From Thermococcus sp. (GTDB taxonomy: Archaea; Methanobacteriota_B; Thermococci; Thermococcales; Thermococcaceae): a stretch of DNA of 42,295 bases. Position numbers and translations under genes: made by a program. The stretch covers positions 1 through 42,295 of the forward strand of contig NZ_JALVAO010000003.1 in the NCBI RefSeq assembly GCF_027011145.1. The letters run 5' to 3'. The notes beneath the pieces are model-generated. The model was not told the DNA's origin. It saw only the letters and a program-made list of their open reading frames with translations, and searched no databases. Positions 1-42,295 of the stretch are shown in pieces; within the stretch, counting starts at the first letter, position 1, and each line of letters starts with the position of its first letter.

Positions 1-239
1 TTTAATATCTGAAATGGATAAAATATAGGTGTCCAGCACCTGATTACGACTATGTTGTCACTTTCAGTATATTCCTCCTTTTTAGATGTTATATTAGCGT
101 AAACTGAAATTTTGATTCTCTCTAGTTTACTGATTGCTTCAACAAGGTTCTTTGTATAGGATGCTACACCGCTAAATTTTGTGTGTTTTTCTCCTCTCTT
201 TGGATATACAGAGATAATGCCAACGTGTATTCTTGCCAT
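1..239 (-). CDS. Glycosyltransferase, GT-B/GT4-like, N-terminal part (runs off the left edge)
   Basis: The reverse strand opens with ATG at 237-239, shortly after a GGTGGTGA Shine-Dalgarno sequence. It reads about 79 residues without a stop to the window edge. The start (MARIHVGIISVYPKRGEKH), followed by a serine/glycine stretch (KFSGVASYTKNLVEAI), is the usual N-terminal Rossmann half of GT-B glycosyltransferases that make surface glycans. The catalytic C-terminal domain lies outside the window, so donor and acceptor cannot be named. It sits 25 nt after the GT2 gene on the same strand and is the third gene of the flippase-GT2-GT4 operon. The DNA is AT-rich like those two genes. Confidence 0.7.
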   Translation of the reverse strand, partial: MARIHVGIISVYPKRGEKHTKFSGVASYTKNLVEAISKLERIKISVYANITSKKEEYTESDNIVVIRCWTPIFYPFQIL

Positions 240-264
240 AGATATCACCACCGTTTCGAATCAA

Positions 265-1014
265 TTACTGTCCCTTCAATTTTGATGTCTTAATTATAGC
301 CTTAAATGGACTATGATACAACCTCACCTTAACCAAAGCCATAAACATCTCAGGGACAACTTTCTTCACATCTAATGTTGAATTTTTGTCATTGTACCAC
401 TCAATCGGAACCTCCTTTATTCTAAACCCCTTTTTATGTGCTAAATAGAGTAACTCCACATCAAATGCGAATCCATTAACCTGCAAATCAGACAAAACTG
501 CGTCAACAACGTCTTTTCTAAACACCTTGGCTCCGCACTGCGTGTCCCTTATACTCAGTCCAAAAAAAATCCTAACTAGCAAATTAAAACCTCTGCTGAG
601 TATCTGTCTATAAAGAGGTTGTGGAATAAGAACTCTGCTCTCTTTTAGCCATCTCGATCCTAAAACAACATCATACCCGTTTTCTATTTCCTTTATTAGT
701 TTCAGGAACTCTTTTGCAGGTGTAGAGTCATCGGCATCGGTAAAACCAATTATCTCTCCGTTTGCGATTTTGAATGCTTCTTTAATTCCTCCTCCTTTTC
801 CAAGCCTTTTTGGGAACTCTAGAATTCTTATATTGTTCTTCCCGCGTGAAAACTCTCTCACAATCTCTGGTGTATTGTCTGTACACCCATCCATCTCAAC
901 TATAAGTTCAAAATTATTCCTAAACGTAGTATTAAAAGTGTTATAATAATCGTTAAGTGTCTTTAAAATCCTTTCCTCCTCGTTATACGCTGGGACTATT
1001 ATTGATACTTTCAT
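265..1014 (-). CDS. GT2 glycosyltransferase, dolichyl-phosphate glucosyltransferase (ALG5)-like
   Basis: This 249-residue GT-A enzyme is expected to move a sugar from a nucleotide donor to a polyprenyl phosphate or glycan on the inner membrane face. The N-terminal IIVPAYNEEERI motif, the D42-x3-D46 site and the metal-binding DAD at residues 93-95 are visible. A DTQCGAK segment about residue 156 is typical of the dolichyl-phosphate glucose/mannose synthase branch. I chose the internal ATG at 1014, not the upstream ATG at 1029, because a GGAGGGG Shine-Dalgarno precedes it and it forms an ATGA overlap with the flippase stop. This points to coupled translation with the flippase. No membrane domain is seen. 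The sugar is unknown. Confidence 0.85.
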   Translation of the reverse strand: MKVSIIVPAYNEEERILKTLNDYYNTFNTTFRNNFELIVEMDGCTDNTPEIVREFSRGKNNIRILEFPKRLGKGGGIKEAFKIANGEIIGFTDADDSTPAKEFLKLIKEIENGYDVVLGSRWLKESRVLIPQPLYRQILSRGFNLLVRIFFGLSIRDTQCGAKVFRKDVVDAVLSDLQVNGFAFDVELLYLAHKKGFRIKEVPIEWYNDKNSTLDVKKVVPEMFMALVKVRLYHSPFKAIIKTSKLKGQ

Positions 1015-2258
1015 TGAGATCCCCTCCATAATGAAATTACCGCAAGTACTAATCCCACTAACATAGCTAGCGAGAGTCCATTTATAATGTTTTCAATTGA
1101 AGTTCTAAAGTAATATAGAGTAATTATCTCGAGGAATACTCCAACCAACAGGGGATAAAAAATTTTTGTTCTGTTTATTGAGAGGGCATAATTCATAATA
1201 ACATTAAGCAGAGCCAAAAGCATCATTGCCAACCCATACCTCCATAAATACGGCGCAACGCTGAGGTACTTTTCTCCGTAAATGAACGTGATAATGAACC
1301 TTGGAAACAGAGCATAAACCAGAACTATTCCCCCAGAAATCAAAAGTGTCAACGCTAATCCCTTTAGCAGCACATGAAAGTGTTCTTCTCCTTTTTCATG
1401 CATCTCTGCGGTTTTTGGGAATATAACCATTCCAACGGCACCCGGTGCAAATAGAACAATTTTCCCTAATACAGAGATAGCTGAATACTCTCCGGCCTCT
1501 AGAGGAGACAGATAGTGCTTTACTAAGATGACATCAATGTTCCACATTGTCGTATATGCAAATATTGACAGAAATGCCAGGCTACTGTAGTTTACAATGT
1601 CTCTGAGATTTACCCCTCCTTCTCCCTCGACTTTGAGCAAATCTCTGAGGAAGAATAGTGTTATAACGAGGGCAAATACATGTGCTAGGAATACCCCAGA
1701 GATGCCACCAACGACTCCCAACCCAAGTAACACAAAAAGGACACCAAAGACCAACTTAAAGAATGACCATGAGGAAGCGCTTATCCCTAAGGCCTCAAAT
1801 CTTTGTAACCCTCTCAAAATTCCCTGATATACTGGAAGAACGAATCCAAATGGTACGGAGGCGAAAAGTAGGATAACTAGCAGGGGATTATCAATTTTAA
1901 GAAACTTGGATATGTACGGGCTTAGAATCACTACGCCCAAGAAAATTAACCCACCAAGCAGTGCCAGACTTTTGCTAGCCCTTACTAAGAGTGTCTTTAT
2001 TTTCCCATACTCATTGTTTATCTTGTATATTGATGTAAATTTTGTTATGGAAGTGTTCACGGTTGTAGAGAATACAGAGAATATATAGAATAGAGACAGC
2101 AAACTAAAGAGCTCTCCATACTCGATTGGAGTTAATAATCTTCCCATAGAGAGCTGATAGAGATAATTAAAAAAGTTTGAAAATCCCATAGCTATCATCA
2201 TTATTGCGGTATCTTTGATGAGTTTACTTTTTTTTATCCAGTCTCTAAGAATGTCCAT
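1011..2258 (-). CDS. Polysaccharide/lipid-linked oligosaccharide flippase (MOP superfamily)
   Basis: This 415-residue integral membrane protein has about 12-14 hydrophobic segments with short loops, as in the Wzx/MurJ-like polysaccharide exporters of the MOP superfamily. The start (KDTAIMMIAMGFSNFFNYLYQ) and a middle G-rich segment (VVGGISGVFLAHVFALVITL) fit that family. It would move a lipid-linked glycan across the membrane, which matches the two glycosyltransferases behind it and AglB nearby. It is the first gene of a reverse-strand operon. A TATA-like TTTTTAAT on that strand (near 2308-2315) precedes it, and GGGGGA lies before the ATG. The DNA is AT-rich compared with the rest of the window, as in variable glycan loci. 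The exact substrate is not readable from sequence. Confidence 0.85.
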   Translation of the reverse strand: MDILRDWIKKSKLIKDTAIMMIAMGFSNFFNYLYQLSMGRLLTPIEYGELFSLLSLFYIFSVFSTTVNTSITKFTSIYKINNEYGKIKTLLVRASKSLALLGGLIFLGVVILSPYISKFLKIDNPLLVILLFASVPFGFVLPVYQGILRGLQRFEALGISASSWSFFKLVFGVLFVLLGLGVVGGISGVFLAHVFALVITLFFLRDLLKVEGEGGVNLRDIVNYSSLAFLSIFAYTTMWNIDVILVKHYLSPLEAGEYSAISVLGKIVLFAPGAVGMVIFPKTAEMHEKGEEHFHVLLKGLALTLLISGGIVLVYALFPRFIITFIYGEKYLSVAPYLWRYGLAMMLLALLNVIMNYALSINRTKIFYPLLVGVFLEIITLYYFRTSIENIINGLSLAMLVGLVLAVISLWRGSQ

Positions 2259-2503
2259 TACATTTCCCCCATGCTGAGGGTTCGGAGAGTGCTCACTTTA
2301 ATACCATTAAAAACTTTTCCAGTTCTAGGAGGTTTGTCAAACTCATCTTTAGAACCTTATCCAAAATCCACGCGGAGTCTTAGGTTTAGTTTTTTCTCAG
2401 CTGATGATCTTTCCATGTGTTTCATTTTCTTTGGTTCTGTTTTCGAACTCTTCTGGATAAGCGTTAGAAATTCACGCTAATTTGCCCTACTCTAGGGGAA
2501 CAC

Positions 2504-2539
2504 ATTTAAATCCTTAAAATTAATCATCTAATTAGGTGA
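2504..2539 (+). promoter_or_regulatory. Promoter and Shine-Dalgarno of the winged-helix gene
   Basis: ATTTAAAT at 2504-2511 is a TATA-like box. The predicted transcription start, about 25 nt on, falls near 2533. AGGTGA at 2534-2539 is a good Shine-Dalgarno. It is placed 3 nt before ATT 2543 or 6 nt before ATA 2546, not before any ATG, GTG or TTG in the reading frame. The rest of the gap 2259-2500 holds the flippase promoter and no supportable gene. Confidence 0.55.
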
Positions 2540-2542
2540 TGA

Positions 2543-3277
2543 ATTATATCCTTATCTATCCTCGACTTTAGAGAATTACTCAAGATCCTCGCGGAGCTAT
2601 TTGGTGAAAATGAGTTTGATAGTAGAACTGCATCTGAAGCCATTTCAACTTATCTTTATCTAACAAGAAAGGATCCACAAATACTTCAGAGGACAAGACC
2701 AAAGCTAATTTCTAATGACCTCCGTAGACTTTATCAGATGGGATTTCTTAGACGTCATAAGGTGTCCAGAGAATGCAGAAATAAAAATGGAAAGGTATAC
2801 AATTGTGGCTATAAGTACATGTACAGAATAACTCGCCAAGGATGGAACTACCTTAAATATCTTGAGGAAAGGAACTTATTGAAATTTACTCTTGAGGACT
2901 TTTCCGAAGTATATAGGAGTGTTCAGATTGCTATTAAAAAATTAGCTCTGATGGAACTGCTAGAAAGGAATGATTCGAACTCTTATCTTTTAATGAGTCT
3001 CATAACTGAAGACATTAACAGATGGTTTTCATCTCAGGGCTTCAGACGATTTCAGATGAAAGAACTCCTCTTTAAACAGAAAACAACTTTGCTGGCATAT
3101 TTTTACAAGGTGATTCTAAACTTTGAGAATCAAATACTGTTAAGGGATCTTCAAATAAAGCTTTTAATAAGGGAATTACGGAAGTGTAAAGAAAAGCATC
3201 ATTTGGGAGATTTAAATCTGCTTACCATAGCAGAACTCAACCTCAAACACATTCATAATGAGAATGAGAAATTATAA
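2543..3277 (+). CDS. Winged-helix DNA-binding protein with non-standard start or early frameshift
   Basis: The first ATG in this frame is at 2738, which gives 179 residues. The frame is open and protein-like back to 2543, just behind two stops, and adds about 65 residues (ILDFRELLKILAELFGENEF, then a basic helix SNDLRRLYQMGFLRR). The helix-turn-helix plus wing (RRHKVSREC, CGYKYMYRITRQGWNYL) straddles the 2738 ATG, so that start would cut the domain. No ATG, GTG or TTG occurs between 2543 and 2738. Either ATT/ATA is used, the start codon has mutated, or one base is inserted near 2559-2562: an ATG at 2539 reads in the other frame and stops after ten codons. The C-terminal half is rich in Lys, Leu and Arg, possibly helical. 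It is likely a regulator of the divergent glycan operon. I do not recognise a named family. Confidence 0.6.
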   Translation: MISLSILDFRELLKILAELFGENEFDSRTASEAISTYLYLTRKDPQILQRTRPKLISNDLRRLYQMGFLRRHKVSRECRNKNGKVYNCGYKYMYRITRQGWNYLKYLEERNLLKFTLEDFSEVYRSVQIAIKKLALMELLERNDSNSYLLMSLITEDINRWFSSQGFRRFQMKELLFKQKTTLLAYFYKVILNFENQILLRDLQIKLLIRELRKCKEKHHLGDLNLLTIAELNLKHIHNENEKL

Positions 3278-3302
3278 CTACATTATGCAGAAGTTAGCTC
3301 TA

Positions 3303-5654
3303 TTAACTCTTCAGCACGTCTTCTATCCTGAACACTCCCCTATCAAGAACCGTCCCCTTCTGAACGTATACGTACCTGACAACGACACTCCCGTTCAAGT
3401 TCTTTGGAAGAGTGAACTCGCTTTTGCCCTTCACGTTAAACCACTTCCTGTAAACGAGCGTCCCGTTGTCGAGGTAGCCGTATACACCAATGGCGGTTCC
3501 AGTCGAGTTTGTAAACCTTAGGACCACTGAACCGTTCTGGGAAGTTACAATCACATTCGGGTGAAGGAACCGGAATATCTTCACAATTCCCCCATCGGAG
3601 TAGAGGAGCTGATAGTTTTTTGAATAGTTGTTGGTGAACATGAGCTTGGCCAGTGGTGTCTCGAATGCTTTCCCGTTCATCAGTATAGCGTAGCCGTAGT
3701 TCAGGTTTATGTAAACGTAAGCATCGAGGGTTGGCCTTTCCTTCAGCGGGACTTCTTGGACTTTTGTCTCTTTCTCAACGAAGACCTTAACAGGAACCCC
3801 CAAGACGTTGCCAATCCTCACTCTCACATCCCAGCTTTCCCCGGGGGTTGCCATTACCGTGTAACCCGGGGCGGTGAACGTTAGGATTCCCGGTGTTGAA
3901 ACAGGCCAAAGAACTACCATAGCGTATCCGGTTTCCCCGGCAGTTCGGAGAATAGCCCCGAACTTTTCAACGGCGTCGAGAGACACTATGATGTAATCAA
4001 TACCAAGGCTCATGAGTCTTTTTTCCGAAACTTTTCCGAGGTAGTAATCCGCTACAAACTTGCTGGGGCTTCCTTGAGCAACCGGCGCCCTCTCCGCAAA
4101 ATAAGTTACCCAGTGTCCCTCGTCCCACCAGGTTAAGACGACGTCGTTGATGTTTGAGTGGTTTCCAAGGTACTCCAATGCCTTCACCCAGTTGTCGTTG
4201 ACAAACGGCCTCACGGACAGAGTATTCTTAAATCCTGTATATGCCGTCGTTGCCGGGACGAAGATAAGGAGCACCGCCAGGGCAATGACGCCAAACTTTC
4301 TGGCTTTGAGTTTTGGGGCTAGAAGCTCGTAAACCTCAACCAGGCCAATACCGGCCATGAGCGCTATCGTAAGTGAACCTATGAACAGGAACCTTGTCCA
4401 GATGAGCAACATGGGTAAAGCCACCAATGCCAGACCTAAGATGAGGTAGTCGCTAGCTCTTTTCTTCCTAAATGAAATTCCAAAGAGAGGAACCGCCAGA
4501 AAGGCCAGACCGTAGGCCTGGCAGAGGTCACTTAAACCCGTCCTCTGGGTTTCGACTATCGGGGCGTTTACGAAGATTTCCTTTATCAGGTTGTTGAGCT
4601 GTCCATAGTGGTGGGACGCGACTACCAAAGTGGCCAGAACCAAAACTCCGGTAATGACGTACCTCGTCTTTCTGTTTTTTGAGAACCTAGCAAGAATTAC
4701 TAGGATTAAGATTGTCACAACAGCTAAGGAAACGGCGTATTTGAGGTAGAGATAGAGGAATGCGTCCTTTATAAAGCCGAAGTTAAAACCAAACTCTTCG
4801 GCAATCTTTTTGCCAAGCCACCTGTTGTAACCGACCATTCCAAAGCCAAATTTTTCTCCGATTGAGTTCGCTATTAACACCCCAAGGACTGTCGAGAGCG
4901 CTATGATTACCCCCTCAACTATTTTCTCGTCCCTTTTCAGGACAAAAACTCCAAGGGAAAGCAGGAATGCATTCGCGAGGACGAAGGCGAATATTGGATA
5001 GTAAGCCTGCCAGAAGAAAGCTGAGAGCCCCGTTGCTACCCCAGGAATAAGATAAAATGCAAACCTCTCATACTCCCATCGTTTGGGTTTCCACGTTAGT
5101 CCCAGGGTTATCCCAAGGAGAGCCACGCTGTACCAGAAGAGCATATAGTTGTCTCCCCTGTAGTAGCCGGCCATGGAGCGGAAGACGTGGCCAAAGCTTA
5201 CAGCCAGCAGAAAGGCCGACAGAAACGCCTCCTTCTTTCCATAGAGCCTGAGGACAGCCAGGTAAGTGAAAACCACTGTCAGAACGCCGAAGATTACGGG
5301 TGTTACCCTGAAGGCGTTGTAGAGGGAGAGGCCGAGGAAATGAAGGAGCTTGTATACATACGCAGGGGTCATCCACAGGCCAAGAGGGTGGAAGAGCTTT
5401 ATCTGAATTCCCCATGGACCAAGTGCATAGGGGAAGAAGTTTACCCAGCCATGGCTTAACGCGTATCTTATGTATGCTAGGTGAAAGTAGGGATCGTAGC
5501 CGAGGAGGTACTTAAAGCGCATTGGAAGGAGCCTGATTACAAGGGCAATTGAGACTATGGTTGGGAGTGCAAACTTTAATTCAAGAAATTTTTTAGATGG
5601 GAAAAAAACTTTGTCTGTTACTTTGCTCATCAAACTAACTTTTTCGTCGTTCAT
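3303..5654 (-). CDS. aglB: Oligosaccharyltransferase STT3/AglB (short paralogue type)
   Basis: AglB transfers the lipid-linked oligosaccharide to Asn in N-x-S/T sequons outside the cell. The 783-residue protein has about 11-13 membrane segments (residues 30-460) and then a soluble C-terminal part. The first acidic motif is GYDPYFH (D54, H58), the second RGDN (D168), a TIXE-like VETQ lies about residue 366, and the hallmark is WWDEG at 509-513. The usual archaeal form is WWDYG, so the fourth position (E for Y) is unusual. The size resembles the shorter Thermococcales paralogues, not the roughly 970-residue AglB-L. It starts at ATG 5654 behind GGGAGAG, 2 nt after the sugar nucleotidyltransferase, so the two are co-transcribed. 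Family call is firm; the paralogue assignment is inferred from length. Confidence 0.95.
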   Translation of the reverse strand: MNDEKVSLMSKVTDKVFFPSKKFLELKFALPTIVSIALVIRLLPMRFKYLLGYDPYFHLAYIRYALSHGWVNFFPYALGPWGIQIKLFHPLGLWMTPAYVYKLLHFLGLSLYNAFRVTPVIFGVLTVVFTYLAVLRLYGKKEAFLSAFLLAVSFGHVFRSMAGYYRGDNYMLFWYSVALLGITLGLTWKPKRWEYERFAFYLIPGVATGLSAFFWQAYYPIFAFVLANAFLLSLGVFVLKRDEKIVEGVIIALSTVLGVLIANSIGEKFGFGMVGYNRWLGKKIAEEFGFNFGFIKDAFLYLYLKYAVSLAVVTILILVILARFSKNRKTRYVITGVLVLATLVVASHHYGQLNNLIKEIFVNAPIVETQRTGLSDLCQAYGLAFLAVPLFGISFRKKRASDYLILGLALVALPMLLIWTRFLFIGSLTIALMAGIGLVEVYELLAPKLKARKFGVIALAVLLIFVPATTAYTGFKNTLSVRPFVNDNWVKALEYLGNHSNINDVVLTWWDEGHWVTYFAERAPVAQGSPSKFVADYYLGKVSEKRLMSLGIDYIIVSLDAVEKFGAILRTAGETGYAMVVLWPVSTPGILTFTAPGYTVMATPGESWDVRVRIGNVLGVPVKVFVEKETKVQEVPLKERPTLDAYVYINLNYGYAILMNGKAFETPLAKLMFTNNYSKNYQLLYSDGGIVKIFRFLHPNVIVTSQNGSVVLRFTNSTGTAIGVYGYLDNGTLVYRKWFNVKGKSEFTLPKNLNGSVVVRYVYVQKGTVLDRGVFRIEDVLKS

Positions 5655-5656
5655 TC

Positions 5657-6652
5657 TTACTCTCCCCTCTGTATTTTCGCATGACCCCCGACAAGGCTCT
5701 TCCTAAGCTCTAAGTTCCTTATCTCGCACTTCTCGTCTATGATTGAGCGCCATATAGTAGAATTCCTGATAACGGTCTTCCTGAAGATTATGGAATCGCT
5801 AACGTCGGAGTTCTCTATGATGCAGTCTTCGCCAATATAGGCGAAGGGTCCTATGATTGAACGCCCCAGTATCTTTGCACCCTTCTTTATAACTACAGGC
5901 GGGATTATCTTAGAGTATGGGCTTATTTGGATTTCCTCTATGTGGCTTTCTTTCATCAAAGTTCTCAGGGCTTCGAGGTAGCTATCGGCAGAGCCTATGT
6001 CGTACCAGTACTCGGAAAAGCGGTAGGCCTTAATTGACTCTCCCTTCTTAAGGAGCCACTGGACGAAGTAGCCAGGTGAATCTCTATTTCCATTAGAGAG
6101 ATAATTGTCAAGAAGTTCCATGACTCTCCTGGGAAAGACATAAACACCCGTGCTTATAAGGGTCGAACGTGGCTGTGCTGGCTTCTCCTCGAAGGCAATC
6201 ACTTTGTCTCCCTCGAGCACGACAACACCGTAGCGCTTGGCCAGTTCAAAGTCACCCACATCGTAGACTGCTATCAGTGTTTCCCCGCTGTACCTACCCA
6301 GAAACTCCGCCAGGGAGAATGAAAAGATGTTGTCGCCAGCTATAACGAGGTAGTCATCGAAGCCGAGCTCCTCGACGGCCTTTCTCATGGCTCCTATCGT
6401 TCCCAGCTTCTCCTCCTCATGGAGCGTGTCTTCTATGATTAGCTCAACACCGTACTCATCGGCAACAGGCCTGAAGTTGGACTCAAAGAAGCGGTTCGTT
6501 GAGATGTAAACTGGTAAATCCAGCTTCAAAACTTTCTCGAGGATATAATCTATTATCCTCTTTTCACCAACAGGAAGTAAAGCCTTGGGGTTATCTTTAG
6601 TTATTGGCCAAAGCCTCGTGGCGTAACCGCCGGCCATTATGAGGACTTTCAT
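5657..6652 (-). CDS. Sugar-phosphate nucleotidyltransferase (glucose-1-P thymidylyltransferase / mannose-1-P guanylyltransferase type)
   Basis: This cytoplasmic enzyme joins a sugar-1-phosphate to an NTP, giving an activated sugar and pyrophosphate. The 331 residues start MKVLIMAGGYATRLWPIT with the G-x(3)-T-R signature and the NPKALLPVG lysine motif. AGDNIF supplies the metal-binding Asp in the nucleotidyltransferase domain (about 1-225). The C-terminal hexapeptide-like repeats (about 245-325: IIPPVVIKKGAKILGRSIIG and similar) form a left-handed beta helix. I took ATG 6652, after GGGTGAAAAG, over ATG 6703, whose 17 extra residues lack a Shine-Dalgarno. It lies directly before aglB in one operon and presumably feeds glycan assembly. 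Sugar and base specificity are not certain. Confidence 0.88.
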   Translation of the reverse strand: MKVLIMAGGYATRLWPITKDNPKALLPVGEKRIIDYILEKVLKLDLPVYISTNRFFESNFRPVADEYGVELIIEDTLHEEEKLGTIGAMRKAVEELGFDDYLVIAGDNIFSFSLAEFLGRYSGETLIAVYDVGDFELAKRYGVVVLEGDKVIAFEEKPAQPRSTLISTGVYVFPRRVMELLDNYLSNGNRDSPGYFVQWLLKKGESIKAYRFSEYWYDIGSADSYLEALRTLMKESHIEEIQISPYSKIIPPVVIKKGAKILGRSIIGPFAYIGEDCIIENSDVSDSIIFRKTVIRNSTIWRSIIDEKCEIRNLELRKSLVGGHAKIQRGE

Positions 6653-6676
6653 CTTTTCACCCTCTATTCCTTGCGG

Positions 6677-6716
6677 AATAATTAATACAAAAAACTTTCC
6701 CAAAACTTAATAATCG
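6677..6716. promoter_or_regulatory. Divergent promoters between the nucleotidyltransferase and epimerase genes
   Basis: GTATTAATTATTCC on the reverse strand (6677-6690) lies about 25 nt before a short leader to ATG 6652. CTTAATAATC at 6707-6716 is the forward TATA-like box for the gene starting at 6743. The back-to-back placement within 90 bp suggests joint control of two sugar-nucleotide genes. Confidence 0.5.
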
Positions 6717-6742
6717 TTCCTAGAACTCCAGATGGTGATATC

Positions 6743-7687
6743 ATGAGAGTTCTTGTCACTGGTGGCGCTGGCTTCATAGGCTCACACCTCGTCGACAAAC
6801 TGATGGAGCTCGGCCACAGCGTCAGAGTTCTCGACGACCTGAGCGCCGGCAGTTTGGACAACGTCAGGCGCTGGCTCGAGCATGAACGTTTCGAGTTCAT
6901 CAGAGGGGATATGCGGAACCTTGAAGTCGTTGAAAAAGCCGTTAAAGACGTTGAAGCCGTCTTCCACCTTGCGGCAAACCCGGAGGTTAGAATCGGCTCC
7001 CAGAGTCCAGAGCTTCTCTACGAGACCAACGTTTTGATAACCTACAACCTCCTCAACGCGATGAGAGATTCTAACGTCAAATACCTCGTCTTCACGAGCT
7101 CGTCAACGGTCTATGGAGATGCTGATGTCATTCCCACTCCAGAGGACTACGGCCCGCTGGAACCGATAAGCGTCTACGGAGGGGCGAAGCTCGCGGCCGA
7201 GGCCTTGATAAGTGGCTACGCCCATACCTTTGGATTCAGAGCTTTAATCTTCCGTTTGGCGAATATAATAGGTGAGCGCTCCAACCACGGTGTTATCTAT
7301 GATTTCATCAACAAGCTGAGGAAAAACCCAGAGGAGCTTGAAATCCTCGGCGATGGAACCCAGAGGAAGAGCTACCTCCACGTGAGCGACACGGTTGATG
7401 GCATACTTAAAATCTTCGAGCACTTTAAGAAAAGTAACAAAACTGTGGATTTCTACAACCTTGGAAACGACGACTGGATAACGGTTAGAGAGATAGCGGA
7501 GATAGTCAGCGAGGAAATGGGCCTCAAGCCGGTCTTTAAGTTCACTGGGGGAGTTGATGGTGGCCGTGGTTGGAAAGGAGATGTAAAGTTCATGCGCCTT
7601 AGCATAAAGAAAGCCAAGAGAAGTGGCTGGAGACCGAGGCTTAACAGCTATGAGGCAGTCAGAAAAACCGTTAGAGAGCTTCTTTAA
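6743..7687 (+). CDS. NDP-sugar epimerase/dehydratase, UDP-glucose 4-epimerase-like (extended SDR)
   Basis: This 314-residue enzyme is likely to epimerise C4 of a UDP- or other NDP-hexose. GGAGFIGSH at 7-15 is the NAD-binding glycine motif. The SDR catalytic set is complete: Ser about 119-121 in TSSSTVYG, Tyr145 and Lys149 in YGGAK. The FHLAANP segment and a late RKSYLHVSDTVDGI segment match the GalE-like extended SDR branch. The start ATG 6743 follows GGTGATATC. Transcription diverges from the nucleotidyltransferase-aglB operon. The substrate cannot be fixed from sequence, so no symbol is given. Confidence 0.88.
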   Translation: MRVLVTGGAGFIGSHLVDKLMELGHSVRVLDDLSAGSLDNVRRWLEHERFEFIRGDMRNLEVVEKAVKDVEAVFHLAANPEVRIGSQSPELLYETNVLITYNLLNAMRDSNVKYLVFTSSSTVYGDADVIPTPEDYGPLEPISVYGGAKLAAEALISGYAHTFGFRALIFRLANIIGERSNHGVIYDFINKLRKNPEELEILGDGTQRKSYLHVSDTVDGILKIFEHFKKSNKTVDFYNLGNDDWITVREIAEIVSEEMGLKPVFKFTGGVDGGRGWKGDVKFMRLSIKKAKRSGWRPRLNSYEAVRKTVRELL

Positions 7688-7694
7688 CCGAAAA

Positions 7695-7706
7695 CTTTTT
7701 AAATTC
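7695..7706 (+). promoter_or_regulatory. TATA box of the tRNA-Glu/tRNA-Ile unit
   Basis: CTTTTTAAATTC sits about 30 nt before the first base of tRNA-Glu, with a purine-rich CCGAAAA (BRE-like) just upstream. The two tRNA genes are 7 nt apart and probably share it. The T-run may also end the epimerase transcript. Confidence 0.6.
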
Positions 7707-7730
7707 TCTCTACTCCTTAATCCCGGAAAC

Positions 7731-7808
7731 GCCCCGGTGGTGTAGCCCGGTCAATCATGCGGGACTCTCGATCCCGCGACCCGGGTTCAAATCCCGGCCG
7801 GGGCACCA
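7731..7808 (+). tRNA. tRNA-Glu (anticodon CTC)
   Basis: The acceptor GCCCCGG (7731-7737) pairs with CCGGGGC (7798-7804). The discriminator is A7805 and CCA is encoded at 7806-7808. The anticodon arm CGGGA / CTCTCGA / TCCCG gives anticodon CTC. The T arm reads CCCGGGTTCAAATCCCGG. No intron is seen. It reads GAG codons. Confidence 0.95.
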
Positions 7809-7815
7809 TTCTATT

Positions 7816-7893
7816 GGGCCCGTGGCTCAGCCTGGTCAGAGCGCCCGCCTGATAAGCGGGAGGTCCGGGGTTCGAAGCCCCGCGGGCCCACCA
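7816..7893 (+). tRNA. tRNA-Ile (anticodon GAT)
   Basis: The acceptor GGGCCCG (7816-7822) pairs with CGGGCCC (7883-7889). The discriminator is A and CCA is encoded at 7891-7893. The anticodon arm CCCGC / CTGATAA / GCGGG gives GAT. The T arm contains GGTTCGAAGCC. No intron. It starts 7 nt after tRNA-Glu, so the two are probably one transcript. Confidence 0.95.
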
Positions 7894-7914
7894 GTTACAA
7901 ACTTCGCCTGCGCG

Positions 7915-8155
7915 AAGTTTGACCAAGGTTTGCATGTCCTTTTTGAGGAATCGTAGTTTTAAGGGGTTTTATTCTTGAGCTTGCCCCTTCTTGCCGGTTC
8001 TTCTTTAGAATAACGCCCTTCGGGCGTTGATGAGGAGTAGAACTTGTCTTGGCTTGTTTTGTTTGATGAAAAACCCGCTTTGAGTTTGAAATGTTTAGAG
8101 GACATGCAAACTTATTCTTGTTATTTTGGTGGAAGTTTATTTTTTGGTCAAACTT
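7915..8155. repeat. Nested long-range inverted repeats
   Basis: GTTTGCATGTCCT at 7928-7940 is the exact reverse complement of AGGACATGCAAAC at 8099-8111 (13 bp). Outside it, AAGTTTGACC at 7915-7924 is the exact reverse complement of GGTCAAACTT at 8146-8155 (10 bp). The pairs are correctly nested, so the RNA could fold as one closed stem around a 158-nt interior that holds the hairpin at 8012-8028. Confidence 0.7.
8012..8028. repeat. CGCCC-TT-CGGGCG hairpin, copy 1
   Basis: AACGCCCTTCGGGCGTT is a perfect hairpin with a TTCG-type tip and is followed by GATGAG. Copy 2 at 8278-8294 shares the core and the following TGAT. One stem pair differs as A-T here and G-C there. Confidence 0.7.
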
Positions 8156-8277
8156 TTCAAAGCAAAGTTTGCTTGCTTGTGCAAGCGCTGGCGGAAGAGC
8201 ATGTGCATCTTCTGTAATGTTCAGATTCTGTGGGGTTTTTACTCACTTGCTCCTTTGGTAAGTGTTTCACTGTCCAA

Positions 8278-8294
8278 AGCGCCCTTCGGGCGCT
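8278..8294. repeat. CGCCC-TT-CGGGCG hairpin, copy 2
   Basis: AGCGCCCTTCGGGCGCT is a perfect hairpin followed by GATTAA. Compared with copy 1 both partners of one stem pair have changed (A-T to G-C), which preserves pairing. Confidence 0.7.
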
Positions 8295-8527
8295 GATTAA
8301 AGTCAAAACTGCTTGAAAATGTTTGTTTAAGGGATTAAACCCCTTTCAAAGTTACAGTTGGTTAGTGCATGGCTAATCTTTGTCCTTCTTGAATGGCAAG
8401 AGCCAATTTTTGGCCAAGCTTTTTCCAAAAGGTTGAAGGAGTAAAGTTTTAACAAAGCTTGAAGGGATTAAGAAAATTTAACTTGGTCTTCTTTTTGCGA
8501 TCCTAAAAGCAATCTTCGAAAGTTCTC

Positions 8528-8605
<78 letters not shown>

Positions 8606-8632
8606 ATGCCCGCTTTTAAGGACTTCGGAGAG

Positions 8633-8641
8633 CTTATAAAG
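8633..8641. promoter_or_regulatory. Near-symmetric TATA box between tRNA-Pro and the GT2 gene
   Basis: CTTATAAAG reads as CTTTATAAG on the other strand. It is about 30 nt from the 5' end of tRNA-Pro on one side and about 32 nt from the GTG start of the mannosyltransferase on the other. It may serve both directions. Confidence 0.5.
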
Positions 8642-8672
8642 TTTACGCACTACTACGGCAGGGTGTGGGTGA

Positions 8673-9728
8673 GTGCGGGTTAGTATAATAGTTCCAACAT
8701 ACAATGAGAGAGAAAACCTTCCTGAACTTCTTGAGAGGATTTCGAAAGCCCTCAAGGATTACGATTATGAAATAATTATTGTTGATGACGATTCCCCCGA
8801 TGGAACGTGGAAGCTCGCCGAAGAGCTGTCAAATAAGTATCCCGTCAGGGTAATTCGGAGAACCGAGGAGAAGGGCCTTTCCTCGGCTGTAATCAGGGGG
8901 TTTAAGGAAGCGAAGGGTGACGTTTTCGTGGTCATGGATGCGGACCTACAGCACCCTCCTGAAATAATCCCAGAGCTTTTAAGAGAAATCGAAGAGGGTG
9001 CCGACATAGCGATAGCAAGCCGCTATGTTCCGGGTGGAGGCGTTAAGAACTGGTACTGGTACAGGAAGCTTATCTCAAAGGGCGCCATAATGCTCGGTCG
9101 CCTGGCCCTTCCAAAGATAAGGAACGTGAAGGACCCCGTGAGCGGGTTCTTTGCCCTCCGGAGGGAGGTTGTGGAAAACGTTGAGCTCAATCCCGTTGGC
9201 TTCAAAATCCTCATGGAGATTCTCATAAAGGGCAACTACAAGAAGGTCGTGGAGGTTCCCTTCGTTTTCGGCCTGAGGAAGGCCGGCGAGAGCAAGCTGA
9301 GCGGGAAGACGATGCTTAATTACCTGAGGCACCTCTACAGGCTTATGCGCTGGGAAGGGGAACTCGACAGGCTAATAAAATTTTCCATCGTCGGCTTTTC
9401 CGGGATTATCGTTAACGAGGGTTTTCTATGGCTGTTCGTTAACCTCGGCATCGACAAGTACGTCGCCAACGTTCCGGCGACAGAACTCGCGATACTCAAC
9501 AACTTCATCTGGAACGACCTCTGGACGTTTAAGGACCTCAAGAGGAAGCCATTGTGGAAGAGGCTCGTTAGCTTCCACATCGCCGCGTTAACAGGCGCCC
9601 TAGTCCAGTGGGCGATATACGTTCCCCTCGTGTGGCTCGGCATTCACTACCTCATAGCTAACCTAGTCGGCATTGGAGCTTCCTTCATAGTGCGCTTCGC
9701 AGTTAACAGGCACGTCACATGGGGTTGA
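8673..9728 (+). CDS. Dolichol-phosphate mannosyltransferase with C-terminal GtrA-like membrane domain
   Basis: This 351-residue enzyme is expected to transfer mannose from GDP-mannose to dolichyl phosphate on the cytoplasmic face, making a sugar donor for glycosylation. The GT2 domain (about 1-230) has VPTYNERENL, VDDDSPDGTW (D38-D40) and the metal-binding D89-A-D91, then LQHPPE. The C-terminal part (about 230-351) has four membrane helices of GtrA type. Length, layout and D89/D91 numbering match the structurally known Pyrococcus furiosus DPM synthase, as I recall it. The start is GTG 8673 behind GGGTGTGGGTGA. It stands alone between tRNA-Pro and the KaiC-like gene but serves the glycosylation genes 3-5 kb away. 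The substrate is inferred from the family. Confidence 0.92.
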   Translation: MRVSIIVPTYNERENLPELLERISKALKDYDYEIIIVDDDSPDGTWKLAEELSNKYPVRVIRRTEEKGLSSAVIRGFKEAKGDVFVVMDADLQHPPEIIPELLREIEEGADIAIASRYVPGGGVKNWYWYRKLISKGAIMLGRLALPKIRNVKDPVSGFFALRREVVENVELNPVGFKILMEILIKGNYKKVVEVPFVFGLRKAGESKLSGKTMLNYLRHLYRLMRWEGELDRLIKFSIVGFSGIIVNEGFLWLFVNLGIDKYVANVPATELAILNNFIWNDLWTFKDLKRKPLWKRLVSFHIAALTGALVQWAIYVPLVWLGIHYLIANLVGIGASFIVRFAVNRHVTWG

Positions 9729-9791
9729 ATATTCTCCAGGGGGTAACCTTTAATACTGGACTTTCTCTAACCTTTAGGGGGTGCGCGGGAG

Positions 9792-10505
9792 ATGTACGTA
9801 GGCGAGCTACTCAAGGGACTCGACAGACTGCCCACCGGCGTTCCGGGACTCGATAACCTCATCGGCGGCGGCTTTCTGCCGGGAAGGGTTTACCTCATTA
9901 CGGGTCCCCCCGGGAGCGGAAAGACTACCCTGGGAATTCAGTTTCTTGTTGAAGGCGCCAACAACGACGAGAAGGGCCTCTTCATCTCGCTCTTTGAAAC
10001 GCAGGACGTTATCTTACGCGATATGCTCCGCTACAACTTCGGAATCCTCGAACACTTTCAGTCAAAGAAGATAGCCTTCTATGACCTCGGCGAGATTCTC
10101 TTGAGTGCCAACCGCGAGCTAACGTGGGAGGAGTTATTCAAGCTTCTCATCGAAATTATCAAGCGCGAAAAAGCAAAGAGGGTCGTGATTGACTCCTTCA
10201 GCCTCTTCGAGTCCTTCGTCAGCGACCCGGCCGGAAAGAAAAAGGCCCTGGGAAGGTTCGTCAGACTGCTCCGCTCCCTTGAGGTTACGACACTTCTCCT
10301 CGCGGAGATGCTGAGCTCCGAAAAATACACCGACGAATACTACCTCGCGGACGGCGTCATAGTGCTCCACCACTTCATGCGCAACTACCAGATGGTGAGA
10401 GCTCTCCAGATACTCAAGATGCGTGGCGTTCCCCACGACAGCAACCTTAAGAGGCTTCGCTTCACAACCGACGGAATAAGGGTCTATCCGGAGGCCCCGC
10501 TATGA
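9792..10505 (+). CDS. KaiC/RecA-superfamily ATPase (RAD55-like, single domain)
   Basis: This 237-residue protein has one KaiC-type ATPase domain. The N-terminal LPTGVPGLDNLIGGGFLPG segment precedes Walker A GPPGSGKTT at 38-46. A Walker-B-like RVVIDSFSLFES lies about residue 127. The family uses ATP for signalling or DNA-linked roles, and many Thermococcales copies are uncharacterised. CTTTAATAC at 9748-9756 is a plausible TATA box and GGGGGTG lies before ATG 9792. Its stop overlaps the start of the next gene by 4 nt (ATGA), so the two proteins are probably made together. It is shorter than two-domain KaiC. No sensor or phosphorylation domain is seen. Confidence 0.85.
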   Translation: MYVGELLKGLDRLPTGVPGLDNLIGGGFLPGRVYLITGPPGSGKTTLGIQFLVEGANNDEKGLFISLFETQDVILRDMLRYNFGILEHFQSKKIAFYDLGEILLSANRELTWEELFKLLIEIIKREKAKRVVIDSFSLFESFVSDPAGKKKALGRFVRLLRSLEVTTLLLAEMLSSEKYTDEYYLADGVIVLHHFMRNYQMVRALQILKMRGVPHDSNLKRLRFTTDGIRVYPEAPL

Positions 10506-10921
10506 CAGACGAGAAGAAGGCCCTCCTTAAGGAGGCCTACCAGTTCGGCTACTTCGTCGGTCTTAGAGGACACAGCGAGTGGGCGGAGTGGGTTAGGCAG
10601 AAGAGGGAAGAGCTCTACCAAAGGGCAGAGGAGCTGGGAATTTACGAGCTGGTTAAGGACGCATACCGGAAGGGAAAGGAACTCGGAAAGAGGGACAGGG
10701 AGGAGAAGCTCTACGAGGGCCTCGTTGCAAAGGTCGAGAGGGAAGAGGAGCCGAGGGTAAGAAAGGTCGTCTCGTCCAGGGTTGAGACCAAACCACCGGA
10801 AGAAACCTCAATCGAGCGCGATTACTTGGAGTTCATCCAGAGCACAAAGCTGACAATGCCTCCCGAACTGCTCGACTCCCTCAAGCATCTGGAGCCCCCG
10901 AAGATGCTCCGCCTTGAGTAG
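10502..10921 (+). CDS. Conserved hypothetical protein, putative partner of the KaiC-like ATPase
   Basis: I do not recognise a family. The 139 residues are highly charged and mostly helical in appearance: residues 20-80 (EWAEWVRQKREELYQRAEEL, then KDAYRKGKELGKRDREEKLY) look amphipathic, possibly coiled coil. A linker about 85-105 is rich in Glu, Lys and Pro. A short hydrophobic tail follows (LTMPPELLDSLKHLEPPKML). No cysteine, signal or membrane segment is seen. It overlaps the ATPase stop as ATGA. An adaptor or regulator of that ATPase is an inference from context only. Confidence 0.75.
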   Translation: MTDEKKALLKEAYQFGYFVGLRGHSEWAEWVRQKREELYQRAEELGIYELVKDAYRKGKELGKRDREEKLYEGLVAKVEREEEPRVRKVVSSRVETKPPEETSIERDYLEFIQSTKLTMPPELLDSLKHLEPPKMLRLE

Positions 10922-10925
10922 GCAA

Positions 10926-10937
10926 CCTTTTATACTT
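10926..10937 (+). promoter_or_regulatory. TATA box of the M28-like peptidase gene
   Basis: CCTTTTATACTT lies just behind the previous stop and about 35 nt before ATG 10966. GGTGA at 10956-10960, 5 nt before that ATG, decides the start. Confidence 0.6.
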
Positions 10938-10965
10938 CTTTCTCCACGTTAATACGGTGACCTTC

Positions 10966-12636
10966 ATGAAGTTACCCGATGTCCGGCTCAGTCCAGAGCG
11001 TATTCTGAAGGATATTTCTGAGATAGGGGAGTTCCACAGGATTCAGGGTTCACGGGAACTCGTTGAGAGCGTTAAGTTCATCAAAGAAAAGCTCGACTCC
11101 TTTGGCGTTGAGAACGACCTTCTATCGGACTCCTACGACGGAAAAACCTGGCACGGAACCCTGGCTTCCCCCATAGCGTGGAACCCCATTCGCGGTGAGC
11201 TTTCCTACGACGGGAAGAGGCTCACGACCGAGGAGAGCCCGCTCCTGATAATGGCCCACTCTCCGGAGGGAGAGGTCAAAGCTGAAGTCCTGCCGATTTT
11301 CCGCGAGGAAGACTGGGATGACGCGGAGGGAAAGGTCGTTGTCGTAAACAAGGACTGGAGAAACGCCTACAGGAAAGCCAACGAAGCGGGAGCAAAGGCC
11401 TTCATAGCCCACCGGGAGGGGACTGGAGAGTTCTACCCCTACATAGGCCTTTTTCTTACAAAAGAAGACCTTGAATGGGCGAAGATTCCAGCCTTGGCAG
11501 TTCCCGAGAGCGTCGCGAAGGATATGGTTTCCAAGTCCCTCAAAGGTAGCGTTGAGGTTAGCCTCTCGGTTCAGGTTGAAAGGCCCAAGAGAGAAGACCT
11601 CCCAATGCTCTACGCGAAGGTGGGCGAACCGCCCTACATAGTTTTCTCTGCCCACATCTGCCACCCGAGGCCTGGGGCCAACGACAACGCGAGCGGGAGC
11701 GCGATGCTAATCGAGCTGGCGAGGAAGCTCAGCGAGGCTTACAAGTACTCATTCCGCTTCGGCTTCGCCTTCCTCTGGGTTCCCGAGCATCATGGGACAC
11801 AGACCTTCTTCGAGAGGGCGAAACCGGGAGAATATTACGCGAACATAAACCTCGACATGGTTGCAGGAAGCCCGGACAGGAGCGGTTCAACGCTGATGCT
11901 CGTGAGAACCCCGTTCTCGCGCTTTTCCGTGGTTTCCGGCCTGCTTGAGCACTTTCTCTGGAGGTTTAACAGAAAAGAAAAGAGCTTCTCCGGAAGCGAG
12001 ATTCCTGCCATAGCGTTTAAGCCCTATCCCTACGAGATGGGAAGCGACCACGACGTCTTCAACTTCTTTGGGGTTCCGGGGACTATGCTGATAACCTGGC
12101 CCGACAGGTTCTACCATTCAAGCGGGGACACGGTTGAGAAGGTCAGCCTGGAGACGATTTCAATAATCGGCAACGCAGTTCTTTCCACTGCCCTCTCGCT
12201 CGCGGAAGGAGAGGGGAAAACGCTGGGAAGGTTCGCGAGGGGCTACGCGATGAAAGTCCTCGGCGAGCTCTCGATGGCCAGAGATACCGAGGAGAGCGAG
12301 AGGCTTGTAATGAAGGGCCTCGCGAGGGATTCGGAATTCCTTGGGTTGAACCTCGGTCACGATTTTGATGATGAACCCTGGCTCCACTGGAAGGCCAGAG
12401 GAGTTCTAAACGAGAGGCTGATTAGAGCGAGGAACGGAAACTGGGAGGAGTTCAGAAAACTCACCGAGGACAGAAGGGTTTACTCCCAGCTCCACGAGCT
12501 GTTAATGCTCTCAGAGATTCTTCCGAAGGAGAGGGCCTTTAGAGCTCTTTCTGAGGAATACGGTAAAGTTGAAAGGGAAAAACTCGAAAAGCTTGTCGAA
12601 ATCCTTGAGGAGGCGAAAATAGTCATTCCTTCTTGA
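10966..12636 (+). CDS. M28-like zinc aminopeptidase with PA-like insert
   Basis: This 556-residue protein resembles M28 aminopeptidases (DUF4910/DUF2172-type relatives). Likely zinc ligands are His230 and/or His233 and Asp240 in HICHPRPGANDNASG, Glu274 in PEHHG, Asp297 in NLDMVAGS and His384 in YHSSGD. Residues about 100-200 (GKVVVVNKDWRNAYRKANEA, GAKAFIAHREG) look like a protease-associated insert. The C-terminal 140 residues are helical and of unknown role. No signal peptide, so it probably trims peptides in the cytoplasm. I preferred ATG 10966 over GTG 10957 because of the GGTGA placement. Its end overlaps the convergent regulator gene by 14 nt. The exact ligand set is inferred by motif. 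Confidence 0.82.
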   Translation: MKLPDVRLSPERILKDISEIGEFHRIQGSRELVESVKFIKEKLDSFGVENDLLSDSYDGKTWHGTLASPIAWNPIRGELSYDGKRLTTEESPLLIMAHSPEGEVKAEVLPIFREEDWDDAEGKVVVVNKDWRNAYRKANEAGAKAFIAHREGTGEFYPYIGLFLTKEDLEWAKIPALAVPESVAKDMVSKSLKGSVEVSLSVQVERPKREDLPMLYAKVGEPPYIVFSAHICHPRPGANDNASGSAMLIELARKLSEAYKYSFRFGFAFLWVPEHHGTQTFFERAKPGEYYANINLDMVAGSPDRSGSTLMLVRTPFSRFSVVSGLLEHFLWRFNRKEKSFSGSEIPAIAFKPYPYEMGSDHDVFNFFGVPGTMLITWPDRFYHSSGDTVEKVSLETISIIGNAVLSTALSLAEGEGKTLGRFARGYAMKVLGELSMARDTEESERLVMKGLARDSEFLGLNLGHDFDDEPWLHWKARGVLNERLIRARNGNWEEFRKLTEDRRVYSQLHELLMLSEILPKERAFRALSEEYGKVEREKLEKLVEILEEAKIVIPS

Positions 12637-12949
12637 GTTCCCTTTCTATTTCGCCTATCCTCTCAAGGATATATCTTTTAAGGTTCTCAAGAAGCTCCGC
12701 GGGAGAAACTGCCGTGTATGTGTAACCGAGCCAGCCTTGCTGGATTAGCTCCCTCTTCAGCATTCCCCTTCTGTAGAGGTTGAGCACGTGCTCTCTGACG
12801 GAACGCTCGCTTATTCCGAGCTCCCTGACTATTTCGGTTATCCTCATGGGTTTTCGCTTTTCGAGAAGGAGACGGTATATCCTGAGCTCCGTTTTCTTGA
12901 CTCCCAGTGAGCGGAGGAGCGCTTCCAGTCTCTCGTAAACGTCGTTCAT
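12623..12949 (-). CDS. Winged-helix transcriptional regulator (TrmB/MarR-like)
   Basis: This 108-residue protein is almost wholly a winged helix: MRITEIVRELGISERSVREH is a textbook helix-turn-helix, then a wing (RRGMLKRELIQQ, GWLGYTYTAV) and a C-terminal helix that may dimerise (about 78-105). It has no ligand domain. The ATG at 12949 follows GGTGAGAG; the longer form from 12961 would place that site inside the coding region. A TATA box at 12997-13007 and a small palindrome at 12963-12976 over the predicted start of transcription suggest self-regulation. Targets are unknown. The adjacent trkAH operon on the same strand is one possibility. Confidence 0.8.
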   Translation of the reverse strand: MNDVYERLEALLRSLGVKKTELRIYRLLLEKRKPMRITEIVRELGISERSVREHVLNLYRRGMLKRELIQQGWLGYTYTAVSPAELLENLKRYILERIGEIERELKKE

Positions 12950-12962
12950 CTCTCTCACCATT

Positions 12963-12976
12963 TAGGTTCTCACCTA
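12963..12976. promoter_or_regulatory. Palindrome TAGGT-N4-ACCTA, candidate operator
   Basis: TAGGT (12963-12967), TCTC, ACCTA (12972-12976) is a perfect inverted repeat. A reverse-strand TATA-like CTTATTAACAC (12997-13007) would start transcription near 12977, so the palindrome sits at +1 and just beyond. A bound regulator would block the promoter. Confidence 0.5.
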
Positions 12977-13014
12977 TGAAAAACAAACTTCATAAGTGTT
13001 AATAAGTCTTTTCC

Positions 13015-14490
13015 CTACCACTTCCAGTAGCTTTTCGTGAAGAGCACGAGGGCTGTCACTATCTCCAGTCTGCCGAGCCACATCAGGAAGAACATGAGAA
13101 TCCTTGTGGAAGGCGGGAACACCAGATAGTTTGCCATCGGCCCCACTGCCCCGATGCCGGGCCCTATGTTTCCGAGGGTTGCCGCAACGGCACTCATTGA
13201 ATCCGCGAGGGTGAGGTTCGCTCCGTTGGTTGTCCCGTTGATTACCACAACTAGAGACGAGACAAAAAAGATGACAAAATAGAGGGCTATGAATGCCAGA
13301 GCTCCCCTCACAGAACGTTCCTCGACGGGCTTTCCTCCCAGCTCTATCGACTTCACGGCCGATGGGTGAAACGCCTGCAGAAGCTCCCTCTTTATCGCCT
13401 TAATCCCGATTATCCACCTAACAACCTTGATGGAACCCGCGGTGGACCCGCTCGACCCACCTATGAACATGGCGAAAAACAGCACAGCCTGAGCGGGGAG
13501 CGTCCAGTTGGCGAAGTTCATTGTCGCATAACCCGTGGTCGTTACTATCGAAGTTACCTGAAAGAGGGCCTGCCTGAAAGCAGTGGATAAAGAAAACCCG
13601 TACTGGTTTACGAGCATCGGGACAAGAATGGTGGACAGCCCGATGAGTATTAGGACGTAAACCCGGAACTCCTCGTTTTTCCTGATTCTGAAATCCCTCC
13701 TCAGAAGATACCAGAAGAGTGCAAAGTTAGCGCCCGCCAGTATCATGAAGACTATGATAACCCACTGGACTGCCGGTGAAAACGCTTCGATTGAAGCCGC
13801 GAGCGGGGAAAACCCTCCCGTGCTCATGGTTGTGAAGGCATGGACGAGGGCCATATAGGGGGTCATTCTCGGTGCAAGCCCAAGGTAGTGGAGCAGGACA
13901 AGTATTGCCGTTTCAAGGAGAGTGAGGCCGATGTATATGCCCCAGAATATCCTCGCCGTCTGCCGTATATGGGGCGTGAGTTTCTGTAGCTGTGGCCCGG
14001 GGGCCTCGAGGCTCATGAGTTCAGCCCCACCAACGCTGAGCCGGGGGAGAATCGCTATGGCCAGAACGACGATTCCCATTCCCCCGAGCCACTGGGTCAG
14101 CTGACGCCAGAAGAGGATTGCCTTTGAAGGCTCGTTGAAGTTGTCAAGAACCGTCGCTCCTGTTGTAGTGAACCCGCTCATGCTCTCGAAAAGTGCATTT
14201 ACCGGGTCTGCGAGGGAACTCTTTCCGGAGATTACGTATGGCAACGCCCCTATGACCGCGACCACAAGCCACGCAAGAGATACTAGGAGAAAAGCCTCCT
14301 TGGTTCCTATCTCCGGGTTTCTATCGAGGGTGCGGAGAAAGAGCCCGAGGCCAAGGCTTATCACCATGGGAATCAAAAAGGGCTTTACCGATGTTCCACT
14401 GGTCAGGGCGACAATCATCGGCAGGATTAACGTGAGCCCGAGGAGAACAACTATCTCTCCGAGGAGGGACAACACGGCTTTAATCCTCAT
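13015..14490 (-). CDS. trkH: TrkH-type potassium transport membrane subunit
   Basis: This 491-residue membrane protein forms the ion path of a Trk/Ktr potassium uptake system. It has four M1-P-M2 repeats with their filter loops: SGFTTTGATV (about residue 110), TMSTGGFSP (about 222), TTTGYATM (about 318) and ATLGNIGPG (about 437). The gene follows trkA on the same strand with an ATGA overlap at 14487-14490, so expression is coupled to its regulatory subunit. A T-run on the reverse strand (TTTGTTTTTC, about 12979-12988) may end the transcript. Length is in the usual range. It probably needs TrkA, whose gene carries a frameshift here. Confidence 0.93.
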   Translation of the reverse strand: MRIKAVLSLLGEIVVLLGLTLILPMIVALTSGTSVKPFLIPMVISLGLGLFLRTLDRNPEIGTKEAFLLVSLAWLVVAVIGALPYVISGKSSLADPVNALFESMSGFTTTGATVLDNFNEPSKAILFWRQLTQWLGGMGIVVLAIAILPRLSVGGAELMSLEAPGPQLQKLTPHIRQTARIFWGIYIGLTLLETAILVLLHYLGLAPRMTPYMALVHAFTTMSTGGFSPLAASIEAFSPAVQWVIIVFMILAGANFALFWYLLRRDFRIRKNEEFRVYVLILIGLSTILVPMLVNQYGFSLSTAFRQALFQVTSIVTTTGYATMNFANWTLPAQAVLFFAMFIGGSSGSTAGSIKVVRWIIGIKAIKRELLQAFHPSAVKSIELGGKPVEERSVRGALAFIALYFVIFFVSSLVVVINGTTNGANLTLADSMSAVAATLGNIGPGIGAVGPMANYLVFPPSTRILMFFLMWLGRLEIVTALVLFTKSYWKW

Positions 14491-15669
14491 AGTTCAAGTT
14501 CCCCCAGCCTTTCATCTTCAACAACGATTGTCGCGATGTCCCCCTTCCTGAGGGTGAAGTTTCCCCCAGGGATTATCGTTTCTCCCTCCCTGAGAACCGG
14601 TCCGAGAATGGCCCCAACTTCATCCGGTTTTTTGCCGGCGAGGTTTTCTCCTATCTCAACGGCAAGAACCGTCACTCCGGGAATACCCGAGACGATTCCA
14701 AGAATGTGCTCCCCCTTAATGGCCAGAACTATTCTTTCAGCGGTCTCTATCTCGGGACTGACAACGAATATACCGTTTTTCTCAAAAATATCGCTGAAGT
14801 ACTGTTCGTGGACTATGGAAAACACCCTTTTGACCCCGGACTTCACCGCGATGAGGCTCGCGAGGAGGTTGTGGCTGTCTTCTCCGAGACATGCAATTCC
14901 CAAATCCGCCCGGTTCAGTTCTTCCCCGCGCCAGAGATTCTGGTCAAATACATCTCCCTGAATCACAAGGACAGAATCGAGCTTTTTTTGAAGCGTATTC
15001 AGCTCTTTTCTCGTCCCTCTCAACAAGTTTTACGTTGTAGACCTTCTCGGAAAGCATTTCAGCCAAGAAAATTCCCGTTTCACTTCCCCCCATTATGAGT
15101 ACATTTTGTGGCCTCTGGGCTCTGTACGTTCTCCTTATCTCGTCAAGGGTTCCTATTACGAGTGTTCTCCCCTTTATCTCGACACTCCAGAGGGTTTCCG
15201 GGGCCGAAAGAACGTCCCCAACGTAGAGCTCTCCGTACAGTTTCCTCAGAAACCGTATCTGGGGATACTCGACAACGTTTATTATGCTCCGGGCAACGAG
15301 GGGAACGGCGCACACCATCGTGTCAACGCCAAGGGCCTCCCTCCCACGCCCCCAAACGCGCAGGTATTCCATGTTTTTGACCCTTGCAATCGTCCTGGGG
15401 TTCGATAGGGTTTTTGCGAGTGAACAGACAACGATGTTGACGTTATCGTTGTTGGTTGTGGCTATCACGTAGTCGGCATTATAAACGCCGGCCTCTTCAA
15501 GGGTATCGGGCAGGGTTGCATCCCCCTCAACCGCAAGAACGTCAAGGGAATACTGAAGCTCATCAACGAGCCTTCCGTTTATGTCAACGACAGTTACATC
15601 GTGCCTTTTGGATAAGTGCTCCGCAACTCGCCTCCCAACTCTCCCGGCACCCACAACTATTACCTTCAT
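14487..15669 (-). pseudogene. trkA: TrkA potassium-uptake regulatory subunit, frameshifted at an A7 run
   Basis: The reading frame is broken. The first part (15669 to 14944) begins MKVIVVGAGRVGRRVAEHL with a Rossmann NAD site and stays family-like to RDEKRAEYASKK, then turns into a short nonsense tail. The second part, in the next frame, continues LDSVLVIQGDVFDQNLWRGE to 14487. The switch is at seven T on the given strand (14983-14989), seven A in the message. With six A the frame would be one 393-residue TrkA: two RCK pairs, N-domains about 1-115 and 195-300 (second motif LIMGGSETGIFLAE), C-domains after each. The protein senses nucleotide and gates TrkH. A sequencing or assembly error, real mutation, or polymerase slippage could explain it. 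Confidence 0.85.
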
Positions 15670-15696
15670 GGATACCCCTGTATGCTAGGTGGTCAA

Positions 15697-15709
15697 CAAC
15701 TTAAAGTTG
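15697..15709. promoter_or_regulatory. Palindrome CAACTT-A-AAGTTG overlapping the trkA TATA box
   Basis: The 6-bp arms pair perfectly around one A. The centre reads TTTAAG on the reverse strand, about 33 nt before ATG 15669, where a TATA box is expected. It may be only a symmetric TATA element. Confidence 0.4.
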
Positions 15710-15714
15710 ATGGT

Positions 15715-16362
15715 TCAAACGTCAATGGCTCCGAGGTAAATCCCCTCGGGAAGGAACAGCTCGGCTTTTTTCGCGTTCCTCAGAAACGGGACGAGCTTCA
15801 GCCCCTCCCTGACGTCGAAGCCCTCTATGTATGGGTTCACCGTCGGCAGGACGAGGAACTTTCCGGTTCTAACGAAAACCTTCACCTTTCTCGCAACCCC
15901 GCCGGATTTGAGCGTGTAGGCCGGATGAGCGTGGCCAAGGAAGGCCTCATCGAAGTCTATCCGGGGTAACTTCGTATGGCCGTGAAGGAAGAGCTGACCG
16001 TCGATTAGAAAATACTCTCGCACTTCGACGTTCGAGAAGCGCTTGGCAACTTCCTCAATCCTTCCATCGTGGTTGCCCTTTGCGATTAAAACCCTAACGT
16101 CCCCCAGTGTCGAAAAAAAGCGGAGTAACATCTCCTTCAGGCGGAAACTCAGGCCGAGCGGTTCCTTTAAGTCCCCGAGAATTACCAGGGAATCCGCGTT
16201 GCTTTCAAGGACGAACTCCGCGAGCTTTTCCTCCAAGTGCGTTCTAATCCTAAGGCCCCGTGAGAGCTCAAACCCTATGTGGGGGTCCGCAATGAGAAGC
16301 GTTTTTCCCAGGGAGGTATCAATCAAAAGGGATAAATGCTCGAAATCGGAAAAAGGAGACAT
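15715..16362 (-). CDS. Calcineurin-like metallophosphoesterase (archaeal SbcD-related family)
   Basis: This 215-residue enzyme has the metallophosphoesterase metal motifs in order: IADPHIG (D-x-H), VILGDLKEP (G-D), KGNHDGR (GNHD), LFLHGHTKLP and LGHAHPAY (G-H-x-H). Two metal ions are expected, and the substrate may be a nucleotide or nucleic acid end. The length matches the small archaeal family related to SbcD, without the nuclease cap. I placed the start at ATG 16362 behind GGTGG. An alternative ATG at 16377 overlaps the L41e stop as TGATG and adds five residues. It is co-transcribed with the L41e gene. The biological substrate is not known to me. Confidence 0.85.
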   Translation of the reverse strand: MSPFSDFEHLSLLIDTSLGKTLLIADPHIGFELSRGLRIRTHLEEKLAEFVLESNADSLVILGDLKEPLGLSFRLKEMLLRFFSTLGDVRVLIAKGNHDGRIEEVAKRFSNVEVREYFLIDGQLFLHGHTKLPRIDFDEAFLGHAHPAYTLKSGGVARKVKVFVRTGKFLVLPTVNPYIEGFDVREGLKLVPFLRNAKKAELFLPEGIYLGAIDV

Positions 16363-16376
16363 AGAACCACCGGGCA

Positions 16377-16490
16377 TCAGATAAGCCCGCGCTCCTTCCT
16401 GCGCTGTCTCTTGAGGCGCCTAATCCTCTTCTTAATCCACTTCCACCTCATCCTGCCCTTCTTCTTCCACTTCCTTGGCCTGCGCTTCAT
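16377..16490 (-). CDS. rpl41e: 50S ribosomal protein L41e
   Basis: This 37-residue, extremely basic peptide is easily missed by gene finders. It begins [14 protein letters not shown], continues with a Trp/Lys/Arg helix ([18 protein letters not shown]) and ends in ERGLI, as in archaeal/eukaryotic L41e, a single helix bridging the ribosomal subunits. The ATG at 16490 follows GGTGA by 5 nt; an ATG two codons upstream lacks that spacing. A reverse-strand TATA-like GCTTAAAAAGG lies at 16535-16545. The TGA stop overlaps the ATG at 16377 of the following phosphoesterase frame (TGATG), suggesting one operon. Recognition rests on composition, length and remembered Thermococcales sequences. Confidence 0.88.
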
Positions 16491-16819
16491 GAGCATCACC
16501 CCTGAGTTCCTTCAGCCTTAGCTCAGGAAGTCCCTTTTTAAGCTTTTCTCAGGGTTTGAAACTTCCCAAAATCCGCCAATTTTTGTTCGGAAAACTTTAC
16601 AAGGGGTTTTGGCTGGCCAAACTTTCCCCTATTTAACGCCCTTTTCAACCAGTTTAAGACATTCTAATCCCCTACTTTTGTTCATGCGTTGTTGTTCGTA
16701 TCTCATCGGGACTTTGTCCAGCAAAAATCCCTTCTTTTAGCTAGAGCATCAACTAAAATCGCGATTCGGCCTCCGCTAAGCTTATTTATCTCATAGGAGT
16801 ACTCTAAGGGGTGATGCTC
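16491..16819. other. Divergent intergenic region between L41e and the nitrilase gene
   Basis: No gene is seen. It holds the reverse TATA box of L41e (16535-16545), a hairpin CCTGAG/CTCAGG (16501-16527) close to the L41e leader, a perfect TTTGGC-TG-GCCAAA hairpin (16608-16621), and the forward TATA-like TTATTTATC (16782-16790) with GGGGTGA (16808-16814) for the nitrilase. The stretch 16630-16770 shows nothing I can name. Confidence 0.55.
16782..16790 (+). promoter_or_regulatory. TATA box of the nitrilase-family gene
   Basis: TTATTTATC lies about 34 nt before ATG 16820, and GGGGTGA sits 5 nt before that ATG. The longer start at GTG 16811 would overlap the Shine-Dalgarno and is not favoured. 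Confidence 0.5.
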
Positions 16820-17614
16820 ATGAAAGTTGCCTACATCCAGATGGAACCGGCCTTTCTGGAACCAGAAAAGAACTACTCAAAGGCCGAGAGACTCGTGAGG
16901 GAAGCGAGGGAAAAGGGGGCCCAGCTGGTCGTTCTTCCCGAGCTCTTTGACACGGGCTACAACTTCGAGAGCAGAGATGAGGTTGAAAGCGTTGCCGGCC
17001 AGATTCCCGACGGCCCAACGACGGAGTTCCTCGTGGAGCTCGCTAGGGAAGAGCAGGTTTTCATAGTTGGAGGAACGGCGGAAAAGGACGAGAGGGGAAA
17101 CCTCTACAATTCGGCCGTTGTGGTGGGCCCGCTCGGCTGGGGCTACATTGGGAAGTATCGCAAAATCCACCTCTTCAACAGGGAAAAGCTCTTCTTCAAG
17201 CCCGGAAACCTCGGCTTCCACGTCTTCAACATTGGCATAGCGAAGGTAGGGGTCATGATATGCTTCGACTGGTTCTTCCCCGAGTCAGTTAGGACGCTGG
17301 CTTTGAAGGGAGCGGAGATAATAGCCCACCCGAGCAACCTTGTTATGCCCTACGCTCCTAGAGCAATGCCGATTAGAGCCCTGGAAAACCGCGTTTATAC
17401 AGTAACGGCCAACAGAATCGGGGAGGAGAGGGGCTTGAGGTTCATAGGGAAGAGCACGATAGCCTCACCAAAGGCCGAGGTTCTGGCCATGGGTAGCGAG
17501 GATAAAGAAGAGGTCGCCGTCGTTGATGTAGACCTCTCGCTGGCGAGGGACAAGAGGATAAACGAACGCAACGACGTATTCAAGGACAGAAGGCCCCAGT
17601 ACTACGTCTTGTAG
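16820..17614 (+). CDS. Nitrilase-superfamily C-N hydrolase (amidase), PH0642-like
   Basis: This 264-residue enzyme hydrolyses a carbon-nitrogen bond, probably an amide or carbamoyl group. The catalytic triad of the family is complete: Glu41 (VLPELFDTGY), Lys115 (GKYRKIHLF) and Cys148 (MICFDWFFPES). The nearest protein I recall is the structurally studied Pyrococcus horikoshii PH0642, similar over its whole length (ALKGAEIIAHPSNLVMPY, RALENRVYT). The substrate is not established for this group. It has its own promoter and converges with the methyltransferase gene, overlapping its end by 13 nt. Nothing is unusual in the sequence. Confidence 0.93.
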   Translation: MKVAYIQMEPAFLEPEKNYSKAERLVREAREKGAQLVVLPELFDTGYNFESRDEVESVAGQIPDGPTTEFLVELAREEQVFIVGGTAEKDERGNLYNSAVVVGPLGWGYIGKYRKIHLFNREKLFFKPGNLGFHVFNIGIAKVGVMICFDWFFPESVRTLALKGAEIIAHPSNLVMPYAPRAMPIRALENRVYTVTANRIGEERGLRFIGKSTIASPKAEVLAMGSEDKEEVAVVDVDLSLARDKRINERNDVFKDRRPQYYVL

Positions 17615-18366
17615 GGCCCCCGAAGGTAAATTATGTCCCCAACGTTAACTACTCCATGCTCGCTTTTCCTTATTATCCTTGCCTCCTCAAAGAGGGCCTT
17701 TCCGATTCCAGCCAACCCGGCCAGGTCCCAGTAGCGCGTTTCTATCTCGCCAATCTTCTCCCAGCCGGGCAGTTTGTAGTAGCCACGCCGTATTACCCCC
17801 CTCACCGGGTTGTAGCCCTCGTCGAGGGAAATTACCGTGTAGTCCTCGCCCCTTACCTCCGGCACAATCTCGCGGTAGGCTCTCCTGTAAAAGAAGGCCC
17901 CGAAGCGGTCCATCTCTTCAAGCAGGAAGACGCCGTCGTTTTCAATGACCCTCGCAACGTTTCTGAATAGTTCAGCCGTTTGAAACGGGTCGAAGTGGGG
18001 CATCGTGTAGCCGAAGATTAAAGCCACGTCAAACTTTCCGAGCTTTCTCAGGTCGTCGAGGCAGTCCATAACGGCCCCGTAGATTTCTCCGCTAGTCCAG
18101 TTTTCAACGAGGAGCAAGTCCTCCTTTCTCTTGTCCACGACCGTAAGGGAAGCTTCGTAGCCCCACTCCTTCAGTGTCTCATAAAGGGAAGCTCCCGCAA
18201 TTCCAGTTCCCGCACAGAGGTCGAGAATTCTAAGCTTTCTCCTCTCCGGGAAGAGGTTCTCCTTGACGGCCCAGTTGAAGAAGGAGCGTAAGCCGATGAA
18301 CCTGTTCTGGGCGACTTCGCTTTTTGGGTCCATAAACGTTCTCAGGTAGCGGTAGAGCTCCTCCAT
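17602..18366 (-). CDS. SAM-dependent class I methyltransferase, substrate unknown
   Basis: This 254-residue protein carries the SAM-binding motif LRILDLCAGTGIAGASLY (about 44-61), an acidic post-I residue in TVVDKRKEDLLLV and motif IV-like FDVALIFGYTMPHFDP. These place it in class I. No target-recognition domain tells the substrate. I used ATG 18366, 5 nt after GGTGG, not the upstream ATG at 18408. The 13-bp palindrome GGGTTTTAAACCC (18394-18406) supplies its TATA box. It diverges from the membrane-protein/HTH pair and overlaps the nitrilase gene end. Confidence 0.82.
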   Translation of the reverse strand: MEELYRYLRTFMDPKSEVAQNRFIGLRSFFNWAVKENLFPERRKLRILDLCAGTGIAGASLYETLKEWGYEASLTVVDKRKEDLLLVENWTSGEIYGAVMDCLDDLRKLGKFDVALIFGYTMPHFDPFQTAELFRNVARVIENDGVFLLEEMDRFGAFFYRRAYREIVPEVRGEDYTVISLDEGYNPVRGVIRRGYYKLPGWEKIGEIETRYWDLAGLAGIGKALFEEARIIRKSEHGVVNVGDIIYLRGPYKT

Positions 18367-18393
18367 GCTCCCACCTTTGGCCCTTCTCGCGAA

Positions 18394-18406
18394 GGGTTTT
18401 AAACCC
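18394..18406. promoter_or_regulatory. 13-bp perfect palindrome containing the TATA box of the methyltransferase gene
   Basis: GGGTTT-T-AAACCC reads the same on both strands. Its TTTTAAA core lies about 25 nt before a predicted start near 18375. Chance symmetry of a TATA box is possible. Confidence 0.4.
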
Positions 18407-18426
18407 ATCGAAAGGTTTAAGACCTT

Positions 18427-18446
18427 GTCAACTTACATAGGTTGAC
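18427..18446. promoter_or_regulatory. Inverted repeat GTCAAC-N8-GTTGAC, candidate operator
   Basis: The two 6-bp arms (18427-18432 and 18441-18446) are perfect. They follow the TATA-like AGGTTTAAGACC (18413-18424) and cover the predicted transcription start near 18442. The next two genes are a membrane protein and an HTH protein, so self-control is plausible. Confidence 0.5.
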
Positions 18447-18460
18447 GAGGGGTGATAACA

Positions 18461-19168
18461 ATGGCACGTTTTCAAGGCCACCCAATTGAAGATGCAATAG
18501 TCATACTCATCGGAGGACTTTATTTTGTCTCACTTCTAACAAAAGCCAGCTGGCTAGTGACACTTGGAGGGATTATGGTCATGATTTTCCTCCCAACATT
18601 TCTCTTCGGCAGGAAAGTAGAGATTCGTGGGGATAGAATAGTCCTCAAATTTGAGTGGCCACCGTTTTTCCCCAAAATAGAAGTCTCCCCCGGAGATATT
18701 GTAGAAATAATTGACCTTGAGCAGGCTGAAGAAGTGCCTCCAATAAAATACCACAAAAAGGCACTAGGATTTACCCTTCTGTGGCTTTTGGTCGGCTTTA
18801 CTGGGTTAATTGAGAAGCCAGAATGGGCTTTTGTTTGGACTGGGTGGATTTACTGGGGAATCATTGGGTTTCTGACTCTAATTTTTCCTAAGAAGCTCAG
18901 AAAACAGGGTGCGATTGTTCTCCTTAGCTTCAGCGTGATAGTGTCTTACGTACTCTATTTGCTAAACGTTAGCTTGTATCCATTCTACATCTTTCTGGGT
19001 TTTATCCTCGTCCTTTCGTATCTCACAGACCTCCGAGAGAAAGCCATTATCTTAGTAACAGAAAAGGGCACTTATTTCATATATTCAATTGACTATAAGG
19101 AGTTAGTTGAACTCCTAAAGACCATAGGGAGGCTTTCGAGCGGTGGTCCAAATGTTCAAACTGCCTGA
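18461..19168 (+). CDS. Membrane protein of unknown function
   Basis: I do not recognise a family. The 235 residues have about six hydrophobic segments in two groups (about 12-45 and 105-195). A cytoplasmic strand-rich part lies between (RKVEIRGDRIVLKFEWPPFF, then EVSPGDIVEIIDLEQ), and a soluble end follows (ILVTEKGTYFIYSIDYKELV). The two soluble parts resemble bacterial PH-like beta modules, but weakly. ATG 18461 is set by GGTGATAACA. The following HTH gene starts inside its last 17 nt, so the two are translationally linked. A membrane sensor paired with a DNA-binding protein is one reading. Confidence 0.75.
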   Translation: MARFQGHPIEDAIVILIGGLYFVSLLTKASWLVTLGGIMVMIFLPTFLFGRKVEIRGDRIVLKFEWPPFFPKIEVSPGDIVEIIDLEQAEEVPPIKYHKKALGFTLLWLLVGFTGLIEKPEWAFVWTGWIYWGIIGFLTLIFPKKLRKQGAIVLLSFSVIVSYVLYLLNVSLYPFYIFLGFILVLSYLTDLREKAIILVTEKGTYFIYSIDYKELVELLKTIGRLSSGGPNVQTA

Positions 19169-19544
19169 GGGCATGGAGCGGGTCTGGCTCATGAAGGCCA
19201 AAGGAATGCGCGAGGTGGAGGTAGCCCAGACCCTCGGGATTTCAAGGCAGGCCGTCAACAAAGCCCTGAAAGAGGCGAGGGCAAAGCTCTTCGAGGCCTT
19301 TTTCGGCCTTGCCGAGGTTTTCTCGTGGGAGGTAGCGAGGGTAAACGTTGAGAAGGGCTTCATGGTCGCTCGGGGAAAGTGTGGCAATGAGAACGTGCGC
19401 ATCTATGCATTCTATATTCCGGGAAGGGGAGTAAGGGCGTTTTTTGAAGGGGAGTTCCCGGAGTACATTCTGAAGCACGCGGTCGAGATGGGAATAATCG
19501 AAAAGCCCGATAAAAAAGAACTCGTGAAGGCGCTTGAGGGCTAA
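19152..19544 (+). CDS. HTH DNA-binding protein with C-terminal domain
   Basis: The 130-residue protein has a sigma-region-4/LuxR-like helix-turn-helix at about 8-50 (GMERVWLMKAKGMREVEVAQ, then TLGISRQAVNKALKEARAKL). It is followed by an alpha/beta domain (VNVEKGFMVARGKCGNENVRIYAF) of unknown ligand. The layout recalls archaeal Tfx-type regulators, though I could not confirm that family. The ATG at 19152 follows GGTGG with 5-nt spacing and lies inside the end of the membrane-protein gene. Its likely target is the GTCAAC-N8-GTTGAC repeat at 18427-18446, which is inference. It ends 4 nt inside the convergent SdpI-like gene. Confidence 0.78.
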   Translation: MFKLPEGMERVWLMKAKGMREVEVAQTLGISRQAVNKALKEARAKLFEAFFGLAEVFSWEVARVNVEKGFMVARGKCGNENVRIYAFYIPGRGVRAFFEGEFPEYILKHAVEMGIIEKPDKKELVKALEG

Positions 19545-19891
19545 TAGTAGCCCTCCTCGTAGGCGCTAGTTAAAGCTATGAAGGCCGCATAGAATACCGC
19601 CCTAAGGGAAGCGAGGAGCACCGTCGTTCCAAGGCAGGCAAGCATGAGGAACATCAGCCACGTCATTGGAAGAAATGGTGAGAGGACTACAAGGAGGAGG
19701 CCCGTTATTATCGTCCCGATTCCGGAAACGCGGTTGGCCTTTCTCCTCGTGCGCCCCGAGGGGTATGTGTAGCCTATCCTGAAGCCAATTCCCGGCTCGT
19801 CCCCCGCTTTAAACGTTAGCAGGCCAGCTATTATAAGAAAGGCTCCGAGGAAGACCGCCCAGAGGATTCTGAGGAGCTCATACCCTCTCAT
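19541..19891 (-). CDS. SdpI-family membrane protein, short form
   Basis: The 116 residues have three or four membrane helices and a loop GIGFRIGYTYPSGRTRRKAN, which matches the SdpI/YhfL signature: an I-G-x-R strand followed by a basic loop. In Bacillus SdpI gives immunity to the SdpC toxin and carries signal to the repressor SdpR. The archaeal role is unknown. ATG 19891 has GGTGAAGG before it and overlaps the end of the DUF1648-type gene by 14 nt. It is the last gene of the PadR-SdpI-SdpI operon. Confidence 0.75.
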   Translation of the reverse strand: MRGYELLRILWAVFLGAFLIIAGLLTFKAGDEPGIGFRIGYTYPSGRTRRKANRVSGIGTIITGLLLVVLSPFLPMTWLMFLMLACLGTTVLLASLRAVFYAAFIALTSAYEEGYY

Positions 19892-20672
19892 TACCCTTCA
19901 CCGTGAAAATCCTGTACGTTCCTAGGAATGCAAGGGCCAGAAGGAGCCATATGGAGTAAGACACCGTTTTTAACGGGAGCTTTCCCGCATTGTACAGAAC
20001 AACCGCGGAGAACACCAGAACGGTTCCGAAACTCATAAGCGTGTTGAACTCAAACCATCCGAGGGGTGAGAACCGCTCCCTTCCAGCGGAAAAGCCCGGG
20101 TTTCTTCCGAGAACTGTCAGAAGGAAAAAGAGCCCCCATGTTAATACGGGCACTCCCAGAGCTCCCCACGTCCGTGACATGAAACCGTTCGGAGTTCCGG
20201 AGGCATTGAAATGAACCGCAATAATTTCGGGAAGTTTATCCCAGTTCAGGGCGACGATGAGGAGATATACACCCAGAAAGGCCAGCTGGAGGAAAAGGTA
20301 AGGCCTGATGTTCACAAGTATTCTTCTTCCGGCGGGTTTTTCAGGGGCTTCCATTGACAGTTCTTCCATCTCGTAGGTCTTCTTGGCAACGGCTATTGGA
20401 ACGATTAAACCTCCAATGAGCCCCGCAACCATGACGAGCATGAATGTAACCTCCGATGCGTCCAGCAGGGAGAGGCCGACCAGAATAAGGGAGAAAAATA
20501 CAAAAAACAGCCCTCCAACTGTGTTGGCCTTTTTCCATGCTTCTTTTGAGACGTAAGTGTAGCCCACCCTAACCCCGATGAAGGGGTTCTGTTTGTTCCT
20601 GACTGCGAGAGTCAGGAGGCCAGCTAAGAGAAACGTAACTGAGATGAACATTTCAAAGGCGTCCAATCCCAT
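19878..20672 (-). CDS. SdpI-like/DUF1648 membrane protein
   Basis: This 264-residue protein combines an SdpI-type N-terminal part (about 1-95; IGVRVGYTYVSKEAWKKANT) with a DUF1648-type loop LPEIIAVHFNASGTPNGF at about 155-175, and about eight membrane segments in all. The pairing SdpI plus DUF1648 is the normal layout of the larger SdpI proteins. ATG 20672 follows GGTGGGG and sits inside the end of the PadR gene, so the genes are coupled. Function in archaea is not known; immunity or envelope-stress sensing is inference. Confidence 0.78.
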   Translation of the reverse strand: MGLDAFEMFISVTFLLAGLLTLAVRNKQNPFIGVRVGYTYVSKEAWKKANTVGGLFFVFFSLILVGLSLLDASEVTFMLVMVAGLIGGLIVPIAVAKKTYEMEELSMEAPEKPAGRRILVNIRPYLFLQLAFLGVYLLIVALNWDKLPEIIAVHFNASGTPNGFMSRTWGALGVPVLTWGLFFLLTVLGRNPGFSAGRERFSPLGWFEFNTLMSFGTVLVFSAVVLYNAGKLPLKTVSYSIWLLLALAFLGTYRIFTVKGNERV

Positions 20673-21021
20673 CACCCCACCTTTCAAGGATTCTGATTAT
20701 AGTCTCAACCTCCTCTCTCAGCTCGTTCAAGATTTCCCTTCCGAGGTCGGTCAGGCGGTAGTACTTCCTCGGCCTGCCGTTGACTTCCACCCAGAAGTCC
20801 TCGACGAGCTTGTACTTCTTCAGGCTCTTGAGGATATCGTAGAGTGCCCCCTCGCTCGGGACGAGTTTGCCATCACTCACCTCGCTTAGCCTTTTCCTTA
20901 TCGCGTAGCCGTGCAGTTCACCCTCCCTCTCCAGGAGGGAGAGAACCAGGTATGAGTATAGGCCAGAGCGGAGTTCCTTTCTGAGCTTTTTCAGTGCCCT
21001 TTCCTTCGGATTCCCGAGCAA
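20653..21021 (-). CDS. PadR-family transcriptional regulator
   Basis: The 122 residues form a PadR winged helix: YLVLSLLEREGELHGYAIRK, then VPSEGALYDILKSLKKYKLV and a wing RPRKYYRLTDLGREIL, then a C-terminal dimer helix. PadR proteins repress until a ligand or stress signal binds. The start is TTG at 21021 after GGGGG. Two SdpI-like genes follow with overlaps. A possible operator, TCCAC-N11-GTGGA (21033-21053), lies between the TATA box (about 21051-21063) and the predicted start. Confidence 0.85.
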   Translation of the reverse strand: MLGNPKERALKKLRKELRSGLYSYLVLSLLEREGELHGYAIRKRLSEVSDGKLVPSEGALYDILKSLKKYKLVEDFWVEVNGRPRKYYRLTDLGREILNELREEVETIIRILERWGDGIGRL

Positions 21022-21032
21022 TCCCCCTTACC

Positions 21033-21053
21033 TCCACGTGAATACAGGGTGGA
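21033..21053. promoter_or_regulatory. Imperfect operator candidate TCCAC-N11-GTGGA before padR
   Basis: Two 5-bp arms flank the predicted transcription start of the PadR gene. The reverse-strand TATA is TTTTTATTTTCC. The arms are short, so chance is possible. Confidence 0.35.
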
Positions 21054-21064
21054 AAATAAAAACT

Positions 21065-22045
21065 TCACCACTTCACTGAAGGCTCTTCGCTCTCGGCCTT
21101 TGCCAGGGGGAGGAGTCTTGGAAGGACTGTCAATGAGATTCCAAGCATAATCCCATAGCCTGCCAAGAGGAGGAATCTCGATTGGGCCACGTGCCAGTAG
21201 GAGGCCATGCTGTCAACGACCCAGTGGACGAGAACCATTGTTAACAGGGCCTTTCTTCCCCAGCCGTTTCTGTAAGAGTACGCAAAGAGAACCGTTGTGG
21301 ACGTATGGAAGAGTAGCGCAAGGGTTCTCTCTACAAGACCCAGAAGGGAACCTCCAGCGATGGCCGAGATAATTGCCACGTAAATGGCCTCGCCGAGTCC
21401 AAAGCCAACGCCTACGTACGCCGCTTTTCCGAGGGTTTTGTCCCTGGAGAAGTAGTACTTCAGCGGTTCCTGGACGAGGCCCGCTATTAAACCGCCCCAG
21501 AGGGAGAGAACGACGGGATTGGTTATACCAAGGTAGCCCGGAATCATCTGTATCGGGGGTTGAACCACGAGTACGGGAATTATCAGGAACGCTCCGAGGA
21601 TAAGCTCCCCGGCATGGAACCTCCTTAGGTACGCCCAGATTAGGAGTAAACCCAGCAGCCCTCCGAGGAGCGGATAGACCGCTTTTCCCGGACTAAAACC
21701 CGGGGCGAAATGGAAGCCTTCGACTTTCCCATCTTTTACCGTGACGCTCACGGTGTAGTTGCCTTTCTCGGCTATAACACGGTAGTAGTAGATTTGATAT
21801 CCGCCTTTCTCCTCCGTTTTCTCGAGCTTGTAGCCCCTAATTGGCCCGTATTCCTTCACAAGTTCACTTCTGATGCCATTGAACACTTTCTCGGTAAAGA
21901 GCTTCTTCATGTCGTCCCCGAGATACGGCTCAACGAGGGAGTAGTTACCTGTTTTAAGGGCTTCCATCATTGCCTCTTGAGGCGTTAAAGCGGAAACGTA
22001 GCCCAGGAGAATCAGAAAAGCGAGAAGCGCCAGAAGGCGTTTCAT
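21065..22045 (-). CDS. YhfC/PrsW-like intramembrane protease with extracytoplasmic N-terminal domain
   Basis: This 326-residue protein starts with a signal sequence, then an exported region (about 20-120; ALKTGNYSLVEPYLGDDMKK, DUF3887-like), then about eight membrane helices. The second half shows the acidic protease pattern: Glu193 and Lys196 (QEPLKYY), Glu219 (GLGEAIY), His247, and His274 with Asp278 (VHWVVDS). This fits glutamic intramembrane proteases of the YhfC/PrsW type. The ATG at 22045 follows GGAGTGA. It lies 5 nt after the YbjQ gene in the same direction and just before the PadR-SdpI operon, so a link with those genes is plausible. Family assignment rests on motifs. Confidence 0.75.
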   Translation of the reverse strand: MKRLLALLAFLILLGYVSALTPQEAMMEALKTGNYSLVEPYLGDDMKKLFTEKVFNGIRSELVKEYGPIRGYKLEKTEEKGGYQIYYYRVIAEKGNYTVSVTVKDGKVEGFHFAPGFSPGKAVYPLLGGLLGLLLIWAYLRRFHAGELILGAFLIIPVLVVQPPIQMIPGYLGITNPVVLSLWGGLIAGLVQEPLKYYFSRDKTLGKAAYVGVGFGLGEAIYVAIISAIAGGSLLGLVERTLALLFHTSTTVLFAYSYRNGWGRKALLTMVLVHWVVDSMASYWHVAQSRFLLLAGYGIMLGISLTVLPRLLPLAKAESEEPSVKW

Positions 22046-22050
22046 ATGAA

Positions 22051-22371
22051 TCACTCCGGTTCAACTATAACGGCGGTTCCAAAGGCGTAAACTTCCGCCA
22101 TTCTCTGGCCGACGTTGGATGTCATAAAGCGCATCCCTATTACAGCGTTTGCACCCATTTCCTTGGCGTTCTCAATCATCCTCTGGAGTGCTATCTCCCT
22201 TGCCTCTGCCATCATCTCGGTGTACTCCTTAACTTCCCCGCCAACGAGGTTTCTTAAACCGGCAAGAATGTCCCGGCCGAGATGAGTTGCCATAACGACC
22301 CCTCCCCGGGCGAGCCCCTTGACCTCAACAATCCGATAGCCGGGAATTTTCTCCGTGGTAACGACAATCAT
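22051..22371 (-). CDS. YbjQ (UPF0145) family protein
   Basis: The 106 residues match the YbjQ family, with VTTEKIPGYRIVEVKGLARG at the start, the helix EMMAEAREIALQRMIENAKE and the closing MGANAVIGMRF strand. The family is described as putative heavy-metal-binding, and its true role is unknown. The ATG follows GGGGGGCTGACC. The 23-bp palindrome at 22384-22406 covers its predicted transcription start, with the TATA box CTTTTATAG at 22420-22430. Confidence 0.9.
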   Translation of the reverse strand: MIVVTTEKIPGYRIVEVKGLARGGVVMATHLGRDILAGLRNLVGGEVKEYTEMMAEAREIALQRMIENAKEMGANAVIGMRFMTSNVGQRMAEVYAFGTAVIVEPE

Positions 22372-22383
22372 GGTCAGCCCCCC

Positions 22384-22406
22384 AATACCTCGAACTTCGA
22401 GGTATT
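22384..22406. promoter_or_regulatory. 23-bp perfect palindrome at the ybjQ promoter
   Basis: Arms of 11 nt, AATACCTCGAA and TTCGAGGTATT, mirror each other around one base. They are placed at the predicted +1 of the ybjQ operon, downstream of a strong reverse-strand TATA box (CCCTTTTATAG, 22420-22430). This is the clearest operator-like site in the window. I do not match it to a known Thermococcales regulator motif. Confidence 0.75.
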
Positions 22407-22462
22407 ATACGCGAGGGAACTATAAAAGGGTTTTGCTACAAAAATGAAGAAAAACGGGTGGT

Positions 22463-23047
22463 TCAAGAAGAGTCGTAGTAGACTACGTAGGTGTCATCAT
22501 CGTCGTAGATTTCCTGTGGGGCAACTCCCCAGAGGTATTCCCAGTAGAAGCCCGGATGTGCGTCGATATCAGGGCCTCCCGCCGCCATGTATGATGCCCA
22601 CACGAGTTCGGAACAGTAATAGCTGTCTCCATAGACCTCTTTTGTCCACCATCCCCAGTCATAGGGTTTACCAAGCTGTTGAAGGGCAAATCTGACCGCT
22701 GCCTCCCTCACTTCGTTTGTTGTATCAACCCTGAGAACCGCCACCGTGTCATACCTCTTTAGGAAGTCCGATAGATAAACGGTCCTGACTTCACTTGGGT
22801 TATCCCATGCTTCGACAACCACCCAGTCCTGGGCAGAGGAGTCATAGTACGCTATTATACCAGTGTGAGTCCAGTATCCTGGAATTATAAGATCTGATAT
22901 AGGGTTGTGGCCAATTACTATATCTCCTGGGATAATACCCGTGGGATATGGGTGGGAATAGTCCTGGGACAGACTTGAAGACGCTGAAACGGGGCTCAAT
23001 GTTACAAGCAACAGCAACATTCCCAATATCGGTGCAACTTTCTTCAT
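22463..23047 (-). CDS. Secreted permuted papain-like amidase (YiiX/C92-like)
   Basis: This 194-residue protein has a hydrophobic signal sequence (about 1-25, ending near VSAS). The papain fold is permuted: His61 in GYWTHTGI precedes Cys145 in SYYCSELVW, with an acidic residue at 147. GDIVIGHNPISDLIIPG before the His is typical of YiiX/NlpC-P60 relatives that cut amide bonds in lipids or peptides. It acts outside the cell. I used ATG 23047, six nt after GGAGGTG. TATA GCTTAATAAAC lies at 23093-23103 on the reverse strand. Its substrate in an archaeon without murein is unknown. Confidence 0.8.
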   Translation of the reverse strand: MKKVAPILGMLLLLVTLSPVSASSSLSQDYSHPYPTGIIPGDIVIGHNPISDLIIPGYWTHTGIIAYYDSSAQDWVVVEAWDNPSEVRTVYLSDFLKRYDTVAVLRVDTTNEVREAAVRFALQQLGKPYDWGWWTKEVYGDSYYCSELVWASYMAAGGPDIDAHPGFYWEYLWGVAPQEIYDDDDTYVVYYDSS

Positions 23048-23258
23048 TTGATGCACCTCCAAGTAGACTTTAGTATTTTTTTGTTCAACAATGCTTAATA
23101 AACCCTTCGAATAAATTTGTGGCGTGTCTAAAAAATTTTATTTTGCAATATGTTATACAGAAAACTCTATATCCCATTTTGAGTGTTAATTAACTCCCAT
23201 TAGTAACATTTCCGATGAAAATTTAAACCCATCAAAACAGGGTTTAGTGGGTGGTTAA

Positions 23259-24293
23259 ATGTACGAGATTCCCCTCGATGAGATACTCGCCGAACTGCGG
23301 AGGCTCAACGCTAACCGTGTCCTCATACAGTCCCCAGAGGGTCTCAGAAGGGAAGCTGAAGAGTTGGCCAGTTTCCTTGAAAATAAAGGAATTGAGGCCA
23401 TCCTACACGGAGAAGTTAACTACGGCGCCTGCGACCCAGCGGATTTGGAAGCAAAACGGCTTGGTTGCGATGCTTTAATCCATCTCGGGCACAGTTATAT
23501 GACGCTTCATCTCGAAGTGCCAACAATTTTCGTTCCGGCCTTTTCCGAAGTGGACGTTATTCCGTCCCTGAAGAAAAACCTCGGGGAAATAAGAAAACTT
23601 GGGGAGAAAATAGCCCTCGTAACGACTGCCCAGCACATCCACAAACTTGGCGAAGCGAGAGAGTTTTTGGAAAAGCAGGGCTTCGAGGTCGTAATCGGTA
23701 AGGGGGACTCCCGCGTTTCCTGGCCGGGACAGGTTCTCGGGTGTAACTTTTCAAGTGCAAGAGTAGATGCTGAGGGGATTCTTTTCATAGGTTCAGGCTA
23801 CTTCCACCCCTTAGGGGTTGCCCTTGCTACAAAAAAACCAACTCTGGCAGTAAACCCTTACTCTGGCGACGCAATTTGGATGACCGAGGAGGCAGAGAGA
23901 CTAATCAGAAAGCGCTGGGCTCAGATAGCAAAGGCTATGGACGCGAAGAGCTTTGGGGTTATAGTAAGCACGAAGAAGGGGCAACTCCGCCTTGCTGAGG
24001 CCAAACGCATACTCAACCTCCTCAGGGAGCACGGGAAAAAAGCAAAGCTTATAGCAATGGACCACATAAGCTATCCAAAGCTCGAAGGTTTTCCCTTCGA
24101 TGCCTACGTCGTCGTTGCCTGTCCGAGGGTTCCGATGGACGACTACGAGAACTGGATGAAGCCCGTGCTAACTCCAAGGGAAGTGGAGCTACTTCTGGGG
24201 CTGGGGGAGGACTACGAGTTCGATGAGATACTCGGGACCGAGCGGAGAACTGATGAGCCCCTTGGCATAGCCGTTCACGGTGTAGAGAAATGA
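23259..24293 (+). CDS. dph2: Diphthamide biosynthesis enzyme Dph2 (2-(3-amino-3-carboxypropyl)histidine synthase)
   Basis: Dph2 makes the first diphthamide intermediate on elongation factor 2, using a 4Fe-4S cluster to cleave SAM. The 344 residues match the family end to end. The three cluster cysteines are present at 58 (NYGACD), 162 (VLGCNFS) and 288 (VACPRVP), in the known archaeal spacing. A TATA-like ATTTAAACC lies about 23219-23227. The stop overlaps the next gene as ATGA, making an operon with the METTL5-like methylase. Confidence 0.95.
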   Translation: MYEIPLDEILAELRRLNANRVLIQSPEGLRREAEELASFLENKGIEAILHGEVNYGACDPADLEAKRLGCDALIHLGHSYMTLHLEVPTIFVPAFSEVDVIPSLKKNLGEIRKLGEKIALVTTAQHIHKLGEAREFLEKQGFEVVIGKGDSRVSWPGQVLGCNFSSARVDAEGILFIGSGYFHPLGVALATKKPTLAVNPYSGDAIWMTEEAERLIRKRWAQIAKAMDAKSFGVIVSTKKGQLRLAEAKRILNLLREHGKKAKLIAMDHISYPKLEGFPFDAYVVVACPRVPMDDYENWMKPVLTPREVELLLGLGEDYEFDEILGTERRTDEPLGIAVHGVEK

Positions 24294-24901
24294 AGAAAAA
24301 GCACCTTGCTATGACCCTTTCAAGGCTTGAGGGCTTTAGGAATCCAAAACCCGAGCTGGAGCAGTATCGAACCCCAGGGGATGTAGCGGCTGAACTCCTG
24401 TGGCTTGCTCATTCCGCGGGGCATATAGCCGGCAGGACTGTTGCTGACCTGGGTGCCGGAACAGGGGTTCTCTCAATCGGGGCAAAGCTCCTTGGTGCTA
24501 GGAAGGTCTACGCGGTTGAGAGTGACAAAGAGGCCCTTGAAGTCGCCAGAAAAAACGCGGAAGCCCTTGGACTTGAGGTCGAGTTCATAAACGCCAACGT
24601 CTCTGAGTTCAATGAAAGTGTTGACACCGTTGTTATGAACCCACCCTTCGGGAGCCAGAGGAGACACGCTGACAGGCCCTTCCTTATGAAGGCCTTTGAA
24701 GTTGCAGATGTTGTTTACTCAATACATCTGGCAAAGCCTGAGGTTAGAAATTTTATTGAACGATTCTCCGATGAGTTTGGATTTAAGGCTTCCCTGTTGA
24801 AAACATTACCCTTTGAAATACCGGCTCAATTCCACTTTCACAAAAAGAAACTTAAGAGAATTCTCGTTGATATATACTTCTTTGAGAAGTATCTTCGTTA
24901 A
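24290..24901 (+). CDS. METTL5-like SAM-dependent N6-adenine methyltransferase
   Basis: The 203 residues have motif I ADLGAGTGVLSIGAKLLGAR (about 50-70), motif IV NPPFGS (about 116-121) and the C-terminal HFHKKKLKRILVDIY tail found in the METTL5 group, which methylates an adenine of the small-subunit rRNA in eukaryotes. The target in archaea is probably rRNA, but this is inference. The partner TRMT112 homologue is not in the window. It overlaps dph2 by ATGA, a link between two translation-modifying enzymes. Confidence 0.85.
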   Translation: MKKKHLAMTLSRLEGFRNPKPELEQYRTPGDVAAELLWLAHSAGHIAGRTVADLGAGTGVLSIGAKLLGARKVYAVESDKEALEVARKNAEALGLEVEFINANVSEFNESVDTVVMNPPFGSQRRHADRPFLMKAFEVADVVYSIHLAKPEVRNFIERFSDEFGFKASLLKTLPFEIPAQFHFHKKKLKRILVDIYFFEKYLR

Positions 24902-24981
24902 TATCAGGCTTCGCCGAAAAAAATATATTGGTCAATCTGCAATATTTAACTTGAAGGATATAATCAAGGTCGGTGACATAA

Positions 24982-25902
24982 ATGCCCCCACGTGGTCTTG
25001 ATGCCCTGCTTAAAAAGTGGGAGATGAAGGATTTAATCAGGCGAGCTCGGAAAAGCGATGAGGCCTTGGTAGAACTTTTAAAAGGAATAAGGTCAGAGGA
25101 CACTGACGTTAAACTTGCTTCACTCTCCGCGCTTCTGGAGCTAGTTCAAAGTTCCAACTGGCGCGAAAGAAAGAGAATTCTCGAAATGGGATTTGATGTT
25201 CTCATAGATACACTGTTTTCTCAAGACGAAAGAGTTCTTTGGAGAACTCTTGCTATTTTATCAACGCTCCTTAAGAACAACCCTCTAAACGGCAGTAGAC
25301 TTCTCAAACTTGTGAAAGCATTGACGAACCTTGCCGATACTAAGAGCCCTCTGGTGTGGGATGAGCTTCTCAACGTTGTCGATAGCGTAATGGCTTCCTA
25401 CGTTGACGATAATGTAGCCCAGGAACTCAAGGAAATTCTCAACAAAGGAACAGCGAGTGAGGCAGTGATAGTGGCAATGATTCTTCTTGAAATTGGAGCG
25501 ATAGACAAGGATTGTTGGACAACTCTTGTTGAAAGAATTGCGAGTGCACTCCTCAGCGGCGAGCCGAGGCTCGTTGATGCTGGTCTGGTTGCATCACTCA
25601 AGATATCGAAGCTCCCGCCCGTTTATCCTATGGACGTCCTTATTAAAGAGCTCCTTCCAGCGTTGAGAAAGGCAATGCTTAACTGCGACGACCACATAAG
25701 AAAGGCAAAGGCCATTGAAGTCTTCGATAAATTGAGGGAGACCCTGGTGAGGTACTACCGCTTTAGGCCTAAAGAAGCCCAGCGCGTTGTTGAGGAGCTA
25801 CTGAGCATCGGTCTGGTCGATGAGGCCTACCTGATTTCCTCCGCTATAGGTACGATTCCAACGTCTCCATGGGAATTCTATGGAAACAGGGGTAAGCTCT
25901 GA
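24982..25902 (+). CDS. HEAT/ARM-repeat-like protein of unknown function
   Basis: I see no named family. The 306 residues are nearly all helical, with repeats of about 40 residues such as DVKLASLSALLELVQSSNWR, ERVLWRTLAILSTLLKNNPL and PRLVDAGLVASLKISKLPPV, consistent with an alpha-solenoid that binds protein or RNA. ATG 24982 follows GGTGACATAA. The stop overlaps the next gene by one base (TGATG), so it is co-translated with the RNA m5C methylase. Helping that enzyme or a ribosome-related complex is a guess. Confidence 0.75.
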   Translation: MPPRGLDALLKKWEMKDLIRRARKSDEALVELLKGIRSEDTDVKLASLSALLELVQSSNWRERKRILEMGFDVLIDTLFSQDERVLWRTLAILSTLLKNNPLNGSRLLKLVKALTNLADTKSPLVWDELLNVVDSVMASYVDDNVAQELKEILNKGTASEAVIVAMILLEIGAIDKDCWTTLVERIASALLSGEPRLVDAGLVASLKISKLPPVYPMDVLIKELLPALRKAMLNCDDHIRKAKAIEVFDKLRETLVRYYRFRPKEAQRVVEELLSIGLVDEAYLISSAIGTIPTSPWEFYGNRGKL

Positions 25903-27227
25903 TGCCAAAGCTCAAGCTGAGTGACAGACAGCTCTACGCCCTCATCGAGGCCGTCGAACTCGGGGAGGAGATAAAACCGAGCCAACAAGCAAAGAGGAAA
26001 GCTTTCTCCAAATACAGAATAGAGGGCTGGGAGAACTCCAAGCTTACCGGGATTTTTTACTCGATTCAACGACGACTCGGGCTCATAGACGAGGTTATAG
26101 GTGAGCTCGTCGGCGTTTCTCCGCTCATTTTAGACCCCTGGCTGAGGGCAACGCTTAGGGTGGCCGTTGAGGTTGCCGTTTTCAGGAACCCGAACGAAAA
26201 GACCCTGCAACACCTTAAGGGACTTGCCAAGTTCCTCTCAAGCAGAACCCACCCCTATGTGGGCTATTACTATTACGACCTCCTCCCAAAGGTTATCAAC
26301 TACGTCCCGAGGCTGGACTCTGAGGAAAAGAGGCTGAAGTGGGATTACCTGTTTCCGGAGTGGTTCATCGGAAAGATGCGCGAACTTCTGGGTGACGAAG
26401 CGGAGGAGCTCCTTAAGGCCCTCAACAAAACCCTTCCGGTTAGCTTGAGGGTAAACGGGCTGAAGGCAAGCGTTGAGGAAGTCGAGGATTACCTTATGGA
26501 AAGAGGCCTCCTCTTTGAGAGGAGCGAGAGGGTTAAGACAGTAATCAGGGTTCTCGACCCCTTCAACCCCGGGAAGCTGATGGAGAGTGGTCTGGCCCTT
26601 CCGCAGGAGGAAGCTTCGGCCGTTGCATCGCTAATCCTTGACCCAAAGCCCGGTGAAACGGTTGTTGACCTGGCCGCGGCCCCCGGGGGAAAGACCGCCC
26701 ATATGGCCGAGCTGATGAGCAACGAGGGAAAGATATATGCTTTCGACGTTGACCCCGAGAGGATTAAGCGCATGAGGAAAATCCTTCGGTGGGCCGGCGT
26801 TGAAATAGCGGAGGTAAAGAAGCTCGACGGCAGAAAGGCCCCGGAAGTGCTTGGGGAGGGTATAGCGGATAGGGTTCTTCTGGACGCTCCCTGCACGAGC
26901 GACGGGACGATAGCGAAGAACCCAGAACTGAGGTGGCGGTTGAGGGAGAAGAACATTCCCAAGGTAGTTTCCCTACAGAAAGAGCTCCTCGAGAGCGCGT
27001 GGAGACTTTTAAAGCCCGGCGGGAGGTTGCTTTACTCCACATGCTCGATGCTGAGGGAGGAGGACGAGGGAGTCGTTGAGTGGTTCCTTGCAAGGCATGA
27101 GAACGCCCGGTTAATCCCGCTCAACGGTCCTTATGATGAGGGTTTTCTGCCGGGCACGATGAGGGCCTGGCCCCACAGACACGGCACGATAGGCTTCTTC
27201 TACGCTCTGATTGAAAAGAAAAGTTAA
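25902..27227 (+). CDS. RNA cytosine-C5 methyltransferase (NOL1/NSUN/Sun family)
   Basis: The 441-residue enzyme moves a methyl from SAM to C5 of an RNA cytosine. The N-terminal NusB-like part (about 1-150) precedes the Rossmann domain with motif I VVDLAAAPGGKTAHMAELM (about 253-271). Both catalytic cysteines are present: Cys331 in DAPCTSDGT (motif IV) and Cys381 in YSTCSM (motif VI). The target could be tRNA or rRNA. The ATG overlaps the HEAT gene stop. It converges with the next gene and overlaps its end by 4 nt. Confidence 0.92.
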   Translation: MPKLKLSDRQLYALIEAVELGEEIKPSQQAKRKAFSKYRIEGWENSKLTGIFYSIQRRLGLIDEVIGELVGVSPLILDPWLRATLRVAVEVAVFRNPNEKTLQHLKGLAKFLSSRTHPYVGYYYYDLLPKVINYVPRLDSEEKRLKWDYLFPEWFIGKMRELLGDEAEELLKALNKTLPVSLRVNGLKASVEEVEDYLMERGLLFERSERVKTVIRVLDPFNPGKLMESGLALPQEEASAVASLILDPKPGETVVDLAAAPGGKTAHMAELMSNEGKIYAFDVDPERIKRMRKILRWAGVEIAEVKKLDGRKAPEVLGEGIADRVLLDAPCTSDGTIAKNPELRWRLREKNIPKVVSLQKELLESAWRLLKPGGRLLYSTCSMLREEDEGVVEWFLARHENARLIPLNGPYDEGFLPGTMRAWPHRHGTIGFFYALIEKKS

Positions 27228-28039
27228 GAGAACTCGATTTTGCTAATTACTACCCTTTCTCCGATCTCTTTGGAGAGTTCTCCAGCTTCTCGGTAAATGA
27301 AGTTTTCGATTTCTCTCTTTGCCTTCCCATCGAGTCCCTTTGCAACTATTCTGACTGTGGCATGAAGACCCTTTCCGGCTCCGAGAGCGTACCTCACTTC
27401 CTTTGCCTCGATTTCGATTCTCTCGGGGGTTATCCCGAATCCCTTTAATGCATTCTTTATTTTTCGAGCCATACCCCTAAGATAGGGGTCGAACTCCACG
27501 GGTGAGGTAATTTTTATCTCCGTTTTGGGCTTCTGGGGTTTGGGTTTTGGCTTTTCGATTTGTGTAGTCTCTGGAACACTCACGGGGATTTCTTGTGGCG
27601 TCTCTTTGACTACCATGCTCGCCAAATCTGAGCATATTTCCTCAAGCCTAACTTTAGGAGTGAGGCTGTATACCTCCATGTTGTCCATTATTGAGACCTT
27701 GAGTTCAACGTCTGTTAAGGGAAACACATCAACAATAAACGAGCCTGATTTAACAATGTCCATCATTATTTCAATTGCGGGCCTTCCCACTATGGAGGCG
27801 TTGGATCCAACCTCGAGAACTTCGATTGCCAGCACTTTTTCCCTGTCTATTATTAACGTTGCGTAGTAGGGAGTCCCTTCAACCTTTCCAAAAACCTTCG
27901 CGAATGCACCACCTGATTTGGATAGGGCCTTGGCTAAAACATCTAAAAATTCCTTTTTGCTTTTGCATACCAGATTCTCAACCATCGGAGGAACGGAGGG
28001 AAGTTTCACAGAGACCACCTGAGTATTATTTTTGTACAT
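27224..28039 (-). CDS. Uncharacterised archaeal protein (DUF2226-like)
   Basis: The 271 residues have two parts. An alpha/beta half (about 20-135; GTPYYATLIIDREKVLAIEV, GRPAIEIMMDIVKSG) is joined to a C-terminal half (about 185-270; ALKGFGITPERIEIEAKEVR, GLHATVRIVAKGLDGK) by a Pro/Lys linker (KPKPKPQKPKTEIK). The first half recalls DUF2226 proteins, but I cannot confirm this. The gene begins at ATG right after the stop of MscS (TAA-ATG) and lacks a Shine-Dalgarno, so it probably depends on MscS translation. No membrane segment is seen. Function unknown. Confidence 0.7.
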   Translation of the reverse strand: MYKNNTQVVSVKLPSVPPMVENLVCKSKKEFLDVLAKALSKSGGAFAKVFGKVEGTPYYATLIIDREKVLAIEVLEVGSNASIVGRPAIEIMMDIVKSGSFIVDVFPLTDVELKVSIMDNMEVYSLTPKVRLEEICSDLASMVVKETPQEIPVSVPETTQIEKPKPKPQKPKTEIKITSPVEFDPYLRGMARKIKNALKGFGITPERIEIEAKEVRYALGAGKGLHATVRIVAKGLDGKAKREIENFIYREAGELSKEIGERVVISKIEFS

Positions 28040-29116
28040 TTAGGTTTTATAGTTTACGTTGTTGTGCTTGTTAGAACTGTCGTCATCAATTCTGATCGTA
28101 AGCTCGTTCGCAAACCAGTTGACCCTCTGCGGGAACGGTATCTCTATGCCCTCCCTGTCGAGCGTTTCTTTTATCTTCCTCACAATTTCGGTCCTCACAT
28201 CAAACCACTTCTCGCTCGGGACCCATGCCCAGACCCTTAAAATGACCGCACTGTCGCCAAGGTTCTCGACGTAAACCTTCGGCTCTGGCTCTGCCAAAAC
28301 GAGGGGAATCTCATCAAGGGTCTTTTCAATGGCCTCTATCGCCCTCTGTGCATCTTCTGCATAGGCTATGCCCACCTGAACGTCAACCCTCCGAACAGGA
28401 TACCTTTTTAGATTAACGATGTTACTGTTAAACAATGCTTCGTTTGGAATCCTGACAAGGGTTCCATCCCATGTCCTTATTCTCGTCGAGAAAATCCTTA
28501 TGTCCTCGACAACTCCCTGAACGTTTCCGACCTGAACGGCATCGCCTATCTTGAGGGGTTTGTCAAAGTACATGAATATTCCTGAGACGAAGTTCGAAAC
28601 GACGGTTCTCGACGAGAAACCGAGAACTATGCCCGTTATTCCAGCCGCGGCGAGGAGGGCACCGAGCTCACCTATGATACCCGCAAAGCTAAGGGCAAGG
28701 AAAAACGCCAAGGTTATGAAAGTGTAGTAGAAGAGCTTTGCCTTGATTTTGTCCTCTGGTCCCCTTTTTGTCTGGAGAAGGTAGTCCTTTGACTTCTTCG
28801 CTATAAGGTAGGAGATGTAGAAAAATCCCACTGCAAAGGCAAGGTTTCCTATTGTCGTCGGTCCTACGTTGTATTTCATTAGACCGAGGCTGTAGAGGGC
28901 ACCTATAACACCACCAAGGACAAAGAGCTTGAAGATTAGTTCTGCAGTGTCCTCGTTGAGTATCCACGTCAGGTCTGTTTCTTTTGAGGCCCGGATTATG
29001 CCCTTCTTTGCTATTTCTCCGATAAGGGTGAGGATTACTACCGCTAAGACAGCCTTTAGAATTCCTTCCAGCGTTATTCCTGAAACCATTGGAAGGGAAA
29101 TTGCCGTTGTGTTCAA
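28040..29116 (-). CDS. MscS-family mechanosensitive channel
   Basis: The 358-residue channel opens when the membrane is stretched and releases solutes. It has about five membrane helices, and the pore helix and MscS-specific block are clear: GALLAAAGITGIVLGFSSRT and VVSNFVSGIFMYFDKPLKIG, then the beta domain (VEDIRIFSTRIRTWDGTLVR) and an alpha/beta end. I favour TTG at 29116, because TTGA overlaps the stop of the preceding DUF432 gene and GAGGTGG lies before it; GTG 29125 is the alternative. It sits in a DUF432-MscS-DUF2226-like operon. Confidence 0.9.
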   Translation of the reverse strand: MNTTAISLPMVSGITLEGILKAVLAVVILTLIGEIAKKGIIRASKETDLTWILNEDTAELIFKLFVLGGVIGALYSLGLMKYNVGPTTIGNLAFAVGFFYISYLIAKKSKDYLLQTKRGPEDKIKAKLFYYTFITLAFFLALSFAGIIGELGALLAAAGITGIVLGFSSRTVVSNFVSGIFMYFDKPLKIGDAVQVGNVQGVVEDIRIFSTRIRTWDGTLVRIPNEALFNSNIVNLKRYPVRRVDVQVGIAYAEDAQRAIEAIEKTLDEIPLVLAEPEPKVYVENLGDSAVILRVWAWVPSEKWFDVRTEIVRKIKETLDREGIEIPFPQRVNWFANELTIRIDDDSSNKHNNVNYKT

Positions 29117-29760
29117 GGCCACCACCTCATTCTAAAGTTTGGCATGGGTTCGGCCTTGTGAGTCGCCTTCAGCCTTCCGTCTGGAGGATTCCCCGTGTTG
29201 TTAACCTCATAGGGTTCCTTTGTCGTGAGAATTATCAGGGGATAGTAGGCCCTTTCCTCGGAGTAGAACATGACGCTGTTCTTTGTTGGGATAACAACTC
29301 GCTCAACCAGTTTCCAATCCTTTGTGGGATTCCTGATAATCAGCTTGACTACGCCCAGAGAGTCTGGTTCGCTCTCGTAAAACGGACTTACGTGGTATCT
29401 TGCAATAACCCCAATTGAATGCTCTCCGTATAGGGCGTATTTTTCCCTTCCAACGATGAATCGGTCTATTAGTGCGTTTCCGGCCTTGACCACAACGTCC
29501 ACCGGTGCGCTCAGGTAGCCGTGGACGGTCTCACCCGGCGGAACCGCGAGCCTCTCCACGAGCTTCACCATGAGAAACCCGACGCCGTAGCCTTCCGCCG
29601 GGGCGGGAAGAATGGAAAGCTTTCTCCCTTTAAGAATTCTCACAACAACATCGTCTCGCTTGTACGTGAAGACCCCTTCTGAGTTTTCGATGATGTGAAT
29701 TTTTTTGTTTCCGACGTGTATGAACTTGGTCTTTAGCTCATGTTCTCCGAAAGTCTTCAT
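29113..29760 (-). CDS. DUF432 family protein
   Basis: The 215 residues match the archaeal DUF432 family as I recall it, including LAVPPGETVHGYLSAPVDVV and the GEHSIGVIARYHVSPFYES segment. It is beta-rich with no signal or membrane segment. Reverse-strand ACTTTAAATC (about 29783-29792) lies about 25 nt before ATG 29760, and no Shine-Dalgarno is seen, so the message may be leaderless. Its stop overlaps the MscS start, and the pairing with MscS suggests a channel-linked role. Confidence 0.82.
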   Translation of the reverse strand: MKTFGEHELKTKFIHVGNKKIHIIENSEGVFTYKRDDVVVRILKGRKLSILPAPAEGYGVGFLMVKLVERLAVPPGETVHGYLSAPVDVVVKAGNALIDRFIVGREKYALYGEHSIGVIARYHVSPFYESEPDSLGVVKLIIRNPTKDWKLVERVVIPTKNSVMFYSEERAYYPLIILTTKEPYEVNNTGNPPDGRLKATHKAEPMPNFRMRWWP

Positions 29761-29785
29761 GGTGAGAAGTTAAGAGCTCGAAGAT

Positions 29786-30436
29786 TTAAAGTTTCCCACC
29801 CAGGATTTCCTTCAAAGAAATCGGTCTTAACTGGGCTTTCTCTCCAGCATATCTGGCAAGGTCGAAAACGTGATTAACTTTCTCAATAACTCCAACATCT
29901 GCGGTAGCGACACTCTCAAAGGCTTTCAGCTCGTAGTCGGGGCTCTTCACGAGGCGAACCTCAGCTGGAACCTCAAGCTCTTCCAGAAGCCTTTCGGTGA
30001 TTGCCTTAACGACGCCACTCCCCGGGTTGTTTTTCCCGTAGAAGAAGACCGTTTTTTGTGGGGAGAGCTCAGCTAAGGCCGAGACTATCAGCGCGAGGTT
30101 TCGCTCGGTTTCGGAATGCGGTCTGTATTTCCCCCGGTAGGCCAAATCTCTAACGAGCAAATCCTCGCAGAGTATTGCCCTTCCCTCGAGAAGGGATTCA
30201 AGGGTTATGAGCACGTTGAAGCCGTCTATCGCCAGAACCCTGCCCCTAACTTCTCGAGGCCTTAGAAGTTTCCGTTTAACTTCTTCAATCCATGAATCCG
30301 GGAAGACGCACCTCGCGAGTAGATGCCTTTCCTCCCTGCTCAGCAGATAGTGGTTGGCCACGAAGTTCAGGGCAACGCTCTTCCTGTAACCCCTGTTGAG
30401 GAGGTACTTAAGGTCCCGATAGGCCTCAACCAGCAT
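29786..30436 (-). CDS. DUF434 family protein
   Basis: The 216 residues carry the DUF434 N-terminal half (GYRKSVALNFVANHYLLSRE) and a NYN/PIN-like nucleotide-binding half (VLAIDGFNVLITLESLLEGR, conserved Asp about 73; KTVFFYGKNNPGS), described elsewhere as DUF5616. A nuclease role is conceivable, but the acidic centre cannot be fully defined here. No clear Shine-Dalgarno precedes ATG 30436. It follows the HD gene by 20 nt on the same strand. Confidence 0.8.
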   Translation of the reverse strand: MLVEAYRDLKYLLNRGYRKSVALNFVANHYLLSREERHLLARCVFPDSWIEEVKRKLLRPREVRGRVLAIDGFNVLITLESLLEGRAILCEDLLVRDLAYRGKYRPHSETERNLALIVSALAELSPQKTVFFYGKNNPGSGVVKAITERLLEELEVPAEVRLVKSPDYELKAFESVATADVGVIEKVNHVFDLARYAGEKAQLRPISLKEILGGKL

Positions 30437-30456
30437 GGCAAAAAATAGGGGAAAGC

Positions 30457-31233
30457 TCAGATAACCTTTTCGAGGGTTTCCCCATCCTTGCCTGTGTGAA
30501 TCCTGAGCTTGACCTTTCCAGCAAGCAGGGAGCTCTTGACCTTCTTCGTCAGAATCTCATCCACCTGGAAGATTCCTGCAGGATGTTTCATCCATATCTC
30601 GATGAGTATCGGCTGTCTTTCACTTCCTTCGTGAATCTCAACGCGCTCTATTGCCAGAGCGGAAACGGCGTGTATATCAACGCGGTCCTTCTTGTGGACT
30701 AGCCTGCTTCTCCCCGCTTCCATGTCACAGCCGTCAGCTATGGTAACGATCGACCCCTCTATGGTTGTGCACGGCACGTGCTCGTCGTGGGTGTAAATTG
30801 CGTTGAGTGTTAAAGCCTTCAGCAATAGGGGATCGCGCCTCTCGAACTCCTTCACGAGCCTCTCGATTATGGGCTCGGCGAGGAAAACGCTGAACTCATA
30901 GTGGTTTATCCTGTGTATCATGTTGCCTATGTCGTGGAAGAGTGCCCCAAAGGCGACTATAAACTTGCTCCACCAGAGGGGCTTGCCGAGCTTCTCCGCC
31001 GTCGTCTGAATTCCAAACTTCTTGAGTATCCTAAGCAACTCAAGGGCCCTTCTTGTCGTCAGGAGAACGTGAACGGGGCCATGATCGTTGAACTGGTAGA
31101 CGTTGAGCACTATGTAGTTCGTCGTGTCAAAGTAGTAGTGGTACTCTCGAAAAGTCCTTTCGTAGGCCTCGAAGAGCTTGTCGTCCCCAAAGAGTTCCCT
31201 AATTTCCTTTAAGAGTGCCTCCTCCGTGTACAT
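30457..31233 (-). CDS. HD-domain metal-dependent phosphohydrolase
   Basis: The 258 residues hold an HD domain: His51 (NDHGPVH), His100-Asp101 (LFHDIGN), the later HDEHVP segment and IADGCDMEAGR. These positions fit a two-metal HD phosphohydrolase, with an unknown substrate (nucleotide or signalling molecule). A C-terminal strand-rich domain follows from about 190. ATG 31233 follows GGTGGGAAA. TATA on the reverse strand is CCCTTAAATTC (31263-31273). It is the first gene before DUF434. Confidence 0.88.
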   Translation of the reverse strand: MYTEEALLKEIRELFGDDKLFEAYERTFREYHYYFDTTNYIVLNVYQFNDHGPVHVLLTTRRALELLRILKKFGIQTTAEKLGKPLWWSKFIVAFGALFHDIGNMIHRINHYEFSVFLAEPIIERLVKEFERRDPLLLKALTLNAIYTHDEHVPCTTIEGSIVTIADGCDMEAGRSRLVHKKDRVDIHAVSALAIERVEIHEGSERQPILIEIWMKHPAGIFQVDEILTKKVKSSLLAGKVKLRIHTGKDGETLEKVI

Positions 31234-31349
31234 TTTCCCACCCAAAAGGCAAACAACGTTTAGAATTTAAGGGTTTTGAACGGGATTCGGTGAAAAAAGT
31301 GGGCCTTCGTTGGGTGGTTTTAACTTTTCTCTTCTCTCTCCAAATCCCC

Positions 31350-31760
31350 CTACTCCAGCATTCCCTCCAGCTCAAGGATTTTTTTGGAGCGGAGGTAAAC
31401 CACTGGAACACCTTTTTCCCGGAGGCGCTTTTTCAGCCCTTTGTCGTTTGTGCAGACTATAACACGCTCGTTACCGACGGCAAACTCGTAAATCTGGTCG
31501 TCTATAGGTTTTTCACCGAAGCGACCTATCTCGACGGTCTCGAACCTCTCCGCGAGCTTCTTTGCCATTCTAACCGCGAGGAGGTCTTTTCCCCGGGTCT
31601 TCCTCTCTATGACGTCCAGCTCATCGAGGACAACGTTTGGGATGACTATTCTGAATTTCACGTCGAGGATTCTGTTGAGTTCTGAAATGATATCAACGCC
31701 GAACTGACCCGGGACGAGGAGAAAGTTCGTGTCAGGGACGACCAGCCATTCCCTCCCCAT
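31350..31760 (-). CDS. PIN-domain protein, FCF1/Utp24-like
   Basis: The 136 residues have the PIN acidic residues: Asp in VVPDTNFLLVPGQFG, VVLDELDVIERK, a late GEKPIDDQIYEFA and TNDKGLKKRLR. The family cuts RNA with two metals. Archaeal FCF1-like members are thought to act in rRNA processing. I used ATG 31760, 5 nt after GGTGG. It follows aIF2-gamma by 28 nt on the same strand, in a translation context, with no antitoxin beside it, so a VapC toxin is less likely. Confidence 0.82.
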   Translation of the reverse strand: MGREWLVVPDTNFLLVPGQFGVDIISELNRILDVKFRIVIPNVVLDELDVIERKTRGKDLLAVRMAKKLAERFETVEIGRFGEKPIDDQIYEFAVGNERVIVCTNDKGLKKRLREKGVPVVYLRSKKILELEGMLE

Positions 31761-31788
31761 AAAAACCACCAGAAAAGAAAAGGAGGGC

Positions 31789-33015
31789 TCACTCCTTTAT
31801 GAAACCGTAGCCTATGAGGCGCCATCTGCTCCCGACCTGCCTGCTTATGGCAACCCTGTCGCCGACCTCAGCACAGACCGGAATCTGGAGCTTGAGCTCA
31901 ATCTCGTCCTTTCCAAGGCCGGTGACGAGGCCCATTGTTCTGGCCGTTCCGACGTTGAGAAGGAGAACCTCCTTCCTCTTGATTGGCTCGACCTTGAGCT
32001 CATCTGCCGTACCAACGACGCGCTCGAGAAGGTGAACCTCAAGCCTGAGCTCCTCCCACACCGGCGGGAGTTTACCGGGCTTTCCGACGACGTTTCCGGC
32101 CATGAGGTCACCCTTCGTTAGGTATGGGTCGAGCTTGGTTCCAACACCGACGAGACCGCCGGGATAGGCCTCCTCAACGAACCTTCCACCGGCCTGGAGA
32201 GAGACTATTTCAGTGGTTATTGGCTCGTACTTAATCCTGCCGTGTTCCTCGTAGGGAACGCCGGGGCGAATTTCTATCTCGTCTCCCACTTTCAGCTTGC
32301 CCTGGACTATCGAACCGCCGATAACACCACCTATGAGCTTCTCGGGGGGAGTTCCCGGCTTGTTGACATCAAAGCTTCTCAAAACCAGCATCTTGGGTGG
32401 CTTGTTCGGGTCGCGCTTTGGCGTTGGAATGAACTTCTCTATTGCCGCGAGAAGAACGTCAACATTGGCCCCGTGAAGAGCTGAAATCGGGATTATTGGA
32501 GCATTTTCAGCCACTGTGCCCTTGATAAACTCCTTGATTTCCTCATAGCGCTTCATGACGGTCTCCCTGTCGACGAGCTCAATCTTGTTGAGTGCTATGA
32601 CTATGTTCTTGTTTCCAACTATCTGAAGGGCCATTAGGTGTTCCCTCGTCTGGGGCATGACCCCCTCGTTGGCCGCTATAACAAGCACCGCACCGTCCAT
32701 GAGTGAAGCTCCAGCGAGCATCGTTGTCATCAGCGCCTCGTGGCCAGGTGCATCTATGAAGGAAACGCGCCTCTCAAATTCAGTCTCGGCACCGCAGTAC
32801 GGACAGACCGGTGAAGTTGAGTACCTGCCACACTTGGGGCACTTCCTTATCTCGGCATCGGCGAAGCCTATCTTTATCGTGATACCCCTTCTGAGTTCCT
32901 CGCTGTGCGTGTCAGTCCAAATTCCGGTTAAAGCCTTGGTGAGCGTCGTCTTGCCGTGGTCAACGTGACCAACCATTCCTATGTTAACCTCGGCCTGTCT
33001 AAACTCCTTGGCCAT
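31789..33015 (-). CDS. Translation initiation factor aIF2 subunit gamma
   Basis: The gamma subunit binds GTP and initiator Met-tRNA for delivery to the small ribosomal subunit. The 408 residues carry G1 GHVDHGKT (about 13-20), a zinc knuckle [16 protein letters not shown] (about 55-70), DAPGHE, NKIEL and SALHGAN. Domains II and III follow ([32 protein letters not shown]). ATG 33015 follows GGGGTGAGAG. TATA CCTTAATAAACG lies at 33047-33058 on the reverse strand. It is the first gene of the pair with the PIN gene. Confidence 0.97.
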
Positions 33016-33087
33016 CTCTCTCACCCCTAAAGCTAAAAAGCGGGGACGTTTATTAAGGTTACCGAAGGAAGAGAATAGAAAAGGAAT

Positions 33088-33468
33088 TTAGAACACAATC
33101 TTCATGTTGACCTGGACTATGTTTGGGCTTATGGTGTTGCCGTGGACGGTCTTCTTCCTCCTCTCACCCTTCTCCCTGGGCCTGAAGCCCGGCCCCTTGG
33201 AGAGGAGTATTTTAGCCCTCCTCGGACCGTGGACGTCTGGTCTCATCGGGAAGCCGTCCTTGTCGGTTCCGCCGGTTATCTTGAGCTTCGCATCCTCGGG
33301 AATGTTCTCGTCGCCGAATATCTCCCTGAGGTTAAGACCGAGCTCCTTCGCTGGGACTTCCTCACCTATGCGCTTTCCTATGAGCTTCTCTGCTTCTCCA
33401 CCGGTTATCTCAACCTGCTTCGCTATACCTGTCTTCGGGTTCGATATAACGAGCTTGAAAGTGGCCAT
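33088..33468 (-). CDS. rps6e: 30S ribosomal protein S6e
   Basis: The 126-residue archaeal S6e begins [20 protein letters not shown] and contains [19 protein letters not shown] with the basic tail [20 protein letters not shown]. It is a small-subunit protein. ATG 33468 follows GGAGGTGGGA. TATA CGTTTAAAAACC (33537-33548, reverse) gives a leader of about 50 nt. The adjacent secG promoter points the other way. Confidence 0.97.
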
Positions 33469-33536
33469 TCCTCCCACCTCCATTCATCAGCGGGATTCAT
33501 TGGGCAGAGCCCTTACCCGAGCGGTCTTGAACGGAG

Positions 33537-33570
33537 CGTTTAAAAACCTTACCGTGAAGCTTAAATATAA
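33537..33570. promoter_or_regulatory. Back-to-back promoters of S6e and SecG
   Basis: CGTTTAAAAACC (33537-33548) is the reverse TATA box of S6e, and CTTAAATATAA (33560-33570) is the forward TATA box of secG. Confidence 0.6.
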
Positions 33571-33599
33571 TAGTGAAAACTCAAAGGCAGGTGGTAAGT

Positions 33600-33770
33600 A
33601 TGGCGAAGGAAAGAACAACACTCCCACCAACCGGAGCGGGACTGATGAGGTTCTTTGATGAGGACACGAGGGCCATAAAGGTCAGCCCGAAGGGAGTTAT
33701 AGCAATGACCCTCGTGCTCATCGCTGTCGAGGTTCTTCTGCACGTCTTTGGTCCGAGTATCTTCGGTTAA
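33600..33770 (+). CDS. secG: Preprotein translocase subunit SecG/Sec61-beta
   Basis: The 56 residues have the archaeal Sec61-beta pattern: MAKERTTLPPTGAGLMRFFD, then KVSPKGVIAM and one membrane helix (TLVLIAVEVLLHVF). It joins SecYE in the membrane channel. GGTGGTAAGT precedes ATG 33600, and an upstream in-frame ATG at 33573 is not used. Its end overlaps the convergent PRC-barrel gene by 4 nt. Confidence 0.96.
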   Translation: MAKERTTLPPTGAGLMRFFDEDTRAIKVSPKGVIAMTLVLIAVEVLLHVFGPSIFG

Positions 33771-34420
33771 AGGAAACTCGTTTTCTTTAATCCTCTCGCG
33801 TTTAGCTCCTCGTCTATTATCCCCCTAACGATCTCTTCAAGCTGTCTCTGGATTAAAGCTTCCATATCTGTTTTAATTTTATCAATATCATTTCTCAGTC
33901 CTTCAAGAAGCCTGATGTATTCTCTCGCCATTTCAAGTTGTCCTTCCTGCCGTACAACCTGTTCTTTTAAGTGCTCAAAATCGTCCTTCATAATTTGGAA
34001 CTTTCTAATCTCCCTTTGGAGGTCTTCAATTTCCTTTTTAAGCCGGTAGTTTTCCTCTTTTAACTGCTCTATGAGCTTTTCCTTAGCTTCAAGTTCTTTC
34101 ACAAGGGAGTTGTACTCCTCGGCTATCTGGTGGAGCCTCTCGATTTCCCTCAGCGGGGGAACCTTGCCGTCGCCGAGGATTATAACGTCAGGCCCTACGT
34201 TCACTATGTCGTTAGGAGAAATCTTGAGTTTTTTTTCACTTGTAAAGATGCTCTGGCCTTTTCCAAGGTTTTCAATTTCCTTCATCTTTAGAATGAAGTA
34301 GAACTGATTTCCTTTCCCGACTTCGACGTTGATGTCTGTAACATAGCCAAGTATTTTTCCATCGGTAAGAGAAATCACAAACTTATTAACAAGCTGATTG
34401 GCTTTTGTCTCCTCAGACAT
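33767..34420 (-). CDS. PRC-barrel protein with long coiled coil (CdvA-like layout)
   Basis: Residues about 8-85 look like a PRC barrel (FVISLTDGKILGYVTDINVE, SPNDIVNVGPDVIILG). From about 90 to 190 a heptad-rich coiled coil follows (VKELEAKEKLIEQLKEENYR, LKKEIEDLQREIRKF). A short helical end (DEELNARGLKKTSFL) closes the 217 residues. CdvA of Crenarchaeota and the recently described PRC-barrel cell-division proteins have a similar PRC plus helix layout. I cannot prove homology. TATA-like TATTTATGG is at 34446-34455. No membrane segment is seen. It neighbours secG and engB. Confidence 0.8.
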   Translation of the reverse strand: MSEETKANQLVNKFVISLTDGKILGYVTDINVEVGKGNQFYFILKMKEIENLGKGQSIFTSEKKLKISPNDIVNVGPDVIILGDGKVPPLREIERLHQIAEEYNSLVKELEAKEKLIEQLKEENYRLKKEIEDLQREIRKFQIMKDDFEHLKEQVVRQEGQLEMAREYIRLLEGLRNDIDKIKTDMEALIQRQLEEIVRGIIDEELNARGLKKTSFL

Positions 34421-34473
34421 TTTGGACCACCGCTCATTTTTGTTACCATAAATACTTAACCTTTTCCGCCAAA

Positions 34474-34484
34474 CCTTTTAAAGG
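34474..34484 (+). promoter_or_regulatory. TATA box of engB
   Basis: CCTTTTAAAGG is nearly symmetric and lies about 37 nt before ATG 34516. GGTGAGGAAAT precedes the start. A reverse TATA box CCATAAATAC (34446-34455) serves the PRC-barrel gene. Confidence 0.55.
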
Positions 34485-34515
34485 CCCGAAAGAACTTTCA
34501 GCCCGGTGAGGAAAT

Positions 34516-35064
34516 ATGATAATATTCGCCGGGCGCTCAAACGTCGGCAAAAGCACACTGATATTCAAACTTACAGGGAAGAAGGTTAAGAGAGGGAAGA
34601 GGCCCGGCGTGACGAGAAAGCCCGTTGAAATCGAGTGGAGGGGCAAAAAGGTCGTTGATTTGCCCGGTTTTGGCTTCATGAGTGGGCTTCCAAAGCACGT
34701 CCAGGAGAGGATAAAGGACGAGGTAGTGCACTTCATCGAGGACAACGCCGATGAGATAGAGCTCGCGGTTCTTGTCGTCGACGGAAAGGCCTCGCCCGAG
34801 ATAATAGAGCGCTGGGAGAAGAGGGGCGAGATTCCAATAGACGTGGAGTTCTACCAGTTCCTCCGAGAGCTTGATATACCGACCATAGTTGCCGTCAACA
34901 AAATAGACAAAGTCAAGAACGTCCAGGGTGTTATACACTTCTTGGCCGAAAAGTTCGGCGTTCCCTATTCGGAAATTTCACGGACTTTTGTTCCAGTCTC
35001 GGCCAAGTTCGAAAAGAACCTCGATGAGCTGAAAAGATTGATGGAAGAGAAACTCAGGTCATAA
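34516..35064 (+). CDS. engB: GTP-binding protein EngB (YihA family)
   Basis: The 182-residue GTPase has G1 GRSNVGKST (6-14), G3 DLPGFG, G4 NKID and G5-like VPVSAK. The family assists large-subunit assembly in bacteria, and the archaeal role is presumed similar. The start follows GGTGAGGAAAT. It ends 6 nt inside the convergent Lrp-type gene. Confidence 0.93.
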   Translation: MIIFAGRSNVGKSTLIFKLTGKKVKRGKRPGVTRKPVEIEWRGKKVVDLPGFGFMSGLPKHVQERIKDEVVHFIEDNADEIELAVLVVDGKASPEIIERWEKRGEIPIDVEFYQFLRELDIPTIVAVNKIDKVKNVQGVIHFLAEKFGVPYSEISRTFVPVSAKFEKNLDELKRLMEEKLRS

Positions 35065-35523
35065 CACTTCCAGGACGAGGTGGGTGTTGGTTTCCCTGAC
35101 GCCGTCGAGGGAGGCTATCTCCTCGAGTATTTCATCGAGCTTCGTCTTGTCTGCCTCGATTATCAGGTCAACGTCGCCGGTAACGCGGTAAATCTTCTTT
35201 ATTTTAAGTTTCCGTATGGCCTCATAGACGTGCCTTCTCTTTGTCGGTTCAATCTTAACAAAAACGAATACATCCCCCTTTTTCTCGCCCAGAAGTTCAA
35301 GAGCTTTGTCTGTCAGGTCTATGAAACCTCTGCCGGTTCTTATGTAGCCGAGCTCCTTGAGAACCTTGAGATGGTTGCTTAAAGCTTGTCTTGTTATGCC
35401 AAGCTCTTTCGCCAGCTCGTCCTGGGTTTTCTCGACGGTATGAACCTCGATTGTCTTGCCGTCTTCGTAGAGCTTTCTTAAAAGTTTAACCTGCCTTGGG
35501 GTTAGGGTGTTCTTTTCAACCAT
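35059..35523 (-). CDS. Lrp/AsnC-type transcriptional regulator
   Basis: The 154-residue protein has a winged-helix DNA-binding half (about 8-70; TQDELAKELGITRQALSNHL) and an AsnC/RAM-like ligand half (about 85-152; GDVFVFVKIEPTKRRHVYEA, VTGDVDLIIEADKTKLDEIL). Such proteins form dimers or larger discs and sense amino acids. ATG 35523 has AGGTGAAGGGAC before it. Its ligand and targets are not known. Confidence 0.88.
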   Translation of the reverse strand: MVEKNTLTPRQVKLLRKLYEDGKTIEVHTVEKTQDELAKELGITRQALSNHLKVLKELGYIRTGRGFIDLTDKALELLGEKKGDVFVFVKIEPTKRRHVYEAIRKLKIKKIYRVTGDVDLIIEADKTKLDEILEEIASLDGVRETNTHLVLEVL

Positions 35524-35637
35524 GTCCCTTCACCTTATGTTCTTCAACCGTTATTTCGATAAATGTAAAATTCAATTTTTCAATTTTCCAATGGTGATAA
35601 AGCTTTTTATAAGTTTTTCTAAGGTTTTCAGACTCAA

Positions 35638-35648
35638 GGTTTTTAACC
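35638..35648 (+). promoter_or_regulatory. TATA box of the Clp1-type kinase gene (leaderless)
   Basis: GGTTTTTAACC is centred about 25 nt before ATG 35669, and no Shine-Dalgarno lies between, so the message probably begins at its start codon. Confidence 0.55.
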
Positions 35649-35668
35649 TTCCACAGAAACTCTAAACC

Positions 35669-36730
35669 ATGAACAAAGCCATCTACACCAACGACGTCCC
35701 TCCTGACAGGCTGGAACTCCTTGCCGAGCTTTCTTCACGCGATGCCGTTAAGGTTATGGTTATTGGGGGCCTCGACACGGGAAAGAGCACCCTTGTAACG
35801 TTTCTGGCAAACGAGCTCATGAACCTCGGAAAGAGCGTTGCAGTAGTTGATTCCGACGTCGGTCAGAAGGGTGTTCTTCCACCAGCTACGATAAGCCTTG
35901 CTCTCCCGGAGGAAAACTTTTCAACCCTCTCTGAACTCAGTGGAGTGGCCCACTACTTCATAGGAACGGTCTCCCCGAGCCAGTTTATCGGCGAGATGGC
36001 TGTTGGTGTCAAAAGGCTCGTTGAGATGGCCGAGAAAAGTGCTGATGTTGTTTTGATAGACACGACAGGTTTCGTTACCGGCCCGGGTTTTGAGATGAAA
36101 CGACTTAAAGCAGAGCTGGTGAGACCGGATTTGATAGTTTTTCTCGAGAGAAACGGCGAGCTCGGCCCACTTGCCAGGGCACTCTCACCGTACGGAGACG
36201 TGGTCAGGCTTGGAGTCAGCGAAAACGCGAGGAGCGTTTCAAGAGAGGAAAGGCGCGAAATCAGGTTTGAGAAGTGGAGGACATACTTCCTGAACTCCAG
36301 TCTTGTCGAGTTTGACATCTCGGAGGTAGCTATTACCGGAACTTCCCTCTTCCATGGCCGTCCCCTCGATGAAAGGGAGAAAACCCTCCTCTCGCGGGCC
36401 TTCCGGTGGCTCGTCCTTGCCGGATGGGAGAACGACGGACGCTACACAGTTGTAAAGGCCGATGAGGAGAGCTTTCCGAGGGGCTACCGCTCGATTCATG
36501 CCATAGACTTTGAAAAGCTGAACAATCTTCTCGTTGGCCTGATTGACGAAAACGGCCTCTGTCTTGGCCTTGGAATTTTGAAGTGGATTAACTTCAGTGC
36601 CGGAACTCTTCAGGTACTAACTCCCCTTGAAAGGGGTTCATTGAGCTTTGTCAGGGAAATCCGTTTTGGAAGAATGAGGGTTTTGGAAACCGGTGAGGAG
36701 CTGGGCCTTTTAAGGAGAGACGAACTTTGA
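35669..36730 (+). CDS. Clp1-family polynucleotide 5'-hydroxyl kinase
   Basis: The 353 residues carry Walker A GGLDTGKST (Lys39), then VVDSDVGQKG with the family's DxDxGQ, LIDTTGFVTGPG and the later ITGTSLFHGRPLD segment. Archaeal members phosphorylate 5'-OH ends of RNA or DNA using NTP; Pyrococcus horikoshii PH0197 is the known example. No cap-binding extension is seen. The gene is leaderless. UbiA-type DGGGP synthase follows 47 nt later with its own TATA box (about 36739-36750). Confidence 0.92.
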   Translation: MNKAIYTNDVPPDRLELLAELSSRDAVKVMVIGGLDTGKSTLVTFLANELMNLGKSVAVVDSDVGQKGVLPPATISLALPEENFSTLSELSGVAHYFIGTVSPSQFIGEMAVGVKRLVEMAEKSADVVLIDTTGFVTGPGFEMKRLKAELVRPDLIVFLERNGELGPLARALSPYGDVVRLGVSENARSVSREERREIRFEKWRTYFLNSSLVEFDISEVAITGTSLFHGRPLDEREKTLLSRAFRWLVLAGWENDGRYTVVKADEESFPRGYRSIHAIDFEKLNNLLVGLIDENGLCLGLGILKWINFSAGTLQVLTPLERGSLSFVREIRFGRMRVLETGEELGLLRRDEL

Positions 36731-36777
36731 ACCCATAAGGTTTTAAAGTTCAACCACAATGGTCGGAAGGTGATATC

Positions 36778-37611
36778 TTGGAGGCGAGGGCGTTCATCGA
36801 AATCACGAGGCCACACAACTGCGTCTTGGCAGGCATAGTCGGTCTGCTCGGCTCGATAGTTGCAGTAGGACACTTTCCTGAGCTGAGGAAGGCCGTTTTA
36901 GTGTTCCTCGTCGTAACGCTCGGCTGTTCGGCCGGCAACACCATAAACGACTACTTTGACTACGAGATAGACAGGATAAACCGGCCGGAAAGACCCCTAC
37001 CCAGGGGGGCCATGAGCAGAAGGACTGCCTTCTGGTATGCTATGGCGCTCTTCGCTATTGGCCTAATCCTCGCCTCACTCATAAACGTCTACGCCTTTTT
37101 ACTGGCCCTCGTCGCCTACGCCACGATGTTCCTTTACGCCTGGAAGCTCAAGCCCCTGCCCTTCATCGGTAACTTGGCCGTTGCCGGCTTAACTGGTGCG
37201 ACTCCACTCTATGGGGCAATAGCCGTTGGCAAAATCGGCCTCGCCGGATATCTGGCACTCTGTGCCTTCCTCGTCAACGTCGCTCGGGAGGTCATAAAGG
37301 ACATAGAAGACGTGGAAGGCGACCTGGCAAAGGGCGCTAAAACCCTCCCGATAGTTATTGGGGAGAAAAAATCGGCCTACATCGGGGCGTTGTTCGCGTT
37401 TTTGACCGTTATAGCATCGTTCCTGCCAATCAAAGCCGGTGTTGGACTTAGCTACCTGGCAATGGTTCCGGTTGATGCCATAATCCTTTATTCGGCATTC
37501 CTTATCCTCCGCTCGCAGGACAGGGAAACCGCACACCGCTCCCAAAAGTTGCTCAAAATCAGCATATTCCTGGCCGTAATGGCTTTCCTGATAGCTTCGC
37601 TTGTGAGGTGA
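36778..37611 (+). CDS. UbiA prenyltransferase, digeranylgeranylglyceryl phosphate synthase type
   Basis: This 277-residue membrane enzyme adds the second geranylgeranyl chain in archaeal ether-lipid synthesis. The first Asp-rich motif NDYFDYEID at 57-65 and a second DIEDVEGD about 175-182 bind the prenyl diphosphate. Seven to nine membrane helices follow the UbiA plan. The start is TTG 36778 behind GGTGATATC. The next gene overlaps its stop region. The substrate is taken from the archaeal family. Confidence 0.9.
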   Translation: MEARAFIEITRPHNCVLAGIVGLLGSIVAVGHFPELRKAVLVFLVVTLGCSAGNTINDYFDYEIDRINRPERPLPRGAMSRRTAFWYAMALFAIGLILASLINVYAFLLALVAYATMFLYAWKLKPLPFIGNLAVAGLTGATPLYGAIAVGKIGLAGYLALCAFLVNVAREVIKDIEDVEGDLAKGAKTLPIVIGEKKSAYIGALFAFLTVIASFLPIKAGVGLSYLAMVPVDAIILYSAFLILRSQDRETAHRSQKLLKISIFLAVMAFLIASLVR

Positions 37612-37616
37612 TTGGT

Positions 37617-37997
37617 ATGGAGTTTAAGGACGAGATAATTAGGGAACTGGAAAACGATGAGCTCTGGACGGTGCTTACCTTCAAGACTCCTCACGGGCCT
37701 GCGACAACCCTGAACGAGCTCGTGAAGGTCGTTGAGGATGCCGGCTGGAGAGTTACTTTCAAGGCCAACTGGTGGACTGCAGACATACCCTACGGCCTGA
37801 TAAGGATAGATCTCCAGAGGGATGGAAGGGAGAAGATTCTCCTCGGCAAGTGGATTCTAGGAGAAAAATGCGAGCTCATACGGGTTGAAAGCCTCGACCT
37901 TGAGCGCGGAAAGGACGAGTTCTTCCGCATGGTTGACAGCATAACCTCAACGCTAATCCACGACCCGGTTATAAGAACCATGCGGGAGCAGTACTGA
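37617..37997 (+). CDS. Conserved hypothetical protein, 126 residues
   Basis: I do not recognise a family. The sequence is alpha/beta (EIIRELENDELWTVLTFKTP, WRVTFKANWWTADIPYGL, then CELIRVESLDLERGKDEFF) with three tryptophans and one cysteine, and no membrane segment. ATG 37617 follows GAGGTGATTGGT and lies just after the UbiA stop, so it is co-transcribed. A T-run at 37999-38014 follows. Its link to lipid synthesis is only positional. Confidence 0.7.
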   Translation: MEFKDEIIRELENDELWTVLTFKTPHGPATTLNELVKVVEDAGWRVTFKANWWTADIPYGLIRIDLQRDGREKILLGKWILGEKCELIRVESLDLERGKDEFFRMVDSITSTLIHDPVIRTMREQY

Positions 37998-37998
37998 C

Positions 37999-38014
37999 GC
38001 TTTTTATTTTTTGG
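37999..38014. terminator. T-run terminator after the UbiA operon
   Basis: CTTTTTATTTTTT follows the forward stop within a few bases, the usual archaeal oligo-T signal. On the other strand the nearby CTTTTCTCCTTTTC may end the RPA operon. Confidence 0.55.
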
Positions 38015-38035
38015 AGAATTGAAAAGGAGAAAAGC

Positions 38036-38842
38036 TCAGAGGGGTTCGTAGAACCCTATCTCGGGCTCGTAGATTTCTCCCTCAGCCAGCAACTGGCTTA
38101 TCGCTTCTTCGATTATTTCCTCGTCGAACTCCTTTGAGAGCTTTTTAACAATGAACTTGTGGGATAGGGCTTTCCCCTTCTCGCGGAGCAGGTTCATTAC
38201 AGCTTCCTTCGCCTTCTCAAGCTCTGGATTGAGTGGCGTCTCCTCGGTTTCTTCGGCCGTTTCTTCACCCAGTAGCTCCTCCTCGAGGGCTCTCTGCTCG
38301 AGCATCATTGTGTAGAGCTCGTCTATCGTGAGTAGAAGCTCCTCGTCAACTCCCCTGTTCTTGGCTATGACCTTTGCCTTGGCCGTTATCCCGTAGCGGT
38401 CGTAGATTTCGAAGGCTATCTTAGCCTTCTCGGCGTGCTCAACTTTATCCCTAAGAGTTTCGAAGCGGTGGAGTATCCAGAAGTTTGGGCTAACCTTGGA
38501 AACGCCCTCGACGAGTATCTGCTTGTCGTCGCGCCACTCTGCTACCTTTCCGATTATCTGGACGAGGTCGCCCTTCTTAACGAGCCTTATGAAGCGCGTG
38601 TCGTCGCGGAAGCCCAGAACCCAGATGGTTCCGGTTCCATCATCTATCTGGAACTTGCCGTAGGTCTCGTCGTCGCTTATGACGGGCTCCCTGACGACGG
38701 TGGCGACGACCTTGACGCGGTAGACCTTTCTGGCGTCGCGCATTATTAGGTAGTTGGGCTCGAAGTCGCCCTCGCTCCTCACGTAGTAGCCGTCGAGGAT
38801 GTCCTTGATGTAGACCCTGCTCGCTGGCAGGCGCTTCTTCAT
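38036..38842 (-). CDS. Replication protein A, RPA32 subunit
   Basis: The 268 residues hold one OB fold (about 25-140; YRVKVVATVVREPVISDDET, GTIWVLGFRDDTRF), an acidic linker (LLGEETAEETEETPLNPELE) and a C-terminal winged helix (about 200-268; KALSHKFIVKKLSKEFDEEI). It binds single-stranded DNA with RPA14 and RPA41. ATG 38842 overlaps the RPA14 stop by ATGA. It is the last gene of the RPA operon. Confidence 0.92.
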   Translation of the reverse strand: MKKRLPASRVYIKDILDGYYVRSEGDFEPNYLIMRDARKVYRVKVVATVVREPVISDDETYGKFQIDDGTGTIWVLGFRDDTRFIRLVKKGDLVQIIGKVAEWRDDKQILVEGVSKVSPNFWILHRFETLRDKVEHAEKAKIAFEIYDRYGITAKAKVIAKNRGVDEELLLTIDELYTMMLEQRALEEELLGEETAEETEETPLNPELEKAKEAVMNLLREKGKALSHKFIVKKLSKEFDEEIIEEAISQLLAEGEIYEPEIGFYEPL

Positions 38843-39216
38843 AGCTCCTCACCTCCGAAGAAGCTGATGACGTTTTCAATCTTTGGCAGGACCTTTTTCT
38901 CGAGTTCCCTTATCTCCTCCAGTGCCTCCAGGTCTGCATCGCTGAAGTCCTGTATCACCTCGCCGAAGATGTGGACGCTCTCTTCGCCCCTTATGACCCT
39001 CCCGATGACCCTGACTATTTGACCGTTCTCAGGTAAAACGTTCTCCTCGCTCTCAACGAGTATAACACCGGTTCCGTCGTCTAGCCAGAAGGTGTAGTCG
39101 AGCTTGTCAACTTTGAAGGCCTTGCCTATGAGGGAAACTCTGGTGTCGTCTTCCCTAATCTCGGCAATTTTCCTCTCAACTGCAGGTTTTCTCCTCCTAA
39201 AGCGAACCTCCTCCAT
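38839..39216 (-). CDS. Replication protein A, RPA14 subunit
   Basis: The 125 residues are a single OB fold: DTRVSLIGKAFKVDKLDYTF, WLDDGTGVILVESEENVLPE, GQIVRVIGRVI. It is the small core subunit joining RPA32 and RPA41. ATG 39216 follows GGTGGTGAGTGAA and lies 2 nt after the RPA41 stop; the GTG at 39228 overlaps the Shine-Dalgarno. Confidence 0.92.
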   Translation of the reverse strand: MEEVRFRRRKPAVERKIAEIREDDTRVSLIGKAFKVDKLDYTFWLDDGTGVILVESEENVLPENGQIVRVIGRVIRGEESVHIFGEVIQDFSDADLEALEEIRELEKKVLPKIENVISFFGGEEL

Positions 39217-39217
39217 T

Positions 39218-40288
39218 TCACTCACCACCGAGGGCTTTCAAAACTTCCCTGAGTTCTCTCCTTGCGAGCTCAATCTCACGCCTTTCGTCAACTTCCTCCC
39301 ATGTCCTCGCCTTGAGTAGCGTTCCAAGGAACTTATCCTCGGTAACGTTGCCCCTGACGATTATCTCCTTCCCGAGGAGCGGGTAGTAGGTTTCCTCCGC
39401 GAGCTTCCTGCCGGCTTCCCTTATCGTCAGACCCTCCTCGATTAGTTTCTTGAGTTTCTCGTCTATCTCCTCCGGACTTTCGCCGAGTAGCTCGCTCGCC
39501 TCGTCGCCAAAGAGGGTAACCCTTATGTAGCCGGTTGAGTCGTCGAGACCGAAGTCGAGGACGACCATCTTCACAGGCTCAACTGGGCCGTGTTCCGGGC
39601 AGACCCATGTCTCGCTCGCCGGGTCGTAGTCAACCTTTCTCCTGCACTCTGGACAGGAGTCGTAGGTTATTACCCTGTAAAGCCTCGCTATCGTTCCCCT
39701 CAGCTCGACGAAGCGCTCGTTGCCCTCCAGGTCCTTAATCCTCATTCTCCTGTAGTTGTATGTCCTGACCTCTTCAAGGGGAGGTATCTCCTCGACGCGC
39801 GGATCCTCCGGGTTCTTGATAATCCTCGTCCTGAAGTTGGCGTGAAGCTCTATCCCCCTCATGCCTTCCTTAACGAGGGGGTCTATGACCTTGATGATAT
39901 CTCCGGGGCTGAGCTCCTCGTAGTACTTGCTCACGAAGTTGTCCCAGAGGACGAGCCTCGCCTGGCCTGTGGAGTCGTAGATTATGAGGTTTGCAACCCT
40001 GCCCGTTGAGCCGTCCCTCTTCTGGTACTGCCTCGGCGGGAACTTCCTGAGAACCCTTGCAACAATGTTGACGTTGCTCATTCCCGGGACAAGGTCAGCT
40101 ATATGGAGTAACTCTTCGCCCTCCTCTAGTTTGATTCCCATTTCCTCCGCGAGCATTACGGCCGCGGCGTGTTCGGAAATCCCGTGGGTTTTAGCCAGCT
40201 CTCTGATTTTTCTCTCTATTTCCTCCTTCGAGAGGCCCCTGTGGCGGATAATCCTGTTGATAATTTGCTCCTTTGTAAGACCTACCAT
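39218..40288 (-). CDS. Replication protein A, RPA41 subunit
   Basis: This 356-residue large subunit has two OB-type parts, about 60-170 (GRVANLIIYDSTGQARLVLW) and a later one with a zinc finger CPECRRK and CPEHG (about 215-235), then VLDFGLDDSTGYIRVTLFGD. The N-terminal helical part (IINRIIRHRGLSKEEIERKI) is typical of Pyrococcus RPA41. ATG 40288 follows GGTGAGTGGT. It is the first gene of the 41-14-32 operon. Confidence 0.94.
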   Translation of the reverse strand: MVGLTKEQIINRIIRHRGLSKEEIERKIRELAKTHGISEHAAAVMLAEEMGIKLEEGEELLHIADLVPGMSNVNIVARVLRKFPPRQYQKRDGSTGRVANLIIYDSTGQARLVLWDNFVSKYYEELSPGDIIKVIDPLVKEGMRGIELHANFRTRIIKNPEDPRVEEIPPLEEVRTYNYRRMRIKDLEGNERFVELRGTIARLYRVITYDSCPECRRKVDYDPASETWVCPEHGPVEPVKMVVLDFGLDDSTGYIRVTLFGDEASELLGESPEEIDEKLKKLIEEGLTIREAGRKLAEETYYPLLGKEIIVRGNVTEDKFLGTLLKARTWEEVDERREIELARRELREVLKALGGE

Positions 40289-40320
40289 ACCACTCACCTT
40301 AATGGTAATCGGCATTTCGA

Positions 40321-40330
40321 GTATTTAAAC
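40321..40330 (-). promoter_or_regulatory. TATA box of the RPA operon
   Basis: GTTTAAATAC on the reverse strand is centred about 37 nt before ATG 40288, just upstream of the GGTGA leader. Strong match to the archaeal TATA pattern. Confidence 0.65.
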
Positions 40331-40384
40331 TTTTTGTTCCTGACTTCTTTAGCCGAGAATAGGCATTATTTCTGCTCTATTGAG

Positions 40385-40390
40385 AAAAAA
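40385..40390 (-). terminator. T-run after scpB
   Basis: CCCTTTTTTCTC on the reverse strand lies about 25 nt after the ScpB stop, matching the oligo-T signal. Confidence 0.45.
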
Positions 40391-40413
40391 GGGCAACTGA
40401 AAGACCCAGAAGT

Positions 40414-41010
40414 TTATTCAGTCCCGGAACTTTCTTCTTCAGTTTTGGAGTCATCACTATTTTTACCCTCAAGCTTCGCTATGAGGTCGCTGTACTCGGC
40501 GTGGACAACTTTCTTGAAGGCGTCTTTGATTATAGCTGGGTCATTCTGGGGGAAGCCGTAGAGCTCGGCGAACTTTTGAGTCGTCCCGAGAAGCTTCGTT
40601 CTCTCGTAGGGTTCCGCGTAGATTAGGCCCATCTCCGTTAGCTTCCTTATGTGCTCGTAGGCCTGACTCCCGCGGAGCTTTATTATCTTGCTCTGTTCAA
40701 TCGGCTGGAGATAAGCTATAAGTGCGAGAGTTTTCAGTTCTCCTGTCCTTAAGTCCGGCCTCGGCATGAGGTGAATTACCCTCTGGCTGTACTCCTGTTT
40801 GACTTGCATGACGTATTTGTCTCCAAGAACTCTAACAACCTCAATCGCGCTCTTCCTCTCCGCGTATTCCGCCGCTATGAGCTCGATTAGCTTTTCAAGG
40901 TAATCAAGGGATTTTATTCCAAGGGCCCTTGAGAGCTCCTTTACGCTGAGTGGCCTTCCAGCAACAAAAAGAGCCGCCTCGACGAGGGCCTTGTCCTCAA
41001 GCAGTCCCAT
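40414..41010 (-). CDS. scpB: Segregation and condensation protein ScpB
   Basis: The 198 residues have two winged-helix parts in the ScpB pattern: VEAALFVAGRPLSVKELSRA about 10-30, then RTGELKTLALIAYLQPIEQS about 91-110 with IIKLRGSQAYEHIRKLTEMG. The acidic, serine-rich tail (SDDSKTEEESSGTE) is extra. It pairs with ScpA and SMC to organise chromosomes; neither partner is in the window. ATG 41010 follows GGTGTGACCC. Reverse TATA AGCTTAATAACG lies at 41043-41054. Confidence 0.92.
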   Translation of the reverse strand: MGLLEDKALVEAALFVAGRPLSVKELSRALGIKSLDYLEKLIELIAAEYAERKSAIEVVRVLGDKYVMQVKQEYSQRVIHLMPRPDLRTGELKTLALIAYLQPIEQSKIIKLRGSQAYEHIRKLTEMGLIYAEPYERTKLLGTTQKFAELYGFPQNDPAIIKDAFKKVVHAEYSDLIAKLEGKNSDDSKTEEESSGTE

Positions 41011-41059
41011 GGGTCACACCTATCTGTGGTCTCTTTAAGGCCCGTTATTAAGCTTCCGT

Positions 41060-42088
41060 TCACTCGAAGATTCTTCTCAGCATGGCACGTTCCCTCTCGT
41101 CCCAGGAGCCCTCGTCCAGAACGACCACAAGTAAGGCGTTGTTAACGAATGCCATGTCCCTGAGCGTCGCCAGGAACTTGAGAACCGGCTGAAGGCCGTT
41201 GTACGTAACTAGGAACTCAAGGCCATCGAGTATAACAACGCCGGTGATTCCACTTGAATTTGCCTCCTGGAGGTATCTACTTACGATTTCGCTTATTCTA
41301 GCCAAGTTCGTAGGATGAATTTTCATTTCTCCGCTTATTGAAGTTATCATGTAAACTGTCCAAGATGGAAACTCAACAGGTTTTCTCAAAAATGCTAGGA
41401 CGGGATATTCTTTTAGAGAGTTAGCGACGGCTTTATAATCTTCGCTTGTGATAATTTTTATCCCTGGTTCGACTTTTATCTTGGGTTTCTTCTTGATGAA
41501 ACTTTCTGAAAGCACCATTTTGGCCATAAAGTAAGCTGATAGGACCGTTAAAACTGCTCCAAGTGCAAATCCAAATGGAGCAAACCACTCCACACTTCTC
41601 AGAACGGGATAATCCATCTCGTGCAGACCAAAGAGCGCGAGTGCTATACCAGCTTTTCTTGCCGTTGGGAATTCAAACTCAGTTAATGCAAGAATACTCC
41701 CAGCGAGAAATACATAAAATGCTGAAATTCCGTAGGGGATGCCTACTCTTGATTCCCATTCGGTGCCGAGTAGTATTCCATATAGCGTTCCCACTAGTGG
41801 AGGTGGAGATAGAATCCAGGGCATTCTAAGGGAAGCTTGACCTTCTTCTATAAGAAAAAGAAGCGATCCATAGAAAAGAATTGAGGAAAAAAGTGCGTAT
41901 AAAGTAACAATAAGGATTTCATTTCCGAGAAAATCCATAAAGACAACTAATGCAGATACTATCCAAGCAATTCCAAGGTAGAGTGCAGAGCGTCTCTTGG
42001 AAATTTTGTATGCTCTTATTAGAAAACCCGCAACAATTAGTTTCGCACTGAGGCTAAATGTTTGTCCTGTTACTAACAGGCTATCCAT
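41060..42088 (-). CDS. Membrane protein with C-terminal DUF835 domain
   Basis: The 342 residues begin with about six to seven membrane helices (about 10-200), then a soluble DUF835 domain (about 215-342; ITSEDYKAVANSLKEYPVLA, GITGVVILDGLEFLVTYNGL). DUF835 resembles an inactive KaiC/RecA-like fold without a Walker A, and its role in Thermococcales is unknown. ATG 42088 follows GAGTGATTTGA. TATA on the reverse strand GATTATAATGG lies at 42118-42128. A membrane signalling role is inference. Confidence 0.82.
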   Translation of the reverse strand: MDSLLVTGQTFSLSAKLIVAGFLIRAYKISKRRSALYLGIAWIVSALVVFMDFLGNEILIVTLYALFSSILFYGSLLFLIEEGQASLRMPWILSPPPLVGTLYGILLGTEWESRVGIPYGISAFYVFLAGSILALTEFEFPTARKAGIALALFGLHEMDYPVLRSVEWFAPFGFALGAVLTVLSAYFMAKMVLSESFIKKKPKIKVEPGIKIITSEDYKAVANSLKEYPVLAFLRKPVEFPSWTVYMITSISGEMKIHPTNLARISEIVSRYLQEANSSGITGVVILDGLEFLVTYNGLQPVLKFLATLRDMAFVNNALLVVVLDEGSWDERERAMLRRIFE

Positions 42089-42188
42089 TCAAATCACTCG
42101 CATACATCGAGTTTTTGCCATTATAATCTTTTTCCTCTTAATAATTTGCTAGTTCTTTCATCAATTACTCAATCTGGATAACCGTAAG

Positions 42189-42198
42189 ATTTATAAAT
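42189..42198 (+). promoter_or_regulatory. TATA box of the 5S rRNA gene
   Basis: ATTTATAAAT is centred about 25 nt before the first bases of the 5S rRNA. It is the strongest TATA box at this end. Confidence 0.7.
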
Positions 42199-42217
42199 TC
42201 ATTGGGGAGGGTTATAT

Positions 42218-42295
42218 CGGCACGGCGGCCATAGCGGCGGGGTTACACCCGGTCTCGTTTCGACCCCGGAAGTTAAGCCCGCCAGCGTTCCCGGG
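42218..42295 (+). rRNA. 5S ribosomal RNA (5' part; runs off the right edge)
   Basis: The segment after the TATA box reads CGGCACGGCGGCCATAGCGG, then ACACCCGGTCTCGTTTCGAC and GGAAGTTAAGCC, the conserved loop A/B/C core of archaeal 5S rRNA. The start is set to within two or three bases. The 3' part is outside the window. No tRNA is seen before it. Confidence 0.88.

Follow-up and report, generated by a model that had tools for sequence, protein, structure and literature searches.

We found that the 23-bp perfect palindrome at positions 22384-22406 of a 42,295-nucleotide stretch of Thermococcus sp. DNA (contig NZ_JALVAO010000003.1, hereafter the window) is very probably the operator of a PadR-family repressor, whose gene stands third in the operon that begins there and which would thus repress its own transcription. 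The comparison of genomes shows where the site lies, how it is conserved, that it is lost together with PadR and that it is linked to PadR genes, and it is on these sequence-based results that the naming of the repressor rests.

The palindrome is not assigned to a strand and reads AATACCTCGAA-C-TTCGAGGTATT (ATACCTCGAACTTCGAGGTAT when the whole site is written for motif comparison), with the dyad at 22395. The original prediction described arms of 11 nt around one base and judged the element too exact for chance, and both statements hold: the palindrome lies at exactly these coordinates, it is the sole one in the window with perfect arms of at least 11 nt and a loop of 0-1 nt, a first-order Markov simulation yields 0.013 such palindromes per window, and the site is kept across the family as described below. 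Loss of symmetry in close relatives had been named as a ground for refutation, and this is what happens to the outer part alone. Among the genomes compared, the full 23-bp symmetry is limited to the window and its nearest relative (G002), beyond which the outer symmetry is relaxed and a 21-bp core (22385-22405 in the window) is retained. This core follows the pattern ATACmTCGAAnTTCGAkGyAT (typical form ATACCTCGAAGTTCGATGCAT), the elements held being TCGAA-N-TTCGA together with ATAC/GTAT or GCAT. Another perfect inverted repeat, with 10-nt arms (CAAACTTCGC/GCGAAGTTTG) and a 4-nt loop, is found at 7898-7921 in the gap after an epimerase-like gene.

The palindrome sits in a minus-strand promoter, CCCTTTTATAG...TAT-AATACCTCGAAGTTCGAGGTATT-GGGGGGCTGACC-ATG, in which the first AAT of the palindrome overlaps the TATAAT run. 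The TATA box of the ybjQ operon, TTTTATAG, was read from the sequence at 22420-22427 on the minus strand, and its distance to the site is nearly constant in homologues, with the first T located 20-22 nt before the site in 64 of the 72 sites for which a TATA box could be scored (76 homologous sites in total). As published Thermococcus maps give a spacing of about 23-27 bp between the TATA box and the start downstream of it (PMC4247193, PMC5316973), the minus-strand transcription start is predicted at about 22395-22397, that is on the dyad or within 2 nt of it. The earlier placement of the palindrome at the +1 of the ybjQ-protease unit is thus supported by the TATA spacing. A G-rich ribosome-binding-like stretch is found at 22378-22383 on the same strand (GGGGTGA in relatives). 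The main text of the Thermococcus start-site papers names neither the ybjQ gene nor PadR.

The palindrome straddles the predicted transcription start of a run of five minus-strand genes that overlap or are closely spaced. The run begins with ybjQ (22051-22371; PF01906, E 3e-39), followed by a gene for a membrane protein in which a domain search found DUF3887 and YhfC intramembrane metalloprotease domains (21065-22054, with the start at 22054 or 22045) and by the gene for the PadR-family winged-helix regulator that we propose as the palindrome-binding repressor (20653-21021; PF03551, E 2e-22). The end of padR is overlapped by a gene for an SdpI/DUF1648 membrane protein (19878-20687), and the run closes with a second, short SdpI-like membrane protein (19541-19891) whose SdpI match (E 7.5e-6) is just below the Pfam cut-off. 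By sequence match, the closest solved structures to the 20653-21021 protein are LmrR-type PadR proteins (E 4e-12). Furthermore, this protein combines the PF03551 domain and a length of about 110-120 aa with the HGY/YGY helix motif, the EGxLY recognition helix and the G(P/R)RKYY wing, and it carries the signature tyrosines of the PadR-s2 subfamily, whose motifs have been defined previously (PMC3506622, PMC6457526). A T-rich 43-bp stretch (GTTTTTATTTTCC) fills the gap between the protease gene and padR (21022-21064) and could be a partial terminator or a weak internal promoter, and padR may therefore be only partly under the control of the palindrome promoter. Upstream of the palindrome, a gene for a C92 papain-like amidase lies on the same strand (22463-23062); T-rich sequence, as is usual for archaeal terminators, comes after its end, and the palindrome therefore need not serve the amidase. 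The amidase (YaeF/YiiX) has a signal peptide-like start and is duplicated in G001.

Next we consider the distribution of the site in the family. When up to 2 mismatches to a degenerate pattern are allowed, 84/94 Thermococcaceae genomes carry the site in one to three copies each, while the same pattern read backwards is nearly absent from the 94 genomes. The column statistics of sites selected by a pattern are partly circular; a comparison starting from the gene, which is not, found the upstream site kept at ybjQ orthologues in almost every member of the Thermococcaceae examined. Where the operon has been broken up or reordered, the site stays with the first gene. Accordingly, the ybjQ and the protease-PadR promoters both carry it where, in other genera, ybjQ lies elsewhere in the genome (G086, G097, G101, G110, G117), and in G089 the order is SITE-PadR-SdpI-ybjQ-protease.

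The presence of the site closely follows the presence of PadR. Counting as orthologues matches of at least 90 bits, with the next paralogues at 54 bits or below, we found a clear counterpart of the window's PadR in 81 of the 94 genomes and in none of the 10 genomes that lack the site. The match is perfect for the 74 genomes that are at least 90% complete, of which 71 have both the site and the PadR orthologue and three (G003, G019, G090) have neither (Fisher p value = 1.5e-5, a value that ignores relatedness, the losses falling in two genera). The site is found without a PadR match in G017, G032 and G074, all of which are incomplete bins, and in the last two it is the copy at the ABC-2 operon described below. 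In G003 and G019, ybjQ and the protease gene are still adjacent and PadR, SdpI and the site are all lost, with a short remnant of one arm and the ybjQ TATA box left in G003; G090 has ybjQ without the site. The losses in G003 and G019 point to PadR, and not to YbjQ or the protease, as the protein that reads the site. The original prediction of an unidentified repressor stands as far as the operator-like element is concerned, and the repressor can be given a putative name without a pull-down as the first step: the PadR encoded in the same operon.

We also found the site beyond the Thermococcaceae. An exact-match scan of the genomes of 84,980 species (257 Gb) gave 99 loci, 21 of them in Thermococcaceae, 27 in contigs of a single planctomycete bin that hold a repeat and 51 elsewhere; the first two groups were left out of the counts of PadR adjacency. 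About 30 matches are expected by chance in a scan of this size, as estimated from the information content of the pattern; single bacterial matches hence prove little, and the argument rests on the adjacency to PadR. A PadR gene lies directly at the site in 20 of the 51 loci, in both archaea and bacteria, and just 22 PadR-like frames are present in all 394 kb of these loci. The PadR-adjacent sites include those of Archaeoglobales, Streptococcus suis, Clostridia, Acidobacteria, Chloroflexi, Deinococcales and proteobacteria, and in Archaeoglobaceae the order is SITE-PadR-SdpI. Among 30 PadR loci retrieved by family from 17 such genomes, eight have the exact site, one has a version that differs at 3 positions, and in the remainder nothing closer than 5 mismatches was found, in a scan that can miss a site overlapping the first codons or preceding an upstream gene of the operon. 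As the other PadR genes are mostly without it, within each genome the site goes with a particular PadR and not with PadR genes in general.

Several further loci of the scan show other arrangements. In Desulfurococcales (L129, L152, L156, L175, L219) the site lies upstream of an Rce1-like CAAX membrane protease, with a close PadR, shortly downstream, in L152 and no adjacent PadR in the other four; these four, like the lack of canonical PadR half-sites noted below, count against the PadR reading. In the Planctomycetales bin HKST-UBA31, about 28 copies of ATACCTCGAGGTTCGAGGTAT are dispersed over the contigs (L126, L132, L136, L137 and other JAGQPD contigs). They are nearly identical, lie in unrelated surroundings and have no PadR beside them, and they may represent a repeat or a regulon of very large size. 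Some bacterial PadR promoters (L142, L209) have two adjacent related palindromes, an arrangement that suggests binding by tandem dimers.

Instead of PadR, the operator could be read by another Thermococcales regulator encoded elsewhere (TrmB-like, Lrp-like or Phr-like), with PadR being a passenger. The genome of the window does encode other regulators as well as further PadR paralogues (four matches), but we consider this improbable given the perfect co-loss of the site and PadR. Moreover, Archaeoglobaceae and bacteria, in which other Thermococcales regulators are unlikely to be found, have the site directly before PadR, and the other PadR genes of site-bearing genomes mostly lack it. Less probable still is that the palindrome acts as RNA, forming a leader hairpin that controls the translation or termination of the ybjQ mRNA, a candidate that promoter geometry and folding speak against. 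While the 23-mer folds well as RNA (-11.7 kcal/mol, z -5.3), the TATA spacing predicts a +1 at the dyad, which would leave the left arm untranscribed, the predicted leaders fold no better than shuffled sequences (z 0.66 and 0.19), and there is no T-tract after the palindrome; a DNA operator would fit both the nearly constant spacing from the TATA box and the presence of the site before bacterial PadR genes. Finally, it is hardly conceivable that the palindrome is a product of chance or a symmetric core-promoter element (Inr/PPE): it is indeed single-copy in its own genome and overlaps the initiator position, but chance is rejected by the conservation in the family and the low per-window expectation, one to three copies per genome do not make a general promoter element, and its loss accompanied that of PadR, with ybjQ and, in G003, the TATA box left in place.

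Returning to PadR as the reader, we examined the extent of the regulon that the palindrome had been suggested to define. For the genome of the window this suggestion fails, since the search for other genomic copies returned one site, with no second site even at 3 mismatches to the degenerate 21-bp pattern. In relatives it holds: the site lies before two operons where ybjQ is unlinked, and several Thermococcus genomes also have it ahead of an operon for an ABC-2 exporter. This second site is present in a subset of the genus (e.g. G012, G013, G026, G031, G034, G064, G069, G072, G084), where it precedes an ABC-2 permease/ATPase operon (PF12679) by about 160 bp; it comes with an ATG and with unchanged TATA spacing and ribosome-binding stretch, and the operon's own older TATA-like box lies between the site and the operon. 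In the corresponding promoter loci (L082, L083, L085, L088, L089, L091, L099, L100) the site is near 2002-2022. The short leader that follows the second site is similar to the beginning of the ybjQ reading frame (MSEVLITV against MDEFIITT), which suggests that the ABC-2 operon acquired a copy of the ybjQ promoter, a likely captured promoter. The nearest relatives of the ABC-2 permease in the genome of the window (47% and 44% identity) are without the site, because this genome has no second site.

Taken together with the promoter geometry, the binding, repression and release that we infer would proceed as follows. A PadR dimer would bind the 21-bp dyad ATACCTCGAA-N-TTCGAGGTAT, which is centred on the predicted start, and once bound would cover about -10 to +10 and keep TFB and RNA polymerase from initiating. 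The ybjQ-protease-padR-sdpI-sdpI operon would in this way be negatively autoregulated, and it would be released when some signal displaces PadR. By analogy with Bacillus SdpR/SdpI, the presence of SdpI proteins and of an intramembrane protease in the operon suggests that the inducer may be a membrane-active toxin or envelope stress.

Such autorepression is known for the LmrR/PadR subfamily 2, whose dimers recognize a palindromic site at the promoter that drives their own gene or operon, with LmrR also acting at transporter genes (PMC3506622, PMC6457526, PMC5428041). Lactococcus LmrR, B. cereus bcPadR1/2 and Listeria LftR are, like the PadR of the window, small winged-helix proteins (about 110-120 aa) that carry the signature tyrosines, and here as well the palindrome overlaps the promoter of a PadR-encoding operon. 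However, the known operators of this group have ATGT-N8/10-ACAT half-sites (PMC3506622, PMC5428041), which are absent from the palindrome; the form found here is ATAC(C/A)TCGAA-N-TTCGA(T/G)G(T/C)AT, centred on the predicted archaeal +1, and the co-encoded genes are those for YbjQ, the intramembrane protease and SdpI and not LmrCD. A few bacterial loci combine an identical operator with PadR and then a HAAS-like membrane protein, as in bacterial PadR-HAAS modules (L174, with a HAAS match at E 2.5e-4, below the Pfam cut-off), whereas the bacterial target genes are unrelated to the archaeal operon. The TGM motif of TrmBL1 (TATCAC-N5-GTGATA) and the SurR motif (GTTn3AAC) also occur at Thermococcales promoters; they belong to different regulators and, as originally stated, have no sequence resemblance to the palindrome.

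In the SdpR-SdpI system of Bacillus, the gene for an autorepressor lies next to that for the SdpI membrane protein in one operon, and SdpI, which senses the toxin, both protects the cell and removes the repressor by sequestering it at the membrane. The padR gene of the window likewise adjoins an sdpI gene, but the repressor is a PadR protein and not ArsR-like as SdpR is; no Sdp toxin gene was seen at the window locus.

PadR autorepressors are thus a known kind, and the ATAC-TCGA operator form may deserve a class of its own; no earlier description of this form with PadR was found among the matches listed from a search of open-licence papers. We see about even chances for the wider proposal that this form is a distinct PadR operator class of Archaea and Bacteria, that it serves in Thermococcales as a PadR-SdpI membrane-defence switch covering the +1, and that the complete promoter was copied before an ABC-2 exporter in part of the genus.

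The function of PadR in archaea was stated as unknown in a study of Pyrococcus TrmBL1 (PMC4706686). Here, a single, near-universal PadR of the Thermococcaceae gains an operator, an operon and a small regulon, all of them predicted. That archaea and bacteria have this operator in common suggests that a repressor of bacterial type can function, together with its site, with either transcription machinery. If binding is confirmed, the promoter would also be a naturally repressible one for Thermococcus genetics.
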